From the NCBI GenBank assembly GCA_027622715.1, contig JAQBYN010000006.1, positions 1 to 64,000 on the forward strand: a DNA stretch of 64,000 nucleotides, read 5' to 3'. This document shows, in pieces, positions 1 through 64,000 of this stretch (the stretch's first letter is position 1; every line of letters starts with the position of its first letter). Below the pieces are notes generated by a model. The model was given only the letters and a program-made list of their open reading frames with translations, made no database searches and was not told the DNA's origin. This stretch comes from Pseudomonadota bacterium. GTDB lineage: Bacteria > Pseudomonadota > Alphaproteobacteria > SHVP01. A program made the position numbers and the translations under genes.

Positions 1-217
1 CGGCCGCGACCTCTGCCCGTTGGGGTGCCTGTGGCGCCGGGGTCGGGTCGGGTGGGCGGGATGCCCGGCGGCCGACATCCGTTATGATATTCGGTATCAC
101 CGAGCCTAGGTTGCTTTCAGCGCAAGCCGCAAGACCTAGCGAGACAGCCGACGCTAGAATGGCGGCGCGCAGGCGGCTCAGTGGGCGCAGGCCGGAAACC
201 GGCTGTCGGTCGGTCAA
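1..217 (-). CDS. Lipoprotein N-terminus (partial), possibly an LpoA-like PBP activator
   Basis: An open minus-strand frame runs from a TTG at 217 off the left edge of the window (about 72 codons seen). It encodes a basic start, a hydrophobic stretch (LRAAILASAVSLGLAAC) and a lipobox ending LAAC at about residue 25, so this is a lipoprotein signal peptide. What follows is rich in Pro and Arg. It diverges from rsmI. In many alphaproteobacteria the gene divergent from rsmI encodes a periplasmic-binding-fold penicillin-binding-protein activator, and the identity given here rests only on that position. The TTG start is inferred; a GGGGA lies nearby upstream and no ATG is in frame. The mature domain lies outside the window. 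Confidence 0.5.
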   Translation of the reverse strand, partial: MTDRQPVSGLRPLSRLRAAILASAVSLGLAACAESNLGSVIPNIITDVGRRASRPPDPTPAPQAPQRAEVAA

Positions 218-263
218 ATCATCGGTCCCCGTCGATCCGCAGTGAGAGAGTAACGGTCCGCGA

Positions 264-1103
264 ATGCCAAGTAAATTAAGCCCCGGTCTCTATGTCACGG
301 CGACGCCGATCGGCAATCTCGGCGATATGACTGAGCGGGCCCGTGCGATCCTCGATCAAGCCGACGTCGTCGTTTGCGAGGACACCCGCGTTACCGGGCG
401 ATTGTTGAAGCATTTCGGCATCACCGCAAAGCTATGGGCCTATCACGACCATAATGCGGCGCAGATGCGACCAAAGATTGTCGCGCTGCTGGCAGAAGGC
501 GCCGCGGTTGCGCTGGTGTCCGACGCTGGCACCCCGCTGGTATCCGACCCCGGCTTCAAACTGGTCCGTGCGGCGCGCGAGGCCGGGTTCGCGGTCAATA
601 GCGTGCCGGGCGCGTCGGCGCTGACCGCAGCGCTGTCGGTCGCCGGCCTGCCGACAGACCGAGTGCTGTTTTCAGGTTTCTTGCCAGCCAAAAAAGCCGC
701 CCGCCGCACGGCGCTGGTAGAAATCAAAGATCTGCGCGCGACACTGGTGTTCTTCGAGCGCGGCTCGCGGTTGAGCGCCGCACTCGCGGATTTGGCGGCG
801 GCCCTCGGCGACCGCGAGGTGTCGGTGTGCCGCGAACTGACCAAAATGTACGAAGAGGTCCGTCACGGATCTCTTGAAGATCTGCGCGATTTGCCGGTGC
901 CCGAGGAACGTGGCGAGTTTGTCATCGTCGTCGGCCCGCCGGCCGTGCCCAACGAAATAGACGATGCCGCCCTCGACATCCTGGTGCGCGCCGCACTGGC
1001 AACCGCGTCACCCAGCCGCGCGGCGGCCCAGGTGGCCGAGGATACCGGCCTGTCGCGGCGGCGGGTCTATGGCCGTGCCCTTGCCCTCGCGCAGGACGAA
1101 TGA
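264..1103 (+). CDS. rsmI: 16S rRNA (cytidine-1402-2'-O)-methyltransferase
   Basis: RsmI 2'-O-methylates C1402 of 16S rRNA in the ribosomal P site using S-adenosylmethionine. The 279-residue product has the tetrapyrrole-methylase fold: the N-terminal motif GLYVTATPIGNLGDMT (residues 8-23) and the glycine/aspartate loop SDAGTPLVSDPG (86-97) are both diagnostic. The length is slightly below the usual 280-300. The ATG at 264 follows a purine-rich GAGAGAG. Its stop overlaps the start of the next gene by four bases, so the two are translationally coupled, as rsmI-yraN commonly are. Confidence 0.96.
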   Translation: MPSKLSPGLYVTATPIGNLGDMTERARAILDQADVVVCEDTRVTGRLLKHFGITAKLWAYHDHNAAQMRPKIVALLAEGAAVALVSDAGTPLVSDPGFKLVRAAREAGFAVNSVPGASALTAALSVAGLPTDRVLFSGFLPAKKAARRTALVEIKDLRATLVFFERGSRLSAALADLAAALGDREVSVCRELTKMYEEVRHGSLEDLRDLPVPEERGEFVIVVGPPAVPNEIDDAALDILVRAALATASPSRAAAQVAEDTGLSRRRVYGRALALAQDE

Positions 1104-1459
1104 GCGGCAAGCGGCGCAACGCGGAGAGCCTCGGACGACGGGCCGAAACCCTCGCTGTGTGGTTGTTGCGATTCAAGGGCTACGGCATTTTGGCCCGGCG
1201 CGAGCGCACCCCGGCCGGCGAGATCGATATCATTGCCCGACGCGGTCGTACGCTGGTGGCGGTCGAGGTCAAGGCACGCCGTGCCGCGGCCCCCTTGGGC
1301 GATGTGATCGGCGATCGACAGTGGCAGCGGATTTGCCGTGCGCTCGAGATGTATGCCGGTCGCCGACGGCTCGATCATCTCCGGCTGCGCTTCGATATCG
1401 TGTTCCTGCGCCCCGGCCGGTGGCCGAAACACGTGCCCGATGCCTGGCGTCCGTCCTGA
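1100..1459 (+). CDS. YraN family protein (UPF0102), endonuclease-fold
   Basis: A 119-residue protein starting in an ATGA overlap with rsmI. It shows the UPF0102 pattern: GRRAE near residue 12, then GEIDIIARRG (40-49) and VAVEVKAR (53-60). The Glu-41, Asp-43, Glu-56 and Lys-58 arrangement resembles a PD-(D/E)XK nuclease core of the Holliday-junction-resolvase type. The biological role of the family is not established. Length is normal for the family. Position directly behind rsmI is conserved in proteobacteria, which supports the call. Confidence 0.92.
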   Translation: MSGKRRNAESLGRRAETLAVWLLRFKGYGILARRERTPAGEIDIIARRGRTLVAVEVKARRAAAPLGDVIGDRQWQRICRALEMYAGRRRLDHLRLRFDIVFLRPGRWPKHVPDAWRPS

Positions 1460-1531
1460 ACAAGCTGCACGCCCGGCGATCCGTCGTGTAATGTGCGGGG
1501 AATGCGAACCGATTATCGAGGAGGCTTTCGC

Positions 1532-2131
1532 GTGATCCGAACGTCCATCATACGACCCCTTTTGCTAGTTGCAGGTGCTCTCGCGCTCTCCGGCTGCGCC
1601 GGCATGATCGTTGGGGGCGCGGCCACGGTCGGCGTGGCGACAGTCCAGGAGCGGTCGGTTGGCGCCGCGATCGACGACACAACCATCGAATTTCGCATCA
1701 AGGATCAGTTTCTAGAAAAGAGCGACAAACTGTTTACGCGGGTTAGCGTCGACTCGGTCGAGGGTCGCGTCCTGCTAAGCGGCAGCGTCGATGACCCCGA
1801 CGACCGGGTCGAAACTTCGCGCTTGGCGTGGCAAGTGAGCGGCGTCAAGGAAGTCTTCAATGAACTCGAGGTGCGCAACCGCGCCGGGCTTGTCGACTAT
1901 TTCAAAGATGTTCGGATTGCCAACGAGCTCAGATTGAAAATGCTGACCGACAAAGATGTGTCGGCCATCAATTTCTCAGTCGAAACCGTCAACGCGGTGA
2001 TCTATTTGATGGGCGTCGCGCAGGATCAGGGTGAACTGGAACGCGTGACGGCGCATGCCAGCAACATCAAGGGCGTCAGTCGGGTGGTTAGTTTCGTCCT
2101 TCTCAAGGACGATCCCCGGCGCACCTCGTGA
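1532..2131 (+). CDS. BON-domain lipoprotein
   Basis: The start chosen is the GTG at 1532, because a strong GAGGAGG (1518-1524) lies seven bases upstream; an upstream in-frame start at 1493 would bury that site. The 199-residue product opens with a lipoprotein signal peptide (LLLVAGALALSGC, lipobox LSGC), a Gly/Val-rich linker and two BON domains, roughly residues 48-115 and 120-195, each with the typical VEGRVLLSG-like and VNAVIYLMG-like strands. OsmY/DolP-type proteins bind envelope phospholipids. It is probably an outer-membrane-anchored envelope-stress protein. It overlaps the next gene by GTGA. Confidence 0.88.
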   Translation: MIRTSIIRPLLLVAGALALSGCAGMIVGGAATVGVATVQERSVGAAIDDTTIEFRIKDQFLEKSDKLFTRVSVDSVEGRVLLSGSVDDPDDRVETSRLAWQVSGVKEVFNELEVRNRAGLVDYFKDVRIANELRLKMLTDKDVSAINFSVETVNAVIYLMGVAQDQGELERVTAHASNIKGVSRVVSFVLLKDDPRRTS

Positions 2132-2955
2132 ACGACACCGTTCCCGATCCGCAGGACCTTCGGGCCCGTCTCGCGGCGCTGGCTGACACCGCCGATGAGG
2201 CGATCGACTTGGGCCCCGCCAGCCTGTGGCTGGCGGCGTTGGACCGACCGCAAGTCGGCCTCGCCCGCTACGAAGATCACCTAGCCGAGTTGCGCGACGG
2301 GCTGAGCGGCACCGCCGACAGCCTGGCCGCAAAGATCAGGGCGCTACAGGGTCTGTTTCAGATCCAGGGTTATCGCGGAGACGACCAGACCTACGAAGAC
2401 GCACAAAACGCCAACCTCATTCGCGTGATTGATCGGCGCAAGGGTTTGCCGGTGAGTCTCGCGATCTTGCTGATCCATGCTGGGGAGTCGGTTGGCTGGC
2501 AGGTTGTCGGCCTGTCGTTCCCGTATCATTTTTTGGTCCGCATCGACCATGGCAACGAGCGCGCGGTGGTTGACCCCTTTAACGCCGGCGCCGTTCTCTC
2601 GGTGTTGGAAATGCGCGAAATGCTGAAAAGTTTCGACAGCGACACCGAGTTGCGGCCCGAGCACTACCAGCCGGTGTCCAAGCGCGATGTGCTGATCCGG
2701 TTGCAAAACAACTTGAAATCTCGCGCTGTACAGGAGCGCCGGTTCGATCGCGCGGCGGAATTATTGGAGCGCATTCTATTATTTGCCCCGGGCCAAGGCG
2801 CGCTGTGGCGCGAGTTGGGCATTTTGCAGGTGGCTTGCGGTCGCGTTATAGACGCGGTGAATTCCGTTGAGCGCTATTACGGCATTGCCGAGAGCGATGA
2901 ACAGCGCCACGACGCCGCGATGCTGGTCCAAAAAATAAAATCGCGCCTTAACTAG
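2128..2955 (+). CDS. SirB1 family protein (transglutaminase-like domain plus TPR tail)
   Basis: A 275-residue protein starting at a GTG inside a GTGA overlap with the BON gene. Residues about 45-190 form the SirB1 transglutaminase-like core, with [16 protein letters not shown] and the FPYHFLVR segment that corresponds to the family's FPGHF motif. The C-terminus (about 195-270) is helical with TPR character ([27 protein letters not shown]). The biochemical function of SirB1 proteins is unknown; in other bacteria they sit near prmC. Here the gene is wedged between envelope and glutathione genes, and the coupling to the lipoprotein gene suggests a short operon. Confidence 0.85.
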
Positions 2956-2992
2956 TCGCGCCCGCCACCCCGATCCAATTGCCAGGAATATC

Positions 2993-3961
2993 ATGAGCCT
3001 TGCCGTCGCCATTCAAATGGACCACATCGCTGGGATCGACATTGCCGCGGACTCGACGTTCGTGCTGGCCCTTGAGGCGCAAGCCCGCGGTCATGGCCTG
3101 TATCACTACGAACCGCGCGATCTGTTCCTGCGCGACGGTCGCGCTCTGGCGCGCGCCCAGCCGCTGCAGGTGCGCGCCGAGAAAGGCAACCACCACACTC
3201 TGGGAGCGTCCGAGGTCATCGACCTCGCGACCTTGGACGTCGTGTTGATGCGCCAGGACCCGCCGTTCGATATGTCCTACATCACCGCGACGCATATTTT
3301 GGAGCACATTCACCCGCAAACGTTGGTGGTCAACGATCCGGTGCATGTGCGCAACGCCCCCGAGAAGCTGTTCGTGACGCATTTTGCGCAAGTCATGCCG
3401 CCGACGTTGATCACCTCGGACATGGAACAAATCCGTGCCTTTCGCGCCGAACACAAGGACATCATCGTCAAGCCGCTGTTCGGCAATGGCGGCGCCGGAG
3501 TGTTCCGATTGCGGCCCGAGGACGAGAACTTGTCCGCCTTGATGGAAATGTTCACCCAGATGTTCCGCGAGCCGGTGATCGTTCAGCGCTATTTGCCGGA
3601 AGTGCGCGACGGCGACAAACGCATCATCCTGATCGACGGGCGTGCCGCGGGGGCGATCAACCGCGTGCCTGCGGCCGGCGAGGTGCGCGCCAACATGCAC
3701 GTCGGCGGCAAGCCGCTGAAAACCGAGATTACCCCGACCGAAATGGAGATTTGCGCGGCGATCGGCCCGGCGCTGCAGGAACGCGGATTGCTATTTGTCG
3801 GCATCGACGTGATCGGCGGCAAATATCTGACCGAAATCAACGTCACCTCGCCCACCGGTTTGCAAGAAACCAACCGGTTCAACGGCGTCAAACTAGAGGC
3901 CGAGATTTGGGACGCGATTGAGACTCGTTATCACGACCGCCATACCGAGCGGGCGACTTAG
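2993..3961 (+). CDS. gshB: Glutathione synthetase
   Basis: GshB ligates gamma-glutamylcysteine and glycine with ATP, the second step of glutathione synthesis in the cytosol. The 322-residue protein has the full prokaryotic architecture: N-terminal domain ([15 protein letters not shown]), lid and ATP-grasp segments [37 protein letters not shown], and the C-terminal [20 protein letters not shown] carrying the metal-binding Glu and Asn. Length is normal. Three glutathione-S-transferase-type genes and a glutathionyl-hydroquinone reductase elsewhere in the window fit a glutathione-using organism. Confidence 0.96.
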
Positions 3962-4004
3962 TCCCGTGCGCACTGAATCGACCGTCCAATCGTCAAATTT
4001 GCAG

Positions 4005-4040
4005 AGATTCCGGTCACCAAAGCTTGTCGGGCCGGAATCT
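4005..4040. repeat. 9-bp inverted repeat across the dnaK promoter
   Basis: AGATTCCGG (4005-4013) and CCGGAATCT (4032-4040) form a perfect inverted repeat with an 18-base centre. The -35 CTTG (4023-4026) lies in the centre and the right arm lies in the promoter spacer. It is not the CIRCE sequence. It could be a regulator-binding site, or the stem of a gshB terminator, although no T-run follows it. Confidence 0.55.
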
Positions 4041-4050
4041 TGGCTTATAT
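4023..4050 (+). promoter_or_regulatory. Sigma-32 (RpoH) heat-shock promoter of dnaKJ
   Basis: CTTG (4023-4026), 17-base spacer, CTTATAT (4044-4050). This matches the known alphaproteobacterial RpoH consensus CTTG-N17/18-CYTATNT at every position. It lies about 95 bases upstream of the dnaK start, leaving an untranslated leader of roughly 85-90 bases. Confidence 0.85.
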
Positions 4051-4145
4051 AACCGTCCGGCCATAGCGGATGTTCCCGCAGGGGATCCACACCCGGGCTG
4101 CCAAATTGGGGCCCAAAGGCGGATTCGCCGGATAGGAGTGACTAA

Positions 4146-6071
4146 ATGAGCAAAGTAATCGGTATCGACCTCGGCACCACGAATTCGTGCGTCGCGATCA
4201 TGGAAGGCGGCGACGTCAAGGTTCTGGAGAACGCCGAAGGTGCCCGCACCACCCCCTCGATGGTGGCCTTCACCGAAGAGGGCGAACGGCTGGTCGGCCA
4301 GGCCGCCAAACGGCAGGGCGTCACCAATCCCGAAGCCACCCTATTCGCCATCAAGCGCCTGATCGGCCGCACATTTGGCGACCCAGTGACCGCCAAAGAC
4401 AAGGACATGGTGCCCTACAAGATCGTCAAAGGGACCAACGGCGACGCGTGGGTCGAGGCCCGCGGCGAGAAGTACTCACCCAGCCAGGTCTCCGCTTTCA
4501 TCCTGCAAAAGATGAAAGAGACCGCCGAGAACTATCTCGGCGAGAAAGTCGAACAGGCGGTCATTACCGTCCCAGCTTATTTCAACGACGCCCAGCGCCA
4601 AGCGACCAAGGATGCGGGCAAGATCGCCGGACTTGAAGTCCTGCGAATCATCAACGAACCGACGGCTGCCGCGCTGGCCTATGGGCTCGACAAGAACGAA
4701 GGCAAAATGATCGCCGTCTACGACCTCGGCGGCGGCACCTTCGACGTGTCCATCCTCGAAATTGGCGACGGCGTGTTCGAGGTGAAGTCGACCAACGGCG
4801 ACACCTTCCTCGGCGGCGAAGACTTCGATATGCGGCTGATGAATTACCTCGCCGACGAATTCAAGAAAGAGCAAGGCATCGACCTGCGGACCGACAAGTT
4901 GGCCCTGCAGCGCCTCAAAGAGGCCTCGGAAAAAGCCAAGATCGAATTGTCGAGTGCGGCGCAGACAGAAGTGAACCTGCCGTTCATCACGGCCGACGCA
5001 GCGGGTCCGAAGCATCTAACGATGAAGTTGACCCGGGCCAAGCTTGAAGCGTTGGTCGACGATCTGATCCAGCGCACCGTCGATCCCTGCAAGAAAGCCC
5101 TTAAAGACGCCGGGCTGAGTGCTGGTGAGATCGACGAGGTGGTGCTGGTCGGCGGCATGACGCGGATGCCGAAAGTCATCGAAACGGTAAAGAACTTCTT
5201 CGGCCGCGAGCCGCATAAGGGCGTCAACCCTGACGAAGTCGTGGCGATGGGCGCGGCGATCCAGGCCGGCGTGCTGCAAGGCGATGTCAAAGACGTTCTC
5301 TTGCTCGACGTGACACCGTTGTCGCTAGGCATCGAGACGTTGGGCGGCGTGTTTACCCGCCTGATCGACCGCAACACGACGATCCCGACCCGCAAGAGCC
5401 AAGTGTTCTCGACCGCCGAAGATAACCAGTCGGCGGTGACCATCCGTGTCGCGCAGGGCGAACGTGAAATGGCAAGCGACAATAAGATGCTGGGTCAGTT
5501 CGATTTGGTCGGCCTACCGTCCGCGCCGCGCGGCGTGCCGCAGATTGAGGTCACGTTCGATATCGATGCGAACGGTATCGTCAACGTGTCGGCGAAAGAC
5601 AAAGGCACCAACAAAGAGCAGCAGATCCGCATTCAAGCTTCCGGCGGGTTGTCGGATGCCGATATCGAACAGATGGTCAAAGACGCCGAGGCCCATTCGA
5701 CCGAGGACAAGGCGCGCCGCGAGCTGGTCGAAACCAAAAACCAAGCCGAAGCCGTGATCCACACCACGGAACGCAACCTCAAGGAACACGGCGACAAGGT
5801 TTCCACGAGCGACAAAGCGGCGATCGAAACCGCCCTGGAAGAGCTCCGGGCTGTCAAAGACGGCGACGACAAAGACGAAATCGTCAAGAAGAGCGATGCA
5901 GCCGTCACGGCGTCGATGAAGCTCGGCGAGGCGATCTACAAGGCACAGGCCGAAGCCGACAGCGCCAGCGATGCGGCGGCAGCGGGCGCCGGCGATAGCC
6001 CGGCAGACGACGCGGTCGTCGATGCCGACTTTGAAGAAGTCGATGACGACGACAAGAAAGACACGGCCTAA
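4146..6071 (+). CDS. dnaK: Molecular chaperone DnaK (Hsp70)
   Basis: ATP-dependent Hsp70 chaperone, 641 residues. The nucleotide-binding domain begins [12 protein letters not shown] and contains [35 protein letters not shown] and [12 protein letters not shown]. The substrate-binding domain follows the [21 protein letters not shown] linker region, and the helical lid ends in the acidic tail with EEVDDDDKK. The ATG at 4146 follows GGATAGGAGT. The RpoH promoter upstream predicts heat-shock induction. dnaJ lies 111 bases downstream on the same strand, probably partly in the same transcript. Confidence 0.98.
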
Positions 6072-6106
6072 GACCGACTATCATCGCTAAGACGATGACC
6101 AGGTTA

Positions 6107-6144
6107 TCCGCCCCGTGCCGTAAGACTTTTGCGCCCGGGGCGGA
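6107..6144. other. Hairpin in the dnaK-dnaJ intergenic region
   Basis: TCCGCCCCG (6107-6115) and CGGGGCGGA (6136-6144) are perfectly complementary with a 20-base loop. No T-run follows, so it is a poor intrinsic terminator. It may stabilise the dnaK mRNA or reduce read-through so that DnaJ is made in smaller amounts than DnaK. Confidence 0.5.
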
Positions 6145-6182
6145 ACTATGTTCTAGGGAAATGCGGCGGGGCGGCTGCTGAC

Positions 6183-7313
6183 ATGGCGAAGCAGGACTAT
6201 TACGAATCACTTGGCGTCGGACGCAAGGCGTCGGACGACGAAATCAAGAAGGCTTACCGCAAACTCGCCATGCAGTTTCATCCGGATCAGAATCCGGATA
6301 ACCCCGGCGCCGAAGTGAAATTCAAAGAACTGTCGGAAGCCTATGACGTGTTGCGCGACGATCAAAAGCGCGCGGCCTACGACCAATTCGGCCACGCGGC
6401 GTTCGAGAATGGCGGCATGGGTCGCGGCGGCGGGTCGAGCGCCTTCGATTTCGCGTCGAGTTTTTCCGATATTTTCGAAGACCTGTTTGGCGACTTCTCC
6501 GGCGGGCGGCAGCGGACCCAAACCCGCGGCGCCGATCTGCGCTTCAACATGGAAATTAGCCTCGAAGAGGCTTACGGCGGAAAAAAGGCAACCATCCGCG
6601 TGCCGACGTCAGTCGCGTGCGATGCGTGTCATGGGTCGGGCGCTGAGGGCGACAGCGCGCCAACCACCTGCGGCATGTGCCGGGGCCACGGCAAGGTGCG
6701 CGCCCAGCAAGGCTTTTTCACGATCGAGCGGACCTGCCCGACGTGTCAGGGCATGGGCCACGTCATCCAAAACCCGTGCAAGCCGTGCGGCGGTTCGGGG
6801 CGGGTGCGGCGCGAGAAATCGCTCGCCGTGACCATCCCGCATGGCGTCGAGGACGGCACCCGCATTCGCCTATCAGGTGAAGGCGAAGCCGGCTTGCGCG
6901 GCGGGCCGGCCGGCGATCTCTACATCTTTTTGTCGGTCACGCCGCACCGTTTTTTCGAACGCGAAGCGCTCAACGTATTCTGCAGCGTGCCGATCAGCAT
7001 GACCACGGCGGCCCTGGGCGGCCAAATCGAGGTACCGACCCTGGAGGGTACACGCGCCCGTTTGACGCTGCCGAGCGGCACCCAAACCGGCAAGCAGTTC
7101 CGCCTCAAGGGCAAAGGCATGCCGGCGGTGCGCGGTACCGGCAAAGGCGACCTGTTCATCCAGACGCTCGTTGAAACCCCGGTCAATCTGTCCAAGAAAC
7201 AAAAAGAGCTGCTGAAAGAATTCGAAGACGCCGGCAGCGGCAAATCGCACAGCCCCGAGTCCGAAGGCTTTTTCGCCAAGGTGAAAGAGCTGTGGGGGGA
7301 CCTGAAGGACTAA
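6183..7313 (+). CDS. dnaJ: Co-chaperone DnaJ (Hsp40)
   Basis: The start is the ATG at 6183, giving [12 protein letters not shown], the canonical J-domain opening; an upstream in-frame start at 6129 would add residues unlike any DnaJ. The product has 376 residues: J domain (1-70, HPD at 33-35), Gly/Phe-rich linker ([12 protein letters not shown]), four zinc repeats ([32 protein letters not shown]) and the C-terminal substrate-binding barrels. It stimulates DnaK ATPase and delivers unfolded clients. Confidence 0.97.
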
Positions 7314-7381
7314 GGCTGCCGTCCACCGCCGGCGCGTGGAGCCCGTGCGTTCGCCGGTGCCGCCGACTACAATCGGCGACC

Positions 7382-8461
7382 ATGGATAAAGAAGTCTCCG
7401 ACGTTCTCAAACAATTTTCGCCGATCCCGGCCAGCGAACGGCATCAGCGCTGGTTACTTAAACGTCATCCGATCGGCGATCCGAGCGTCGACGATTTTCT
7501 CTTTGTCGAAGATGTCGTGCCGATGCCGCCGCCTGGCGCGATGCTGGTGCGCTGTATCTGGTTGTCGCTCGACCCGTTTCAGCGACTGACTTGGAACGCG
7601 ACACCGCGCAACGCCGAGATCGTCCCGCTGTATGGCACGCTACTGGGCGACATTGTCGGCGAGGTCGTGTTGTCGAACCATCCGGGCTTTGCGCGGGGCG
7701 ACATCATCAACGAAGTGTTGGGGTGGCAAAACTACGCGTTGTCGGAGGGGCGCGGGCACTACATTCATAACCGTGCCGGCGCCCGCAAGGTCGACACGGC
7801 TTTGGGCCCGATCTCGACGGCTTGCGGCGTGTTGGGGCGCACCGGGCTAACGGCGTATTTTTCCATCACCCGCGAGCTGGTTCCCAAGCCCGGCGAAACC
7901 ATGGTGGTGTCGACCGCCGCCGGTGCGGTGGGTTCGCTCGCCGTGCAGATCGCCAAGATTATGGGGGCGCGGGTCGTCGGCCTGACCTCGACCGAGGAGA
8001 AATGCGACTGGATCACCGAGCTTGGATGCGACGCGACGATTAACTACAAGACCGTCAACAATCTGGGCACCGCCATCGCGCGCGCGGCGCCCCAAGGTGT
8101 CGACATGTATTACGACAACGTCGGTGGGCCGATCGCCGACGCGGTGTTGGGTAACATGAACGCCGGCGGGCGGGTGACGCGGGTCGGGGTCTCGGCCAAC
8201 TACAGCCAGGTCAACGACGACGGTACGCCGTGGACGTGGCCCGGCAACCAGCCGATGTTCATCATCCACGATTACATTCGCGACTACCCGGACGGACTCG
8301 TGCAGTTGTCGAACTGGATCAAAGACGGGCGATTGACTTACCGTGAGGATGTCATCGATGGTCTTGAAAACGCGGTCGCCGGCTGGCTCGATATGATGAC
8401 CGGTGGGAACCGCGGCAAGCGGATCGTCCGCATCGGGCCCAATCCGGACGGCATCGCCTAA
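7382..8461 (+). CDS. NADP-dependent MDR oxidoreductase (CurA/LTB4-dehydrogenase type)
   Basis: A zinc-independent medium-chain reductase, 359 residues from the ATG at 7382. The N-terminal ADH-like domain has WLSLDPFQRLTW; the Rossmann part has MVVSTAAGAVGSLAVQIAKIMGARVVG with the AxxGxxG nucleotide loop, then GVDMYYDNVGG and NAGGRVTRVG, all typical of the YfmJ/CurA group, which reduces alkenals, enones or curcumin with NADPH. The physiological substrate is unknown. It is followed within 25 bases by a methyltransferase gene with its own good ribosome site, suggesting cotranscription. Confidence 0.88.
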   Translation: MDKEVSDVLKQFSPIPASERHQRWLLKRHPIGDPSVDDFLFVEDVVPMPPPGAMLVRCIWLSLDPFQRLTWNATPRNAEIVPLYGTLLGDIVGEVVLSNHPGFARGDIINEVLGWQNYALSEGRGHYIHNRAGARKVDTALGPISTACGVLGRTGLTAYFSITRELVPKPGETMVVSTAAGAVGSLAVQIAKIMGARVVGLTSTEEKCDWITELGCDATINYKTVNNLGTAIARAAPQGVDMYYDNVGGPIADAVLGNMNAGGRVTRVGVSANYSQVNDDGTPWTWPGNQPMFIIHDYIRDYPDGLVQLSNWIKDGRLTYREDVIDGLENAVAGWLDMMTGGNRGKRIVRIGPNPDGIA

Positions 8462-8483
8462 CCGGCATTCCAAGGAGTTCCTC

Positions 8484-9665
8484 ATGCATCCCGAACGCGG
8501 CGGCCGAAAGCGCCCCCCCTCCGTGCGCCACGAGGGGCAGCACGCGTTGAGCCCGGCGATGAGCCACGACGACCTGGCCCGCTTCGACTTTGTCATGACG
8601 TCATATTTTTACGTCGCCCAAGATATCTATCCTGGCGCCAAGCGCGCCTACCAAACGCGGGTCGAACCGGCGTTCGTCAAGCAGCACGGGCAGAAGCCCG
8701 CGACGCGCGCCGAAGTCCGCAAAGCGATGTATGCCGACCCCTATTGGCAAATGTGGAGCGCGTTAAAGCGCGGCAACCAGGAACTATCCTATGCAGCACG
8801 TAGCCACGTCCTGGCGCAGTCATTCGACAAACTTGAAGCGCGCGCCGCGAAAACAAGCGATCGCGGGTCGGCAACGCTGCGGCTTAATCCGGCCCTCAAA
8901 GTGCCGCGCTATATCACGGCCGTCGATCTGCATTGCATGCCGGGCGGCTACAACGCCGATGACGGCGCCGGACTCTACGCCGGTGCAATGTACGATACGG
9001 CGAGCCTGTATCTTGCGACCGGCGGCGAGTTCGGCAAATGGAACGATGCTGCGGGCTGGTCGATGGTCAATTGGATTGTGACAAAGTTTGCCGATGTGAG
9101 GCCCAAACGGATTCTCGATCTGGGCTGCACGGTCGGCCATTCGACGCTGCCGCTGGCGCAACATTTTCCGCAAGCCGAGGTGCACGCCATCGATGCGTGC
9201 GCGCCGTTGCTGCGCTTTGCCAAAGCGCGCGCCGATTCGCTCGGCGTGCCGGTCCGATTCTCGCAGCAAAACGCCGAAGCCACCGACTTTCCCGACAACT
9301 TTTTTGATGTCGTGACCAGCGCCATGTTCCTGCACGAGGTGCCGCAAAAGTCGATGCAGCGTGTCGTCAAGGAAATCCACCGCGTCCTTAAACCGGGCGG
9401 GGTCATGCTGCACGCCGAGCAGCCGCAGTATCACGGTCAACCGGTCGACGAGCAGTTCCTGCGCGAGTGGGATACGCGGTTCAACAACGAGCCGTTCCGC
9501 TGTGCGTTCCGCGATATGGACCTTGAGAAACTGGCGACCCGCGCCGGGTTTGCGGCGGCCGGTGTGGGGCGCGAAATGGGGCCGGGCTGTGTCTGGGGAA
9601 AACGCGGAATCGAAATCCGCGGACCCGGATTGTGGCTCTTCTATACCGCCCGCAAGGCCGCTTAA
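8484..9665 (+). CDS. Class I SAM-dependent methyltransferase with long N-terminal domain (paralogue A)
   Basis: Start at ATG 8484, six bases after AAGGAG (8472-8477). Of 393 residues, the last ~190 form a Rossmann methyltransferase: motif I LDLGCTVGHS (211-220), FPDNFFDVVTSAMFLHEV as motif II/post-II and LKPGGVMLH as motif III. The first ~200 residues contain RVEPAF, KVPRYITAVDLHCMPGGY and YAGAMYD, which I cannot assign to a known domain. The same architecture recurs in the gene at 10300-11478. Substrate unknown. Probably in an operon with the oxidoreductase upstream. Confidence 0.8.
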   Translation: MHPERGGRKRPPSVRHEGQHALSPAMSHDDLARFDFVMTSYFYVAQDIYPGAKRAYQTRVEPAFVKQHGQKPATRAEVRKAMYADPYWQMWSALKRGNQELSYAARSHVLAQSFDKLEARAAKTSDRGSATLRLNPALKVPRYITAVDLHCMPGGYNADDGAGLYAGAMYDTASLYLATGGEFGKWNDAAGWSMVNWIVTKFADVRPKRILDLGCTVGHSTLPLAQHFPQAEVHAIDACAPLLRFAKARADSLGVPVRFSQQNAEATDFPDNFFDVVTSAMFLHEVPQKSMQRVVKEIHRVLKPGGVMLHAEQPQYHGQPVDEQFLREWDTRFNNEPFRCAFRDMDLEKLATRAGFAAAGVGREMGPGCVWGKRGIEIRGPGLWLFYTARKAA

Positions 9666-9786
9666 GTCACTGATATTTAACGCGAAAGTCTGCCCGCGGC
9701 GCGTGTCGCAAGGTGCGGTTGAACCGGTGTGGTAGGCTCGGTCCCTAAGAAGCGTGCCCAAGCATGCCAAGAAGAAGGGGAGAGAC

Positions 9787-10227
9787 ATGGTCAAGCTGCG
9801 CCGAATTGTGCCCGACGTGGTGTCCGATCAGACGCTCGTCGCGCTGACCGCCACCGACTTCGTCCGTGATGCCGCCCGGTTGATGAAACATCGCCGCGTC
9901 GGGTCCGTCCTGGTTATGGACGGCGATACGCTCTCCGGCATCTTTACCGAGCGCGACATGGTGTACCGGGTTGTTGCCGACGGGCTCGATCCCGACATGA
10001 CACCGCTGTCCCAGGTGATGACCCCCAATCCCGACACGATCGACGGGAGCGCATCGGCGCTGGACGCGTTACGCGCGATGAACGAGCGCGGCTACCGACA
10101 CCTCCCGGTCATCGAAAACGGCCGGGTCGTCGGAATCGTCTCGCGGCGCGACTTCTACGGCGAAGAAAAGGCCGAAGAAGAGAAACATCCCGCGGCTGAC
10201 GATCAGGTCACCCAGCTCCGCAACTAG
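9787..10227 (+). CDS. CBS-domain protein
   Basis: The 146-residue product from ATG 9787 (after GGGGAGA) consists of two CBS motifs, about residues 10-65 (VRDAARLMKHRRVGSVLVMDGDTLSGIFTERDMV) and 75-130 (ALDALRAMNERGYRHLPVIENGRVVGIVSRRDF), forming one Bateman module. Such stand-alone modules bind adenine nucleotides and regulate partners. The IFTERD and IVSRRDF ends of the motifs are typical ligand-phosphate contacts. An in-frame ATG at 9754 is possible but lies upstream of the best ribosome site. The acidic tail (EEKAEEEKHPAADDQ) is unremarkable. Confidence 0.88.
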   Translation: MVKLRRIVPDVVSDQTLVALTATDFVRDAARLMKHRRVGSVLVMDGDTLSGIFTERDMVYRVVADGLDPDMTPLSQVMTPNPDTIDGSASALDALRAMNERGYRHLPVIENGRVVGIVSRRDFYGEEKAEEEKHPAADDQVTQLRN

Positions 10228-10248
10228 CGGCAATCTGCGGACAAAGAA

Positions 10249-10274
10249 AAAGGCCGGAGCGTGCCCCGGCCTTT
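10249..10274. terminator. Bidirectional intrinsic terminator
   Basis: AAAGGCCGG (10249-10257), 8-base loop, CCGGCCTTT (10266-10274): a perfect 9-bp stem with A-run before and T-run after, placed between the convergent CBS and methyltransferase genes. It can act on both strands. Confidence 0.85.
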
Positions 10275-10299
10275 ACACTTTGGGCGGCGCGCTGGGTTA

Positions 10300-11478
10300 C
10301 TACTTCCAGGCGGCGAAAAAGAACCACTCACCTTTGTCAGGGACGTGCATCGAGCCGTCGTTTTGCGGCACCACGAACGGCGCCATGACTTGTTCAATGT
10401 TGTCAGGCGCGAAGCCACCCTTGGTGGCGACATCGGCGAGATCCATGTCGTGCATCGGACCCCAGAACGGTTCGTTATTGTTGTGGGTATCCCAGTCCAT
10501 TTCGAACTGACGCCACGCGCTATCCATCATCGCGAACGGCGGCTGTTCGACATGCAGCATGAGCCCGCCAGGCCGCAGCACGCGGTGCGCTTCCGCCGCG
10601 ATGTTGTAGACCGCCTTGTGCGACGTCTCGTGCAGGAACATCGACGAGACCACGAGATCGAACGAGTTGTCGGGGAACTTGGTGTCCTCGGCGAGGCCTT
10701 GCCAGAAATGCACCGACCGGCCCAACGACTCGGCCCGGCCATGGGCGTAACGCAACAGCGGCGCGGAGAAGTCGAGGCCGTGGATTTCGGCGTCGGGCCA
10801 TGCGTCGGCATAGGCCAGCGTCGAATGGCCGACCGTGCAGCCGATATCGAGCACGTTGCTGGGTTTGAAGCCCGGGCGCACATGGTCGAGCCAGTTGACC
10901 ACCGACCAACCGGGCCCGTCGTTGTAGGGGCCCATCTTGCCGCCGGTCCCCATGTAGAGGCCGCCCAGATCGTAAAGCGCACCGGCGAACACGTCGTTCT
11001 CCTGCGCCTCGGCATGATAGCTGCCCGGCATCCAGTGCATGTCCATGGCGCTTTGATAGCGCGGCACCGCCACCTCGTCGTCGAGATGCAAGGTGCCCAG
11101 CATCGGATTGTCGACGCGCGCCTTGTCGATCAGGTCGTCAATTTGACGTTCGATAATCGGAATTTTGTGCTGGCTGCCCATTTCCTGCTGGTGGCGGCGC
11201 ATGCAAGCCCACCACTGATAGGCCGGATCTCCCAGCATGGCACGGCGGACTTCGTGTCGATTCTTGGGCGCGCGGCCCAAACTACGTTTTAGCGCGGGTT
11301 CGACCCGACCGTCGTAGATGGTCTTGTTCTTGGACTGCACGTTTTCGCGCAGATGACGCGAGAACGCCATTTGGTAATTGAGCCGCGCCTCGTCATCGGA
11401 ATCAAGCGCCGCCATCACGGCATGACGGCCCAGGCCGGAGATTGATGTTTGGGGGGCATTGATATCGGTGGAGGCCAA
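10300..11478 (-). CDS. Class I SAM-dependent methyltransferase with long N-terminal domain (paralogue B)
   Basis: A 392-residue paralogue of the protein at 8484-9665. Shared landmarks in the same order: RVEPA, VPRY, DMHWMPGSY, FAGALYD, motif I LDIGCTVGHS (210-219), FPDNSFDLVVSSMFLHE, LRPGGLMLHVEQP and NNEPF/DMDL. The unusual Cys-Thr in motif I (GCTVGHST rather than GCGxGxxT) is common to both copies. The N-terminal ~200 residues have no domain I recognise. It converges on the CBS gene and has its own promoter region (11479-11579, facing away from the SDR). Confidence 0.8.
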   Translation of the reverse strand: MASTDINAPQTSISGLGRHAVMAALDSDDEARLNYQMAFSRHLRENVQSKNKTIYDGRVEPALKRSLGRAPKNRHEVRRAMLGDPAYQWWACMRRHQQEMGSQHKIPIIERQIDDLIDKARVDNPMLGTLHLDDEVAVPRYQSAMDMHWMPGSYHAEAQENDVFAGALYDLGGLYMGTGGKMGPYNDGPGWSVVNWLDHVRPGFKPSNVLDIGCTVGHSTLAYADAWPDAEIHGLDFSAPLLRYAHGRAESLGRSVHFWQGLAEDTKFPDNSFDLVVSSMFLHETSHKAVYNIAAEAHRVLRPGGLMLHVEQPPFAMMDSAWRQFEMDWDTHNNNEPFWGPMHDMDLADVATKGGFAPDNIEQVMAPFVVPQNDGSMHVPDKGEWFFFAAWK

Positions 11479-11579
11479 GGGCTGTTCCTTTCGCGAAACG
11501 CTGTGCCAAGGCCGAATAGTCTAGCAGAACGGCGGTGGCGGCGTCGAAAACGCGGCAATCAGCGCCCGTCTGCCGGGCG

Positions 11580-12314
11580 TTACCAGGGAATCTCGGTCTT
11601 TTCGTGAAAGAATTTCCCGGTCAGCGCGGCGTCGGCCTGGGCCGCGAGCCACACCGGGGTTTGCGCGCCCTCTTCGACATCAATCATCGCGAACTTCGAC
11701 CCCATGTCGGTCTTGACCCAGCCCGGGCAACAGCAATTGACCGAAATGCCGCGTGTCTTCAGGCCCACGGCAAGATTAGCGGTCAGGCCGTTGAGGGCGG
11801 TCTTGGACAACCGGTAGCCCACCATGCCCGAATCGGCCCAACCGAACTGGCCCATCTGCGAGGACATGTTGACGATGCGCCCGCCGCGCTTGATCAGCGG
11901 TACGAGTTTTTGCGTGACCCGCAGCGGCCCCAGCAGGTTGGTATCGAGAATCGTGCCGACCAGATCAACATCGACGTCGAGGGCATCGGTCTCGATGTTC
12001 TCGGTTTCGCCGTAGATGCGCTCCAGCAGGACGCCGGCGTTGTTCACCAAGACGTCGATCGCGCCATAGGTATCGCTGATCCATTCGGCAAAGGCGGCGG
12101 CGCTATCCGCGCTCGTGATATCGAGCACGTGGCCGACGGCATCGAGACCGTCGGCGCGCAACGCGACCGCTGCGGCCGCCACCTTGGTCGCATCGCGCGC
12201 CGCGAGCACAACATGAAAGCCATGGTCGCGGGCGAGTTGGCGAGCGATCTCCAACCCGAGTCCGCGGTTGGCCCCGGTAACGACGGCGATCTTCTTGTCG
12301 GTGGTTTGTGTCAT
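11580..12314 (-). CDS. Short-chain dehydrogenase/reductase
   Basis: Classical SDR of 244 residues. TGANRGLG (13-20) binds the dinucleotide; NNAGV follows strand 4; the catalytic set is Ser in VNMSSQMG plus YRLSK. The C-terminal CCPGWVKTDMGS and the overall length resemble carbonyl reductase/YciK-type SDRs. The substrate cannot be inferred. Same strand as the downstream methyltransferase, separated by 101 bases. Confidence 0.88.
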   Translation of the reverse strand: MTQTTDKKIAVVTGANRGLGLEIARQLARDHGFHVVLAARDATKVAAAAVALRADGLDAVGHVLDITSADSAAAFAEWISDTYGAIDVLVNNAGVLLERIYGETENIETDALDVDVDLVGTILDTNLLGPLRVTQKLVPLIKRGGRIVNMSSQMGQFGWADSGMVGYRLSKTALNGLTANLAVGLKTRGISVNCCCPGWVKTDMGSKFAMIDVEEGAQTPVWLAAQADAALTGKFFHEKTEIPW

Positions 12315-12380
12315 GGCGATCCTCCGCGGCTATTACGGCCTATGGCGTTGGGCGGGGCAACAACCTGGTTATCGGCGGCT

Positions 12381-13034
12381 TTACTCTGCCGCCTTCGCTG
12401 CCCACGGGGCACCGATGTTTTTCTGCTCGTCGGTCGGGATCACGAGACCGCGTTGCACCGCGGGCCGCGCTGCGATCGCGTCATGCCAACGGCTTAGATG
12501 AGGTGGATCGTCGACCGATACGCCGGCGTAGTCGCGCGCCCACACCCAGCCAAAGCAGGCAATATCGGCAATCGAATAGTCGCCGGCCAAATACGCGACG
12601 TCCTTGAGCCGCGCGTCCATGACTTCAAGGATGCGCCGGGTTTCGTTGGCATAGCGCTCAATTGCTTTGGGAATTTTTTCTTCTTGGCGGTTCCACCACC
12701 CGGCTTGACCCTGCATCGGCCCCAAGCCGCCCATCTGGAACATCAACCACTGAATGACTGTGCTACGGCCCTTGTCGTCGGTCGGCATCAGCTGGCCGGA
12801 TTTCTCGGCGAGGTAGATCAGGATGGCGCCAGATTCGAACACCGCGAAGTCGTCATTGTCGCGGTCGATGATCGCCGGGATTTTGCCGTTGGGATTGATC
12901 GCCCGAAAGTCTGGGTGATGCTGGTCGCCGTTCATAATGTTGATCGCGGTAACGCGGTACGGCAGCGCCATTTCTTCGAGCGCGATGGAGGCTTTGACGC
13001 CGTTGGGGGTGCCCAAGGTGTAGAGATCAATCAT
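12381..13034 (-). CDS. Nu-class glutathione S-transferase, YfcG-like disulfide-bond reductase
   Basis: The start is placed at ATG 13034, where [14 protein letters not shown] matches the YfcG N-terminus; the frame stays open far upstream but that part crosses dapB and is not coding. The 217-residue protein has the thioredoxin-fold N-domain with TPNG (Thr-9 and Asn-11, which replace a catalytic Cys/Ser in YfcG), NPNGKIPAI and [14 protein letters not shown], and an all-helical C-domain with [12 protein letters not shown]. YfcG-type enzymes reduce small disulfides with glutathione. Confidence 0.9.
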
Positions 13035-13130
13035 GGCGCTCCTCGTAGTCCGCGCGTTTGCGCTGTGCTTCGTTGGGGTTGCGCCATGTGCTAAAGGTCG
13101 CCATCGCCGAAAACAAGCCAGGGACGGGTC

Positions 13131-13946
13131 ATGGCCGATCTGAAGATAGGAATCGCGGGCTGCGCGGGCCGCATGGGCCAGACACTTTTGCGTCAGGTCG
13201 CCGCAACGCCAGGCTGCGTCATTGCCGGTGGCAGCGAGGCACCGGGCAGCGCGGCGATCGGTCAGGACGTTGCAGGCTTGGCCGGTCTCCCCGCCGCAGG
13301 CATCGCCGTTGTCGATAGCGCCGACGCGCTGTTCGCGGCGTGCGACGCGGTGCTGGATTTCACCGTACCAGCGGCAACCGCGGCCAACGCACGTGCCGCC
13401 GCCACGCATGGCAAGATCTTGATCGCCGGCACGACCGGCATGAGCGCGGGCGACGAAGCCGCGCTCCGTGATGCCGCACAAAAGACACCCATCGTCTACG
13501 CTGCCAACATGAGCGTCGGGGTTAATGTCTTGGCGCAAGTCGTCAAGCAAGTCGCGACGATGCTGGGCCCTGACGCCTTCGATATCGAGGTCGTCGAGAT
13601 GCATCACCGCAACAAGGTCGATGCGCCGTCGGGCACCGCCCTATTGCTGGGCCGCGCCGCCGCCCAGGGCCGCGGTGTGACCTTGGACGATGTCGCTGAC
13701 CGCGGCCGCGACGGCATCACCGGGGCACGTCAAGCGGGACATATCGGCTTTGCCAGTTTGCGCGGTGGCAGCGTGCCGGGCGACCACACGGTCATCTTTG
13801 CCAGCGACAGCGAACGCCTGGAATTGACCCACCGGGCACAGGACCGCTCGCTGTTCGCCGCCGGCGCGGTGCGCGCCGCGCTGTGGGCGCGCGGCAAGCC
13901 CGCCGGGCTGTACGACATGACCGATGTGTTGGGGTTGAAGGACTAG
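13131..13946 (+). CDS. dapB: 4-hydroxy-tetrahydrodipicolinate reductase
   Basis: DapB makes tetrahydrodipicolinate with NAD(P)H in the diaminopimelate/lysine pathway. The 271-residue protein has the nucleotide loop [11 protein letters not shown] (7-17) and the catalytic motif [13 protein letters not shown] (His-158, Lys-162); enteric enzymes read HHRHK here, so the third position differs but the catalytic His and Lys remain. Length is normal. It diverges from the GST gene; alphaproteobacterial dapB is often followed by nth, which here lies 7.7 kb downstream. Confidence 0.96.
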
Positions 13947-13957
13947 GGGCGTCCTGG

Positions 13958-14629
13958 TCAATACGCCCGCAGTATCAACAAGACCGCGGCGAAATGCGCG
14001 GCACTGCCGGCCAGGACAAAAACGTGCCAGATCGCATTGCCGAGTTTGAAACGCGGCCAATGGAAGAAGGCGAGGCCGCTGGTATAGGCGATGCCACCCG
14101 CCGCCAGCAAGCCAAGCGGCCACGGATCGAGAACGCGCGCCAGCGGGACAACCCAGGCAATGCCGGCCCAGCCCATCGCGACATAGCCAAATGAGCTAAA
14201 GCGGTGCAGCCGGCGCACCATGAACAGGCGCAATGAAATACCGCCCAGTGCGGCGCTCCACACCAGGGCGAGCAAGACGAGCCCGCGATGATCCCACAGC
14301 GGCATCGCCGCGACGGTCGTGACGGTGCCGGCGATCAGCAAATAGATCGCGCTGTGATCCATCGCCGCAAAAATGCGCCGGGCGCGCGGGTGCTGCGTCC
14401 AGTGGTAAAGCGATGAACTGAGGTAGGAGAATAGAAGCGTCACGCCGTAGACCAGCGCCGCACCGGTGGGACGCAATCCAGCATCCCAGGGCAGCACGAT
14501 TAGGAGCGTAACCACGCCGGTCACCGCGAGGGCAAAACCGGCAAACGGGACTAACGAATCCCACCGACCGAGAAAACCGTAGGGTTCGATCTCGGCGGAA
14601 AGTGGCGAGGGGGCGTTAAGCCCCCTCAA
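13958..14629 (-). CDS. Hemolysin III / PAQR family membrane protein
   Basis: About 223 residues with seven predicted membrane helices. Family signatures are SSSLYHW, RRIFAAMDHSAIYLLIAGTVT and C-terminal GNAIWHVFVLAGSAAHF, which hold the conserved His, Ser and Asp of the YqfA/PAQR fold. Function in bacteria is uncertain (lipid or hydrolase-like activity has been proposed). The frame extends into cspA, so the start must be lower: a TTG at 14629 is the best option but it falls in a hairpin, and a start further inside is possible. It faces the dapB end with an 11-base gap. Confidence 0.82.
   Translation of the reverse strand: MRGLNAPSPLSAEIEPYGFLGRWDSLVPFAGFALAVTGVVTLLIVLPWDAGLRPTGAALVYGVTLLFSYLSSSLYHWTQHPRARRIFAAMDHSAIYLLIAGTVTTVAAMPLWDHRGLVLLALVWSAALGGISLRLFMVRRLHRFSSFGYVAMGWAGIAWVVPLARVLDPWPLGLLAAGGIAYTSGLAFFHWPRFKLGNAIWHVFVLAGSAAHFAAVLLILRAY
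14607..14627 (-). terminator. Strong hairpin just downstream of cspA
   Basis: GAGGGGGC (14607-14614), loop GTTAA, GCCCCCTC (14620-14627). It lies 13 bases after the cspA stop and could end that transcript, but the minus-strand sequence beyond it is not T-rich. It also overlaps the likely start of the hemolysin III gene. Confidence 0.5.
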
Positions 14630-14639
14630 CCCTTTTGTC

Positions 14640-14846
14640 TTAGTCGACAACCCGGACGTTGGCGCAGGACGTTTTACCGTCACGGCCTGATTCCAGATCG
14701 TACTCGAGGCGCTGGCCTTCGCTGACATGCGTCAGTCCGGCACGTTCGAGCGCGGAGATGTGCAAGAAGCTATCCTTGCCGCCGTCTTCGGGAGCAATGA
14801 AGCCATATCCCTTGGTCGCGTTGAACCACTTAACGGTTCCGATCAT
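14640..14846 (-). CDS. Cold-shock protein (CspA family)
   Basis: A 68-residue single cold-shock domain, a nucleic-acid-binding OB fold. RNP1 is KGYGFIAPE (12-20) and RNP2 is DSFLHISAL (25-33); GTVKWFNATKG opens the protein. It acts as an RNA chaperone; the sequence alone does not say whether this copy is cold-induced. A weak promoter candidate upstream on the minus strand is TTGAAC (14914-14909), 16-base spacer, TATGTG (14892-14887). Confidence 0.95.
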   Translation of the reverse strand: MIGTVKWFNATKGYGFIAPEDGGKDSFLHISALERAGLTHVSEGQRLEYDLESGRDGKTSCANVRVVD

Positions 14847-15179
14847 GTGTATTTCCAGTTCTTCATAAAGTTATAGAACGGCGCACCACATAGGCGAGCC
14901 GGGTCTCAGTTCAACGATTTCCGTGGGGTATGACGTCAAGTCGGCGTGGACAGTTCGAGATACGCCGGGTCGTCGCAGGGCTGATGGACTGACATATGGC
15001 CCCGTGAGCGTCGTATAGCAAGCGGATTCGGGCCACAGCACCCCTTGATATTACGCAGAACCCCTCAAAACAGGACGAATCAGGTCGAAAACCCTCATCT
15101 GGGTAGGGTCCGTACCGATTCCCGGCCTTTCCGCAAACCGCCATGTTTGTGGCGAGTCTCGCAGTGAGTTGGGAATCTA
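14847..15179. other. Divergent intergenic region, cspA / hybrid kinase
   Basis: This 333-base gap holds the promoters of cspA (minus) and of the sensor kinase (plus). Besides the weak cspA promoter candidate near 14887-14914, I see no clear operator, small RNA or credible small gene. A 77-codon minus-strand frame (14911-15144) has composition unlike a protein and no ribosome site. Confidence 0.5.
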
Positions 15180-18100
15180 ATGCGCGCGCAATCTATTTCT
15201 GAGGCATCGCCGATTGGCACGGCACGCGCGGTGCGGAGCCTGTCCCGCAATAGCCTAACGCTCGGCATAATCTTCGGCACCGCCGTTACCTTACTGATCG
15301 GCGCGGGCGCAGTGAACAACATTCAGTTCGAGAGCCGTGCGCTGACAAGGGTTTTCGAGGAAGCCGCCGGGCGGACCGTCGCCGGCATCGCCGCCGGGCT
15401 CAGCGAATCGGTGCGAAACCCGTCGCCCAACTGGACCGAACCATTGGACGACTATGTTGCGGCAACACCCGACATTATCGCGATTTCCGTCACCGGCAAC
15501 GGACAAGACAGGTTTGTTTCGACCGGCGGAGACGAATCCTTCCCGCCGGCGCCGGTTCTGACGATCGCGCACGATATTGTTTTTCAAGGGAGCAAGATCG
15601 GCAGCGTCGAAGTCAATTTCGATCGTCGGCACCTGGCGGCCGACATCGCGCGGGTCCGGGTCGGTACCTTGCGCCGGGCGCCGCTGATTTGGACGGGCGT
15701 CATGGTCTTGGTCGTCCTACTGCTCGTGTACCGGCAGCGACACCGCCGATCTGCCGATGACAATCGGCAGCTGCACGAAGAGGTCCGGCGACGGACGGCC
15801 GCCGAAAAACAGGAATCTGCAGCCAGGGCGCGCTTGGAAGACATTGCGTCGCTGACCAGCGACTTTTACTGGGAAGCGGATGCCGAAGGAATCGTCCGAT
15901 ACGTCTCCCAGCGATTTGGCGCGATTACCGGCGCGGCGGACGACCTCGTCGTCGGTAAGGCTATCGGCCAAGGCAGTTGGACGCCGACCGCGGAGTCGCG
16001 TGAAAGAATTGTAGAAATACTCTCGAAACGCCTCACCGTACGCAACGAGCCTTTCCGGTACACCGATAAGAAAGGTGACTTGCGGGTGATCTCTGGGTCC
16101 GCGGCGCCGCGGTTCGACGAGCAGGGCGATTACGTCGGCCACCGCGGAACCTCGCGCGAAGTCACTGCTGAGGTCGAAGCAAGCCGACGGCTTGCCGCGA
16201 GCGAACAACGCTTCCGGAACATTGCCGCAATGACCGCTGACCTGTTTTGGGAAACCGATCCCGACGGCACGTTGACGTTCTTCCTCACCAAAGGGGACAG
16301 CCGATTATCGGGCGCGCCCGACGACGTCATCGGGATGCATTTCTTGGAACTGGTGAAGGAATTTGCGCCCGACTCCTTAGCTGAACACGAACGGGCGATC
16401 AACGCACGCCAACCATTTTCAGGTTTGCGCCAAGATGGTCACCTGCCCGATGGGTCGCCGCTGCATCTCGTGGCCAACGGTCAACCGGTCTTCGATGCAG
16501 CTGGCACGTATCTCGGCTTTCAGGGGGCGACGCGCGACGTCACCGATCTTGTTCTTGCCGAAAAACGCGCCGCGACCAGCACCTGGCAGATGGAAAGCTA
16601 CCTATCAAACGCACCGGCGGCGATTTTGATCAAAGATCGCGACTTGCGTTTTACCCATATCAATCGCACGTACACGACGTGGTCGGGCCGGACCCTAGAG
16701 ACGCTCCTGGGTAAGACAATCACCGAGATTCACGGCAATAGCGCGAAGTCTCGGGCCTATAAAGAGATCGACCGCCAGGTTCTGGAGACCGGGCGGGCGC
16801 AGATGGACGAGGAGACGTTTACCTTCGACGACGGCGTCGAACGCCGCGTCTCGACCAATCGTTTTCCAGTTTTCGACGACAACGGCGCGGTCGCCGGCGT
16901 CGGCACGTTCCTCACCGACATCACCGCGCAATACGAGGCGCAGAGGCAAGCCGCCGCGGCGACCCAGCAACTACTCGGTTTTGTCGAAAACTCGCCAGCC
17001 ACCATCGTCTTCACAGATTTGGACAACCGCTACGTGCGGGTCAACAAAGCGTTCTGCGATTGGACCGGTATGACGGAGGCAGAGCTTGTCGGCAAAACGA
17101 CTGCTGAAATATATGGCCCAGCAACCACGCACCTCTTGGAGGACATGAACCGGCGTGTCGTCGAAACCCAAAGGGTCGTCGACGGCGAACATTGGATCAA
17201 CTTTCCCGACGGCACCAGTCGCTACGTATCAATGACACGGTTTCCGCTGTTCGACGAATCGGGCGCGGTCTATCAGGTCGCTTCGATCAACGTCGACATT
17301 ACGGCGGAGCGCGAAGCGCGATTCCAAATTGACGGCATCTTGGAAAACTCGCCCAGTGCAATCTTCGTCAAAGATACCCAGGGTCAGTTCCTGTTCGCGA
17401 ACCCAACGTTCACCGAATGGTTCGGTGTACCACCCTCAGGTGTCGCAGGAAATACTAGCCATGATCTTTGCCCACCCGAATTTGCCGAAGCTTGCGCCGA
17501 CCAGGATCGTAAAGTCTTGGCGGATTCCGAGGCGCACGAGATTCTGCTGGAAGTACCGTTCACCGATGGCGAGCGCCACTGGATCACGATGACCAAGTTT
17601 CCGATCTCCGCGCCCGACGGGACGACCATCGGGATCGGGACGGTTAATACCGACGTCACCCAGGTGCAGCGTGCGGAAGAACGCCTGCGCCAAGCCCATA
17701 GACTGGAAGCGATCGGCCAACTGACGGGCGGTATCGCGCACGACTTCAATAACCTGTTGACGGTCGCCCAAGGTAATCTTGAGCTACTCGAGATGACATT
17801 GTCCGACGTTGGCCAGCGCAAATGGATGACGTCAGCAATTCGGGCTATCCAGCGTGGCGGCTCTCTGACTCAGCAACTGTTGTCGTTCGCCCGGCAGCAG
17901 ACACTGGCGCCTTCGTCGATTTCTGTTGCCGAAACCGTCGAGCACATCGCGGCCATGGTCGGCAGGGTCCTCCGCGAAAATATTTCCTTCCAGGTCGAGG
18001 TGGCGGACGCGCTGCCACTCATCCAGGCAGATCCCGCGCAATTGGAATCTGCACTCCTCAACCTCGCGCTCAATGCCCAAGACGCCATGCCACAGGGCGG

Positions 18101-18839
18101 CCGCCTGACGTTGAGCGCCATGGCCGATGCGGACGCTTCTTTCGTACGACTTTGCGTCGCCGACACCGGGACCGGCATTCCGGACAATGTCCGCGACCAT
18201 GTGTTGGAACCGTTTTTCACGACCAAAGACGTCGGCGAAGGATCTGGTCTCGGCTTGAGCATGGTCTATGGGTTTGTCCAGCAGAGTGGCGGGGATATCG
18301 AAATCCACAGTGAGGTAGGGCGCGGCACACAAATTGTTTTGTCGATGCCGGTCGCCGTCTCGCCAGCGGTCCGCGAAGAGCCGGACAAGGCATTCGTGGT
18401 CGGCAAGGGACGAATCTTGTTTGTCGAAGACGACCCGGACCTGAGAGTGATGGCCGAACAAATGCTGATTCGACTCGGCTACACCGTAGACGCGGTGCCC
18501 GATGCGGACGCGGCCACCGAACGCCTGAGTCGCGAGATTGAGTATGACATCCTACTGACCGATCTGGTCTTGCCGGGAAGAACAAGTGGGCGTCAGCTCG
18601 CCCAGTACGTGCAAGGCGTCCGGCCGGACATGCGGATTGTCATCACCTCGGGTTACGCCGATTCCATCCTCAAACAGGAGGGCGGGATTCCCGAAAGCTG
18701 CCAATTCCTGCCAAAACCGTTTCGAATGGCCGAACTTTCCAAGGTATTGGGCGAACCGGCCGATGATCCGGCGGGTGCCGACCGCGACGAGGCATCGAAT
18801 CCGCCAGCCACGCCCCAATTGGTGGTCTCTAAGCGGTAA
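15180..18839 (+). CDS. Membrane hybrid histidine kinase with five PAS domains and a receiver
   Basis: The 1219-residue protein has TM1 (about 26-48), a short periplasmic region, TM2 (about 167-184), a coiled linker, then five PAS units starting near residues 216, 341, 470, 597 and 716. The HisKA domain has HRLEAIGQLTGGIAHDFNN with phospho-acceptor His-854; the HATPase has LLNLALNAQDAM (N-box, ~955) and DTGTGIP (~995). The C-terminal receiver begins GRILFVEDDPDL (~1077), phospho-acceptor Asp-1128 in LLTDLVLPG and Lys near 1177 (LPKPF). There is no adjacent response regulator with an output domain, so its target must be elsewhere. Start ATG at 15180 follows TTGGGA. Confidence 0.92.
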   Translation: MRAQSISEASPIGTARAVRSLSRNSLTLGIIFGTAVTLLIGAGAVNNIQFESRALTRVFEEAAGRTVAGIAAGLSESVRNPSPNWTEPLDDYVAATPDIIAISVTGNGQDRFVSTGGDESFPPAPVLTIAHDIVFQGSKIGSVEVNFDRRHLAADIARVRVGTLRRAPLIWTGVMVLVVLLLVYRQRHRRSADDNRQLHEEVRRRTAAEKQESAARARLEDIASLTSDFYWEADAEGIVRYVSQRFGAITGAADDLVVGKAIGQGSWTPTAESRERIVEILSKRLTVRNEPFRYTDKKGDLRVISGSAAPRFDEQGDYVGHRGTSREVTAEVEASRRLAASEQRFRNIAAMTADLFWETDPDGTLTFFLTKGDSRLSGAPDDVIGMHFLELVKEFAPDSLAEHERAINARQPFSGLRQDGHLPDGSPLHLVANGQPVFDAAGTYLGFQGATRDVTDLVLAEKRAATSTWQMESYLSNAPAAILIKDRDLRFTHINRTYTTWSGRTLETLLGKTITEIHGNSAKSRAYKEIDRQVLETGRAQMDEETFTFDDGVERRVSTNRFPVFDDNGAVAGVGTFLTDITAQYEAQRQAAAATQQLLGFVENSPATIVFTDLDNRYVRVNKAFCDWTGMTEAELVGKTTAEIYGPATTHLLEDMNRRVVETQRVVDGEHWINFPDGTSRYVSMTRFPLFDESGAVYQVASINVDITAEREARFQIDGILENSPSAIFVKDTQGQFLFANPTFTEWFGVPPSGVAGNTSHDLCPPEFAEACADQDRKVLADSEAHEILLEVPFTDGERHWITMTKFPISAPDGTTIGIGTVNTDVTQVQRAEERLRQAHRLEAIGQLTGGIAHDFNNLLTVAQGNLELLEMTLSDVGQRKWMTSAIRAIQRGGSLTQQLLSFARQQTLAPSSISVAETVEHIAAMVGRVLRENISFQVEVADALPLIQADPAQLESALLNLALNAQDAMPQGGRLTLSAMADADASFVRLCVADTGTGIPDNVRDHVLEPFFTTKDVGEGSGLGLSMVYGFVQQSGGDIEIHSEVGRGTQIVLSMPVAVSPAVREEPDKAFVVGKGRILFVEDDPDLRVMAEQMLIRLGYTVDAVPDADAATERLSREIEYDILLTDLVLPGRTSGRQLAQYVQGVRPDMRIVITSGYADSILKQEGGIPESCQFLPKPFRMAELSKVLGEPADDPAGADRDEASNPPATPQLVVSKR

Positions 18840-18938
18840 TTTCGTGCCTTTTGGGGCCTTTCGTGCGCATATGAGCGAAAGGGACCTAGGGCGGCTCCAG
18901 CGCCACCTGGCCCATTCCTCCAGTAAAGGCCTCTCGAT

Positions 18939-19307
18939 TTGACCCAAGCGACTGCCGCCAAACACGGCGAAAAATGGACCTGCGACAAATGCGGGACAAA
19001 GTTTTACGACCTAATGAAGCGCGGCCCCAATAACGGCGGCATGTGCCCCGAATGCGATACCGAGCTGTTTCGGATCGTGAAACTGCCGCCCGGAACCCCC
19101 CGCAAACCCAAATCGCGGAGCGCGTTTTCGCGTGGCGGCCGCCCGGTGCCGGTGGTGAAAAAGGCGGAGGATGAAGAGACCGAGGAGACCCCGACCGACG
19201 ATGACGAGGCGGACGGCCTTCCTGATCTCGCTGACGACGAGACCGATCCGACGGTTCCCGGCGATGACGAGGACGACACCAAAACACCTGGCAACGACAA
19301 CGCCTAG
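18939..19307 (+). CDS. FYDLN-type zinc-ribbon protein (TIGR02300 family)
   Basis: A 122-residue protein starting at TTG 18939 after AAAGG. Cys-15, Cys-18, Cys-36 and Cys-39 form a two-knuckle zinc ribbon around GTKFYDLMKRG, the hallmark of the alphaproteobacterial FYDLN family (here FYDLM). The second half is a basic stretch followed by a strongly acidic tail (DEETEETPTDDDEAD and repeats). Function is unknown; the ribbon suggests nucleic-acid or protein binding. Converges with the Ada-like gene, 27 bases apart. Confidence 0.85.
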   Translation: MTQATAAKHGEKWTCDKCGTKFYDLMKRGPNNGGMCPECDTELFRIVKLPPGTPRKPKSRSAFSRGGRPVPVVKKAEDEETEETPTDDDEADGLPDLADDETDPTVPGDDEDDTKTPGNDNA

Positions 19308-19334
19308 CCCCAACCGGATACCGCGCCCTATCTT

Positions 19335-20222
19335 CTAAACGGCGATCCGATCTGAGGGTTCTGCGCCGCACGCGTCGTTGCGCGCGGCTTCCCAGGCCAG
19401 CATCGCGCGTTTGCGCGCGCCACCCCAGCGGTAGTGATGCACGATTCCGGTTTTCCGGATGACCCGGTGACACGGCACCAACCACGAGATCGCGTTGTTG
19501 GCGACGGCGTTGCCGACCGCGCGACCGTGCCGCGGCATGCCAAGGCGCGCGCCGAGCGCCTCATACGTGGTGGTGTGACCGGCGGGGATCGCGAGCAGCG
19601 CTTCCCACACCCGAATTTGAAAATTGGTGCCCTTGAGCAAAAGCGTCAGCGGCTTGTCGCTAGCGCGCGGCGCGAATATTGCGCGTACCACCGGCGCCGT
19701 CGCCTTGTCGTCGCGCACGAAGGTCGCCCGCGACCAGTTGCGCGCAAGGTCTTCATGCGCAGCGGCGCGGGCTTGTGCGCCCTCGCCGACGACGAAGCCC
19801 AAGCCACAAACCCCGCGGCCGGTCAGATATAGCAGACACTCGCCGAACCCCGAGGGGTGAAAGCCATAGCGAATCACGAGATCGGCGCCTTGCGACTTGT
19901 AGTCGCCTGGGGTCATCGCCTCGCAGGCAACAAACAGGTCGTGCAGACGGGACGGGCCGGACAGCCCGGCGCCATACGCCGCGTCGAGCACGCTGGACGA
20001 ATCGGCGAGCAACGACTTGGCGTAATCGACCGTTAGATATTGTTGAAATCGTTTGGGGCTGAGACCGGCCCAGCGTTTGAACAACCGCTGAAAGTGAAAC
20101 GGACTCAGGCCGACTTCGGCAGCGATCTCTTCAAGCGACATCTGATCGTCGCGCTGAACCGCCAGCAATTGGATCGCGGCCTCGATGCGAGTGTAGTCGC
20201 GGGCGGTGGTGCTGTTATCCAT
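19335..20222 (-). CDS. Ada-like AraC-HTH / methylated-DNA-cysteine methyltransferase
   Basis: From ATG 20222 the protein has 295 residues. Residues about 10-105 form an AraC-type double helix-turn-helix (SLEEIAAEVGLSPFHFQRLFKRW); residues about 130-285 form the alkyltransferase, with FQIRVWEALLAIPAGHTTTYEALG and active-site LVPCHRVI (Cys-251), which accepts the alkyl group from O6-alkylguanine and is consumed. The Ada N-terminal phosphotriester-sensing zinc domain (Cys-38 in E. coli) is missing, as in many alphaproteobacterial homologues, so regulation must differ. An in-frame GTG at 20258 is an alternative start. Confidence 0.9.
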   Translation of the reverse strand: MDNSTTARDYTRIEAAIQLLAVQRDDQMSLEEIAAEVGLSPFHFQRLFKRWAGLSPKRFQQYLTVDYAKSLLADSSSVLDAAYGAGLSGPSRLHDLFVACEAMTPGDYKSQGADLVIRYGFHPSGFGECLLYLTGRGVCGLGFVVGEGAQARAAAHEDLARNWSRATFVRDDKATAPVVRAIFAPRASDKPLTLLLKGTNFQIRVWEALLAIPAGHTTTYEALGARLGMPRHGRAVGNAVANNAISWLVPCHRVIRKTGIVHHYRWGGARKRAMLAWEAARNDACGAEPSDRIAV

Positions 20223-20348
20223 CGTCAAAGTTTGCAACCGTACCACCGCCGTTGCCACCCGATTCTTGCGGATTCAGTTTGGGCACATTGCGCCCGGCCC
20301 GGCGGCGCGCAATGGTTGACCGGTTAATTCACCCGCCAAGGAGCGCTC

Positions 20349-20795
20349 ATGCTGTCGTGGTTTCTTATCTTTATGGTCGCGCTCGCTGGCGTGATGACGC
20401 CGGTTCAGGCCTCGGTTAACGCGATTTTGGGGCGTTCGCTCGGCCATCCGGTCGCCGCCGCCGTGGTGTCGACCGGCGTGTCATTCACCTTGCTGATGAT
20501 GACCGCGATCGCCCTCAGAGTGCCGTGGCCAGGCGCGGCAGGCCTGTCTGCGCCGTGGTGGGTTTATGTCAGCGGCGGCACGATCGGTGCCGTGTTTGTG
20601 TTTTTCTTGTTGTTCTCCGCGCCCATTATCGGCGCTTCCGCCATGATCGCCGCAATCATTGCCGGGCAATTGATCGGCTCCGTCGCGCTCGACCATTTCG
20701 GGTTGCTGGGTCTGCCACAGCAAGCGCTGTCACCGGGACGGGCGGCGGGCATTGCGTTGCTTGTGGCCGGCGTTTTTCTGATTCGAAAGTTCTAG
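20349..20795 (+). CDS. DMT-superfamily membrane protein (YdcZ/DUF606)
   Basis: A 148-residue protein with five hydrophobic helices. The opening VALAGVMTPVQASVNAILGRSLGHPVAAAVVSTGVSF and the middle APWWVYVSGGTIGAVFVF are characteristic of the DUF606 half-size transporters, in which two five-helix units pair to form a carrier. No substrate is evident. Start ATG follows AAGGAG. The stop TAG shares a CTAG palindrome with the stop of the convergent DUF2244 gene. Confidence 0.87.
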   Translation: MLSWFLIFMVALAGVMTPVQASVNAILGRSLGHPVAAAVVSTGVSFTLLMMTAIALRVPWPGAAGLSAPWWVYVSGGTIGAVFVFFLLFSAPIIGASAMIAAIIAGQLIGSVALDHFGLLGLPQQALSPGRAAGIALLVAGVFLIRKF

Positions 20796-21310
20796 TCAGG
20801 CGCCGACCGTTGGTTCTTGAGTGTCGCCAGTGCGCCTCGTAACGCGTCGGCCAAAGCAACACGTTCGTCGTGGACCAGAAAGTCGCCCAGCGCGACGTGG
20901 CGCCCGTGGCTGGACAGAACGAGACGGCTATCGCGCTCGGCTTTTTCCTCTAACGCAACGCGCACCCAAAACGGTTGGAACGTCCAGCTTATGACGCGAC
21001 CACGCGGATCGGTGCGACTGACCGACAACTCGTTCTCGGTCAGCGCAATCGTCTCGGTCAGCCGCGCCGCGCGATAGCTGAACTTGAACGCTGCATAGAT
21101 CAGCAGAACATCGAGCCCTAAAAACCCGACAATCGGCCACGCGCCGGCAAGAAAGAAAAACAAACCGGCGGCGAAACTCACCGCCGCAACACAGCCCATG
21201 AGCACCGCAAAGCCGACCGGACCGAGCGAGCGGTGCGGGTACAACACAGCATCAAACAGCGCCGGCGCCGGTGTTGATTGGTTCAGCATTTCGCTTGGGA
21301 CATCGATCAT
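20792..21310 (-). CDS. DUF2244 membrane protein
   Basis: The start is ATG 21310 (MIDVPSEMLNQ), since upstream codons in the frame are not protein-like. The 172-residue product has two closely spaced TM helices (about 31-75, GFAVLMGCVAAVSFAAGLFFFLAG and onward) followed by a cytoplasmic beta-rich domain with RVISWTFQPFWVRV, VLSSHGRHVALGDFL and ALADALRGAL, the DUF2244 pattern. Function is unknown; in alphaproteobacteria it commonly lies next to nth, as here. Confidence 0.85.
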   Translation of the reverse strand: MIDVPSEMLNQSTPAPALFDAVLYPHRSLGPVGFAVLMGCVAAVSFAAGLFFFLAGAWPIVGFLGLDVLLIYAAFKFSYRAARLTETIALTENELSVSRTDPRGRVISWTFQPFWVRVALEEKAERDSRLVLSSHGRHVALGDFLVHDERVALADALRGALATLKNQRSAPD

Positions 21311-21362
21311 CGACCGTAATTCTAGCGCCGCGACCCCACGTCGGGTACGCGAATCCGGCCTC

Positions 21363-21572
21363 TCAGTCGCGGTCTTTTGTCTCAGGCGGTGTACTAGGTG
21401 ATGGTGCCCGCTCCCGCCTACGCAGGGCAGCCCGCATCTTGTTGAGGTTGAGCATGGCCTCCCAGGCCCGTGGGTCATGCGCGGCTTGCGCGGTAAGGAG
21501 GGCGTCCAGTGGCGGCGGCGCACCCGGCGGTGGGGCAGGCTTTTCACTCACGGGTTTCTTTCGGCGCGCCAT
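21363..21572 (-). CDS. Small hypothetical protein
   Basis: A possible 69-residue protein from ATG 21572: a basic start MARRKKPVSEKPAPPP, a Pro-rich linker, then a helical LDALLTAQAAHDPRAWEAMLNLNKMRAALRRRERA segment. I do not recognise a family. It sits divergent to nth and 52 bases upstream of the DUF2244 gene on the same strand, so it may be its operon partner. The codon use looks coding but the ribosome site is weak. Confidence 0.5.
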   Translation of the reverse strand: MARRKKPVSEKPAPPPGAPPPLDALLTAQAAHDPRAWEAMLNLNKMRAALRRRERAPSPSTPPETKDRD

Positions 21573-21650
21573 TACCTGGTGTAGCACGCCGTGTCCCGAC
21601 CGAGACAGCCCACGCTTTGCCGCGCCACGCGGGGCCGCTACTGTCCCCCA

Positions 21651-22424
21651 ATGAAAAAGGCCCATGTGGACGAATTTTTTCGCCGGTTGGCGCAGGTCAA
21701 TCCGGCGCCCGAAACCGAGCTGATCTACCACAACCCGTTCACCCTGTTGGTGGCCGTGGTCTTGTCGGCCCAGGCGACCGACGTCGGCGTCAACAAAGCG
21801 ACGCCCGCGCTATTTGCCGCAGCCGACACGCCGGAAAAAATGATGCGTCTGGGCGAAACGAAGATCCGCAATTACATCAAGACCATCGGGTTGTTCAACA
21901 CCAAGGCCAGGAACGTCGCCGCGTTGAGCCGGATTTTGGTGGAAACGCACGGCAGCCAGGTGCCCGAAGACCGCGCCGCATTGGAGGCACTGCCCGGCGT
22001 CGGGCGCAAGACCGCCAACGTGGTGCTCAATAGCGCGTTCGGCCACCCCACGATCGCCGTGGATACGCACATCTTTCGCGTCGGCAACCGAACCGGGTTG
22101 GCGCCCGGCAAAACACCGCTCGCCGTCGAGCTGGGGCTGGAAAAAGCGGTGCCCGAAAACTGGAAACAGCACGCGCACCACTGGCTCATTCTGCACGGTC
22201 GCTATGTGTGCAAGGCGCGGACCCCCGAGTGTTCGGCCTGTCGCGTTGCCGAATTCTGTACGTATAAAGCAAAGACCACTGCGGCGCGTGACGGCGCCGC
22301 GAAACCGGCGCGAAAGACAACCGCGGCCAAAACGAAACCGGTAACCGCGGCGCGAAAAAGAAAACCCGCCGCGGCCGCTGGCGTCAAAAAGCGCCCGACC
22401 AACGGCGGCAAAGCCGCGCGTTAG
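21651..22424 (+). CDS. nth: Endonuclease III
   Basis: Base-excision-repair glycosylase/AP-lyase for oxidised pyrimidines. The helix-hairpin-helix LPGVGRKTANVV holds catalytic Lys-120; Asp-138 lies in AVDTHIFR; the 4Fe-4S ligands are Cys-187, Cys-194, Cys-197 and Cys-203 with the usual 6-2-5 spacing. All these positions match the E. coli numbering. The protein (257 residues) is longer than usual because of a Lys/Ala/Pro-rich tail (about 206-257) resembling histone H1-like tails. Its stop overlaps that of the convergent lipoprotein gene. Confidence 0.95.
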   Translation: MKKAHVDEFFRRLAQVNPAPETELIYHNPFTLLVAVVLSAQATDVGVNKATPALFAAADTPEKMMRLGETKIRNYIKTIGLFNTKARNVAALSRILVETHGSQVPEDRAALEALPGVGRKTANVVLNSAFGHPTIAVDTHIFRVGNRTGLAPGKTPLAVELGLEKAVPENWKQHAHHWLILHGRYVCKARTPECSACRVAEFCTYKAKTTAARDGAAKPARKTTAAKTKPVTAARKRKPAAAAGVKKRPTNGGKAAR

Positions 22425-23014
22425 TTCTTTGGGTCGTTGAGGCTGACGGTGCTGGCCGACCCACCCGCCAAATGGGCTAGGCATTGTGCGCTCGACACGG
22501 GGATGGCCTGGCTGCGGGTTTCGACGTAGCTGACCTGATAGTCCTCCGGGCCCGCCTCTTCATAGAGATAAATATGGGCAACGCAGGCGTCGCTCTTGTA
22601 CAGCCAGACTTCGCCAGGCGGTTCGTTGCGCAACAGCTCAGGTGTGCCCATCAGGTCGGCCAGTTCGCTGCGGCCCAAACCGACAAGGCGCGCTGGCTCG
22701 AGCAACGCGATGACAGGCTCGACCGGTTTGGCCGGGGCCGGGTCAGCCGCGGGCGCCGTGCTGACGGTGGCACGTGGCGTCGCGATCTCGGACGGGCGCG
22801 GCGCCAGCGGTGTCAGTCTGACGGCACCTGGCGGTTGCACCTGCAACGATCGGGCGGCGCGCGCCTCGTTCACGACGACACTGGATGGCGCGGTCGCAGG
22901 TGCCGCGGATCGATCCTCGTGAAGGATTGCGGCGACGCGCACGCTTTCGTCCGCCGGCGCGGCACAGGCGGCCAGTGCGACCAAGCATCCGACAATGATC
23001 CACGCACGATTCAT
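22421..23014 (-). CDS. Hypothetical lipoprotein
   Basis: A 197-residue protein with signal peptide WIIVGCLVALAACAAP (lipobox LAAC, Cys-17), a long Pro/Ala-rich low-complexity linker (about 35-100) and a C-terminal globular part: LVGLGRSELADLMGTPELLRNEPPGEVWLYKSDACVAHIYLYEE. That part resembles the SmpA/OmlA-like fold by pattern (G-x-x-[DE]-L-x-x-x-x-G-x-P). I cannot assign a function. It converges on nth and overlaps it by four bases. Confidence 0.75.
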   Translation of the reverse strand: MNRAWIIVGCLVALAACAAPADESVRVAAILHEDRSAAPATAPSSVVVNEARAARSLQVQPPGAVRLTPLAPRPSEIATPRATVSTAPAADPAPAKPVEPVIALLEPARLVGLGRSELADLMGTPELLRNEPPGEVWLYKSDACVAHIYLYEEAGPEDYQVSYVETRSQAIPVSSAQCLAHLAGGSASTVSLNDPKN

Positions 23015-23032
23015 GACCGGTGACCGCGCGCC

Positions 23033-23695
23033 CTAAGCGGCGCGCAAACCTTTGAAAATATGAATCATCGCAACCGGCGCGATAACTGGCGCCAGGAAAT
23101 TGACGATCGGAATAGTGAACAACACGGCGATCAAAACCCCCGCCATTAAAATTCGGCCTCGTTCACGTCTGCGCAGCGCTTTTGCCGATTTTATGTCGGA
23201 ATATCGGTGCGCTACGGCCTCAAAGTACTCTCGACCCATAAGATAACCGTTTAAGGCGAAGTAAACAAAGAACCCTATGCCGATCAAGAGCGTTGGGAGC
23301 GCGAGCAGGTTCAGGAAAATGACGACTACAATGAATCGCACCCCGACCAGGACCTCTTCAACGAGAGGGAGGTCCTTGCCCGGCGCGTCGTGGGGGTAAT
23401 GTACGCGCTCAACGGCCGCCAGAATCTCCCCCATGAAGAATGTCGTGATGACCACGGTGGCGATGACCGGCGAAAAGAGCCAAACCCCGACCACGAACGC
23501 AATGGACCCTAGAAAGTCCGAGACAATCCCCGGCAGCCACGACGCAAAAGTCTCGCGCAGATACTCAAACCCGCTGACCACGAGCAATCCGCCGACGATC
23601 ATAACGACCAGCGTGACCAAAAAGCTTTTGAGGAATACCTTGCGGAACGCCGGTTCCGGCAGTTGGGCGATGGCTTTGGCGAAGGCGCTGATCAT
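23033..23695 (-). CDS. EI24-domain membrane protein (CysZ-like)
   Basis: Start ATG 23695 (MISAFAKAIAQL). The 220-residue protein has four to five membrane helices and the EI24 features: amphipathic N-terminus, YFALNGYLMGREYFEAVAHR after the third hydrophobic stretch and NFLAPVIAPVAMIHIFKGL at the end. The family includes the sulfate permease CysZ, but no sulfate genes are nearby, so transport of sulfate is only one option. It diverges from the PfkB kinase. Confidence 0.85.
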   Translation of the reverse strand: MISAFAKAIAQLPEPAFRKVFLKSFLVTLVVMIVGGLLVVSGFEYLRETFASWLPGIVSDFLGSIAFVVGVWLFSPVIATVVITTFFMGEILAAVERVHYPHDAPGKDLPLVEEVLVGVRFIVVVIFLNLLALPTLLIGIGFFVYFALNGYLMGREYFEAVAHRYSDIKSAKALRRRERGRILMAGVLIAVLFTIPIVNFLAPVIAPVAMIHIFKGLRAA

Positions 23696-23829
23696 GTCGG
23701 GCAATCCGTTGCGCAGGCCGGTTCGGGCGGCGAACCTGTGTTGCCCGGGCGCGCGGTCTATCTATACTGCCGCCACCGTTGTCATGCCAGGGGCGCGCCT
23801 GAGTCGCGCCGATCCTAGAGAGGCCCATT

Positions 23830-24825
23830 CTGTCATCCGCACCCCTTGATGCCGTTTGTATCGGCAATGCCATTGTCGATGTTTTTAGCTCGACCGACCC
23901 TGAATTCCTGACCCGCCACGCGCTGGTACCGGGATCAATGAACTTGATCGATGAGACCCGTGCCGAAATGCTCTACGGCGAAATGGGCCCGGGCCGCGAA
24001 ATGTCGGGCGGCTCCGCCGGCAACACGGCCGCCGGCATCGCCTCGCTCGGCGGCGTGTGCGGGTTCATCGGCAAAGTGCATAACGACGAGTTGGGAAAAG
24101 TCTTCACCCACGACATGCGCGCGGCCGGCGTCGAGTTCAACACCGCGCATTTAGTCGGTGGCCCGGCGACCGCGCGGTGCCTGGTGCTGGTCACGCCGGA
24201 CGCGGAGCGCACCATGAATACCTACCTAGGCGCCTGTGTTGAACTCGGCCCTGACGACATCGACGAAGACCAGATCAAGCGCGCGCAAGTGACCTATATG
24301 GAAGGCTACCTGTGGGATCCGCCGCTCGCCAAAGACGCGTTTCGCCGCGCCATCGAGGTCGCCCACGGTGCCGGCAGGAAGACTGCGTTGACGTTGTCGG
24401 ATTCGTTTTGCGTCGATCGCTACCGCCAAGAATTTCTGCAGCTGCTGGAAGGCGATATCGACATTCTCTTCGCCAACGAGGACGAGCTGAAATCGCTCTA
24501 TCAGGTCGACAGCTTCGATGACGCACTACAACGTGTGCAAGGACATTGCGAAATTGCCGCGCTGACACGTAGCGAAAAGGGTTCAGTCATCGTGCGCGGC
24601 AACGAGGTCCATGTGATCGACGCCAGTCCTGTGGATCGGGTTGTCGACACCACCGGCGCGGGCGACCTCTTCGCCTCAGGTTTTCTCTACGGCCTCGCCC
24701 GCGGCTACGACCTCAAGACTTGCGGCACCATTGCTGGCCTCGCCGCCGCAGAAATCATTTCGCATTTCGGGGCGCGGCCAGAAACCTCGCTCAAGACGTT
24801 GGTAGATGATCGCCCTAGGACCTAA
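23830..24825 (+). CDS. PfkB-family carbohydrate/nucleoside kinase, non-canonical start
   Basis: The kinase core is clear: SGGSAGNTAAGIASLGG, a central sugar-binding part and VVDTTGAGDLFASGF with catalytic Asp-279 and the anion hole. The first ATG in frame (23938) would delete the first beta strand. The frame is open back to a TGA at 23800 and encodes LDAVCIGNAIVDVFSS, the essential PfkB N-terminus, but contains no ATG, GTG or TTG. I place the start at CTG 23830, six bases after GAGAGG (23818-23823); ATT 23827 is the alternative. Length would then be 331 residues, normal for the family. Substrate unknown, possibly ribo- or adenosine-type. Confidence 0.85.
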   Translation: MSSAPLDAVCIGNAIVDVFSSTDPEFLTRHALVPGSMNLIDETRAEMLYGEMGPGREMSGGSAGNTAAGIASLGGVCGFIGKVHNDELGKVFTHDMRAAGVEFNTAHLVGGPATARCLVLVTPDAERTMNTYLGACVELGPDDIDEDQIKRAQVTYMEGYLWDPPLAKDAFRRAIEVAHGAGRKTALTLSDSFCVDRYRQEFLQLLEGDIDILFANEDELKSLYQVDSFDDALQRVQGHCEIAALTRSEKGSVIVRGNEVHVIDASPVDRVVDTTGAGDLFASGFLYGLARGYDLKTCGTIAGLAAAEIISHFGARPETSLKTLVDDRPRT

Positions 24826-24855
24826 GCACGCCCGCCACGACGTAGGCATTCGGTA

Positions 24856-26520
24856 ATGGCCCGCGCACGGCTGATTGCTGGGATCATTCTCTACATCTAC
24901 GTCGCGACCCATCTGATCAATCATGCCCTGGGCATTCTCTCGCTCGAGGCCATGGAGGTCGGGCGGGATGTATTCCTGGCCGTTTGGCGCAACCCGATCG
25001 GCGGGATCGTCCTTTATGGCGCAATCCTAACGCACGTTCTGCTGGTGCTGTGGTCACTATACCGGCGGCGCACGTTGCGCATGCCGCTGCGCGAAGTATT
25101 GCAGATTTCGTTCGGTCTCCTGTTACCGATCCTCTTGCTGGAACACATTGTCGCCACCCGTGGCATGCATCAGATCGCCGGCATCAACGACACCTATGGG
25201 TATGTCTTATCGACGCTGTGGGTATCGAAACCGGGCAGCGGTGCCTTGCAATCGTTAGCGTTAGTCCTGGCCTGGGCGCACGGTTCGATGGGCCTGTATT
25301 TCTGGTTACGCCTCAAGCCTTGGTTTGGCGCGGTGGCGCCATGGCTTTTTGCTGCGGTCATTTTGATGCCGGTCCTGGCCCTCGTCGGTTTTGTCGACGG
25401 CGGCCGCGAACTGGTGCGCCTTCTCGAAGATGACGCGTTCGTCGATCGGTTGATTGCGACGATTGGACCAGCCGACGAAGCCGAAGTCGCGCGTGGGGTT
25501 CTGGTCCTATTTTGGGGTCGCATTGTTTTTGGCACCCTGCTTGGGCTCGTTGTCCTCGGCCGCATCGGGCGCTGGGCAGTGCAGCAACGCGCGCACATGG
25601 TCACCGTCACCTACGCCGACGGCCGCAAGATCGCGATGGAACCGGGCGCCACGGTCCTCGATGCCAGTCGGCGTCTGGGAGTGCCACACGCTTCGGTTTG
25701 CGGCGGCCGCGGCCGCTGCTCGACCTGTCGTGTCCACGTCAGCGCCGGCCGCGAGTCGTTGCCCGCGCCGTCGTCTGAGGAATCGCGCGTTCTATTGCGC
25801 GTCGGTGCGTCGGATGCCACGCGTCTCGCCTGCCAATTGCGCCCGACCGACGATTTGACCGTGGCCCCGCTTCTGGGCGCGGACGCGACCGCCAAGGACG
25901 GACACCGAAAATCGGTAACCAACCAGGGCGCGGAGCGCGAGGTCGCCATTTTGTTTGCCGATATCCGCTCGTTCACCGCGTTTTCAGAAAAGAAGCTGCC
26001 CTACGACGTGGTCTTCGTCCTCAACCAATACTTCCGGACGATGGGCGGCGCCGTTGAACAAGCTGGTGGCCAGCTCGACAAGTTTATTGGCGACGGCGTG
26101 ATGGCCTTGTTCGGCATCGAAACCGATGCCGCGGCAGGGTGCCGTGCTGCCATAGAAGGGGCGCGGCGCATGGCGATCGGCCTCAAGGAACTTAACGAAA
26201 ACCTGAAGAACGATTTGCCCGAACCGCTGCGCATTGGGATCGGCATCCACGTTGGCAGCGTCATCGTCGGCGACATGGGCTACGCGGCGACCCGATCGAT
26301 AACCGCCATCGGCGATCCGGTGAACACGGCCAGCCGCCTCGAATCGCTGAACAAAGATTATGTCTCACAGCTCGTCGTCAGCGGCGACGTGGCCGAACGC
26401 GCCGGGATCGATTTATCGATTCATCGTAGCGAGAGCGTCGAGGTCCGCGGCCGCGCCGAGCCGCTTCAGGTCTTTATTTTGAACGATGCATCGGCCCTGA
26501 AAGAATTGGTCCGCGCGTAA
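24856..26520 (+). CDS. Membrane adenylate cyclase with 2Fe-2S ferredoxin domain
   Basis: Residues 1-235 form about six membrane helices with several His (19, 23, 59, 96, 141) suggestive of a haem-binding or SDH-like anchor. Residues about 248-340 are a 2Fe-2S ferredoxin domain: Cys-282, Cys-288, Cys-291 (CGGRGRCSTC) and Cys-326. Residues about 360-545 are a class III cyclase: metal Asp-369 and Asp-413, adenine-specifying Lys-409 and Asp-487, transition-state Asn-490 and Arg-494. The Lys/Asp pair argues for ATP, so cAMP is the expected product. Redox control of cAMP synthesis is inferred from the fusion. It follows the PfkB gene by 30 bases. Confidence 0.93.
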   Translation: MARARLIAGIILYIYVATHLINHALGILSLEAMEVGRDVFLAVWRNPIGGIVLYGAILTHVLLVLWSLYRRRTLRMPLREVLQISFGLLLPILLLEHIVATRGMHQIAGINDTYGYVLSTLWVSKPGSGALQSLALVLAWAHGSMGLYFWLRLKPWFGAVAPWLFAAVILMPVLALVGFVDGGRELVRLLEDDAFVDRLIATIGPADEAEVARGVLVLFWGRIVFGTLLGLVVLGRIGRWAVQQRAHMVTVTYADGRKIAMEPGATVLDASRRLGVPHASVCGGRGRCSTCRVHVSAGRESLPAPSSEESRVLLRVGASDATRLACQLRPTDDLTVAPLLGADATAKDGHRKSVTNQGAEREVAILFADIRSFTAFSEKKLPYDVVFVLNQYFRTMGGAVEQAGGQLDKFIGDGVMALFGIETDAAAGCRAAIEGARRMAIGLKELNENLKNDLPEPLRIGIGIHVGSVIVGDMGYAATRSITAIGDPVNTASRLESLNKDYVSQLVVSGDVAERAGIDLSIHRSESVEVRGRAEPLQVFILNDASALKELVRA

Positions 26521-26541
26521 GTCGCACCGCGCTGGTGGGCG

Positions 26542-27222
26542 CTATGCGTTGTTCCCATACTTTTCGACAAGCGTGCGGTGAAATGTCTCACGCGCCGCGG
26601 TCATTTGAGCGAAGGCCGCGGCAAATACCGGCGCGACCTGCACAAAGTCCCAATAGGGCGTGAGCATGGCATAGCCGCGCCGCAGGTCCGCGTTTGAAAA
26701 GTGGCGCATGATGTTGGGCAAGTACCATAGCGCCGGCGCAAGCGCGCAATCCGCCAGCGTTGGCGACGCGCCAAGGCACCATGGGGCCGGCGCGACGGCA
26801 TCGTTTAGATGCCTCAATCCCGCCTCAACGCGTGCGACATGTGCTGCCACGAAATCGGCGTCGCGGTGGGTCGCGCGAATTCGCGGCACCAGCGCATGAA
26901 CCGGCGCCAGCAGATAAAGGTCGACCAACCGTGCAATGAGCCGCGACCGCGCGCGGGCCGCCGCATCGCCCGGCAATAACGACGGCGCCGGAAATTTGTC
27001 TTCAAGATATTCGACGATCACTTCAGATTCGTAGAGCAGCAGATCGCCGTCCTCGATAAAGGGAATTTTGCCCAGCGGGCTGCGCCCGCGGTTGGGATCG
27101 GACTGCACGTCCGGCGGACCGATCACCAGATCCAGATCGACGCCCTTGGCGAGCGCGGCGAACCACACGCGACAGAAATAGGGTGAGAGCGGCGTGCCGT
27201 AGAGTTTCACCAACGGTGCCAC
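26542..27222 (-). CDS. Glutathione S-transferase
   Basis: A 226-residue GST: thioredoxin-fold N-domain with LYGTPLSPYFCRVWF (possible catalytic Ser-13 or Cys-17), LGKIPFIEDGDLLLYESEVIVEYLED (cis-Pro and Glu-Ser glutathione contacts), and an all-helical C-domain with PTLADCALAPALWYLP. The subclass is uncertain. It overlaps no neighbour and lies seven bases upstream on the way into the HIT/hisE run on the other side, where HIT is transcribed toward it. Confidence 0.88.
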   Translation of the reverse strand: MAPLVKLYGTPLSPYFCRVWFAALAKGVDLDLVIGPPDVQSDPNRGRSPLGKIPFIEDGDLLLYESEVIVEYLEDKFPAPSLLPGDAAARARSRLIARLVDLYLLAPVHALVPRIRATHRDADFVAAHVARVEAGLRHLNDAVAPAPWCLGASPTLADCALAPALWYLPNIMRHFSNADLRRGYAMLTPYWDFVQVAPVFAAAFAQMTAARETFHRTLVEKYGNNA

Positions 27223-27228
27223 GATGTC

Positions 27229-27597
27229 CTAGCTTTTCTTGTTGATCAGTCCAGCGCCAAGCGACTCGCCGCCCAAGATATGAACGTGAAAATGCGGCAC
27301 GAGTTGATGGGAGTCCGGCCCGTGATTAGCGATCAACCGGTACCCAGTCGCATCGACACCAAGATCACGCGCGATTTTTCCGACGGCGCGAAAGAACGCG
27401 GCGATTTCGTCATCGGTGGCGCTGGCGGAAAAATCGTCCATCGATACATAGGCGCCTTTTGGGATGACCAAAACGTGGGCGCTCGATTGCGGCGCGATGT
27501 CGTTAAAGGCGAGGACGTGATCGTCCTCGTAGACCTTGGCGCACGGCAATTCGCCGCGCAGAATCTTCGCAAATACGTTCTCGCTGTCGTAACTCAT
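27229..27597 (-). CDS. HIT-family nucleotide hydrolase (HinT-like)
   Basis: A 122-residue histidine-triad protein. The C-terminal VPHFHVHILGG holds the His-x-His-x-His active site that hydrolyses adenosine phosphoramidates and aminoacyl-adenylates. The N-terminal VFAKILRGELPCAKVYEDDHVLAFNDIAPQ is typical of HinT. Length is normal. It follows hisE by 11 bases on the same strand, an arrangement common in alphaproteobacterial his operons. Confidence 0.94.
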   Translation of the reverse strand: MSYDSENVFAKILRGELPCAKVYEDDHVLAFNDIAPQSSAHVLVIPKGAYVSMDDFSASATDDEIAAFFRAVGKIARDLGVDATGYRLIANHGPDSHQLVPHFHVHILGGESLGAGLINKKS

Positions 27598-27608
27598 CGT
27601 GCGTCTCC

Positions 27609-27956
27609 CTAGTCGATCGTCTTGTCTTTGCGCGCGGCTTTTTCAGCAATGCCGGAAGTGCCTTCGCGCCGAGCCAGTTCGGCAAATACCTGTTCGGGCC
27701 GCACATCCATTTGCGCCCAGAGAACCAGCAGCGCGAACAAAAGGTCGGCGCTTTCGTAGATGACTTCGCCGCGATCCTTATCGACCGCCGCGATCACAGT
27801 CTCGACGGCCTCTTCGCCGACCTTTTCGGCGATTTTCTTGCGCCCCTTGGCGAACATCTTCGCGACATAGGATTCCTTGGGATCGGCGCCGCGGCGCTGT
27901 TCGATCACCCCGTAAAGGCGCTCGAGGACGGCACTGCTTTCGGTCATCTCGGTCAT
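27609..27956 (-). CDS. hisE: Phosphoribosyl-ATP pyrophosphohydrolase
   Basis: HisE removes pyrophosphate from PR-ATP, the second histidine step. The 115-residue single-domain protein shows the MazG-like all-alpha fold: [44 protein letters not shown]-type helices with the metal-binding E-E-x-x-E and E-x-x-D sets ([17 protein letters not shown]). Separate from HisI, as usual in alphaproteobacteria. ATG 27956 is used; a second ATG three codons in is possible. Confidence 0.95.
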   Translation of the reverse strand: [115 protein letters not shown]

Positions 27957-27995
27957 GTCAGTGACTTTCTCATAAAAACCCGTGGAACCCCCCCG

Positions 27996-28931
27996 TCATA
28001 CCATCGCCCGCCTACCAGACGTAAGGCGGCGCAGAACGCCACTGGCGAGCGCGACCCCGCCGCATACGGCGCCGACCCCTATCCAGGTGACGGCTCCCGG
28101 CAGCTCACCCAGCACCGGCACCGCGATCAGTGTCGCCAAGACCGGCACCAACGCGCTAAAGGCCGCCGCGTTGGAGCCCCCGAGACGGCGAACGGCGATG
28201 CCGAAGGCCGCCATTGCGAGGAGCCCCGACCCAATGCCCTGGGCGCCGATCTGGATCGCGATTTCGGTCCACGATGCATCGAACCGCACGTTGCCGTCGA
28301 TCAGCACCACCGGGACCATCACGATTAACGATCCGGCGCTCACCAGGGCCGTCGCCTGCCAAGCGCCCAGACCGGATTGCCGCAATGCCAACGTGTAGGC
28401 CGCCCACAGGGCTGCGCCGGCCAGAAACAAAATATGGCCGCGCCAGGCGCCGGGATCGCCCGTTAGCAAACTAGCCCCGCCCACGGCAACGCCGCCGGCG
28501 ACGATTAGCGCGAAGCCGACAAGGCGCCAGCGACCCAACCGTTCGCCCAACAGGAGAAACGCAAACAGCGCGGCGAAAAGCGGCATGGTGCCGGGCAACA
28601 GGGCGCCGACATCGGCAACCGGCGCAAACTGGGTGCCGGCGCTAACGATCAGAAAATACGGTGCGCCGGCGCCCGCGATCATCAACGCCGCATGACTCCA
28701 ACGGATCTTGCGCCACGGCAACCGCGCCAAGACCGGAAGCAAAATGATGCCGGGCGGAAGGGTCCGAAGGATGGCGATCTCGACGGGGGAAAACGAACTA
28801 GTGACGCCAAATCGGGTGGCCACGATCCACCCGCCCCAAATAGCCACCGCGCCGAGGGCCGCGAGGCTGCCGAGCAGGACGGGGGCCGGGCCCGGCGTGC
28901 GGGTGACAGCGCGCGCCGCGGCGTCAGTCAC
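27996..28931 (-). CDS. EamA-family (DMT) transporter
   Basis: A 311-residue ten-helix drug/metabolite transporter with two EamA repeats, about residues 18-145 and 160-300. [12 protein letters not shown] near helix 1, [25 protein letters not shown] and the second-repeat [21 protein letters not shown] are the family signatures. The substrate is unknown. The gene is inserted between hisF and hisE and its start overlaps the hisF stop by eight bases, so it is part of the his transcript and may export an amino acid or a related metabolite; that is inference. Confidence 0.88.
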
Positions 28932-29700
28932 GAACCGGGACGCCCGCCTGTTTCATATGCGCCTTGGCTTGCGCGATCGAAAATTCGCCGAAATGAAAGA
29001 TTGAGGCGGCCAAAACGGCCGTCGCGTGACCCTCGCGCACGCCGGCAACGAGATGGTCGAGCGTCCCAACCCCGCCCGAGGCAATCACCGGGATTGTCAC
29101 CGCATCGGCAATGGCGCGCGTGAGGTCGATGTCAAAGCCCTGTTTGGTGCCGTCGCGGTCCATCGAGGTCAGCAGGATTTCGCCGGCACCGTACTCGGCC
29201 ATGCGCTGCGCCCAGGCGACGGCATCGATCCCTGTTGCGTTCCGCCCACCGTGCGTGAAGACCTCGAATTGCCAATTCCGGCCAGCCGCCGACCCCGGGT
29301 TGAGCTTGGCGTCGATGGCGACAACGATGCATTGGCTGCCGAATTTCTCAGCCGCGCGGCGCACAAAGTCGGGATCACTGACCGCGGCGGTATTGACCGA
29401 CACCTTGTCGGCACCGGCCAGCAGGAGCTTGCGGATGTCCTCGAGGGTACGCACGCCACCGCCCACGGTGAGCGGCATGAAGCATTGTTCGGCGGTGCGC
29501 GCGACAACATCGACAATGGTGTCGCGATTCTCGTGGCTCGCCGTGATGTCGAGAAAACACAACTCGTCGGCGCCTTGCTGATCGTAGAGCCGGGCCTGTT
29601 CAACCGGATCGCCGGCATCGCGCAGATCGAGAAAGTTGATCCCCTTAACGACCCGCCCGTCCTTCACGTCCAAGCACGGAATGATGCGCGCCTTGAGCAT
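28924..29700 (-). CDS. hisF: Imidazole glycerol phosphate synthase, cyclase subunit
   Basis: HisF is the (beta/alpha)8 barrel that uses ammonia from HisH to form imidazole-glycerol phosphate and AICAR. Start ATG 29700 gives [20 protein letters not shown] with catalytic Asp-11; the second catalytic Asp lies in [10 protein letters not shown]. The product has 258 residues, the usual length. [16 protein letters not shown] is the C-terminal phosphate site. It lies two bases after hisA. Confidence 0.97.
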
Positions 29701-29702
29701 CG

Positions 29703-30425
29703 TCAGGCCGCGATCTTCAGGGCGCCGGCGGGCTCGAGGGTGCCTTCGTAGAGGGCGCGGCCTATGATCGCCCCGGCGATGCCGCGGTCTTCGCAAGCCT
29801 TGAGCGCGGCAATGTCGGCCACCGTGGCCACACCGCCCGACGCGATCACCGGGATCGAGACCGCCTCGGCAACGGCCAGTGTCGCCGCGACGTTGACACC
29901 TTCTAGCACACCGTCGCGGTCGATATCGGTGTGGATGATCGCGGCGACGCCGTCATCTTCGAAGCTTTTGGCAAGATCGACCGCCGTCATTTCCGACACC
30001 TGCGCCCAGCCCTCAACGGCGACCTTGCCGCCCTTGGCATCGATGCCGACGGCGATTTTGCCGGGATGGGCGCGCGCGGCAGCGCGTACCAGATCCGGAT
30101 CGCGCAACGCGGCGGTACCGAGCACGACACGTGCAACCCCGGCGTCGATCCACTGTTCGATCGTCGCAAGGTCGCGAATGCCGCCGCCCAATTGTACCGG
30201 CAAGGCGGTTGCACCCAGTATCGACGATACCGCAGCCGCATTGACCGGTCGCCCGGCGAAGGCCCCGTTGAGATCAACAATGTGCAGCCAGGCGAATCCG
30301 AGCGCCGCAAAATGCAGGGCCTGCGCCGCAGGGTCGTCGTTATAGATTGTCGCGTCGGCCATGATCCCACGCCGCAGACGCACGCACACGCCGTCTTTGA
30401 GATCGATCGCCGGATAGAGAATCAC
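29703..30425 (-). CDS. hisA: ProFAR isomerase
   Basis: HisA isomerises 5'-ProFAR to PRFAR in histidine synthesis. The 240-residue barrel starts at GTG 30425 in a GTGA overlap with the preceding acetyltransferase gene. [16 protein letters not shown] carries catalytic Asp-8; [11 protein letters not shown] holds the second catalytic Asp; [13 protein letters not shown] is the phosphate site. Paralogous to hisF next to it. Confidence 0.96.
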
Positions 30426-30955
30426 GCGCCAATATCCTTGGTGTAGAAGAAACCGCGAATGAACTGGCCGCCGACCAACGCGTAATTCGGCTTGATCCCC
30501 CAGCGCACGAAGCCCGCGTTTTCGTATAACGCGATAGCGCCTTCTTGGGTTTCGCGCACGTCAAGACTGATCTGGCGAAAGCCGCGGGTGCGCGCGTGTT
30601 TCTCGAAGTCGTCCAGCATGTCGCGCGCCAGCCCGTGGCCGCGCGCCCACGGCGCGACAAAAAAGCTATTGAGGATAACGTTGTGCGCGCCCGCCTGGTT
30701 GTTGGGCGCGGGCCGGACCATTTGCGCGGTGCCGGCCACGGTGCCGTTATAGCGACCGACCAACAATTCGCGTTCCGGCACCAACAGCACACCGCGCCAA
30801 TACGATTCAAGCCGGTCGCGCGGCGGCGGACTAATCCAGTCGAAACCGATCCCAACCTCGATTGCCTGTTCGGTGGCTTCACAGATTTCGTCGAGATCGT
30901 CGTCATCGAACTCTGTCAGCCATTCCGTCTTCGTCGCGTGCATCACGGTGTCCAT
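30422..30955 (-). CDS. GNAT N-acetyltransferase
   Basis: A 177-residue GNAT protein. [30 protein letters not shown] is beta4 plus the acetyl-CoA pyrophosphate loop (RGHGLA in place of the usual R/Q-x-x-G-x-G/A), and [21 protein letters not shown] is the beta5-alpha4 region. The substrate is unknown. It sits between hisH and hisA with a 13-base overlap upstream and four bases downstream, so it is translated as part of the his cluster. Confidence 0.88.
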
Positions 30956-31581
30956 GACAAGAAATTTGCGATAAAGCGCAAACCGGTCTCCTGACTCTTC
31001 TCGGGGTGAAATTGCGTACCGACAAGATTGTCGCGGCCAATCACGGCAGCCACCGGCCCACCATAATCGCTCTCGGCCAGGACGTCGGCGGGATCGGCGG
31101 CGCGAAAAACATAACTGTGAACAAAGTACGCATGGGCCCCGGTTTCAACCCCCGCCAGAACCGGATGGACAGGCGTTCTGAGGGTGAGCTCGTTCCACCC
31201 CATGTGCGGTACGGGCCGCCCCGGCGCGGGGGTCAACGCGACGACGTCGCCCGGAATCCAGCCGAACCCGTCGTGGGTGCCGTGCTCCAGGCCGCGCGTC
31301 GCCATCAATTGCATGCCCACGCAAATGCCCAGAAACGGACGGCCGCGGGTGATGACCGCCTCTTCAAGCGCCGCCCACATGCCGCCCAGCGCCATTAGAC
31401 CGGCGCGACAGTCGGCAAACGCACCGACCCCGGGCAACACGATGCGTTCTGCGGCGCGCACCGCGTCGGGGTCGGCGGTCACCGCGATGTCGCCACCGCC
31501 GTGCTCGCGTGCGGCGCGCTCAAACGCCTTGGCGGCAGAGCGCAAGTTGCCCGAGCCGTAGTCGATGATGACCGTGGTCAT
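30943..31581 (-). CDS. hisH: Imidazole glycerol phosphate synthase, glutaminase subunit
   Basis: HisH hydrolyses glutamine and feeds ammonia to HisF. The 212-residue class I amidotransferase has nucleophile Cys-87 in [12 protein letters not shown] and the His-192/Glu-194 pair in [22 protein letters not shown] opens the protein as in all HisH. It overlaps the DUF2628 gene upstream by ATGA. Confidence 0.96.
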
Positions 31582-31988
31582 AGGGCCTCGCCGGTGCGCG
31601 GCAGAAGTGCGCCGGTCGAGGTTACCTCGATCGCCGAAAAGAACGATCGCTCGGCGTCATCGAGACGGCGGCCCGATACGGTCGCGACTTCGCGCCAACC
31701 GCGCCGCGACTTAACCCAACGGCGCAGATTGTTGCCCTCGAACCCCAAGATCAGGGCCACCGCCACCTCGATGACGGTGCCGGTCAGGGGCGCCAGCAGG
31801 CCTGCCTCGACCACGGTGGACACGGCGACCAGAATCCCCACGACAACAAGCGCGACCAGCCATAGCCCGCGCCACAGCGGCCAGATCAACGGCAGCACCA
31901 GTGCCGGCCAGCAGAATCCGTCCTTGATGAAAATAAGGTCGTCGTCGCCCCCCGCCGTGGGGCTTTGGTAGACGCTATAGACTCGCAT
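31578..31988 (-). CDS. DUF2628 membrane protein
   Basis: A 136-residue protein: a short N-terminal part ([30 protein letters not shown]), two to three membrane helices in residues 28-85 ([24 protein letters not shown]) and a C-terminal basic domain ([14 protein letters not shown]) . The DUF2628 family is typically found between hisB and hisH in alphaproteobacteria; its function is not known. It is tightly coupled on both sides. Confidence 0.85.
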
Positions 31989-31994
31989 GGCCGT

Positions 31995-32594
31995 CTAGAG
32001 GGAGCCGCCAAGCACGCCCTTGGTGGAGGGCACCGACTGTGCTTGGCGTGGATCGACGGTGATGGCCTGGCGTAGCGCGCGGGCCAGCCCTTTGAAGCAG
32101 GATTCGGCGATATGGTGGCTGTTCCGCCCGTAGAGCGTTTCGACGTGGAGCGTCAGCCCCGCGCCCTGCGCGAAGGCCTGGAACCACTCGCGGAACAGTT
32201 CGGTGTCCATCTCGCCCAGCTTTGACGTTGGAAAATCGACGTTCCACACCAAATAGGGCCGGTTCGAGCAATCCAGCGTCACCCGGGTCAGGGTTTCGTC
32301 GAAAGGAATATACGCTGTGCCATAGCGCACGATCCCGGCGCGGTCGCCCAGCGCCCGGGATACGGCCTCGCCGATGACGATGCCGCAATCCTCGTTGGTG
32401 TGGTGAAAATCGATGTGCAGGTCGCCGGTCGCCCGCAGCGTCAGGTCGATCAGCGAGTGCCGCGACAGCTGTTCCATCATGTGATCGAGGAAACCGATGC
32501 CGCTGACGACATCGTAGACCCCGCTGCCGTCGAGGTTGACGGTGGCGGTTATGGCCGTTTCCTTGGTTTTACGGTCGACAGTGGCCTGGCGCAT
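31995..32594 (-). CDS. hisB: Imidazoleglycerol-phosphate dehydratase
   Basis: HisB dehydrates imidazole-glycerol phosphate using di-manganese. Start ATG 32594 ([15 protein letters not shown]); the frame continues upstream through hslV but that is not coding. The 199-residue protein has both metal-binding histidine sets, [11 protein letters not shown] and [13 protein letters not shown], plus [12 protein letters not shown]. It is the monofunctional form without the phosphatase domain. It heads the minus-strand his cluster and diverges from hslVU. Confidence 0.96.
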
Positions 32595-32675
32595 GGGCCG
32601 CTCCTCTGTTGCTGACCTGAGGTCGGCGCGGCGCCCATATAGCAGGATTGGTCGCACCTGACCACCGGCCTCGCC

Positions 32676-32703
32676 CTTGACCGAACCGCGCAAATCCTTA
32701 CAT
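32676..32703 (+). promoter_or_regulatory. Sigma-32 (RpoH) promoter of hslVU
   Basis: CTTG (32676-32679), 17-base spacer, CTTACAT (32697-32703). Ten of the eleven bases in the two boxes fit the alphaproteobacterial consensus CTTG-N17-CYTATNT, with one mismatch in the -10 box. It lies 49 bases upstream of hslV, whose products are known heat-shock proteins. Confidence 0.7.
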
Positions 32704-32751
32704 GTCGGCGTTCCGGCGCGCCACACCCGCGCAATTTCCGAGGAAAACGGC

Positions 32752-33300
32752 ATGGCTTCCGACTCGATGCCCGCTTGGCACGGCACCACGATCCTTTCGG
32801 TCCGCAAAGGCGGCAAGGCGGTAATCGCCGGCGACGGCCAGGTTTCCGTCGGATCGACGGTGATGAAATCCAAAGCCCGCAAGGTGCGGCGTCTCGCCGA
32901 CGGCAGCGTGATCGTTGGCTTCGCCGGCGCCACCGCGGACGCGTTCACCTTGTTCGAGCGTCTCGAAGCCAAACTAGAAAAGCACGGCGGGCAGCTTGAA
33001 CGGGCCTGCGTCGAGTTGGCTAAAGACTGGCGCACCGATCGCTACCTGCGCCGCCTCGAAGCGATGATGGCAGTGGCCAACGAAAACATCAGTTTGGTGC
33101 TAACCGGTTCGGGCGACGTGCTGGAATCCGACGACGGTGTCATCGGTATCGGCTCGGGCGGCAACTACGCCTTGGCAGCGGCCCGCGCGCTGATGGATCA
33201 GGACGGTCTGGATGCCGAGACCATCGCCCGCAAGGCAATGAAGATTGCCGCCGACATTTGCGTCTATACCAACGAAAACGTCATCATCGAGAGCGTTTAG
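32752..33300 (+). CDS. hslV: HslV (ClpQ) peptidase subunit
   Basis: Threonine peptidase of the HslUV proteasome-like complex. From ATG 32752 the product is 182 residues, [11 protein letters not shown] then TTIL; Thr-12 becomes the N-terminal nucleophile after removal of the leader. [20 protein letters not shown] is the conserved second motif. A second ATG at 32767 would shorten the leader to MPAWHG. GAGG lies just upstream of 32752. Two bases separate it from hslU. Confidence 0.95.
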
Positions 33301-33302
33301 TC

Positions 33303-34610
33303 ATGGCCGAGTTCAGTCCGCGCGAGATCGTTTCCGAGCTCGATCGCCACATCATCGGCCAACACGACGCCAAACGGGCCGTGGCAATCGCGCTGCGTAA
33401 CCGATGGCGGCGCCAGCAGTTGCCCGAAGAATTGCGCGAAGAAATCGTGCCCAAGAATATCCTGATGATCGGCCCAACGGGTGTCGGCAAAACCGAGATT
33501 TCGCGCCGCCTCGCCAAACTGGCCAACGCCCCATTCCTCAAAGTCGAGGCAACCAAGTTTACTGAGGTCGGCTATGTCGGGCGCGACGTCGAGCAGATCG
33601 TGCGCGACTTGGTCGAAATCTCGATCACTATGGTGCGCAACCAACGGCGCGAAGAAGTTCAAGCCCGCGCCCAATTGGCCGCCGAGGAGCGGGTTCTCGA
33701 TGCGCTGGTCGGCGGCGACGCCAGCGAATCCACCCGCCAAGCATTTCGACAAAAACTGCGCAGCGGCGAGCTGGACGACAAGGAAATCGAAATCACCGTG
33801 CAAGACGGCGGCGGCGGCATGCCGACCTTTGAAATTCCGGGCATGCCCGGCGCCCAGATGGGCATGGTCAATCTCAACGACATGCTCGGCAAAGCCTTCG
33901 GCCAGCGCACCAAACCCAAGCGCCTGAGTGTCGTCGAGTCCTACGATCTGCTGATGGAAGAAGAGAGCGACAAACTGGTCGACCAGGACAAGCTGGTCAA
34001 AGAGGCGATCGACCGCGTCGAACAACACGGCATCGTCTTCCTCGACGAAATAGACAAGATCACCGCGCGGCAAGACCGCGCCGGCGCCGACGTCAGCCGC
34101 GAGGGCGTCCAGCGCGACTTGCTGCCACTGATCGAGGGCACCCAGGTCGCCACCAAGCACGGCACCGTGCGGACCGACTTTATCTTGTTCGTTGCCTCGG
34201 GCGCCTTCCAACTCGCCAAACCGTCCGACTTGCTGCCCGAACTGCAAGGTCGCCTGCCGATCCGGGTTGAGCTCAAGGCGCTGACCCGGGACGATTTCAA
34301 GCGCATCCTCACCGAGCCCGAGGCCAGCCTAATCCGCCAATATACCGCGCTGATCGGTACCGAGGGCGTCACGCTGACCTTCACCGACGACGCCATCGAC
34401 GAAATTGCCAGCGTTGCCGCCGATGTCAACGCGACCGTCGAGAACATCGGCGCGCGCCGTCTGCACACCGTAATGGAGCGCCTGCTCGACGAGATCAGTT
34501 TCGCCGCGACCGACAGCCCGGGCGAGTCCGTGACCATCGACGCAGCCTACGTGCGCGACCATGTCTCCGATCTGGCCAAGGATTCAGATCTCTCGAAATT
34601 TATTTTGTAG
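33303..34610 (+). CDS. hslU: HslU (ClpY) AAA+ unfoldase
   Basis: ATPase that unfolds substrates for HslV. The 435-residue protein from ATG 33303 has the N-domain [34 protein letters not shown], Walker A GPTGVGKT (57-64), the pore motif [14 protein letters not shown], the intermediate domain (about 110-240), Walker [11 protein letters not shown] and the sensor/C-terminal segments [21 protein letters not shown]. It ends with the hydrophobic LSKFIL that docks in HslV. Confidence 0.97.
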
Positions 34611-34636
34611 ACGTGCCGTTTCAGGCGGCTGCTGGA

Positions 34637-35671
34637 ATGGAAGAGCTAAACTTTCTCATTCGCGGCGGCGGCATTGCCCTCGCGCTACTCGCCGGATTCG
34701 TGATGCTGCGCGATGCCGGCACTCACCGAATTGGCAGGTTGGGCGCAGCGTTTGCGCTGGGCACCGGGTCCTATCTGATCTGTTCGGCCCCAGCACTTCT
34801 GTCCGCCATGGGTCCGCTTGGCGGCAGCGTTATCATCCTCTGCGTCGCCAATCCCGCTCTCTATTGGATGTTCGGCCGCGCACTCTTCGAGGAACGGACT
34901 CGGTTCGCCGGCGCGGAATGGGGACCGCTTGGTCTTTTGCTCGTGCTATATGCCGTGCGCGGCGCCGGCGTGGCGGAGAACCGAGAAATCCTCGGTATCG
35001 TGCAACAGATCGTCTCGTTTGCGCTGGTCGCCCATGTCATGTGGGTGGCGCTCTATCGCCGCGAGAACGATTTGATCGACGCCCGGCGCGCTTTCCGCCT
35101 GCCCTTCGCGATCGCGACGGGATTTGTCATTGCCAGCGTCGTTATCGGCGAAATTGTCCTCTCGGACCAGACGCCAGGTATCGTCTTACAGGTGCTCGTC
35201 GCAGTGGTCGTCACGGCGATTACAAGCGGCGCGCTTGCGCTGCTACTCAAGACGCGCGGCGAGCGGTTGTTCATTCAGGGCCCCCCCGTCGCCCGCGCGA
35301 CCTCCTCCTTGGAAACGGTTGACGACCCAGCCCTGAAATCACTCCGTGAGGCGATGGAGACCGACTACGTGTGGCGTGAGGAGGGCTTGACGATTGGAAC
35401 GCTGGCTGCGCGCTTGCAATTGCCGGAATACCGGCTTCGGCGGCTGATCAACCGGCACCTTGAATTCCGCAATTTCAGCACATTCCTGAACGGCTACCGG
35501 GTCACCGAGGCAAAGCGACGGCTCGCCGACCCAAAGGAGGCGCGTATCCCAATTCTCACGATCGCCCTGGAAACCGGGTTCGCCTCGATCGGACCATTCA
35601 ACCGCGCGTTTAAAACCGAGACCGGGTTGACGCCGAGCCAATTCCGCAGCCAATCCATCGCCAATTCCTGA
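34637..35671 (+). CDS. Membrane-embedded AraC-family regulator
   Basis: From ATG 34637 the protein has 344 residues (a GTG at 34613 would add eight). The first ~220 residues form about seven membrane helices (FLIRGGGIALALLAGFVML ... VVTAITSGALALLL); the C-terminal ~100 residues are an AraC/XylS double HTH with LQLPEYRLRRLINRHLEFRNFSTFLNGYRV and ILTIALETGFASIGPFNRAFKTETGLTPSQFR. The HTH would sit on the cytoplasmic side. The signal is unknown. The sterol-desaturase gene 125 bases downstream is its likely target. Confidence 0.88.
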   Translation: MEELNFLIRGGGIALALLAGFVMLRDAGTHRIGRLGAAFALGTGSYLICSAPALLSAMGPLGGSVIILCVANPALYWMFGRALFEERTRFAGAEWGPLGLLLVLYAVRGAGVAENREILGIVQQIVSFALVAHVMWVALYRRENDLIDARRAFRLPFAIATGFVIASVVIGEIVLSDQTPGIVLQVLVAVVVTAITSGALALLLKTRGERLFIQGPPVARATSSLETVDDPALKSLREAMETDYVWREEGLTIGTLAARLQLPEYRLRRLINRHLEFRNFSTFLNGYRVTEAKRRLADPKEARIPILTIALETGFASIGPFNRAFKTETGLTPSQFRSQSIANS

Positions 35672-35796
35672 AAAACGTCGCCGATTTCGGAATCGGTAAG
35701 ACGGCGTCGTGGTTCGGCGCGAATTTCAGTGCTCTCCAACTTACGTCTTAGCCTCTGGCGGACCTCTTGTTCGCCGTCCATAGGAGAGATTGAGAC

Positions 35797-36588
35797 ATGG
35801 AAACCGGTCTACTGGGAGTTTGGGCAGGCATCTTGGCAGGCGACTTTTTGCGCTACGCCCTCGTCGCCGCCGCCACTTTCGTCCTCATCGTGGTCTGGTG
35901 GGGACTGCGGCGACATCGCAAAACGCAGACCGGCCGGGCAACGCCGACCGACATTCGGCGCGAGATTACCTACTCACTCCTGACCGTCGTCATCTTTTCA
36001 CTGAACGGCCTGCTGCTACACCTCGGCAACGAGGCGGGAGTATTTGAAGTTTATCTCGATGTATCGCGGCACGGTTGGCCGTTTCTGGTGTTTTCCGGGA
36101 TCGTTATCGTTGTCGTCCACGACACCTACTTCTATTGGCTGCACCGCCTGCTACACCAGCCACTAATATTTCGGCTGGCGCACCGTGTACACCATCGCTC
36201 GCACGCCCCCACCCCCTGGGCGGCCTATGCCTTTCATCCGATCGAAGCCGCTTTTCAGGCTGCTTTCTTGCCCCTGTTCGCGCTACTCATGCCGCTCCAT
36301 CTTGGTGTCGTCTTATTCTTTGTCTGGCACATGATGATCCGCAATGCGGTCGGTCATTCCGGCTATGAGGTGTTTCCGCAGGGGTGGACGGGGCGCCCGA
36401 TCGCGTCCTGGATTACCGCGGTCACACATCACGACCTACATCACGAAAAAGCCTCGGGAAACTTCGGGCTCTATTTCACTTGGTGGGATCGCCTGTTCGA
36501 CACCGAGCGGCCCGACTACGAGACCCGATTTGATCACGCGACCAACGCACCGTCGCCCGAGGACCGGCCCGCCCAAGAAACACCGTAG
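35797..36588 (+). CDS. Sterol desaturase / fatty acid hydroxylase family protein
   Basis: A 263-residue integral membrane di-iron enzyme with four helices and three histidine clusters: HDTYFYWLHRLLH, HRVHHRSHAP and THHDLHHEK, with an extra HSGYE near the third. These ligate the di-iron centre that hydroxylates or desaturates lipids with oxygen. The substrate could be a fatty acid, hopanoid, sterol or carotenoid. ATG 35797 follows TAGGAGAG. It is downstream of the membrane AraC regulator. Confidence 0.9.
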   Translation: METGLLGVWAGILAGDFLRYALVAAATFVLIVVWWGLRRHRKTQTGRATPTDIRREITYSLLTVVIFSLNGLLLHLGNEAGVFEVYLDVSRHGWPFLVFSGIVIVVVHDTYFYWLHRLLHQPLIFRLAHRVHHRSHAPTPWAAYAFHPIEAAFQAAFLPLFALLMPLHLGVVLFFVWHMMIRNAVGHSGYEVFPQGWTGRPIASWITAVTHHDLHHEKASGNFGLYFTWWDRLFDTERPDYETRFDHATNAPSPEDRPAQETP

Positions 36589-36676
36589 CGCTTGTCATCG
36601 TCACGGGGATTTGCCTGCTGTCACCGGGACTTACCTGCGCAGGTGGGCCAACGATTTCGGCGGGAAATTCCTGTGG

Positions 36677-36976
36677 TTACGCCGCGCGACGTGGAACGAT
36701 GCGTTTCAACCGACCCGCTAGGGAATCTTGTGCGGTTTCCAAATCGAACCGCGTTTGTAAGTTGAGCCAGAACCCCGGCGTCGTAGTGAAATAGCGGCCC
36801 AGCCGTAGCGCGGTGTCCGCGGTAATCGACCGATCACCGCGCACGATGCCAGAAATCCGGTTTGGTGGTACGTCGAGCGAACGCGCGAGCGCGTTTGCAC
36901 TAAGCGCCGCAGGTTTCATGAACTCTTCGTGCAGTACTTCCCCCGGCGGTATCGGCTTCAACTTTCTTGGCGCCAT
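36677..36976 (-). CDS. higA: HigA-type antitoxin (XRE HTH)
   Basis: A 99-residue HigA-family protein: PPGEVLHEEFMKPAALSANALARSLDVPPNRISGIVRGDRSITADTALRLGRYFTTTPGFWLNLQ is the standard HigA/VapI HTH with its hydrophobic end. It neutralises HigB and represses the operon. The gene follows higB by nine bases, in the toxin-first order of HigBA modules. Confidence 0.92.
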   Translation of the reverse strand: MAPRKLKPIPPGEVLHEEFMKPAALSANALARSLDVPPNRISGIVRGDRSITADTALRLGRYFTTTPGFWLNLQTRFDLETAQDSLAGRLKRIVPRRAA

Positions 36977-36985
36977 ACAACCTCC

Positions 36986-37264
36986 CTAATTGTAGTCGAC
37001 GATCTCGACGTCGTGGGCATTCCTGTCCAACCAGCGGAAACAGATCCGCCATTGCTCGTTAATCCGGATGCTGTGCTGGCCTGCTCGGTCGCCGCGGAGC
37101 GCTTCCAACCGATTGCCCGGCGGTGACCGAAGACTCGCGATATCTTCCACAGCGTCCAGCAGAAGTAGTTTGCGCCGGGCGGTCCGTTCGAACGCCCTGA
37201 ATCGCGCGACATCCTCACGTGCGAATAGGCGCGCGGTACGCCGATCCGCGAAACTAACGATCAT
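36986..37264 (-). CDS. higB: HigB-type toxin (RelE superfamily)
   Basis: A 92-residue HigB-like mRNA interferase. Markers are IVSFADRRTARLF at the start, LLLLDAVEDIASLRSPPGNRLEALRGDRAGQHSIRINEQWRICFRW in the middle and DVEIVDYN at the end; the RINEQWRICF strand contains the active-site region. In this family the toxin cleaves mRNA on the ribosome. It lies 15 bases after the HTH gene, so the module may be cotranscribed from upstream and also from its own promoter. Confidence 0.92.
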   Translation of the reverse strand: MIVSFADRRTARLFAREDVARFRAFERTARRKLLLLDAVEDIASLRSPPGNRLEALRGDRAGQHSIRINEQWRICFRWLDRNAHDVEIVDYN

Positions 37265-37273
37265 AGTATATAG

Positions 37274-37286
37274 TACGTCCTACGTA
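37274..37286. promoter_or_regulatory. Palindrome in front of higB, candidate operator
   Basis: TACGT-CCT-ACGTA (37274-37286) is a perfect 5-3-5 palindrome about ten bases upstream of the higB start, next to an AT-rich run (ATAGTATATAGTA). HigA antitoxins repress by binding such sites, but the short arms make this tentative. Confidence 0.4.
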
Positions 37287-37633
37287 TCATCAATCCTGGC
37301 CAGGAGCGTGTCGAGCGCGTCTTCGTCCAGGTCCTTGATCCGTTCCGCCAGCCGGTTGGCCAGCTCGGTCGCCTTGGGCGACAGGCCTGCGGTGTCGACC
37401 ACCACGCGCGGATGCGACAGCCGGGCCAACTGTTCGAGTGCCTCGGCATCGTCCCAGATAATGTTGAAGTAGCCGCAGATTTGCCGCACCAGATGCGGCG
37501 TGGGGCGGCCCCGGCGGCCATGTTCCAGGGCCGACAAATACGCCTCGGAGACCTGCAGATCGCCCGCCATCTTTTTCAGCGTCACCTCGTTAGCGCGGCG
37601 TAATGCGCGCACTTTGGCGCCAAACGGTGTCAT
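37280..37633 (-). CDS. XRE-type helix-turn-helix regulator
   Basis: A 117-residue protein: an N-terminal HTH (FGAKVRALRRANEVTLKKMAGDLQVSEAYLSALEHGRRGRPTPHLVRQI) and a helical C-terminal part with LANRLAERIKDLDEDALDTLLARI. The pairing of such a gene with smr-mltA is common in alphaproteobacteria. Its targets are unknown. It begins in an ATGA overlap with smr, so it belongs to that operon rather than to higBA. Confidence 0.87.
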   Translation of the reverse strand: MTPFGAKVRALRRANEVTLKKMAGDLQVSEAYLSALEHGRRGRPTPHLVRQICGYFNIIWDDAEALEQLARLSHPRVVVDTAGLSPKATELANRLAERIKDLDEDALDTLLARIDDT

Positions 37634-38247
37634 TTCTTGCGCCGCAACAAGATGTAGAGCGCGCCGTCGCCGCCGTGTTTGCGCGCGGCCGGCTGCCAGG
37701 TCACAACCTGTTGGGCGAGCGGCGGCATGACCAGCCAGCGCGGCACCTGTTCGCGCAAGACACCGCGCTCGCGCTCGGGCATGAAACCCGGTTCGTCATC
37801 GGGGCGCGCGGATCCCTTGCCGGTAATGACAAGAACGCAGCGGTGGCCGACAGCGACGCTGCGGCTGAGGAACCCTTCCAGCGCCGGCCGGGCCTGCTGT
37901 TGCGTTAAACCGTGCAGATCGAGGCGCCCATCGATGTCGAGTTGGCCGCGGCGCAACCGCACCTGGGTGCGCCGGTCGGTCCCGGTGCCCGGTGTCGGTG
38001 CCGCCGGCGTGATGCGCGACGCGGCAACCGGCACGGTGCGCGCGTTGGCCGGTGCGACCGGGGCGCTTTGCCTTGCCGTTTCGATATCGGGCGCAGCGGG
38101 CGGCGACGGTACGGCCGCCGCATCCGGCGCGCTGCGGCGCCGCACCGCTGGGTCATGGACGTTCGTATCGCGCATCACTTCAGCCCATAAGTGCGCCTCT
38201 TCTTTGCTCAGCGTTCGGCCGGCGCGGGGCGATTTGCCGGCAACCAT
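37630..38247 (-). CDS. Smr/MutS2-type domain protein
   Basis: Start ATG 38247 (MVAGKSPRAGRTLSKEEAHLWAEVM); the frame extends upstream into mltA without a coding signal. The 205-residue product has an unstructured Ala/Pro-rich middle and a C-terminal Smr domain (about 120-205): IDGRLDLHGLTQQQARPALEGFL, HRCVLVITGKG and HGGDGALYILLRRKK. LDLHG and TGKG are the signature motifs of this putative nuclease fold. It follows mltA by four bases. Confidence 0.9.
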   Translation of the reverse strand: MVAGKSPRAGRTLSKEEAHLWAEVMRDTNVHDPAVRRRSAPDAAAVPSPPAAPDIETARQSAPVAPANARTVPVAASRITPAAPTPGTGTDRRTQVRLRRGQLDIDGRLDLHGLTQQQARPALEGFLSRSVAVGHRCVLVITGKGSARPDDEPGFMPERERGVLREQVPRWLVMPPLAQQVVTWQPAARKHGGDGALYILLRRKK

Positions 38248-38251
38248 GCGA

Positions 38252-39487
38252 TCAATCCCCGCTGCGGGCGCGGCGCTCCAACAAGGCGCGCGGCAACAAT
38301 CCGTAGTAGCGGCCTGCCTCGCGCATGCGGCCGGCGATCGCGCCGGCGGGCGCACCTGTTCCCCAATAGACATCGCCGCGGACGATCCCCTTGATCGCGC
38401 CGCCGGTGTCTTGGGCGATCATCAATCGGCGAAAATACATCGGGTCATCGCTGGTTTCGTGGTGGTCGTCGGTCACCGTGTCGAGCCACACCGGCATCCC
38501 GAGCGGTAGCCAACCTGTGTCGACCGCGAGCGAGCGGCCGGGTGTCAACGGTACACCTTGGGCACCAACTGGCGCATCCCCGTCGAGCCGCCGAAAGAAA
38601 ATATAAGAGGCGTTTTCCTGCATCAGGGCGACCGCCTGTTGCGGGTTGGCGACGAGCCAGTCGCGGATCGACTGCATCGAGACCTCTTCTTGGGCGAGCG
38701 CGCCACGCGTGACCAAGCTACGCCCAATTGCGAAATAGGGATGCCCGTTGGTCCCCGCATAGCCAACACGGACCGCCGAACCGTCGGGCATCTTGACCAA
38801 GCCCGATCCTTGGATGTGCAGGAAAAAGGCGTCGACCGGATCGTCCACCCACAACACCACTTCGGCGCGTCCGTCCAATGCGCCTTGGTCGATTTCGCTG
38901 CGGCTTTCGACAGGTTTGAGGCGGCCACCAACGACTCTGCCAACCAGTCGCTGGCCTTTCAGGTCGGCGCGAAAATCGCCGAGATCGACGCCGACATAGT
39001 CCGGTGGTGGTGCGTAAATCGGCACCTGATACGCGCCGGTGCGGCTTGTATGGCCGTTGAGTTCGGGCTCGAAATAGCCGGTGAACAACCCGACGTCGTC
39101 GCCGTTGTTGCGGATCGATACCGGCCGAAACCAAGTTTGAAAGAACAGCCGCGCGGCAGTGGCGTCGGTCGTGGGATCGGCAAGCGCGGCTGCGCACGCC
39201 GGCCGCCAGTCGCCCACGGTGCCGAACGCCGGGTCCGCCAACACACGCTCGTCAGACAACCGCAGCAACCGCCCGCACGATCGGCGAAACGCGTCCAGCG
39301 CCAGCGCTTGGTCGTCGTCGGCCCAGCCGGTCAGCGCATGTTCGACGCTGAGGCGTTCGACAAAAACGAAGGGATCAAGGACAAGTTTGTCAGGCAATGG
39401 TTTCGGCGGAAAAAGAGCGAAGGCGATCAGAGCAGCCGCGAGCAATCCGGCTGCGATCAACAGGGCCCACAGTCGACCCGAAATCAA
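38252..39487 (-). CDS. mltA: Membrane-bound lytic transglycosylase A
   Basis: MltA cleaves peptidoglycan glycan strands, leaving 1,6-anhydromuramic acid. The 411-residue protein starts with a membrane anchor (LWALLIAAGLLAAALIAFALF) with no lipobox Cys, then the MltA domain (GLFTGYFEPELNG, FFLHIQGSGLV, VGYAGTNGHPYFAIG) and the C-terminal 3D domain AQDTGGAIKGIVRGDVYWG, with catalytic Asp in RGD. It starts in an ATGA overlap with the TimA gene. Confidence 0.95.
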   Translation of the reverse strand: MISGRLWALLIAAGLLAAALIAFALFPPKPLPDKLVLDPFVFVERLSVEHALTGWADDDQALALDAFRRSCGRLLRLSDERVLADPAFGTVGDWRPACAAALADPTTDATAARLFFQTWFRPVSIRNNGDDVGLFTGYFEPELNGHTSRTGAYQVPIYAPPPDYVGVDLGDFRADLKGQRLVGRVVGGRLKPVESRSEIDQGALDGRAEVVLWVDDPVDAFFLHIQGSGLVKMPDGSAVRVGYAGTNGHPYFAIGRSLVTRGALAQEEVSMQSIRDWLVANPQQAVALMQENASYIFFRRLDGDAPVGAQGVPLTPGRSLAVDTGWLPLGMPVWLDTVTDDHHETSDDPMYFRRLMIAQDTGGAIKGIVRGDVYWGTGAPAGAIAGRMREAGRYYGLLPRALLERRARSGD

Positions 39488-40155
39488 TTCTCGCTACGGG
39501 TGGCGATCAATTTCCAATTCGGGTCGCCTGAGCGCACATCGCGCGCGAAGGTCCAGAAATCCGTGATGTTCTGGACGACCCGGGGATCACCGGAGATAAC
39601 GTCGCCGTCTTTGCCACGCGTGACATTCACAAGTTCGGCGACAAACTTGATGGTCACTTCCGCCATCCGGCCAACCGCGCGGGCCTCGACCAGTTCGCTC
39701 GATTTGATTGCCGCTAGCGTTGTTTCGAGCGTGTCGCCGCGGCCCTCTCGCTCAGCAATCGCCCGTTGAAAGTTGGTATAGACATCGTCGTCCAAGAGGG
39801 CGCGAAGCGTGTCGGTGTCGCCGGCCGCAAACGACATCAGCACCATGTCGTAGGCGGTGCGAGCGCCGGCGACAAACTCGTCGGCGCTAAAACTTGGGTC
39901 AAGCGCGCGGAGCTCGCGTACCCCATCGGCAGCCGTGCCAAGCGGGATATCGTCCTCGCCAGCACCCGAGCGCTGGCGCTCTGGCAGCGACACGACGTTG
40001 TCGTCAGCGTCCTGACGCGATCGGTCGTTTGCGAGGGTCTTCCGCGCAGGCGGTTCGTTGCCGGTGCGGCGCCCCAGCACGTTGCGCAAGCGCAAAATGA
40101 TGAAGATTGCCACCATGGCAAAAAAGACAATTTCGAGAAAGCCTTCGCCCATCAT
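39484..40155 (-). CDS. Tim44-domain protein (TimA-like)
   Basis: A 223-residue protein: one N-terminal membrane helix (GFLEIVFFAMVAIFIILRL), an unstructured linker, and a C-terminal Tim44-like domain (about 85-220) with FSADEFVAGARTAYDMVLMSFAAGDTDTLRALLDDDVYTNFQRAI and DVISGDPRVVQNITDFWTFARDVRSGDPNWKLIATR. The family shares the peptide- or lipid-binding fold of mitochondrial Tim44 and is widespread in alphaproteobacteria between secB and mltA. Role not firmly known. Confidence 0.9.
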   Translation of the reverse strand: MMGEGFLEIVFFAMVAIFIILRLRNVLGRRTGNEPPARKTLANDRSRQDADDNVVSLPERQRSGAGEDDIPLGTAADGVRELRALDPSFSADEFVAGARTAYDMVLMSFAAGDTDTLRALLDDDVYTNFQRAIAEREGRGDTLETTLAAIKSSELVEARAVGRMAEVTIKFVAELVNVTRGKDGDVISGDPRVVQNITDFWTFARDVRSGDPNWKLIATRSEN

Positions 40156-40309
40156 GCGTCCCTGACGCGCAATCTAATCGCCGCCGGTCGCGTGCGGCCG
40201 TGTGTTCTTCTACAGTAGTCCGGCACACGGCACGAGTCCAACAGGGGTGGCGCTTTCGTGACGGCGTCTCCATGTAGCTCTCAATCATCATCTATCGAAA
40301 CGAGTCGCA

Positions 40310-40813
40310 GTGTTTGGCCTGATCCTCTTTTTGCTGTTCGTCGGTGTCCCGGCGGCGGAAATCGCCATATTCATCGTCGTCGGCGGCGAGATCGGCGTGT
40401 GGAGCACGATTGCCCTGGTGATACTCACCGCCATCGCCGGCAGCGCGCTGATCCGCCGCCAGGGGCTACGCACCCTCATTCGCGCGCAACACACCCTGTC
40501 ACGGAGCGAGTTGCCGATCGAAGAGGCATTCGACGGGATTTGTCTGGTGGCGGCCGGAGCGCTTTTGTTAACGCCCGGGTTCCTCACCGACACAATCGGT
40601 CTCTTGCTGTTGGTGCCGCCGTTACGCGCCATGATCCGCGGCCCGATTCTGCGACGGCTTCAGGCGCGCATGACGGTGCGCGGCTTCGGCGCGCCGCCGC
40701 CACCGCCACCGCCAGATGATGGGCCGATCATCGACGGCGATTTTCACGAGGTCGACCCGCGCCCGAATACAGACCAAGGCGGCCCACGACTGCCGGGCTC
40801 CGGCGCGACCTAG
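40310..40813 (+). CDS. fxsA: FxsA family membrane protein
   Basis: A 167-residue protein from GTG 40310. The core (about 1-120) has the FxsA helices FGLILFLLFVGVPAAEIAIFIVVGGEIGVWSTIALVILTAIAGSALIRRQGL and GALLLTPGFLTDTIGLLLLVPPLR. The tail has a run of prolines after GFGAP and a DGDFHEVD motif. FxsA modulates exclusion of phage T7 in E. coli; its cellular role is unclear. It diverges from the Tim44-like gene. Confidence 0.92.
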   Translation: MFGLILFLLFVGVPAAEIAIFIVVGGEIGVWSTIALVILTAIAGSALIRRQGLRTLIRAQHTLSRSELPIEEAFDGICLVAAGALLLTPGFLTDTIGLLLLVPPLRAMIRGPILRRLQARMTVRGFGAPPPPPPPDDGPIIDGDFHEVDPRPNTDQGGPRLPGSGAT

Positions 40814-40887
40814 GCCTCGTATCCTTGTCGTGACCCGCCCTTCCATGGTAGCCACGGCCCGCCTCGACACCAGGGAGAGCAAGCGCA

Positions 40888-41385
40888 ATGGCCGACAGCG
40901 GCGAAGGCATCACCAGCGAGACAGAAGCAGCGGCAACGGGCAGTCCACGGGTCGGCCTTTTGGCCCAATACATGAAGGACTGTTCTTACGAGAACCCCAA
41001 CGCGCCGCGCAGCATGTCCAAAGACCTACCGGCGCCGACCATCGACGTCAGTCTGGATGTCCAGGTCCAGCCGATGGGGCAGAACCGCTTTGAAATCGCC
41101 CTCAGGACGACAGCGAGCGCAAAACGCGGCGAAGACGCGGTTTTTGTGGCCGAGGTCGTTTTTGCCGGTGTCTTTGAATTGTTCGATGTACCGGCCGACC
41201 AGGTCCAGCCGGTCTGCCTGATCGAGTGCCCGCGTCTGTTGTTCCCCTTCGCCCGCCGTATTCTCTCAGACCTGACGCGCGACGGCGGGGTGCCACCGAT
41301 TCTACTGGACCCGGTCGATTTCACCGCACTTTACGAACGGCAAAAGGCGGAGACCAAAAGCACCCAAGGCGAGACGATCAACTAG
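40888..41385 (+). CDS. secB: Protein-export chaperone SecB
   Basis: SecB keeps preproteins unfolded and delivers them to SecA. The 165-residue protein has the alphaproteobacterial features: QYMKDCSYENPNAPRSM, PTIDVSLDVQVQPMGQNRFEIALRTTASAK, VFVAEVVFAGVFEL and ECPRLLFPFARRILSDLTRDGGVPPILLDPVDFTALYE. The last eight bases overlap the end of the convergent dnaQ gene. Confidence 0.96.
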   Translation: MADSGEGITSETEAAATGSPRVGLLAQYMKDCSYENPNAPRSMSKDLPAPTIDVSLDVQVQPMGQNRFEIALRTTASAKRGEDAVFVAEVVFAGVFELFDVPADQVQPVCLIECPRLLFPFARRILSDLTRDGGVPPILLDPVDFTALYERQKAETKSTQGETIN

Positions 41386-42079
41386 ACTTGCTCGCCAGCC
41401 AGATCGGGTCTTTGATTTTCTGCAGGAATGCCGCGTGCGCGACCAAGTCGTCGAGGCTGGGCTTGAACGTCCGTTCGGGCCATGTCCTGGTCGGCACCGA
41501 ATCGAGCGGGACGGTGTCGAGGTCAACCGCGAGACCAAGTGTCGGCTGCCGGCCGCCAATTAATTCGAGATAGACCTCTGCCAACAACTCGGCGTCGAGC
41601 AACGCGCCATGTTTGGTTCGCGCCGACAAGTCGATACTGAAACGGCGGCATAGCGCATCGAGGCTGGCCTGCGCCCCGGGGTACTTGCGCCGGGCAATCG
41701 AGACCGTGTCGATCACGCGCTCGACATTGAGCGGCGGGCGCTTGAGCAAGGCGAGTTCGGCATTGATAAACCCAACGTCGAAACTGGCGTTATGCGCGAC
41801 GACCGGCGACGTGCCGACAAACGCCAAGAAGTCATCAACAACCTCGGCGAACCGCGGCTGTTTGGCGAGGAACTCTTCGCTGAGCCCGTGCACGCGAAAG
41901 GCATCACCCGGCATATAGCGGTCGGGGTTGACGTAGCGCTGCCAGTTCTTGCCGGTCGGCACGTGGTTGATCAACTCAACGCAGCCGATCTCGACGACGC
42001 GGTGACCCTCGCCGGGGGACAGCCCGGTGGTCTCGGTATCGAAGACGATCTCGCGCTCTGCTTTGGTCAGGTCGGACAA
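41378..42079 (-). CDS. dnaQ: DNA polymerase III epsilon subunit
   Basis: The 3'-5' proofreading exonuclease of the replicative polymerase, 233 residues. The DEDDh motifs are IVFDTETTGL (Asp-14, Glu-16), VVAHNASFDVGFINAEL and the C-terminal HGALLDAELLAEVYLEL. The last segment (SLDDLVAHAAFLQKI) contains no obvious clamp motif I can name. It overlaps coaE by 13 bases, the usual alphaproteobacterial arrangement. Confidence 0.95.
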   Translation of the reverse strand: MSDLTKAEREIVFDTETTGLSPGEGHRVVEIGCVELINHVPTGKNWQRYVNPDRYMPGDAFRVHGLSEEFLAKQPRFAEVVDDFLAFVGTSPVVAHNASFDVGFINAELALLKRPPLNVERVIDTVSIARRKYPGAQASLDALCRRFSIDLSARTKHGALLDAELLAEVYLELIGGRQPTLGLAVDLDTVPLDSVPTRTWPERTFKPSLDDLVAHAAFLQKIKDPIWLASKSS

Positions 42080-42687
42080 GGGGAATCCTTCGGTCGGTCA
42101 AGCAACATTGTGACCGCGCGACGAATCGCGTTCAAGGTCGCCCGCTTGCCCATGTTGGTCGGAACAACGAAGTCGGCTCGCCGCCGCTTGTCGCTGTCCG
42201 GGGTTTGTTGAGCGAGAATGGCGGCAAACTTCTCAGGCGTCATGCCGGGTCGCGCCAAGACGCGGGCACGTTGGATAAAGGTCGGCGCGCTGACCACCAT
42301 TACGGCGTCGCACAGGCGCTCGCCACCGGTCTCGTACAGCAGGGGGATATCGAACACGACAAGTGGATCGCGCCGGGCTTGCGCGCCGCGCAGAAACTTG
42401 GCGCGTTCGGCGCGGACCATCGGGTGCAAGATCCCCTCCAACCGGCGCAGCGCGTCGGGCGTGCCAAAGACTCGTGCGCCCAGCGCCGCGCGGTCAACCG
42501 CGCCGTCGCGCACAACGCCGGGGAATGCCGCCTCGATCAAAGCAACCGCCGCACCACCTCGCGCCATGAGCCGGTGCACCGCGGCGTCGGCATCAAACAC
42601 CGAGATACCGAGGCGGCGAAACATGCGCGCCGCCTCGCTTTTGCCCATCCCGATCGAACCGGTCAGGCCCAGGACAATCGTCTTCAT
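42067..42687 (-). CDS. coaE: Dephospho-CoA kinase
   Basis: CoaE phosphorylates dephospho-CoA in the last step of CoA synthesis. The 206-residue protein starts at ATG 42687 (MKTIVLGLTGSIGMGKS); upstream frame is not coding. The P-loop GSIGMGKS, VFDADAAVHRL (Asp contacting CoA), LVVFDIPLLYETGGE and RVLARPGMTPEKFAAILAQQ are standard. Two bases separate it from aroE upstream. Confidence 0.96.
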   Translation of the reverse strand: MKTIVLGLTGSIGMGKSEAARMFRRLGISVFDADAAVHRLMARGGAAVALIEAAFPGVVRDGAVDRAALGARVFGTPDALRRLEGILHPMVRAERAKFLRGAQARRDPLVVFDIPLLYETGGERLCDAVMVVSAPTFIQRARVLARPGMTPEKFAAILAQQTPDSDKRRRADFVVPTNMGKRATLNAIRRAVTMLLDRPKDSPCPT

Positions 42688-42689
42688 CG

Positions 42690-43529
42690 TCAGTCGACCG
42701 CCAGCACATGCGCTCGCACCGCCGCGTCGACAGCCGGATCGGTGCCAAACCACGCGCGAAATCCCGGCCGGCCTTGATGCAGCAGCATGCCGATCCCGTC
42801 GACGGTGGTATTGCCGCGGGCCCGCGCTGCCGCCAGCAGCGGCGTCACCAGTGGCACATAAACAATGTCGTTGACCACGGCGCTGGCCGGCAATGCCGCG
42901 ACATCAAGGTCGAGCGGCGGATGCCCGCTCATCCCGAGCGCGCTCGCATTGACCAACAGCGCCGCGTCACTCAGTGCGGCGTCCCGGTCTTCCCAGGCGA
43001 CTGCCGTGGCGCGCGGTCCCAGCGCCGCCGCAAGGTTTTCGGCGCGCGCCACCGTGCGGTTAACAATGCGCAGTGCGGGAACACCGGCGTCGATCAGCGC
43101 CCAGGCGACAGCCTTTGCCGCGCCGCCGGCGCCGATGACAACCGCCGGTCCCGCCGCGGCGCGCCATGCCGGTGCGCCATCTTTGAGGTTTTCGATAAAG
43201 CCAAAGCCATCGGTATTGCTGCCATGCAACCGCCCGCCGGCGACAACGATGGTGTTGACCGCGCCGACCCGCACCGCGCTCGCGTCGATCTCATCAAGGA
43301 ACGGCATGACCGCCTCTTTATGCGGGATCGTGACGTTGGCGCCGACAAAACCAAGCGCAGGTAAACCGCGGAGCGCGGCTTCGAGGGTATCGGGCGCGAC
43401 GGCCAGCGGCACATAGGCGCCGTCAACGCCGTGACGGGCGAGCCAGTACGTATGGAGGCGGGGCGAGCGCGAATGGCCCACCGGCCAACCCATCACCCCA
43501 GCAACGCGCGCCTTACCGCTCATGGTCAT
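42690..43529 (-). CDS. aroE: Shikimate dehydrogenase
   Basis: AroE reduces 3-dehydroshikimate with NADPH. The 279-residue protein from ATG 43529 (eight bases after AGGG; another ATG lies two codons in) has GWPVGHSRSPRLH, catalytic Lys-71 in NVTIPHK, Asp-107 in GSNTDGFGF, the NADP loop IGAGGAAKAVAWAL and the C-terminal LLHQGRPGFRAWFG. Length normal. It lies between maf and coaE as in Caulobacter. Confidence 0.96.
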   Translation of the reverse strand: MTMSGKARVAGVMGWPVGHSRSPRLHTYWLARHGVDGAYVPLAVAPDTLEAALRGLPALGFVGANVTIPHKEAVMPFLDEIDASAVRVGAVNTIVVAGGRLHGSNTDGFGFIENLKDGAPAWRAAAGPAVVIGAGGAAKAVAWALIDAGVPALRIVNRTVARAENLAAALGPRATAVAWEDRDAALSDAALLVNASALGMSGHPPLDLDVAALPASAVVNDIVYVPLVTPLLAAARARGNTTVDGIGMLLHQGRPGFRAWFGTDPAVDAAVRAHVLAVD

Positions 43530-43545
43530 GGTGCGATCCCTATGC

Positions 43546-44142
43546 TCATGCCGGCACCACACCATGCCCACGCAAGAAGTCCAGCAGCGGCAACAACGGC
43601 AAACCGAGGATCGAAAAGAAATCGCCCTGGACGGCGGCGAACAGCTGAATGCCGCGTCCCTCGAGTTGATAGGCCCCTACTGACGCGAGAACCGTGTCGC
43701 CTGCCGATGCAAGATAAGACGCAATGGCCGCGTCATCTAATGTGCGCATCGTCAACGTCGCGTGGGCGGAGTCGCGCCAGATCAACGTGCCCTCCTTAGC
43801 CACGGCCGCAGCGGTATGAAGATGATGAGTGCGGCCTGACAACGACGCGAGCTGGCCTTGGGCCGCCGCGATTGATTCGGGTTTGTCGAACCAAACCCCC
43901 TCGCATTCAAGGATCTGATCTGCGCCAACGACAAACGCATCGGGCCAGTTGGAGGAAATCCGCGCGGCCTTTAGATCGGCCAGCGCTTGCGCAGCCTCGA
44001 TCGGTTTAGCCCCTTCGGCATGCATGCTGGTTTTGATCGACTCTTCATCGACGCGCGCCGGCTGTGCGGTGAAATCGAGACCGGCATTGCGCAGCAATTT
44101 GCTCCGTGTGGCGCTTGACGACGCAAGAACGAGTGCACTCAC
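43546..44142 (-). CDS. Maf family nucleotide pyrophosphatase
   Basis: Start GTG 44142, in a GTGA overlap with ppsR, giving a 198-residue protein (VSALVLASSSATRSKLLRNAGLDF). VLASSSATR is the Maf motif 1; the catalytic Asp is in FVVGADQILEC; LSGRTHHLHTAAAV and GAYQLEGRGIQLFAAVQGDFFSILGLPLLPLLDFL complete the ITPase-like fold. Maf enzymes hydrolyse dTTP/UTP or modified nucleotides and are linked to septum control. Neighbour order fits Caulobacter. Confidence 0.93.
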   Translation of the reverse strand: MSALVLASSSATRSKLLRNAGLDFTAQPARVDEESIKTSMHAEGAKPIEAAQALADLKAARISSNWPDAFVVGADQILECEGVWFDKPESIAAAQGQLASLSGRTHHLHTAAAVAKEGTLIWRDSAHATLTMRTLDDAAIASYLASAGDTVLASVGAYQLEGRGIQLFAAVQGDFFSILGLPLLPLLDFLRGHGVVPA

Positions 44143-44960
44143 GTTGGTCGGTCCCACTTGGCATGCAATTTCAAGATCGCTGCCGCAGTTTCTTCGATCG
44201 AACGGCCGGTCACATCGATAACCGGCCATTGATGACGCGTGAACAGACGCCGCGCCGCCGCGATTTCCTTCTTTATTTCGTCTTCATCGGCATAGGTCGT
44301 GTTGGCGCTCTCGTTGAGCAAGAGCAGGCGGCTACGCCGCAATTCCACCAAACGCTTAACGCTGTTGACCAAACCGACGACAAGCGGTCCCCGAACTTTT
44401 TCGAGTTCCTCCGGCGCGGCCTGCCCGGACACCAACGGAATGTTGGCCGCTTTGATGCCGCGATTAGCCAGATACATGCTGGTCGGAGTTTTTGACGTTC
44501 GCGATACACCGACGAGCACGACATCGGCCTCGTGAATCGACTGGAGCGATTGGCCATCGTCGTGTTGCAAACAAAAGTGCATCGCGTCGATGCGCTGAAA
44601 GTATTCTTCGTCAAGAGTATGTTGACTACCCGGCTGGTTCTTCGATTCGGTATGAAGAAAATCACGCAAGGTTGCGATAGTCGGATCCAAGACATCGACG
44701 CAGGGCATTTCGAGGCTGCGACAAGCGTTGATGAGATCACGCCGCAAATCGCCGTCAACCAGCGTAAATAGGACAACACCAGGCGACTGCTGAATACCGT
44801 CGATTGCCAACTGTAATTGCGCCGAGCTGCGCACCATCGACCAGATGAATTCGTCCGACTCGTACCCTTCGAACTGGGTGATCGCGGCGCGCGCCAACAC
44901 CTGCAACGTTTCCCCGGTCGCGTCTGAAACAAGGTGTAAATTGAATGGGTTAGCGGTCAA
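44139..44960 (-). CDS. ppsR: Pyruvate, phosphate dikinase regulatory protein (DUF299)
   Basis: Bifunctional ADP-dependent kinase and Pi-dependent pyrophosphorylase acting on PPDK or PEP synthase. Start TTG 44960, just after GAGGAG; a TTG at 44990 is less likely. The 273 residues include NLHLVSDATGETLQVLARAA, the P-loop-like GVSRTSKTPTSMYLA and PLVVGLVNSVKRLVELR. The gene corresponds to the first annotated gene beside the Caulobacter origin, and it is transcribed away from the gap that I call oriC. Confidence 0.95.
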   Translation of the reverse strand: MTANPFNLHLVSDATGETLQVLARAAITQFEGYESDEFIWSMVRSSAQLQLAIDGIQQSPGVVLFTLVDGDLRRDLINACRSLEMPCVDVLDPTIATLRDFLHTESKNQPGSQHTLDEEYFQRIDAMHFCLQHDDGQSLQSIHEADVVLVGVSRTSKTPTSMYLANRGIKAANIPLVSGQAAPEELEKVRGPLVVGLVNSVKRLVELRRSRLLLLNESANTTYADEDEIKKEIAAARRLFTRHQWPVIDVTGRSIEETAAAILKLHAKWDRPT

Positions 44961-45362
44961 CGGGCGCTCCTCGCCTGCGGCTGTGTACAACTATGATGAA
45001 ACAAGAGGATATCAACCGACTTGCGCGAGGCGCCCTTTTGATCCCCGCTGAGGGCAAATGGATCAGAACAGAACCGCACAACCGAACAACGTTATACGCG
45101 ACGCCGGACATCGGGTGTGAACTTCGAGATGGGTGCGACAACGTCCGACTCTACCGTGTTTCACAGCCTCTTTCGGCAACCAGTGTCCACGGTTACCGCC
45201 TTTCTCATCCCCAATTTTATATCTATCAACAGACCCCTATGAACAAACCAATATCTGGGGATATTTAAACAATCCCCGTTTTGGAGGGCCCCTACTACAA
45301 CAACTATAGATTCTTATAATTCTCTATATAAGAAAGAGGCAAAGTTCCGGTCTGTATTTCTC
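44961..45362. other. Probable chromosomal replication origin (oriC)
   Basis: A 402-base non-coding gap between ppsR (left, minus) and hemE (right, plus). In Caulobacter crescentus the origin lies between the ppsR/DUF299 homologue and hemE. Seen here: TGTGTACAA (44982-44990), an 8/9 match to the DnaA box on the minus strand; weaker 7/9 matches TGTTTCACA (45158-45166) and TTATACGCG (45092-45100); AT-rich stretches at about 45213-45270 and 45295-45360 that could unwind; inverted repeats AATATC-TGGG-GATATT (45250-45265) and GGGGAT...ATCCCC (45257-45277); GANTC methylation sites at 45147 and 45309. No credible gene lies inside. Confidence 0.75.
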
Positions 45363-46394
45363 ATGACAACAAAACCATTTCTTCGCGCGTTGGCGGGCGA
45401 GGTTCAACGTGTGCCGCCCATCTGGTTGATGCGCCAAGCCGGGCGCTATCTGCCCGAGTACCGGGCGCTGCGGGCAGAGGCCGGCAGTTTTCTCGACCTT
45501 TGTTACAATCCAGCACACGCGGCGGAAGTGACGTTGCAGCCAATCCGGCGTTTTGGCTTTGATGCGGCGATTATTTTTGCCGATATTTTGCTCATTCCCC
45601 AGGCGCTAGGTCAGGACCTTCGGTTTGCCGAAGGCGAGGGGCCTATCCTTGCCCCAATCCGCGATGCGAAGGCGCTGTCGGCGTTGACGTTGGAGGGGCT
45701 CCACAAGCGCCTAGAACCAATCTACGAGACCGTCAGCCGAGTTCACGGGTTATTGGACGACCAGACCGCGCTGATTGGCTTTGCTGGGGCGCCCTGGACC
45801 GTAGCGACCTACATGGTTGAGGGGGGCGGCAGCCGGAATTTCGAACACACAAAAGTCTGGGCGTTTCGTGATCCGGCCGGATTTGCCGCGCTGATCGATC
45901 TCATCGTCGAGGCGACGATCGCCTATCTGTCGCGCCAGATCGATGCCGGGGCAGAAGCGATCCAACTATTTGACACTTGGGCCGGGGTGCTGCCCGAAAC
46001 TGCGTTCGCGCGCTGGAGCATCGAGCCGACCCATCGCATCGTCGCCGCGCTGCGTGCGCGCTACCCGGCGATCCCGGTGATCGGGTTTCCGCGCGGCGCC
46101 GGCGTTGGCTTGCAAGACTATGCGGCGCGCACCGGGGTTCAGGGTGTTGGCCTGGATAGCGCGGTGCCCTTGAGCTGGGCGCGACAAGCCGTGCAAAGCC
46201 AATGCACCGTGCAAGGCAACCTCGATCCGCTGATGGTCGTGGCAGGCGGCACCGCGATGACCAACGAAGTCCGCCGGATTGTTTCAGCCTTCAAGGATGG
46301 ACCGTTCGTGTTCAATCTCGGTCACGGTATCCTGCCGCAAACGCCGCCCGAGCATGTTGCAGCCCTGGTCGCGGCGGTCCGCGCGCCGGCATGA
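45363..46394 (+). CDS. hemE: Uroporphyrinogen decarboxylase
   Basis: HemE decarboxylates uroporphyrinogen III to coproporphyrinogen III in haem synthesis. The 343-residue barrel has [21 protein letters not shown] (substrate Arg pair), [14 protein letters not shown] with catalytic Asp, [19 protein letters not shown] and GNLDPL near the end. ATG 45363 has only a weak ribosome site. Its stop overlaps the hemH start (ATGA). Confidence 0.97.
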
Positions 46395-47428
46395 AAACGG
46401 CGATCGTGCTGTTCAATTTGGGTGGCCCGGATGGACCGGGTGCGGTGCAGGGATTCTTGCGCAATTTGTTTGGCGATCCCGCCATCTTGCGGGTGCCATG
46501 GCCGATCCGGCCTCTTCTGGCATCGTTCATCGCGTCGCGCCGCGCCGCAACCGCCACGGAGATTTACCGTGAAATTGGCGGGCGTTCACCGATCTTGCCG
46601 GAAACCGAGAAACAGGCGACGGCGCTGACCGCAAGCCTAGATGACGCCGACACGAAGGTGTTTATCGCCATGCGCTACTGGCACCCGATGAGCGACGAAA
46701 CGGTACGCGCGGTCCAGGCCTGGGGCGCCGAGCAGGTGTCATTGGTGCCGCTCTATCCACAGTTCTCAACCACGACAACGCAGTCCTCGCTGGACGCATG
46801 GCACCACGCCGCGCGCCGCGCCGGGCTGCGGGTGCCAACCCGCGCCGTATGCTGCTATCCGGTTTTGGATCAGTTTGTCGCCGCCTACGCCGCGCTGGTC
46901 AAAGACGCGTTGGCGCAGACCGCAGACCTGCCCACCCGGGTTTTGTTCTCGGCCCACGGGCTGCCCGAGCGCATCGTCGCCGCGGGTGATCCTTACGTTT
47001 GGCAAATCGAACAGGGTGCTGCGGCGATTGCGGCGGCGGCCGGTCTTGCGGCCGATGACTGGCGGGTGAGCTTCCAAAGCCGCGTGGGGCCGCTCAAATG
47101 GGTCGGGCCCGCGACCGACGCGGAAATCATGGCGGCTGGCCGCGACGGCATCAGTCTCGTGGTTGTGCCCATCGCGTTCGTCTCGGAACATTCCGAGACG
47201 CTGGTCGAACTCGATATCGAATACCGCAAGCTGGCCGACGCGTCGGGTGTGCCGCGCTATGTTCGGGTGGCGGCCTTGGGCGTGACGCCGTTGTTCATCG
47301 ATGGCCTGCGCGCGGTCGTCGCCGCGCTGCGCGGGCGCGCCCATGACCGGCTGTGCAGCCACGGCGGCGGGCGACGATGTCCCGCAGGCCATAGCGGTTG
47401 CCCGGTGCCGCTGACGGAGGCCGCGTGA
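46391..47428 (+). CDS. hemH: Ferrochelatase
   Basis: HemH inserts iron into protoporphyrin IX, the last step of haem synthesis. The 345-residue protein from ATG 46391 has [24 protein letters not shown], the signature [11 protein letters not shown] with metal-binding His, and [22 protein letters not shown] with catalytic Glu. Four Cys near the C-terminus ([17 protein letters not shown] region) may hold an extra [2Fe-2S] cluster. GTGA overlap with hemJ. Confidence 0.95.
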
Positions 47429-47871
47429 GTTTTCTGAGCGACTGGTATCCGTGGATTAAGGCGCTGCACATCCTGTCGGTGATCGCGTGGATGGCGGGCA
47501 TGCTCTACCTGCCGCGGCTCTACGCCTATCACGCGGCGGCCGAGCCCGGGTCGGTCCAATCGGAAACCTTCAAGGTGATGGAGCGCCGCTTGCTGCGCGG
47601 CATCATCAACCCGGCGATGATTGCCGCCGTTGTGTTCGGCGTCCTGCTGATTGAGGCCTCGCCGTTCGCGGTGCTCGAGACCGGCTGGTTTTGGGTCAAG
47701 GTTGCCGCACTGGTCGCGATGTTTTGGATTCACGGCAATCTGTCGCGCTGGCGGCGGGATTTTGAGCGCGATGCCAACCGCCACAGCCAGCGGTTCTACA
47801 AAATCATGAACGAAGTGCCGGCGGTCCTGATTGTCCTAATTGTGATCATGGTGGTCGTGAAGCCGTTCTGA
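47425..47871 (+). CDS. hemJ: Protoporphyrinogen oxidase HemJ
   Basis: HemJ oxidises protoporphyrinogen IX in alphaproteobacteria lacking HemG/HemY. Start GTG 47425, five bases after GGAGG. The 148-residue protein has four helices and the family pattern WIKALHILSVIAWMAGMLYLPRLYAYHA, which includes the haem-coordinating His and conserved Trp. GWFWVKVAALVAMFWIHG and RFYKIMNEVPAVLIVLIVIMVVVKPF complete it. Its place right after hemH is consistent with that role. Confidence 0.93.
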   Translation: MSFLSDWYPWIKALHILSVIAWMAGMLYLPRLYAYHAAAEPGSVQSETFKVMERRLLRGIINPAMIAAVVFGVLLIEASPFAVLETGWFWVKVAALVAMFWIHGNLSRWRRDFERDANRHSQRFYKIMNEVPAVLIVLIVIMVVVKPF

Positions 47872-47898
47872 CCAGCCCAGCCGCGATTCAATCTCCAT

Positions 47899-47926
47899 TT
47901 GACTTCTACCGGGCTTTCGATAATCC
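47899..47926 (+). promoter_or_regulatory. Possible promoter of rho
   Basis: TTGACT (47899-47904), 16-base spacer, TAATCC (47921-47926). The -35 is good and the -10 poor. It lies in the 201-base leader between hemJ and rho, which also holds a GGCCCC/GGGGCC hairpin (47942-47960). A long leader fits autogenous attenuation of rho, known in E. coli. Confidence 0.35.
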
Positions 47927-48072
47927 TCTCGCCCTCTAGAAGGCCCCGGTTACTGGGGCCCGCCCCCCATCCCCTGCGAAACTGATCTGTTCCACCGGCC
48001 GTTGGGCCGTTCACGAGCGAAACAGTCAGCGACCGCCATCACCCGCTCTTTCAGCATGACAGTCGAGATCAC

Positions 48073-49326
48073 ATGAATCTCCAAGAACTCAAGGCAAAAT
48101 CCCCGACCGAGCTTCTCACCTACGCCGAGGAGCAGGAAGTTGAAAATGCGAGCACGCTGCGCAAGCAGGATTTGATGTTCGCAATCCTCAAACAGCTCGC
48201 CGAAAAAGATGTCGAAATTACCGGCGTCGGCGTGGTTGAGGTCCTGCTGGACGGCTTCGGCTTTTTGCGCTCGCCCGAATCGAACTACCTCGCCGGGCCC
48301 GATGACATCTACGTCAGCCCGAGCCAAATTCGCCGCTTTAGTCTGCGGACCGGCGACACCGTCGAAGGCGAGATTCGCGCGCCCAAAGAAGGCGAACGGT
48401 ATTTTGCCCTGCTCAAGGTTTCCACGATCAATTTCGAGGATCCCGAGAAAGGCCGCCACAAAGTCAACTTCGACAATCTGACGCCGCTCTATCCAGAAGA
48501 ACGTCTGACGTTGGAGCGCGAAGATCCCAAGGTCGACCCGTCATGTAGGGTCATCGATCTGGTCTCCCCGCTGGGCAAAGGGCAGCGCGGTCTGATCGTG
48601 TCGCCGCCGCGCACCGGTAAAACGATGCTGCTGCAAAATATCGCGCATTCGATTACGACCAATCATCCCGAGGTTTACCTCATCGTGCTGCTGATCGATG
48701 AGCGGCCCGAAGAAGTCACCGACATGGCCCGCTCGGTCAAAGGCGAAGTCATCAGCTCAACCTTCGACGAGCCGGCGGTGCGCCACGTTCAGGTCGCCGA
48801 GATGGTCATCGAAAAAGCCAAACGCTTGGTCGAGCACCAGCGCGATGTCGTGATCTTGCTCGATTCGATCACCCGCCTCGCGCGGGCCTACAACACCGTT
48901 GTGCCGTCCTCGGGCAAGGTCCTGACCGGCGGTGTCGACGCCAACGCCCTACAGCGTCCCAAGCGCTTCTTCGGTGCGGCGCGCAACATCGAAGAGGGCG
49001 GTTCGCTGACTATCGTTGCGACGGCGCTGATCGATACCGGTAGCCGCATGGATGAGCTGATCTTTGAAGAGTTCAAGGGCACCGGTAACTCGGAAATCAT
49101 CCTGGATCGCAAGCTAGCCGACAAGCGAACCTTCCCGGCGCTCGATATTACCAAGTCGGGTACGCGGCGCGAGGAGTTGCTGGTCGACAAGGGCACGTTG
49201 TCCAAGATGTGGGTGCTGCGCCGTATTCTGATGCCGATGGGCACCTCGGATGCGATGGAGTTCCTGCTCGACAAACTCAAGCACACGAAGAACAACGGCG
49301 AGTTCTTCGACTCAATGAACACCTAA
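48073..49326 (+). CDS. rho: Transcription termination factor Rho
   Basis: Hexameric RNA helicase for factor-dependent termination. The 417-residue protein has the N-terminal helical region and OB fold ([35 protein letters not shown]), Walker A in [11 protein letters not shown], Walker [17 protein letters not shown], the Q-loop/R-loop segments [22 protein letters not shown], and the ATPase Arg finger region near [20 protein letters not shown]. Length typical (417-419). In Caulobacter rho also lies downstream of hemH. Confidence 0.98.
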
Positions 49327-49331
49327 GTCGG

Positions 49332-49356
49332 ATCGGCGCGGCACTGCCGCGCCGAT
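49332..49356. terminator. Hairpin between rho and the convergent SRPBCC gene
   Basis: ATCGGCGCGGC (49332-49342), loop ACT, GCCGCGCCGAT (49346-49356): an 11-bp perfect stem five bases after the rho stop. It could serve both strands, but no T-run follows, so it may act mainly as an mRNA 3' end or with Rho. Confidence 0.6.
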
Positions 49357-49361
49357 GGCGA

Positions 49362-49856
49362 TTAGGCCGATGCGGCGATCGGCGTGCCGGCCCCTGCCGG
49401 AGCTGCGGCGGCGGCACCCGCAAAAGTGTCCAGCCCATCTAGAATCCCGACCATCGTGCGCCGCATCGCCGAGCGCGCCATCAGAATTTCCATGACTTTC
49501 CCGAGCAGACCGAACTTCATCGTCATGTCGACCACCATCGCAGCTTGACTGTGGTGGGCATCGATCGGTTTGACGCTGAGCGTCGCGGTGGCGCGGCGCA
49601 CCGGCATCGAGCTTTCGATGATGTCGATGGTGTAGGACTGGCCTTCGTGCCAATCGCGGACGCGTTCGACAAGGTAGTTCCCGTCTTTGATATCGCAGCG
49701 CCGCTCGGCGCCGACACCGTTGGCCGCAGAACCGTCAAGCAGGTGCGAGCCGGACAGACCGGGGTGGAAGTTGGCAATGTTGCCGAAGTCGGCGAGCGCC
49801 GCCCACGCGCGGTCCGCGCTGGCGGCGATATTTTTGGTCACGATGATGGTACCCAT
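49362..49856 (-). CDS. SRPBCC (START/Bet v1-like) protein
   Basis: A 164-residue ligand-binding fold. TIIVTKNIAASADRAWAALADFGNIANFHPGLSGSHLLDG is the usual N-terminal strand-helix of polyketide-cyclase-like SRPBCC proteins; RVRDWHEGQSYTIDIIESSMPVRRATATLSVKPID forms the central sheet. The tail is Ala/Gly-rich. A site resembling the TetR operator lies in its promoter region, so it is the probable target of the neighbouring TetR regulator. The ligand is unknown. Confidence 0.85.
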   Translation of the reverse strand: MGTIIVTKNIAASADRAWAALADFGNIANFHPGLSGSHLLDGSAANGVGAERRCDIKDGNYLVERVRDWHEGQSYTIDIIESSMPVRRATATLSVKPIDAHHSQAAMVVDMTMKFGLLGKVMEILMARSAMRRTMVGILDGLDTFAGAAAAAPAGAGTPIAASA

Positions 49857-49873
49857 TATGGTTCTCCTCGAGG

Positions 49874-49899
49874 TTTATCAGAACAAGTATTCTGGTTTA
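49874..49899. promoter_or_regulatory. Second TetR-type operator, in front of the SRPBCC gene
   Basis: This imperfect palindrome has half-sites CAGAACA (49879-49885) and TTCTGGT (49890-49896). It aligns without gaps with the perfect operator at 50493-50518, identical at 18 of 26 positions, including both half-site cores. It lies 18 bases upstream of the SRPBCC start. Confidence 0.7.
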
Positions 49900-49912
49900 G
49901 ACATGACGAAAT

Positions 49913-50494
49913 TCACTTAAGGACCTGAACCGCCATTCGCATGAAATTGTGGATGGCCGCTGGTGGTACCGGCGCTTGGGCATAGGCGCTGATGCCCTGG
50001 ACGATGCCGACGAGATAGTCGGCGAGAGCCTTCGGATCGGAGTCCGGGCTAAGGTCGCCGGTCCGTTTGGCGTTCTCAAGCGCGCGCAGGAATCCGAACT
50101 GCAGGCGCCCAAGAAACTGGGTGACGCGGCGCGCGACGGGGGCGCTGACCGCGTCGGCGTCGATGGCTGAATTGCACAACATGCAACCAAAGCGAGCCTG
50201 GGGCTGTTCCCCGACGGCGACGAGGCGAGCAAAATAGCCATGGATGTCCGCGAGCCCGGCGTTTTCGTGTTCCAACGGGCCGAATAGCGGATCGATCACG
50301 CGTTCGGCATAGCAATCGAGGGCTGCGGCAAAGAGCTCGTCTTTTTCGCCGAAGGTGCTGTAAAGGCCGTAACGGCTGACGCCGGTTGCCGCGACCAAGT
50401 CGTCAACGGAACAGTCGGCGAAGCCCTTGCGCCAAAAGACGCCCATCGCCTGATCGAGGGCCTCATCTGGGGAAAATGACTTTTGCCGTGCCAT
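49913..50494 (-). CDS. TetR-family transcriptional regulator
   Basis: Start ATG 50494 (MARQKSFSPDEALDQAMGVFWRKGF); the frame is open further upstream but covers the operator. The 193-residue protein has the N-terminal HTH SVDDLVAATGVSRYGLYSTFGEKDELFAAALDCY and a C-terminal ligand domain with YFARLVAVGEQPQARFGCMLCNSAID, a sequence typical of the subgroup related to quinone- or aldehyde-sensing regulators (Cys-rich GCMLCN). It should repress itself through the palindrome over its start and the SRPBCC gene through the related site. Confidence 0.9.
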   Translation of the reverse strand: MARQKSFSPDEALDQAMGVFWRKGFADCSVDDLVAATGVSRYGLYSTFGEKDELFAAALDCYAERVIDPLFGPLEHENAGLADIHGYFARLVAVGEQPQARFGCMLCNSAIDADAVSAPVARRVTQFLGRLQFGFLRALENAKRTGDLSPDSDPKALADYLVGIVQGISAYAQAPVPPAAIHNFMRMAVQVLK

Positions 50495-50518
50495 TACCAG
50501 AACATACGTTCTGGTAAT
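50493..50518. promoter_or_regulatory. Perfect palindromic operator over the tetR start
   Basis: ATTACCAGAAC (50493-50503), centre ATAC, GTTCTGGTAAT (50508-50518): an 11-4-11 perfect inverted repeat that overlaps the TetR start codon. Size and symmetry are those of a TetR dimer site and predict autorepression. Confidence 0.85.
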
Positions 50519-50537
50519 CGACAGTTCAAGAGAAAAG

Positions 50538-50888
50538 CTAGAGCTGGCGCAAGGCAGCCTGGATGTCGTCGTTGAACCCGACCAATCGCTCATGTCCCAA
50601 GTCGAAAACCGGACGCTTCATCACCGAGGGATTGGCCAGAATCACATTGCGCGCGCCGTCGGCGGTGCCGGCCTTGGCTTGGTCGTCGGGCGATAACTTG
50701 CGCCATGTCGTGCCGCGCCGGTTGACCAGTGTGGCGCTACCCAATTCCTTGACCCAGGTGGCGACCTGCGCCGCAGTCAGTGCTTCGGCCCGGACATCGT
50801 GAAAGACATACTGGATGCCGGTTTCACCCAGCCACTGAATGGCTTTCTTGCAGGTGTCGCAATTCTTGAGGCCGTAGACATCAATCAT
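50538..50888 (-). CDS. ArsC/Spx-family reductase (YffB-like)
   Basis: A 116-residue ArsC-fold protein with GLKNCDTCKKAIQWL (Cys-10, Cys-13), WVKELGSATLVNRRGTTWRKLS and LANPSVMKRPVFDLGHERLVGF. The YffB branch keeps the first Cys and binds glutathione; it lacks the usual arsenate reductase context, and no ars genes are nearby. It is therefore a thiol reductase of unknown target. It may be in the same transcript as the glutathionyl-hydroquinone reductase 33 bases upstream. Confidence 0.9.
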   Translation of the reverse strand: MIDVYGLKNCDTCKKAIQWLGETGIQYVFHDVRAEALTAAQVATWVKELGSATLVNRRGTTWRKLSPDDQAKAGTADGARNVILANPSVMKRPVFDLGHERLVGFNDDIQAALRQL

Positions 50889-50921
50889 GGAATCAGTCTA
50901 ACCGGCAGCGCGCCGTCCCGC

Positions 50922-51926
50922 CTAGTGAATCGCTGGTCTGGCGGGGACGATGTTGGGGTTGATCGGCAGTTCTGGCTCGTCGTAGTGCAAAAGGATTTGG
51001 TCGGGCTTAACGGTTTGGGCGACGCCTGGCAGGCGGTAAAGGCGCTGCATATAGGCTGACAGCGCCGGGTAGGCGGCGAGGGCACGCACGTTGCAGCGCA
51101 ATATCGGGACGTAGACAAGATCGAAGCGGACTAGAACCGGAAACAGATGCCAGTCGCTTTCCGTCACGCGATTGCCCAGCAGAAATGGTTGCGCCCGCAC
51201 CCGTTCTTCGAGGTGGTCAAGCGTTTCAAAGAGAGCGGCGACCGCTTTGTCATAGCGTTCCTGGGATTGCGCGAAACCGGCGCGGTAAACGCCCTCTGCG
51301 ACATTCTTGAGAATGACGTCGTTCATCGCATCGATCTCGCGCCGCAAGTTTGGCGGGTAAAAGTTCTGGCAGCCCTTACCCCAATGATTGAAGGCGCCGT
51401 CGAGCATGCGCATGATCTCGCGCGACTCGTTGTTGACGATGCGTTTGGTCTGCGTGTCGTACAGCACCGGCACTGTTACGCGCCCGGTGAAATCGGGTTT
51501 TGAGGCCTGGTAAACCTCGTAGAGGTATTGGCGGTCCTCAACCAAGTCAGGCGTGCTCATCTCAGTCGCGCCGAAGCGCCAACCCTGCGGCCCGCCCCAT
51601 TTCGGGTGCAGTACCGACATGCCGACGACGTCCTCTAGGCGCTTGAGCCGACGGTAGAGGATCGCGCGGTGGGCCCAGGGACAGGCATACGAAACATACA
51701 GGTGGTAGCGCCCGGCCTGAGCCGGGAAGGCCGATGCCGGATCGGCGCTGATCACGTCGCGAAACGCAATTTGGCGTTCGGCCATGCGGCGTTGGCGCAA
51801 CGCCGGCGTGTCGACCAGGTCGGTGCGCCAGGCGCCGTCGATCAACATTTTGATCGGCTGGGCAGAAATCGGCGGGACGGCACCAACGCGTTCGGACAGG
51901 GAGGTCTCCGTTCGCGTTGATATCAT
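50922..51926 (-). CDS. Glutathionyl-hydroquinone reductase (xi-class GST)
   Basis: A 334-residue protein of the YqjG/PcpF type, which removes glutathione from glutathionyl-hydroquinones. The catalytic Cys-82 lies in YVSYACPWAHRAIL, followed by WGGPQGWRFGATEM, VPVLYDTQTKRIVNNESREIMRML and the C-terminal FLLGNRVTESDWHLFPVLVRFDLVYVPILRCNVR. Longer than common GSTs, as expected. It complements the quinone oxidoreductase genes to the right, and both may serve quinone detoxification (inference). Confidence 0.93.
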   Translation of the reverse strand: MISTRTETSLSERVGAVPPISAQPIKMLIDGAWRTDLVDTPALRQRRMAERQIAFRDVISADPASAFPAQAGRYHLYVSYACPWAHRAILYRRLKRLEDVVGMSVLHPKWGGPQGWRFGATEMSTPDLVEDRQYLYEVYQASKPDFTGRVTVPVLYDTQTKRIVNNESREIMRMLDGAFNHWGKGCQNFYPPNLRREIDAMNDVILKNVAEGVYRAGFAQSQERYDKAVAALFETLDHLEERVRAQPFLLGNRVTESDWHLFPVLVRFDLVYVPILRCNVRALAAYPALSAYMQRLYRLPGVAQTVKPDQILLHYDEPELPINPNIVPARPAIH

Positions 51927-51950
51927 TGCCGTCCCGCGCGTTCGTTGCCG

Positions 51951-52265
51951 CTAGACCGCGGGTCCGGCGGCCTTGACCGCGGTAATCGCGGTCCATGACT
52001 CGCCGGTACTCACCATGCAGGTCTTGCCATCGGCGTGGGTCATCAACAGGGTCCACGAGCCGGTCGTACTGGTGAGGAGTTCAATCATCACCTTGCCGTC
52101 GTTCGATAGGCCGCGGGCAGTGACTTCCTCGCCATACTTCTCTTTGAGGTTCTCGATCGCCTGGTCACGGGTGAAGCACGCGTTCTGCGCATGGGCCGGC
52201 AGGGTTGCCATGCCAATGCCGCCAATGAGACCGGTAATCAAAAGAGCCCGGCGAAACATTGTCAT
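51951..52265 (-). CDS. Small periplasmic hypothetical protein
   Basis: Start ATG 52265, five bases after GAGG. The 104-residue product has a signal peptide (MTMFRRALLITGLIGGIGMATLPAHAQ, cleavage after AHA) and a ~75-residue mature domain with ACFTRDQAIENLKEKYGEEVTARGLSNDGKVMIELLTSTTGSWTLLMTHADGKTCMVSTGESW, where the two Cys may pair. Similar small periplasmic proteins are common in alphaproteobacteria; function unknown. Confidence 0.82.
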   Translation of the reverse strand: MTMFRRALLITGLIGGIGMATLPAHAQNACFTRDQAIENLKEKYGEEVTARGLSNDGKVMIELLTSTTGSWTLLMTHADGKTCMVSTGESWTAITAVKAAGPAV

Positions 52266-52310
52266 CGTGTACCTCACTTTTCCAAGCCCGAGAGCTTTGT
52301 TAGGCGCCAA

Positions 52311-52628
52311 CTACGCGGCCCGAAACAGGGCGTTGTCGTTGGCGGTGCCAAGGCTTCCAGCAGGAGGGGAGGCTCCGTGCCGGTCGCCGGCAAACAAGAC
52401 TTCATCACGGTGGTTAACCCCGATGTCGCGCAGCAGGCGGCTGTCCAGTCCGCCAAGACGGGACGCCACAATCTTGTGGCGGTTCCAAGTGACGACTGCA
52501 GCGACCGGCCGGAGGGAGGCACGGGCGATCGCCGCAGCCGCGTGAGCCAAATGATCCACCACGCCACCCCGGTTGAGTGCGCTGTGCGCTGTTGGGGCGT
52601 TGTCCAAGTACGTCGCGTTCATTGTCAT
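52311..52628 (-). CDS. DUF1127 small protein
   Basis: About 105 residues from ATG 52628 (GGGAG lies two bases before it; the ATG two codons in has better spacing). The C-terminal half holds the DUF1127 pattern: VVTWNRHKIVASRLGGLDSRLLRDIGVNHRDEVLFAG. DUF1127 proteins bind RNA or regulators and affect phosphate and carbon control in rhizobia. It diverges from the LysR gene and may be its target. Confidence 0.85.
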   Translation of the reverse strand: MTMNATYLDNAPTAHSALNRGGVVDHLAHAAAAIARASLRPVAAVVTWNRHKIVASRLGGLDSRLLRDIGVNHRDEVLFAGDRHGASPPAGSLGTANDNALFRAA

Positions 52629-52702
52629 GGCTCCCGTTGCGTTGTTGAATAGAAAATAGGTTGTGCACGAACGCACGGCAATGGGAGAGATCGCAAACAA
52701 GA

Positions 52703-52718
52703 TTTGCATTTATGCAAA
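52703..52718. promoter_or_regulatory. Palindrome between the DUF1127 and lysR genes
   Basis: TTTGCAT (52703-52709), TT, ATGCAAA (52712-52718) is a perfect inverted repeat in the intergenic region. Position and symmetry fit a LysR-type binding site (T-N11-A motif). Confidence 0.6.
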
Positions 52719-52738
52719 CTATCGCCGATCCTCGAGAT

Positions 52739-53677
52739 ATGGATTGGGACGATCTCCGCTTGTTCAAAGCCGTGGCCGAGGGCGGGTCCCTGTCCACCGC
52801 GGCAGCGGCTCTTGGGGTCAACCACACCACGGTTTTTCGCCGCCTCAACCAGCTCGAGAAAACCTTGGGGGTGCGGCTGTTCGACCGCCAGCGCTCGGGC
52901 TACCTGCTGACGGCATCGGGCGAGGAATTGGCCGAGGCGGCGGGCGAGGTCGCTGGCCGCATTGAGTCTGTGGCGCGCCGCATCCAAGGGCGCGACGTCC
53001 GTCTGCGTGGGCCCTTGCGCGTCGTGACCCGCGACACCCTGCTGCAGCGCTTGTTGACGCCGCACCTCGCCGGGTTTCGCGAGGCCTATCCGTTGGTCGA
53101 TCTCGAGCTGATCATTTCCAATCAGCCACCCGGTCTGAACCGCGAGGCGCATGTCGCGGTCAGCCCAACCAATACGCCCGACGAGCAGTTGGTCGGTCGG
53201 CGCGCTGCCTCAATCGCCTTTGCGGTTTACGGCGCGCACGACTATCTCGCGCTGAACGCCGAGCTCGACGACCTGACGACGCATGATTGGATCGAGCCAT
53301 CGGGCGCGCTGGTGCAAATGCCGCCATACGAGTGGATGCGGCGCACCCTGGGCGACGCGCGTGTCGTGTTTCGCGTCAACACCTACATGGGCGTGTTGGA
53401 CGCCTGCCGCGCCGGGATGGGTCTCGCGCTGTTGCCGTGTTTCTTGGCCGATGACGACCCGCGTCTTGAACGGGTCGCCGCCCCCAATCGCACGCTCGAC
53501 ATCGGGCTTTGGCTTCTCACCCACGAGGAGCTGCGTCACACCGCGCGGGTTCGCGCGTTCCTCGACTTCATGGGGCAGACCATTGAGCGGGTGCGCCCCG
53601 TCCTCGAAGGCGAGCACGCCGCTGATAGTCCCGACGCGCCGTTCATCATGGGCGACGAAGTTGAGCTGTTGATTTAG
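52739..53677 (+). CDS. LysR-family transcriptional regulator
   Basis: Start ATG 52739 (MDWDDLRLFKAVAEGGSLSTAAAALGV), the usual beginning of this group; ATG 52712 lies inside the palindrome. The 312-residue protein has the winged HTH (AAAALGVNHTTVFRRLNQLEKTLGVRLFDRQ) and a periplasmic-binding-like effector domain (RLRGPLRVVTRDTLLQRLL ... RVNTYMGVLDACRAGMGLALLPCFLAD). The effector is unknown. Divergent DUF1127 and downstream nhaA are candidate targets. Confidence 0.9.
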   Translation: MDWDDLRLFKAVAEGGSLSTAAAALGVNHTTVFRRLNQLEKTLGVRLFDRQRSGYLLTASGEELAEAAGEVAGRIESVARRIQGRDVRLRGPLRVVTRDTLLQRLLTPHLAGFREAYPLVDLELIISNQPPGLNREAHVAVSPTNTPDEQLVGRRAASIAFAVYGAHDYLALNAELDDLTTHDWIEPSGALVQMPPYEWMRRTLGDARVVFRVNTYMGVLDACRAGMGLALLPCFLADDDPRLERVAAPNRTLDIGLWLLTHEELRHTARVRAFLDFMGQTIERVRPVLEGEHAADSPDAPFIMGDEVELLI

Positions 53678-53771
53678 TCGCGCCTGCTGGTGGAGCGAGC
53701 TGGCGCAAATCTCCGAACAAGCCCGACGCGCGCTTGAACTTGGCGCGCGCGCCCCTACTTGAGGGACTGAT

Positions 53772-53801
53772 ACGCGCCGGGTCCAGACCCGACGCGTTTT
53801 T
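53772..53801 (+). terminator. Intrinsic terminator (or attenuator) before nhaA
   Basis: ACGCG and CGGGTC pair with GACCCG and CGCGT (53772-53797, one C-A mismatch), followed by five T's (53797-53801). It is 27 bases upstream of the nhaA start, so it ends lysR transcripts or acts as an nhaA attenuator. A second GCGCGC/GCGCGC hairpin lies at 53728-53748. Confidence 0.75.
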
Positions 53802-53827
53802 GTTGCGGCCCACCTGGGAGTTTCCAC

Positions 53828-55024
53828 TTGGACCAACTGCAGCGCCTAATTCAATCGCCGCTGGTCGCCGGCGCGCTGCTGATGGCCATGGCTGTCCTTG
53901 CTTTGGTCATGGACAACTCGGGCCTGTCTTGGCTCTACGACCGTCTGCTCACCCTGCCAGTTTCCGTACAGATCGCGGCCTTTGAAATCGATAAGCCGTT
54001 GTTGCTATGGATCAACGACGGAATGATGGCGATTTTCTTCTTCCTCATTGGTCTCGAAATCAAACGTGAAATGGTGGCCGGCCACCTGACTCAGGTCGAT
54101 CAAGTGGCGCTGCCGGGCATCGCGGCGGCCGGCGGCGTTTTCGTGCCGGCGGCGATCTACGCGGCGATTAACTGGAGCGATCCGATCGCGATCGATGGTT
54201 GGGCCATTCCTGCCGCAACCGATATCGCGTTCGCGCTTGGGGTTCTGATGCTGTTGCGCGACCGGGTACCCGTCGCCGCACGGTTGTTTCTGACGGCGGT
54301 TGCCATCTTCGACGATTTGGCAGCCATCGTAATTATTGCCATATTTTTCACGGCCGATTTGTCCCTGGTCTCGTTGTCGATTGCGGCGGCCGGGATGGCG
54401 GCGCTCTTCATCGCCAATCGAGCGGGGGTCATGCGGCCGGCGGTGTATATCCTGATCGGGCTGGTGGTCTGGGCAAGCGTTCTGAAGTCGGGGGTGCATG
54501 CCACCCTGGCCGGTTTCGCGACCGCCTTGTTTGTGCCGTTGCGTCCGGGCAAGAGCGGCGGTCACGTCGAGTCGCCGCTCGAAAAGCTCGAACACGGTCT
54601 CCAGCCGTGGGTCGCCTTTGTCATCCTCCCGGTCTTCGCCTTTGCTAATGCCGGAGTCAGTCTTGAGGGCCTGACGTTCTCAAGCCTTTTCGAACCGGTG
54701 ACGCTTGGCATACTGCTGGGATTGTTTGTCGGCAAACAGGTGGGCGTATTCGGCGCGGCTTGGCTCGCGATTCGGCTCGGCCTAGCCAAGCGCCCGGAGG
54801 GAGTCTCCATGGGCGTTCTTTATGGCGTGTCGATCTTGTGCGGGATCGGGTTCACCATGAGTCTGTTTATCGGGGGACTGGCGTTCGAGGGGCCCGACAT
54901 GGCGCGCGGTGTACGCGTCGGCGTTCTTGCCGCGTCGCTACTGGCGGCGGTCTTCGGTGTTGTCGTCCTACGACTCGTGACGCGCGATCCGGCGAAGAAC
55001 GCGCCGTCAACCGTTGAGGCCTAG
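53828..55024 (+). CDS. nhaA: Na+/H+ antiporter NhaA
   Basis: Start TTG 53828 after GGGAG. The 398-residue protein has the 12-helix NhaA layout; the essential Asp pair is in AVAIFDDLAAIVII (Asp-162, Asp-163), with AATDIAFALGVLMLL before it. The His/Asp pH-sensing loop region lies near GLEIKREMVAGHL. It exchanges sodium for protons. Stop TAG shares a CTAG palindrome with the convergent quinone-oxidoreductase stop. Confidence 0.96.
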   Translation: MDQLQRLIQSPLVAGALLMAMAVLALVMDNSGLSWLYDRLLTLPVSVQIAAFEIDKPLLLWINDGMMAIFFFLIGLEIKREMVAGHLTQVDQVALPGIAAAGGVFVPAAIYAAINWSDPIAIDGWAIPAATDIAFALGVLMLLRDRVPVAARLFLTAVAIFDDLAAIVIIAIFFTADLSLVSLSIAAAGMAALFIANRAGVMRPAVYILIGLVVWASVLKSGVHATLAGFATALFVPLRPGKSGGHVESPLEKLEHGLQPWVAFVILPVFAFANAGVSLEGLTFSSLFEPVTLGILLGLFVGKQVGVFGAAWLAIRLGLAKRPEGVSMGVLYGVSILCGIGFTMSLFIGGLAFEGPDMARGVRVGVLAASLLAAVFGVVVLRLVTRDPAKNAPSTVEA

Positions 55025-55992
55025 ATCGTGAAGACGGTCGAGCCGGTGGTCTTGCGCGCTTCGAGGTCGCGGTGGGCCTGCGCTGCGTCCTTCAGCGCGT
55101 AGGTTTGGTTGGTCTCGATCTTGACCGCGCCTGATTTGACGACCGCGAACAGATCGTTGGCGACTGCCATGACGCCGGCGTGGTCGGGGGTGTAGCTGCC
55201 CAAGGTCGGCCGCGTCACGTAGAGCGATCCCTTTTGCGACAAGATCAACAGGTTGAGCGGATCGGGCGGGCCCGACGCGTTGCCGAAGGTCACCATCAGC
55301 CCGCGCGGCTGCAGGCAGTCGAGTGATTTCATGAACGTATCCTTGCCCACCGAATCGTAGACCACCGGCACGCCTTTGCCGTTGGTGATCTCTTTCACCC
55401 GTGCGACGAAATCTTCGCGGCTATAGACAATCGCGTGGTCGCAGCCATGCGCCTTGGCAAGGGCCGCTTTTTCATCCGAGCCCACGGTGCCGATTACCGT
55501 CGCGCCGAGATGCTTGGCCCATTGGCAGACGATCAACCCGACGCCGCCGGCGGCGGCATGGATGACGATGGTGTCGCCCTTTTTCACGTCATAGGTTTGA
55601 CGCAACAGATATTGCGCGGTGCCGCCCTTGAGCATCATCGATGCGCCTTGCTGATCGGAAATCCCGTCGGGCAGTTTGGCCAGCAACCACGCCGGCACGA
55701 TACGCTGTTCGGCATAGGCGCCGGGCGCGCTGTGATAGGCGACGCGGTCGCCCGGTTTGACCTCGGTGACGCCGGCGCCAACCGCTTCGACCACGCCCGC
55801 ACCCTCGTTGCCCATGATTGCCGGCAGCGCGATCGGGTACAGACCCGAGCGCTGATAGGTGTCGATGAAATTCAGCCCGGCCGCCGTCTGGCGCACCAGC
55901 GCTTGGCCCGCGCCCGGCGCCGGCACATCGACGTCTTCCCACGTCAACACGTCGGGGCCGCCGGTCTGGTGAATTCGGATTGCTTTGGTCAT
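55021..55992 (-). CDS. Quinone oxidoreductase, MDR family (copy 1)
   Basis: Start ATG 55992 gives 323 residues. This is a zinc-independent NADPH:quinone reductase: VRQTAAGLNFIDTYQRSGLYP, EGAGVVEAVGAGVTEVKPGDRVAY, HAAAGGVGLIVCQWAKHLGATVIGTV (NADPH loop), VVYDSVGKDTF and LEARKTTGSTVFTI at the end. It is one of five related genes in the right arm of the window. The substrate may be a quinone or another enone. Confidence 0.92.
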   Translation of the reverse strand: MTKAIRIHQTGGPDVLTWEDVDVPAPGAGQALVRQTAAGLNFIDTYQRSGLYPIALPAIMGNEGAGVVEAVGAGVTEVKPGDRVAYHSAPGAYAEQRIVPAWLLAKLPDGISDQQGASMMLKGGTAQYLLRQTYDVKKGDTIVIHAAAGGVGLIVCQWAKHLGATVIGTVGSDEKAALAKAHGCDHAIVYSREDFVARVKEITNGKGVPVVYDSVGKDTFMKSLDCLQPRGLMVTFGNASGPPDPLNLLILSQKGSLYVTRPTLGSYTPDHAGVMAVANDLFAVVKSGAVKIETNQTYALKDAAQAHRDLEARKTTGSTVFTI

Positions 55993-56068
55993 GCCTGATC
56001 TCCCTGGCTTTTGCGGCGCATCGCCTGTTGGGCGTGTTGGTAGCAAATATCGACCCCGCGCGGCACCC

Positions 56069-57373
56069 CTACTCGGCCGGTCGCGGCGGCGCCGCTGGGG
56101 TTGGCGCGTCCGGGATCGTGCCGCGGCCTTCGTGGGTGTCGGGCCCTTCGAGGTATTGGGTCAACCGCTCGCCCCGCAGCCAGGCCCATAGCCACACGGC
56201 GAGCGACAGCGCGGCGGCGACATAAAGCGGCGGCTGCAGCCCGGCCCACGAGGCGATCAGTCCCAAAGAGAACGCGCCCGCGGCAGGCCCGACATTGAAG
56301 ATCAAGGTATTGAGGCTCAGCACCCGGCCGCGCATCGAGGGATCAACCGCATTTTGAATCAGCGTTTGCGTGGCGGTGCCGCGCAACGACATCGCAATAC
56401 CGAGCAAAAAGATGAACCCCGTGCCCACCCAAAAACTGCTGCTGGCCGCGAACCCGGCAAGCGCCACGGCCGAGAGCACCGTGCTCCAGATCGCGATTGC
56501 CACCAGCCCGTGCGCGCTGCCGCGCCATGCCAGCCAAATCCCGGACAACATCGCGCCGACACCGTTGGCAGCCAGGATCAACCCCAGCGAGTCGGCGCCG
56601 CCCGCGAACACTTGGCCGACGAACGCCGGTAGCATTTCAACCGCCGGCCGCACCAACAGCGCGGCCGACAAGCTGATCAACAATGTGGGCGCGATACCCT
56701 TATGGGCAAACGCATAGCGGTAACCGGCCATGATGTCGCCGACAACGCTGAGGCTGGAGCGCGGGCGTGGCGCTTGCGGCGGCAACTTGATCGCCGCGAG
56801 CGCGCCCAGCATGACCATGAACGTCACGGCATTGAGGCTGAACGCAATGCCGGCCCCGCCGAAGTGAATAACAAACCCGGCGATTGCGGGACCGATGACG
56901 CGCGAGGTGTTGAAGATGACCGATGTCGTCGCCACCGCCGCCGAGAGATCTTCGCGCCGCACCAGCTGGTAGATCATCGTCTGGCGCACCGGGTGGTTGA
57001 ACCCCATGATGACGCCCAGCAGCAGCGTCATCACGGTCAACAGTTCAACGGTGAGGAAACCGCCAAAGGTCATGACCGCGAGCGCGAGCGCCTGCAGCGC
57101 CGCCAACACCTGTAACACCTTCAGCATGCGCATCGGGTGCAGGCGATCGGCCAAGACACCGGCGATCGGGCTCGCGACGATCGAGGGCAGCAAGTCGGCC
57201 GACACCACGATGCCGACCCACTTGGGATCGTGCGTCAATTCCCACGCCAGCCAGCCGACCGCGGCGCGCTGCATCCAGGTTCCGATCAGCGAGGCCGACG
57301 AGCCATAGGTATAGACGCGGTAATCGCGGTTGGAGAGCGCGCGGCCGATGCCGCCAAAGGCCGAAAGTTTCAT
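56069..57373 (-). CDS. MFS transporter (EntS-like)
   Basis: A 434-residue protein with 12 predicted helices. The first half has GSSASLIGTWMQRAAVGWLAWELT and GVLADRLHPMRML, the second GSAHGLVAIAIWSTVLSAVALAGFA and RGTATQTLIQNAVDPSMRGRVLSL. These features match the MFS group of enterobactin exporters and macrolide efflux pumps (TMS/MFS_3). Substrate unknown. It lies between two quinone-oxidoreductase genes on the same strand. Confidence 0.88.
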   Translation of the reverse strand: MKLSAFGGIGRALSNRDYRVYTYGSSASLIGTWMQRAAVGWLAWELTHDPKWVGIVVSADLLPSIVASPIAGVLADRLHPMRMLKVLQVLAALQALALAVMTFGGFLTVELLTVMTLLLGVIMGFNHPVRQTMIYQLVRREDLSAAVATTSVIFNTSRVIGPAIAGFVIHFGGAGIAFSLNAVTFMVMLGALAAIKLPPQAPRPRSSLSVVGDIMAGYRYAFAHKGIAPTLLISLSAALLVRPAVEMLPAFVGQVFAGGADSLGLILAANGVGAMLSGIWLAWRGSAHGLVAIAIWSTVLSAVALAGFAASSSFWVGTGFIFLLGIAMSLRGTATQTLIQNAVDPSMRGRVLSLNTLIFNVGPAAGAFSLGLIASWAGLQPPLYVAAALSLAVWLWAWLRGERLTQYLEGPDTHEGRGTIPDAPTPAAPPRPAE

Positions 57374-57525
57374 TCAGGTGGGTATCCGGCAAACCGGCGG
57401 CCGGTAAAGCCGGTCCGCCAGTGTCGACTGTACGACCCCGGCGGCCCACCGCGCCACGCGGCATTGCTGGCCTACGCGCAGGGCGGACGCCGAGCGCCGT
57501 TGGCGCGGACCGCCGTCGACCGCTG

Positions 57526-58494
57526 TTATGGCCTCAGCACCGTCGAGCCCGTGGTCTGCCGCCCGACCAACGCCGCGTGCGCCTTGCCCGCGTCCTTCAG
57601 GGCGAAAGTCTGGCCGACATGAACCTTGACCGCGCCGCTCTCGACCACGGCGAAGAAATCCTGGGCGTTGTGCAACAGCGCGTCGCGGGTGGCGTTGTAA
57701 GCCTGCAGCGTTGTGCGGATGAAGTAACGGTCGGTCGGTTGTTGGGCGAGTTGCGCCGGCGTGATCGGGCCCGACGCCTGACCGAACGACGCCAGCGTCC
57801 CTTGCGGCCGCACGCATTGCCAAGATTGCGCGATGGTTTGGGTGCCGACGCATTCGTAGACCGCATCGCACCCCGCGCCCCCTGTCACGTCTTGCACGAC
57901 GGGCAAGAAATCGTCGCGGGTATAGACCACCGCATGATCGCAGCCGTTGGCGGTGGCCAGCGCTGCTTTGTCGTCGGACCCCACGGTGCCGATCACCGTC
58001 GCGCCGAGGTGCTTGGCCCACTGGCAGAGGAACAACCCGACGCCACCGGCGGCGGCATGCACCAGAACCGTGTCGCCCGCCTTCACCTTGTAGCTGTGGC
58101 GCAACAAATATTGCGCGGTCATGCCCTTGAGAATGCCGGCGGCACCTTGGTCCTCGGTGATGCCAGCGGGCAGCGGGATCAGCTCGTCGGCGTTGATCAA
58201 GCGTTCTTCGGCATAACAGCCGTTGGGCGTGTGGTAGGCGACGCGCGTGCCCGGCGACACCGCCGTGACCCTGGCGCCGACCGCCTCGACAACCCCGGCG
58301 GCTTCCCAGCCTAAAATGGCGGGCAGCTTGGCCAAGGGGATCGCGCCCGAGCGAAAGGCGGTATCGAGAAAGTTCAAGCCCACGGCGGTGTTGCGGACCC
58401 GCGCTTCGCCGGGGCCGGGATCGCCGACGACAACGTCTTCCCACTTGAGGACGTCCGGCCCGCCCGGCGCGTGCATCACAACTGCCTTGACCAT
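57526..58494 (-). CDS. Quinone oxidoreductase, MDR family (copy 2)
   Basis: 322 residues, with the same landmarks as its paralogues: NTAVGLNFLDTAFRSG, GWEAAGVVEAVGARVTAVSPGTRVAY, HAAAGGVGLFLCQWAKHLGATVIGTVGSDDKAA, and a RQTTGSTVLRP end. Between the NADPH loop and the end it has a distinct YECVGTQTIAQSWQCVRPQ segment, so it is not a recent duplicate of copy 1. It is followed downstream by an MFS transporter and has its own divergent promoter region with the GNAT gene. Confidence 0.9.
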   Translation of the reverse strand: MVKAVVMHAPGGPDVLKWEDVVVGDPGPGEARVRNTAVGLNFLDTAFRSGAIPLAKLPAILGWEAAGVVEAVGARVTAVSPGTRVAYHTPNGCYAEERLINADELIPLPAGITEDQGAAGILKGMTAQYLLRHSYKVKAGDTVLVHAAAGGVGLFLCQWAKHLGATVIGTVGSDDKAALATANGCDHAVVYTRDDFLPVVQDVTGGAGCDAVYECVGTQTIAQSWQCVRPQGTLASFGQASGPITPAQLAQQPTDRYFIRTTLQAYNATRDALLHNAQDFFAVVESGAVKVHVGQTFALKDAGKAHAALVGRQTTGSTVLRP

Positions 58495-58550
58495 GCTCGC
58501 CTCTTCGCTGTCATTGTTGCGTCAGGCATTTCTATCATGCGGTCGCAGCC

Positions 58551-59090
58551 ATGACACACAGCGAACAGATCGTCCTTGTGGCCGGCACGGTCGACGATGT
58601 CGAGGCGGCGGTGGCGATCGACGATGCGGCCAGTGCGCTTTATACCGACGCCGGAATCGTCTTCGATTTTCCCGTCGGCCATCCGATGGCGGCGCACGAA
58701 CGGGTGGCGTGGCGTGTCTGCGCGGCACATGACGGTCTGTTGTTCGCCACGACTAAGGCTGAGGGCGCGCGCATCGGATTCATCGTCATGGGTACAAAAG
58801 ACGGCGACGCGTATCTCGAACAGATTTCGGTCCTGCCGGCTCACATGCGCCGCGGTGTCGGTACGGTGCTAATGACAGAAGCGGTGGCTTGGTCGGTGCG
58901 CCGGAATCATCGCGCGGTGTGGCTAACCACTTACGATCACCTCGTGTGGAACCGCCCCTACTACGAGCGGTTCGGCTTTGCCGTTGTACCGGCGGCGGAC
59001 TGCGGTCCCGAAATCGCGGCGGTGATCGCGTTTCAGCGCACCTACCTGCCGGAACCCGATCGGCGCGTCGCGATGCGCAAGACGCTTTAG
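58551..59090 (+). CDS. GNAT N-acetyltransferase
   Basis: A 179-residue acetyltransferase. AYLEQISVLPAHMRRGVGTVLMTEAVAWS is the beta4-P-loop (R-R-G-V-G-T), and AVWLTTYDHLVWNRPYYERFGFAVVP the C-terminal acceptor region. DAASALYTDAGIVFDFPVGHP at the N-terminus is shared with several alphaproteobacterial GNATs of unknown substrate. It stands among quinone oxidoreductases, and its last bases overlap the end of copy 3 (four bases). Confidence 0.88.
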   Translation: MTHSEQIVLVAGTVDDVEAAVAIDDAASALYTDAGIVFDFPVGHPMAAHERVAWRVCAAHDGLLFATTKAEGARIGFIVMGTKDGDAYLEQISVLPAHMRRGVGTVLMTEAVAWSVRRNHRAVWLTTYDHLVWNRPYYERFGFAVVPAADCGPEIAAVIAFQRTYLPEPDRRVAMRKTL

Positions 59091-60058
59091 GGCAGCAGTA
59101 CCAACGAACCCGTGGTCTTGCGCGATTCCAACAGCCGGTGGGCCTCGGCGGCCTCGGCCAAAGGCAGCGCGTGTTCGATGTGCGGCGTGATGATGCCTTT
59201 TTTCAGCACGTCGAAGAACGTTGCGGCACCTTTCTCATAGGTCGGCCGGTCGCGCACCACGGCGGCGACGCTGGCGCGCGTCACAAAACCCTCGGCGGGA
59301 ATGTCGGCAAAGCCGAGCGGCGGGAGCGGGCCCGACGCCAATCCGAACGATGCACACACGCCGTAAGGGCGGACGCACTTGAGCGAATCCAGCCAAGTAT
59401 CGGCACCGACGCCGTCGTATACCGCTTGGCACAGCTTGCCGTCGGTGATCTCGCGCACGCGATCGGCAAAGTTCTCTTTGCTGTACAGAATGGCGTGGTC
59501 GCAGCCGGCGGCCTTGGCGCGGGCCGCCTTCTCGTCGCTGCTCACCGTGCCGATGACGGTCAGGCCCAAGTGCTTGGCCCACTGACACGCGATCAGGCCG
59601 ACACCGCCGGCCGCGGCATGCCACAAAATGAAATCGCCCGGCGCGAAGGTGGTGAGGTCGTTGAGCATATGGCCGACCGTGAGGCCCTTCATGTAGGTCG
59701 CGGCCAGATCGCGGTCGTCGATCCCGTCAGGCACCCGCATCAGGGCGCTGGCCGGCACCAATCGCGCTGCGGCGTAACCGCCGGCGGTCAGCGGATAGGC
59801 CGCCTTGTCGCCCGGTTTGACGTTGGTGACGCCGGCGCCGACCGCACCGACAATGCCGACCGCTTCGACCCCGGGGGTGGCGGGCGGTACGAGATTGGCG
59901 AAGTGGTTGCCGGTGCGGTGATAAATGTCGAGATAGTTGACCCCGGCGGCGGTCTGGTCGAGCCGAACTTCGCCCGGCCCTGGTGCGGGCACGTCGACAT
60001 CTTCATAGACCAGCACCTCGGGGCCACCGAAGGCATGCAGGCGAATGGCTTTGGTCAT
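59087..60058 (-). CDS. Quinone oxidoreductase, MDR family (copy 3)
   Basis: 323 residues. RLDQTAAGVNYLDIYHRTGNHF, GVEAVGIVGAVGAGVTNVKPGDKAAYPLTAGGYAAARLVP, WHAAAGGVGLIACQWAKHLGLTVIGTVSSDEKAARAK and SRKTTGSLVLLP are the shared signatures. The NADPH loop begins WHAAAGG rather than HAAAGG in a different context. Ten bases after copy 4, so copies 4 and 3 are probably one transcript. Confidence 0.9.
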   Translation of the reverse strand: MTKAIRLHAFGGPEVLVYEDVDVPAPGPGEVRLDQTAAGVNYLDIYHRTGNHFANLVPPATPGVEAVGIVGAVGAGVTNVKPGDKAAYPLTAGGYAAARLVPASALMRVPDGIDDRDLAATYMKGLTVGHMLNDLTTFAPGDFILWHAAAGGVGLIACQWAKHLGLTVIGTVSSDEKAARAKAAGCDHAILYSKENFADRVREITDGKLCQAVYDGVGADTWLDSLKCVRPYGVCASFGLASGPLPPLGFADIPAEGFVTRASVAAVVRDRPTYEKGAATFFDVLKKGIITPHIEHALPLAEAAEAHRLLESRKTTGSLVLLP

Positions 60059-60068
60059 GGTGATGCTC

Positions 60069-61037
60069 CTAGATCACGAAGACGGTGGATCCCGTGGTCT
60101 TGCGACCTTCGAGATCGGCATGGGCTTGCGCCGCATCTTTGAGGGCGTAGCGCTGATTGATTTCAATGCGCACCGCGCCTGAGCGCACCACGGCGAAGAG
60201 GTCGTTGGCGGCCGCCAAGAGTTGTTCGCGGGTCTTGGTGTAGCCTGGCAGCGTGGTTTTCACGAGAAAGCGTTCGGGCGGCATCTTGGCCCAGGTTTCG
60301 GGCGCGACCTGACCGGATGCCGCACCGTAGGACGCCAACACCCCGTGGTGAGCCAGCGCTTGCATCGACTTTTCGATGGTCGTGCGCCCCACCGCATCGC
60401 AGACGAAATCGACGCCAACGCCGCCGGTTAACGCCATCACGCGTTCGAGGAAATCTTCTTCGTTGTAGTTGATGACGTGATCGCAGCCGTGCGCCTTGGC
60501 GCGCGCGGCCTTGTCGGCGGAGCCGACGGTGCCGATCACCGTGGCGCCCAAATGTTTTGCCCATTGGCAGGCAATGAGACCAACGCCACCGGCGGCGGCG
60601 TGATAGAGCAGCGTGTCGCCGGGGCCGAGCGGTCGGGTTTGGCGCACCAGGAATTGCGCGGTCATGCCCTTGAGCATCATGGCCGCCGCCAGTTCGTCGC
60701 TGACATCGTCGGGCAACGATACGAGCCGGTCGGCGGGGACGTTGTTGGCCTCGGCGTAGCCGCCGAGGTGGCTGGAATAGGCAACCCGGTCGCCGACCCG
60801 GACGGTATCGACCCCGTCGCCCAACGTTTCGACCACCCCTGCCGCCTCGCGGCCCAGCACGACCGGCAACGTAGCCAACGGGTAGCGGCCCGAACGCAGG
60901 TAGGTGTCGACGTAATTAAGGCCGGCGAAGGTTTGCCTGACGCGCGCCTCGCCCGCCGCGGGTGGCGGCAGATCCCAGTCTTCCCAGGATAAATTCTCCG
61001 GCCCGCCCGGTGTGTGCAATACGACGGCTTTGATCAT
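60069..61037 (-). CDS. Quinone oxidoreductase, MDR family (copy 4)
   Basis: 322 residues from ATG 61037. FAGLNYVDTYLRSGRYPLATLPVVLGREAAGVVETLGDGVDTVRVGDRVAYSS and YHAAAGGVGLIACQWAKHLGATVIGTVGSADKAARAKAHGCDHVINY match the family. The end GRKTTGSTVFVI is closest to copy 1. It is the first of the tandem pair with copy 3, downstream of the rhodanese gene by 72 bases on the same strand. Confidence 0.91.
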   Translation of the reverse strand: MIKAVVLHTPGGPENLSWEDWDLPPPAAGEARVRQTFAGLNYVDTYLRSGRYPLATLPVVLGREAAGVVETLGDGVDTVRVGDRVAYSSHLGGYAEANNVPADRLVSLPDDVSDELAAAMMLKGMTAQFLVRQTRPLGPGDTLLYHAAAGGVGLIACQWAKHLGATVIGTVGSADKAARAKAHGCDHVINYNEEDFLERVMALTGGVGVDFVCDAVGRTTIEKSMQALAHHGVLASYGAASGQVAPETWAKMPPERFLVKTTLPGYTKTREQLLAAANDLFAVVRSGAVRIEINQRYALKDAAQAHADLEGRKTTGSTVFVI

Positions 61038-61109
61038 GCGGCGTCCTCCCAATGGCGGGCGCAGCATGGGCTTTGCGTCCGCCCCGTCAAGGGCGGACGC
61101 GCGTCGTGC

Positions 61110-61493
61110 CTATTCAGTGGCGACCGGCCCGCCTGCTTGGCGCCAGGCGGCCATGCCGCCGGCCATGTTGGCGGCATTCTTGATGCCCATGTCGACCAGC
61201 GTCTTGGTGCTCATGGCCGAGCGACCGCCGGAGGCGCAGAAAATGACCAAGCGTTTACCGCTGGCGAATTCCGGTTTGTGCATCGGGCCTTGCGGATCGG
61301 CGATGAATTCGAGGAACCCGCGCGGCGCGTGGATTGAGCCGGGGATCGTGCCCTGGGCGCGTTCGCCCGCTTCGCGAACATCGACGAAGACGACGTTTTC
61401 GTCGCTGGCGAGGGGCAGGGCGTCGTGGACCGAAACCGTGTCGATGACGGCATTGGCGCTGGCAATCATGTCTTTAAATCCTTGTGTGGCCAT
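61110..61493 (-). CDS. Rhodanese-like sulfurtransferase
   Basis: A single-domain rhodanese of 127 residues. The active site Cys-86 is in RLVIFCASGGRSAMSTKTL and the CDC25-like DVREAGERAQGTIPGSIHAP forms the N-terminal motif. It transfers sulfane sulfur to thiols or cyanide. It follows the cytochrome b gene by 53 bases on the same strand and belongs to the same presumed sulfide/persulfide operon. Confidence 0.92.
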   Translation of the reverse strand: MATQGFKDMIASANAVIDTVSVHDALPLASDENVVFVDVREAGERAQGTIPGSIHAPRGFLEFIADPQGPMHKPEFASGKRLVIFCASGGRSAMSTKTLVDMGIKNAANMAGGMAAWRQAGGPVATE

Positions 61494-61546
61494 TGATGGT
61501 GATCCCTTTCGTTGTGGCGCGGCCCGGTGTGGTGCGCCGCCGCCCG

Positions 61547-62233
61547 TTAGCGCCGCTTGGTGCCGGTGATCATCGCGCGCGGCAGATTCTCGCGATGAGC
61601 AAAACTGGCGAGGAGGACGCCGCCGACATGGAGAATGATCAGCAGCAGCGTCAGGTTTGCCAGCAGTTCGTGGATTTCTTTGAGGGCATTGTCGTCACGC
61701 CCGTCGTGGCTATCACCGTTGCGGGTGTCGCGGCGATCGTCGTCATCGGTGTCGTACTCATCGTCATCCCCATCGATTTCGCGCCCTTCACCTTGTATCG
61801 GTGCCGCGGGTTCCATGGAGGTGGCAAGGCTGGCCAGTGGGCCGCGGCCGTCTGCGGCGCCGTAGAGCCAAATGCCGGTCCCGGTCGTCCCCGCAAGGGC
61901 GGCGAGCAACACGATAATCATGACGCCGCCGGCCGGGCTGTGACCCAGGTAGCGCCGCCCGCGCAGGCGAACAAGGGCCAGCAGGTAACCGATCACGACG
62001 CCGGGCCGGTAGAGAAAATCGCTGAACCGCGCGTGTTCCGGCCCTATGAAGCCCCACACGACACGGAGCACGACAATGCCGCCGACGACGTAGCCGGCCC
62101 AGGCGTGCAGGCTCATCGCGTCGTCCTCGGTTAAGAACGCGACGGTGAAGGCCGCGACCAGCGCCCAATGGGCAAGCCGGACGAAGCGATCCCAAACCTT
62201 GACGCGTTCGTCTAGGCCGGCAGCGGTGGTCAT
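61547..62233 (-). CDS. Cytochrome b561-like membrane protein with Asp-rich loop
   Basis: A 228-residue protein with four membrane helices and His at 22, 43, 188 and 202, plausibly two pairs of axial haem ligands. VRLAHWALVAAFTVAFLT and HAWAGYVVGGIVVLRVVWGFIGP are typical of the cytochrome b/b6 (thiosulfate-reductase or Ni-hydrogenase) family. The loop before the last helix contains residues 152-181 with 16 Asp/Glu in 30 positions. A soluble electron-transfer partner was not seen. Follows the Blh gene by 14 bases. Confidence 0.88.
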   Translation of the reverse strand: MTTAAGLDERVKVWDRFVRLAHWALVAAFTVAFLTEDDAMSLHAWAGYVVGGIVVLRVVWGFIGPEHARFSDFLYRPGVVIGYLLALVRLRGRRYLGHSPAGGVMIIVLLAALAGTTGTGIWLYGAADGRGPLASLATSMEPAAPIQGEGREIDGDDDEYDTDDDDRRDTRNGDSHDGRDDNALKEIHELLANLTLLLIILHVGGVLLASFAHRENLPRAMITGTKRR

Positions 62234-62247
62234 GGCTTATCGCGTCC

Positions 62248-63108
62248 TCAAAGCGCGTCGACGGGAAGTTTAAGATAGGCAACGCCGTTCGATTCCGGCG
62301 GCGGCAGGTGGCCTGCGCGCATATTGACCTGAACACTGGGCAGGATAAGCGTCGGCATGTCGAGGGTCTTGTCGCGCGCCGTACGCATTTGCACGAATTC
62401 GGCTTCCGCGATCCCGTCGCGGACGTGAAGGTTGTTGGCCCGTTCGTCGGCGACCGTTGTTTCCCAGGCGACGGCGCGGCCGCCCGGCATGTAGTCGTGG
62501 CACATGAAAAGACGGGTTTCGGGCGGCAAAGCTAAAACCTTGTTGATCGATTGGTAGAGGGTCGCCGCGCTGCCGCCAGGGAAATCGCACCGTGCCGTAC
62601 CGTAGTCGGGCATAAACAGCGTATCGCCGACAAAGGCGGCATCGCCGATGACGTAGGTGACGCAAGCCGGGGTGTGTCCCGGGGTATGCATCACCCGCCC
62701 TGCCATCGCGCCGATCTTGAAGGTGTCGCCATCGGCGAACAGATGGTCGAACTGGCTGCCGTCGGTGGCGAAAGAAGGTTCGGTGTTGAACACGCCCGCA
62801 AAGGTTTCTTGCACCGATTTGATGTGTTCGCCGATGGCCGTCTTTCCCCCTAGCGGTTTTTTGAGATAGGGCGCGGCGGTCAGATGATCGGCATGGGCGT
62901 GGGTCTCGAGGATCCAGTCGACGGTCAGGTTTTCTTGGCGCACATAGGCGATGACGGCGTCAGCGGATGCGGTCCCGGTGCGGCCCGATTTGGGGTCGAA
63001 GTCGCGCACCGAGTCGATGATCGCGCAATGCGTCCCGCCCGGCTCACGAACAACATGGGTAACGGTGAAGGTTGCGGGGTCGAAAAAGGAGCGAATGTCG
63101 GGTTTCAT
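62248..63108 (-). CDS. MBL-fold hydrolase, Blh / persulfide dioxygenase-like
   Basis: A 286-residue metallo-beta-lactamase-fold protein. THAHADH (His-70, His-72, Asp-74, His-75) and HTPGHTPACVTYVIGDAAFVGDTLFMPDYGTARCDFPGG are the marks of the ETHE1-related Blh family, which oxidises glutathione persulfide. VREPGGTHCAIIDSVRDFDPKSGRTGTASAD is the family N-terminus. It starts 92 bases from the divergent BigR-like gene, with an AT-rich operator between them. Confidence 0.92.
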   Translation of the reverse strand: MKPDIRSFFDPATFTVTHVVREPGGTHCAIIDSVRDFDPKSGRTGTASADAVIAYVRQENLTVDWILETHAHADHLTAAPYLKKPLGGKTAIGEHIKSVQETFAGVFNTEPSFATDGSQFDHLFADGDTFKIGAMAGRVMHTPGHTPACVTYVIGDAAFVGDTLFMPDYGTARCDFPGGSAATLYQSINKVLALPPETRLFMCHDYMPGGRAVAWETTVADERANNLHVRDGIAEAEFVQMRTARDKTLDMPTLILPSVQVNMRAGHLPPPESNGVAYLKLPVDAL

Positions 63109-63169
63109 GCCACCTCCGTGAGTTTGGTTTCAGGCGCCGCGGAAATCGTTTGCATGGCAGGCTTCCGCA

Positions 63170-63196
63170 CTTATATATGAACACGCTAATATATAG
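63170..63196. promoter_or_regulatory. BigR/SqrR-type operator
   Basis: An AT-rich inverted repeat, CTTATATAT (63170-63178) and ATATATAG (63189-63196), with a 10-base centre, in the divergent promoter region between blh and the repressor gene. It is similar in form to the BigR operator described in Agrobacterium and Xylella (ATATAT arms). Confidence 0.8.
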
Positions 63197-63199
63197 ACA

Positions 63200-63511
63200 A
63201 TGGTTAAATTAGAAAAACTTAATATAAAGAAGATGGAGCGCTCGGCCGCCCAGGCCAGTGCGCTCATGCGCGCCTTGGGCCACGAAAAGCGCCTGCTGAT
63301 CCTGTGTCATTTGTCGGGCGGTGAATTATCGGTGGGCGCGCTGGCGGGCCGCCTTGATTTGCCGCAATCGCCGTTGTCACAACATCTTGCGCGCCTGCGC
63401 AAAGATGGGCTGGTGGACACGCGCCGTGAAGCGCAAACCATCTACTACCGGCTCAGCAATCCAGCCGCGACGAAGATCGTCAAGACGCTTTACAAAACCT
63501 ACTGCGGCTGA
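63200..63511 (+). CDS. BigR/SqrR-type ArsR-family persulfide-sensing repressor
   Basis: A 103-residue ArsR-family winged HTH: ALMRALGHEKRLLILCHLSGGELSVGALAGRLDLPQSPLSQHLARLRKDGLVDTRREAQTIYYRL. Cys-36 (in LILCHL) and Cys-102 (TYCG) are separated by 66 residues, as in BigR (42/108) and SqrR (41/107), whose two cysteines form a tetrasulfide and release DNA. It should repress blh and itself until sulfide or persulfide is present. Confidence 0.92.
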   Translation: MVKLEKLNIKKMERSAAQASALMRALGHEKRLLILCHLSGGELSVGALAGRLDLPQSPLSQHLARLRKDGLVDTRREAQTIYYRLSNPAATKIVKTLYKTYCG

Positions 63512-63528
63512 ATGCCGCGTCCCTGTCG

Positions 63529-64000
63529 CTAGGGCTTGAGGATAATCGAGCCCGTTGTCTTGCGTCCTTGCAGATCAATGTGCGCCTGGGCGCCGTCCTT
63601 CAGGGCGTAGCTATGATTGACCTCGATCTTCATCGCGCCCTTGGCGACAAGATCGAAGAACGCCGCCGCCGAAGCGCGTGCCTCGTCGAGCCGCCCGAGC
63701 AACGTGGCAATCGATCCCTTGGTATACAAAACCGACTGCGGCAGATCGTCGATGCTGAGGGTCGACGGCCCGGACGCGGCACCAAAGGTGCACAACGTGC
63801 CGTAGGTCGCCAAGCAGGCGGCGGACTTTTTTGGGTTATCGCCGCCGACACCGTCATAGACTGCGGCGACACCGTGCCCGCCGGTGATCTCTTTGACCCG
63901 GGCGACGAAGTCTTCCTTGGTGTAGTCGATGATATGCGCGGCACCCAGGCTGGTGGCCAATTTGGCCTTGGCGTCGGTTGACACCGTGCCGATCAGCTTG
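63529..64000 (-). CDS. Quinone oxidoreductase, MDR family (copy 5, partial)
   Basis: The C-terminal ~156 residues, cut by the right edge of the window. It shows KLATSLGAAHIIDYTKEDFVARVKEITGGHGVAAVYDGVGGDNP, GPSTLSIDDLPQSVLYTKGSIATLL and an end GRKTTGSIILKP. It is the same family as the four genes to the left, and converges on the repressor gene. The N-terminal catalytic domain is outside. Confidence 0.88.
   Translation of the reverse strand, partial: KLIGTVSTDAKAKLATSLGAAHIIDYTKEDFVARVKEITGGHGVAAVYDGVGGDNPKKSAACLATYGTLCTFGAASGPSTLSIDDLPQSVLYTKGSIATLLGRLDEARASAAAFFDLVAKGAMKIEVNHSYALKDGAQAHIDLQGRKTTGSIILKP

Follow-up and report, generated by a model that had tools for sequence, protein, structure and literature searches.

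The window, a stretch of 64,000 nucleotides (positions 1-64000 of the 117,423-bp contig C42, in a draft assembly of 86 contigs), contains a 402-bp intergenic gap between two divergently transcribed genes, the minus-strand gene ppsR, which begins with TTG at 44960, and the plus-strand gene hemE, which begins with ATG at 45363. The limits that the initial annotation had set for this gap are correct, and the order it had read around it, secB-dnaQ-coaE-aroE-maf-ppsR on one side and hemE-hemH-hemJ-rho on the other, is borne out by NCBIfam models. The gap is non-coding, as had been claimed: its sole sizeable open reading frame, a mechanical one of 91 aa at 44993-45268, is not kept in two congeners and was rejected as a gene. 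No Rfam RNA was found in the part of the window from 40 to 50 kb. GC content is 0.49 in the gap as compared to ~0.62 in the surroundings; its AT content (0.51-0.53) is above that of the genome and ranks first among 31 sampled gaps. The AT-rich runs and inverted repeats described earlier are there as well, notably TTCTTATA..TATAAGAA at 45311-45334. The features discussed below are collected in Table 1.

Table 1. Features in and beside the ppsR-hemE gap, with window positions and the observation on which each assignment rests
Feature	Position	Strand	Basis
ppsR (DUF299/COG1806), left boundary, transcribed away from the origin	44139..44960	-	NCBIfam NF003742, E=4.9e-98
Predicted oriC, intergenic, 402 bp	44961..45362		Corrected skew jump; local DnaA/W-box rank; DnaA-box enrichment in homologous gaps
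Weak DnaA box TTGTACACA, best of the gap	44982..44990	-	7/9 to TTATCCACA
TCCCCG, W-box-like core	45042..45047	+	Invariant in three genus members
GTTATACGCGA, candidate regulator site, core TTATACGCG at 45092-45100	45091..45101	+	Core invariant in three genus members
Weak DnaA box TCATCCCCA, contains W-box TCCCCA	45205..45213	+	2 mismatches to TTATCCACA
Weak DnaA box CTATCAACA	45223..45231	+	2 mismatches to TTATCCACA
Weak DnaA box ATATCCCCA, contains W-box TCCCCA	45256..45264	-	2 mismatches to TTATCCACA
Degenerate box CAATCCCCG preceding the trio array, 4 mismatches to TTATCCACA	45270..45278	+	Box-spacer-trio score exceeds 100/100 shuffles
13-bp spacer TTTTGGAGGGCCC, GC-rich at its end	45279..45291	+	Box-spacer-trio scoring
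DnaA-trio-like array CTACTACAACAACTA	45292..45306	+	13/15 match to (CTA)5; reached by 0/100 shuffles
AT-rich probable unwinding element, inverted repeat TTCTTATA/TATAAGAA	45307..45334		Within the longest nearly invariant block of the genus
hemE, right boundary	45363..46394	+	TIGR01464, E=5.3e-125

At 402 bp and between divergent genes, the gap falls within the 200-1000 bp given for intergenic hemE-COG1806 origins of alphaproteobacteria, and hemE and COG1806 also flank the Caulobacter origin, which has been mapped by experiment (PMC1914354). With Cori of Caulobacter crescentus (hemE and CC0001, the COG1806 gene) it shares these boundaries, a similar size, an AT-rich stretch and weak DnaA sites that include TCCCCA W-boxes, in agreement with the initial remark that weak boxes are not unlike Caulobacter; it differs in that the best box matches at 7/9 and no TGATCCACA G-box is present in the gap. 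In Rickettsia prowazekii, ori lies between hemE and RP001, again COG1806, in a gap of ~384 bp with AT above that of the genome (PMC1914354). Boundary genes and raised AT are thus common to both, whereas the genome studied here is GC-rich (~62%) and every site in its gap differs from TTATCCACA at two or more positions. On the evidence set out below we take the ppsR-hemE gap to be the chromosomal oriC, with a probability of about 0.93. The proposal, made at the outset for this very junction, is supported by strand-corrected skew, the position of parS, the local rank in DnaA boxes and W-boxes, and conservation in relatives.

First, strand composition switches at the gap. The origins of several alphaproteobacteria could not be located from GC skew (PMC1914354), and raw cumulative skew is noisy or misleading in a congener (G001) and in members of two further genera of the family (G009 and G003). 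Third-position GC (GC3) skew was instead computed separately for the genes of each strand and then combined so that gene orientation cancels, over 400 kb of G001 and over 223 kb of the genome studied here, the latter stretch obtained by placing the dnaA-carrying contig C54 directly to the left of C42, according to synteny with G001. In an unsupervised scan, the largest left-to-right jump lies within ~0.5 kb of the ppsR-hemE gap in both genomes; when gene values were permuted, it was reached at the gap in 0/300 runs in either genome, and anywhere in 0/300 (own genome) and 2/300 (G001). Normalised GC3 skew also passes from lower to higher in G009 and G003, which offer weaker support because their peaks are displaced (in G009 0.2 kb from hemE with 20-kb scanning windows and ~13 kb off with 30-kb ones; in G003 7 kb and 16 kb off, respectively) and because the left-side value of G003 is about zero. 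The sampled tRNAs of G001 are all on the minus strand left of the gap (3) and all on the plus strand right of it (4). No 16S rRNA match was found in the G000 or G001 assemblies, so rRNA orientation gave nothing; a missing 16S is common in metagenome-derived drafts.

The initial annotation had named a skew minimum elsewhere as evidence against the gap, and on this point the answer is divided. On the 117-kb contig the cumulative GC minimum is at 45384 and the keto minimum at 45377, but on the 1.4-Mb contig C2 of G001, the remainder of which was sampled, the raw cumulative minimum falls at 433602, ~171 kb left of hemE and beside an integrase; the shift in strand composition thus appears at the gap in the orientation-corrected jump, with the long-range raw minimum of G001 elsewhere. 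Considering that dnaA (483439) shares a contig with this minimum and that the raw skew trend of our own contig C54 resembles that of G001's left side, one could assign the origin to a site ~120-170 kb farther left, either close to dnaA or at the raw minimum itself, and regard the ppsR-hemE gap as keeping remnants of an ancestral origin only. We consider this very unlikely. The 433.4-434.0 kb gap is GC-rich, lacks W-boxes and has just one DnaA-box match, a weak one, and none of the gaps sampled around dnaA equals the hemE gap in rank. In both genus members the normalised skew switches most strongly at hemE, and it is hemE rather than dnaA that has parS in its vicinity. Moreover, the minimum adjoins a tyrosine-recombinase-like integrase beside an apparent tRNA 3' end (432-434 kb of C2; locus L104) and is probably the border of a genomic island rather than an origin. 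In both genus members, normalised GC3 skew turns positive again between about -75 and -150 kb, and a block of considerably more than 100 kb left of the origin, dnaA included (~434-575 kb of C2 in G001; C54 in the own genome), has a skew sign opposite to that of its arm. Since this holds in both genus members, we infer an old inversion of the left-arm block, common to the genus, which would explain the pattern.

Second, the genome's only two perfect parS sites, at contig positions 72788 and 72825, lie at the mnmG-rsmG junction, 27 kb from the gap. The statement that mnmE/mnmG/parAB are missing beyond rho was wrong: mnmE (69.4 kb), mnmG, rsmG, parA and parB (to 75.2 kb) are on the same contig, just past the 64-kb window. 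The arrangement is therefore like that of Caulobacter, in which mnmE-mnmG-rsmG-parAB with parS stand near the origin, and differs from it in that rho and mnmE are ~20 kb apart, with other genes in between. A congener likewise carries a perfect parS pair 27 kb away, and in two other genera parS and hemE share a contig and are 18-21 kb apart. The DnaA encoded on C54 is full length, with the domain IV motif GGRDHTTV, and aligns nearly end to end with the solved DnaA chain 8btg_A. One family genome (G005, 98% complete) yielded no match to hemE, whether at E<=1e-80 or at 1e-60, and has kept a perfect parS pair and dnaA.

Third, the gap stands out for its DnaA sites, weak as these are. Among sampled intergenic gaps that reach 150 bp or more, taken from stretches of four genomes, the ppsR-hemE gap comes first in each for the count of DnaA boxes plus W-boxes (31 gaps in the own genome, 55 in G001, and 11 and 12 in the others). 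The 8/9 DnaA-box match reported initially holds against the looser TTATNCACA; against TTATCCACA the best site reaches 7/9, and at its position two congeners carry TTGTGCACA, while the family member L014/L097 has TTATCCACA without any mismatch. Four gap sites have 2 mismatches to TTATCCACA where 1.1 are expected in shuffles, which for the own gap by itself gives no more than p=0.03; the DnaA-site case is strong only when relatives are included. Family-level and order-level searches gave the same 10 genomes, and the homologous set comprises 23 distinct alphaproteobacterial ppsR-hemE gaps. These contain 49 DnaA boxes with no more than 1 mismatch (2.4 expected, the maximum in 300 shuffles being 9), 142 with at most 2 (29.2 expected) and 34 TCCCCA W-boxes (8.9 expected), as compared to 0 or 1 box in the 700 bp upstream of five hemE loci without adjacent ppsR. 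Replication of the chromosome almost certainly begins in this gap; as origins of alphaproteobacteria usually have this position, the identification is solid but ordinary, the sites for the initiator protein being unusually weak.

In the alignment of three genus members, a nearly invariant block comprising CTACTACAACAACTA followed by TAGATTCTTATAATTCTCTATATAAGAA extends from the triplets through the inverted repeat, which puts it ~29-71 bp ahead of the start codon of hemE. Promoters and origins can overlap, and the AT-rich conserved block could equally be the hemE promoter; taken to its end, this reading would make the block a promoter or regulatory region for hemE (and ppsR) without origin function. 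So strict a version is extremely unlikely, given that it leaves the DnaA-box enrichment in 23 gaps, the skew switch and the proximity of parS unexplained, that a sigma-70 scan found no plus-strand promoter-like site in 44900-45420, and that no comparable cluster occurs at the five hemE loci that lack ppsR as a neighbour.

As part of the predicted origin, the hemE-side block is likely an unwinding module formed by a weak box, a spacer, triplets and the AT-rich inverted repeat. Box, spacer and DnaA-trios in this order have been reported for the basal unwinding system, or BUS (PMC8287927, PMC6669920, PMC8235120), with spacers that are most often 13 bp long (PMC8287927). The BUS of B. subtilis and H. 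pylori offers the same succession of a box, a 13-bp spacer with a GC-rich end, 5'-CTA-3' triplets and an AT-rich stretch; the module here departs from it in its degenerate box and in its triplets, CTA CTA CAA CAA CTA (bottom strand 3'-GAT GAT GTT GTT GAT-5'), two of five being CAA and thus without the central T, a position reported as strictly conserved. The published BUS rule asks for three or more consecutive 3'-NAN-5' triplets no farther than 16 bp from a DnaA box that has 2 mismatches at the most; here the adjacent box has 4 mismatches and only two consecutive bottom-strand triplets have the central A, and because the rule is followed in part we call the module trio-like. A box, an 11-15-bp spacer and triplets score at p<=0.05 in 19 of the 23 gaps, p-values that are descriptive only because the score was designed after viewing these gaps. 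No box-to-array spacing stands out across the 23 gaps, as is to be expected of an array repeating every 3 bp, and a unique 13-bp box-to-triplet spacing was accordingly rejected as not statistically distinct from the others.

Sequence gives good support for the location of the origin, while the way in which it opens is inferred from B. subtilis and H. pylori. DnaA may bind several weak sites, namely the ppsR-side box and the TCCCCA-type boxes in the hemE-side half; as these are individually weak, binding would have to be cooperative. A DnaA filament starting at the 45270-45278 box could then cross the 13-bp spacer, reach the bottom-strand triplets and open the AT-rich block beside hemE, whereupon helicase would load, two forks would depart in opposite directions and ParB-parS, ~27 kb away, would segregate the new origins. 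We think it fairly probable that opening proceeds through this hemE-side module. The two triplets without the central T, together with the spread of weak boxes across the whole gap, might instead suggest an origin at the same place that is opened by E. coli-like looping and not by DnaA-trios. This appears rather unlikely, as the gap and the seven relatives checked contain no IHF site of the consensus form WATCAN5WTR and the box-spacer-triplet arrangement recurs in 19 of 23 gaps.

Finally, the gap has neither a CtrA nor an IHF consensus site. Not every origin element, the IHF site included, need be present (PMC1914354). The CtrA consensus TTAA-N7-TTAA, scored in its consensus form only, occurs 9 times in the genome and not in the gap, and GcrA (PF07750) was not found in the genome by a search that found it in Caulobacter. 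These absences set the gap apart from Cori. One RAMA-domain protein (C65:1904-2206) is a candidate CcrM-type methyltransferase. Of the GANTC sites claimed for the gap, two are present, without significant local excess (~1 expected at the window rate); across the window GANTC is depleted ~1.7-fold (155 versus 271 expected). GTTATACGCGA, with its invariant core, is a possible regulator site, and its TATACGC recurs in the family member L021. Only tentatively would we describe the whole as a pared-down origin at the Caulobacter position, with weak TCCCCA-type DnaA sites and a conserved triplet array, without CtrA, IHF or GcrA input.

The analysis would thus fix the origin of this alphaproteobacterial lineage from a draft genome, and indicates that orientation-corrected third-position skew can place an origin to ~0.5 kb where raw skew misleads by ~171 kb. 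For the wider group, the 23 gaps suggest that a box-spacer-triplet unwinding module is a common part of hemE-ppsR origins, and a CtrA consensus site an uncommon one.
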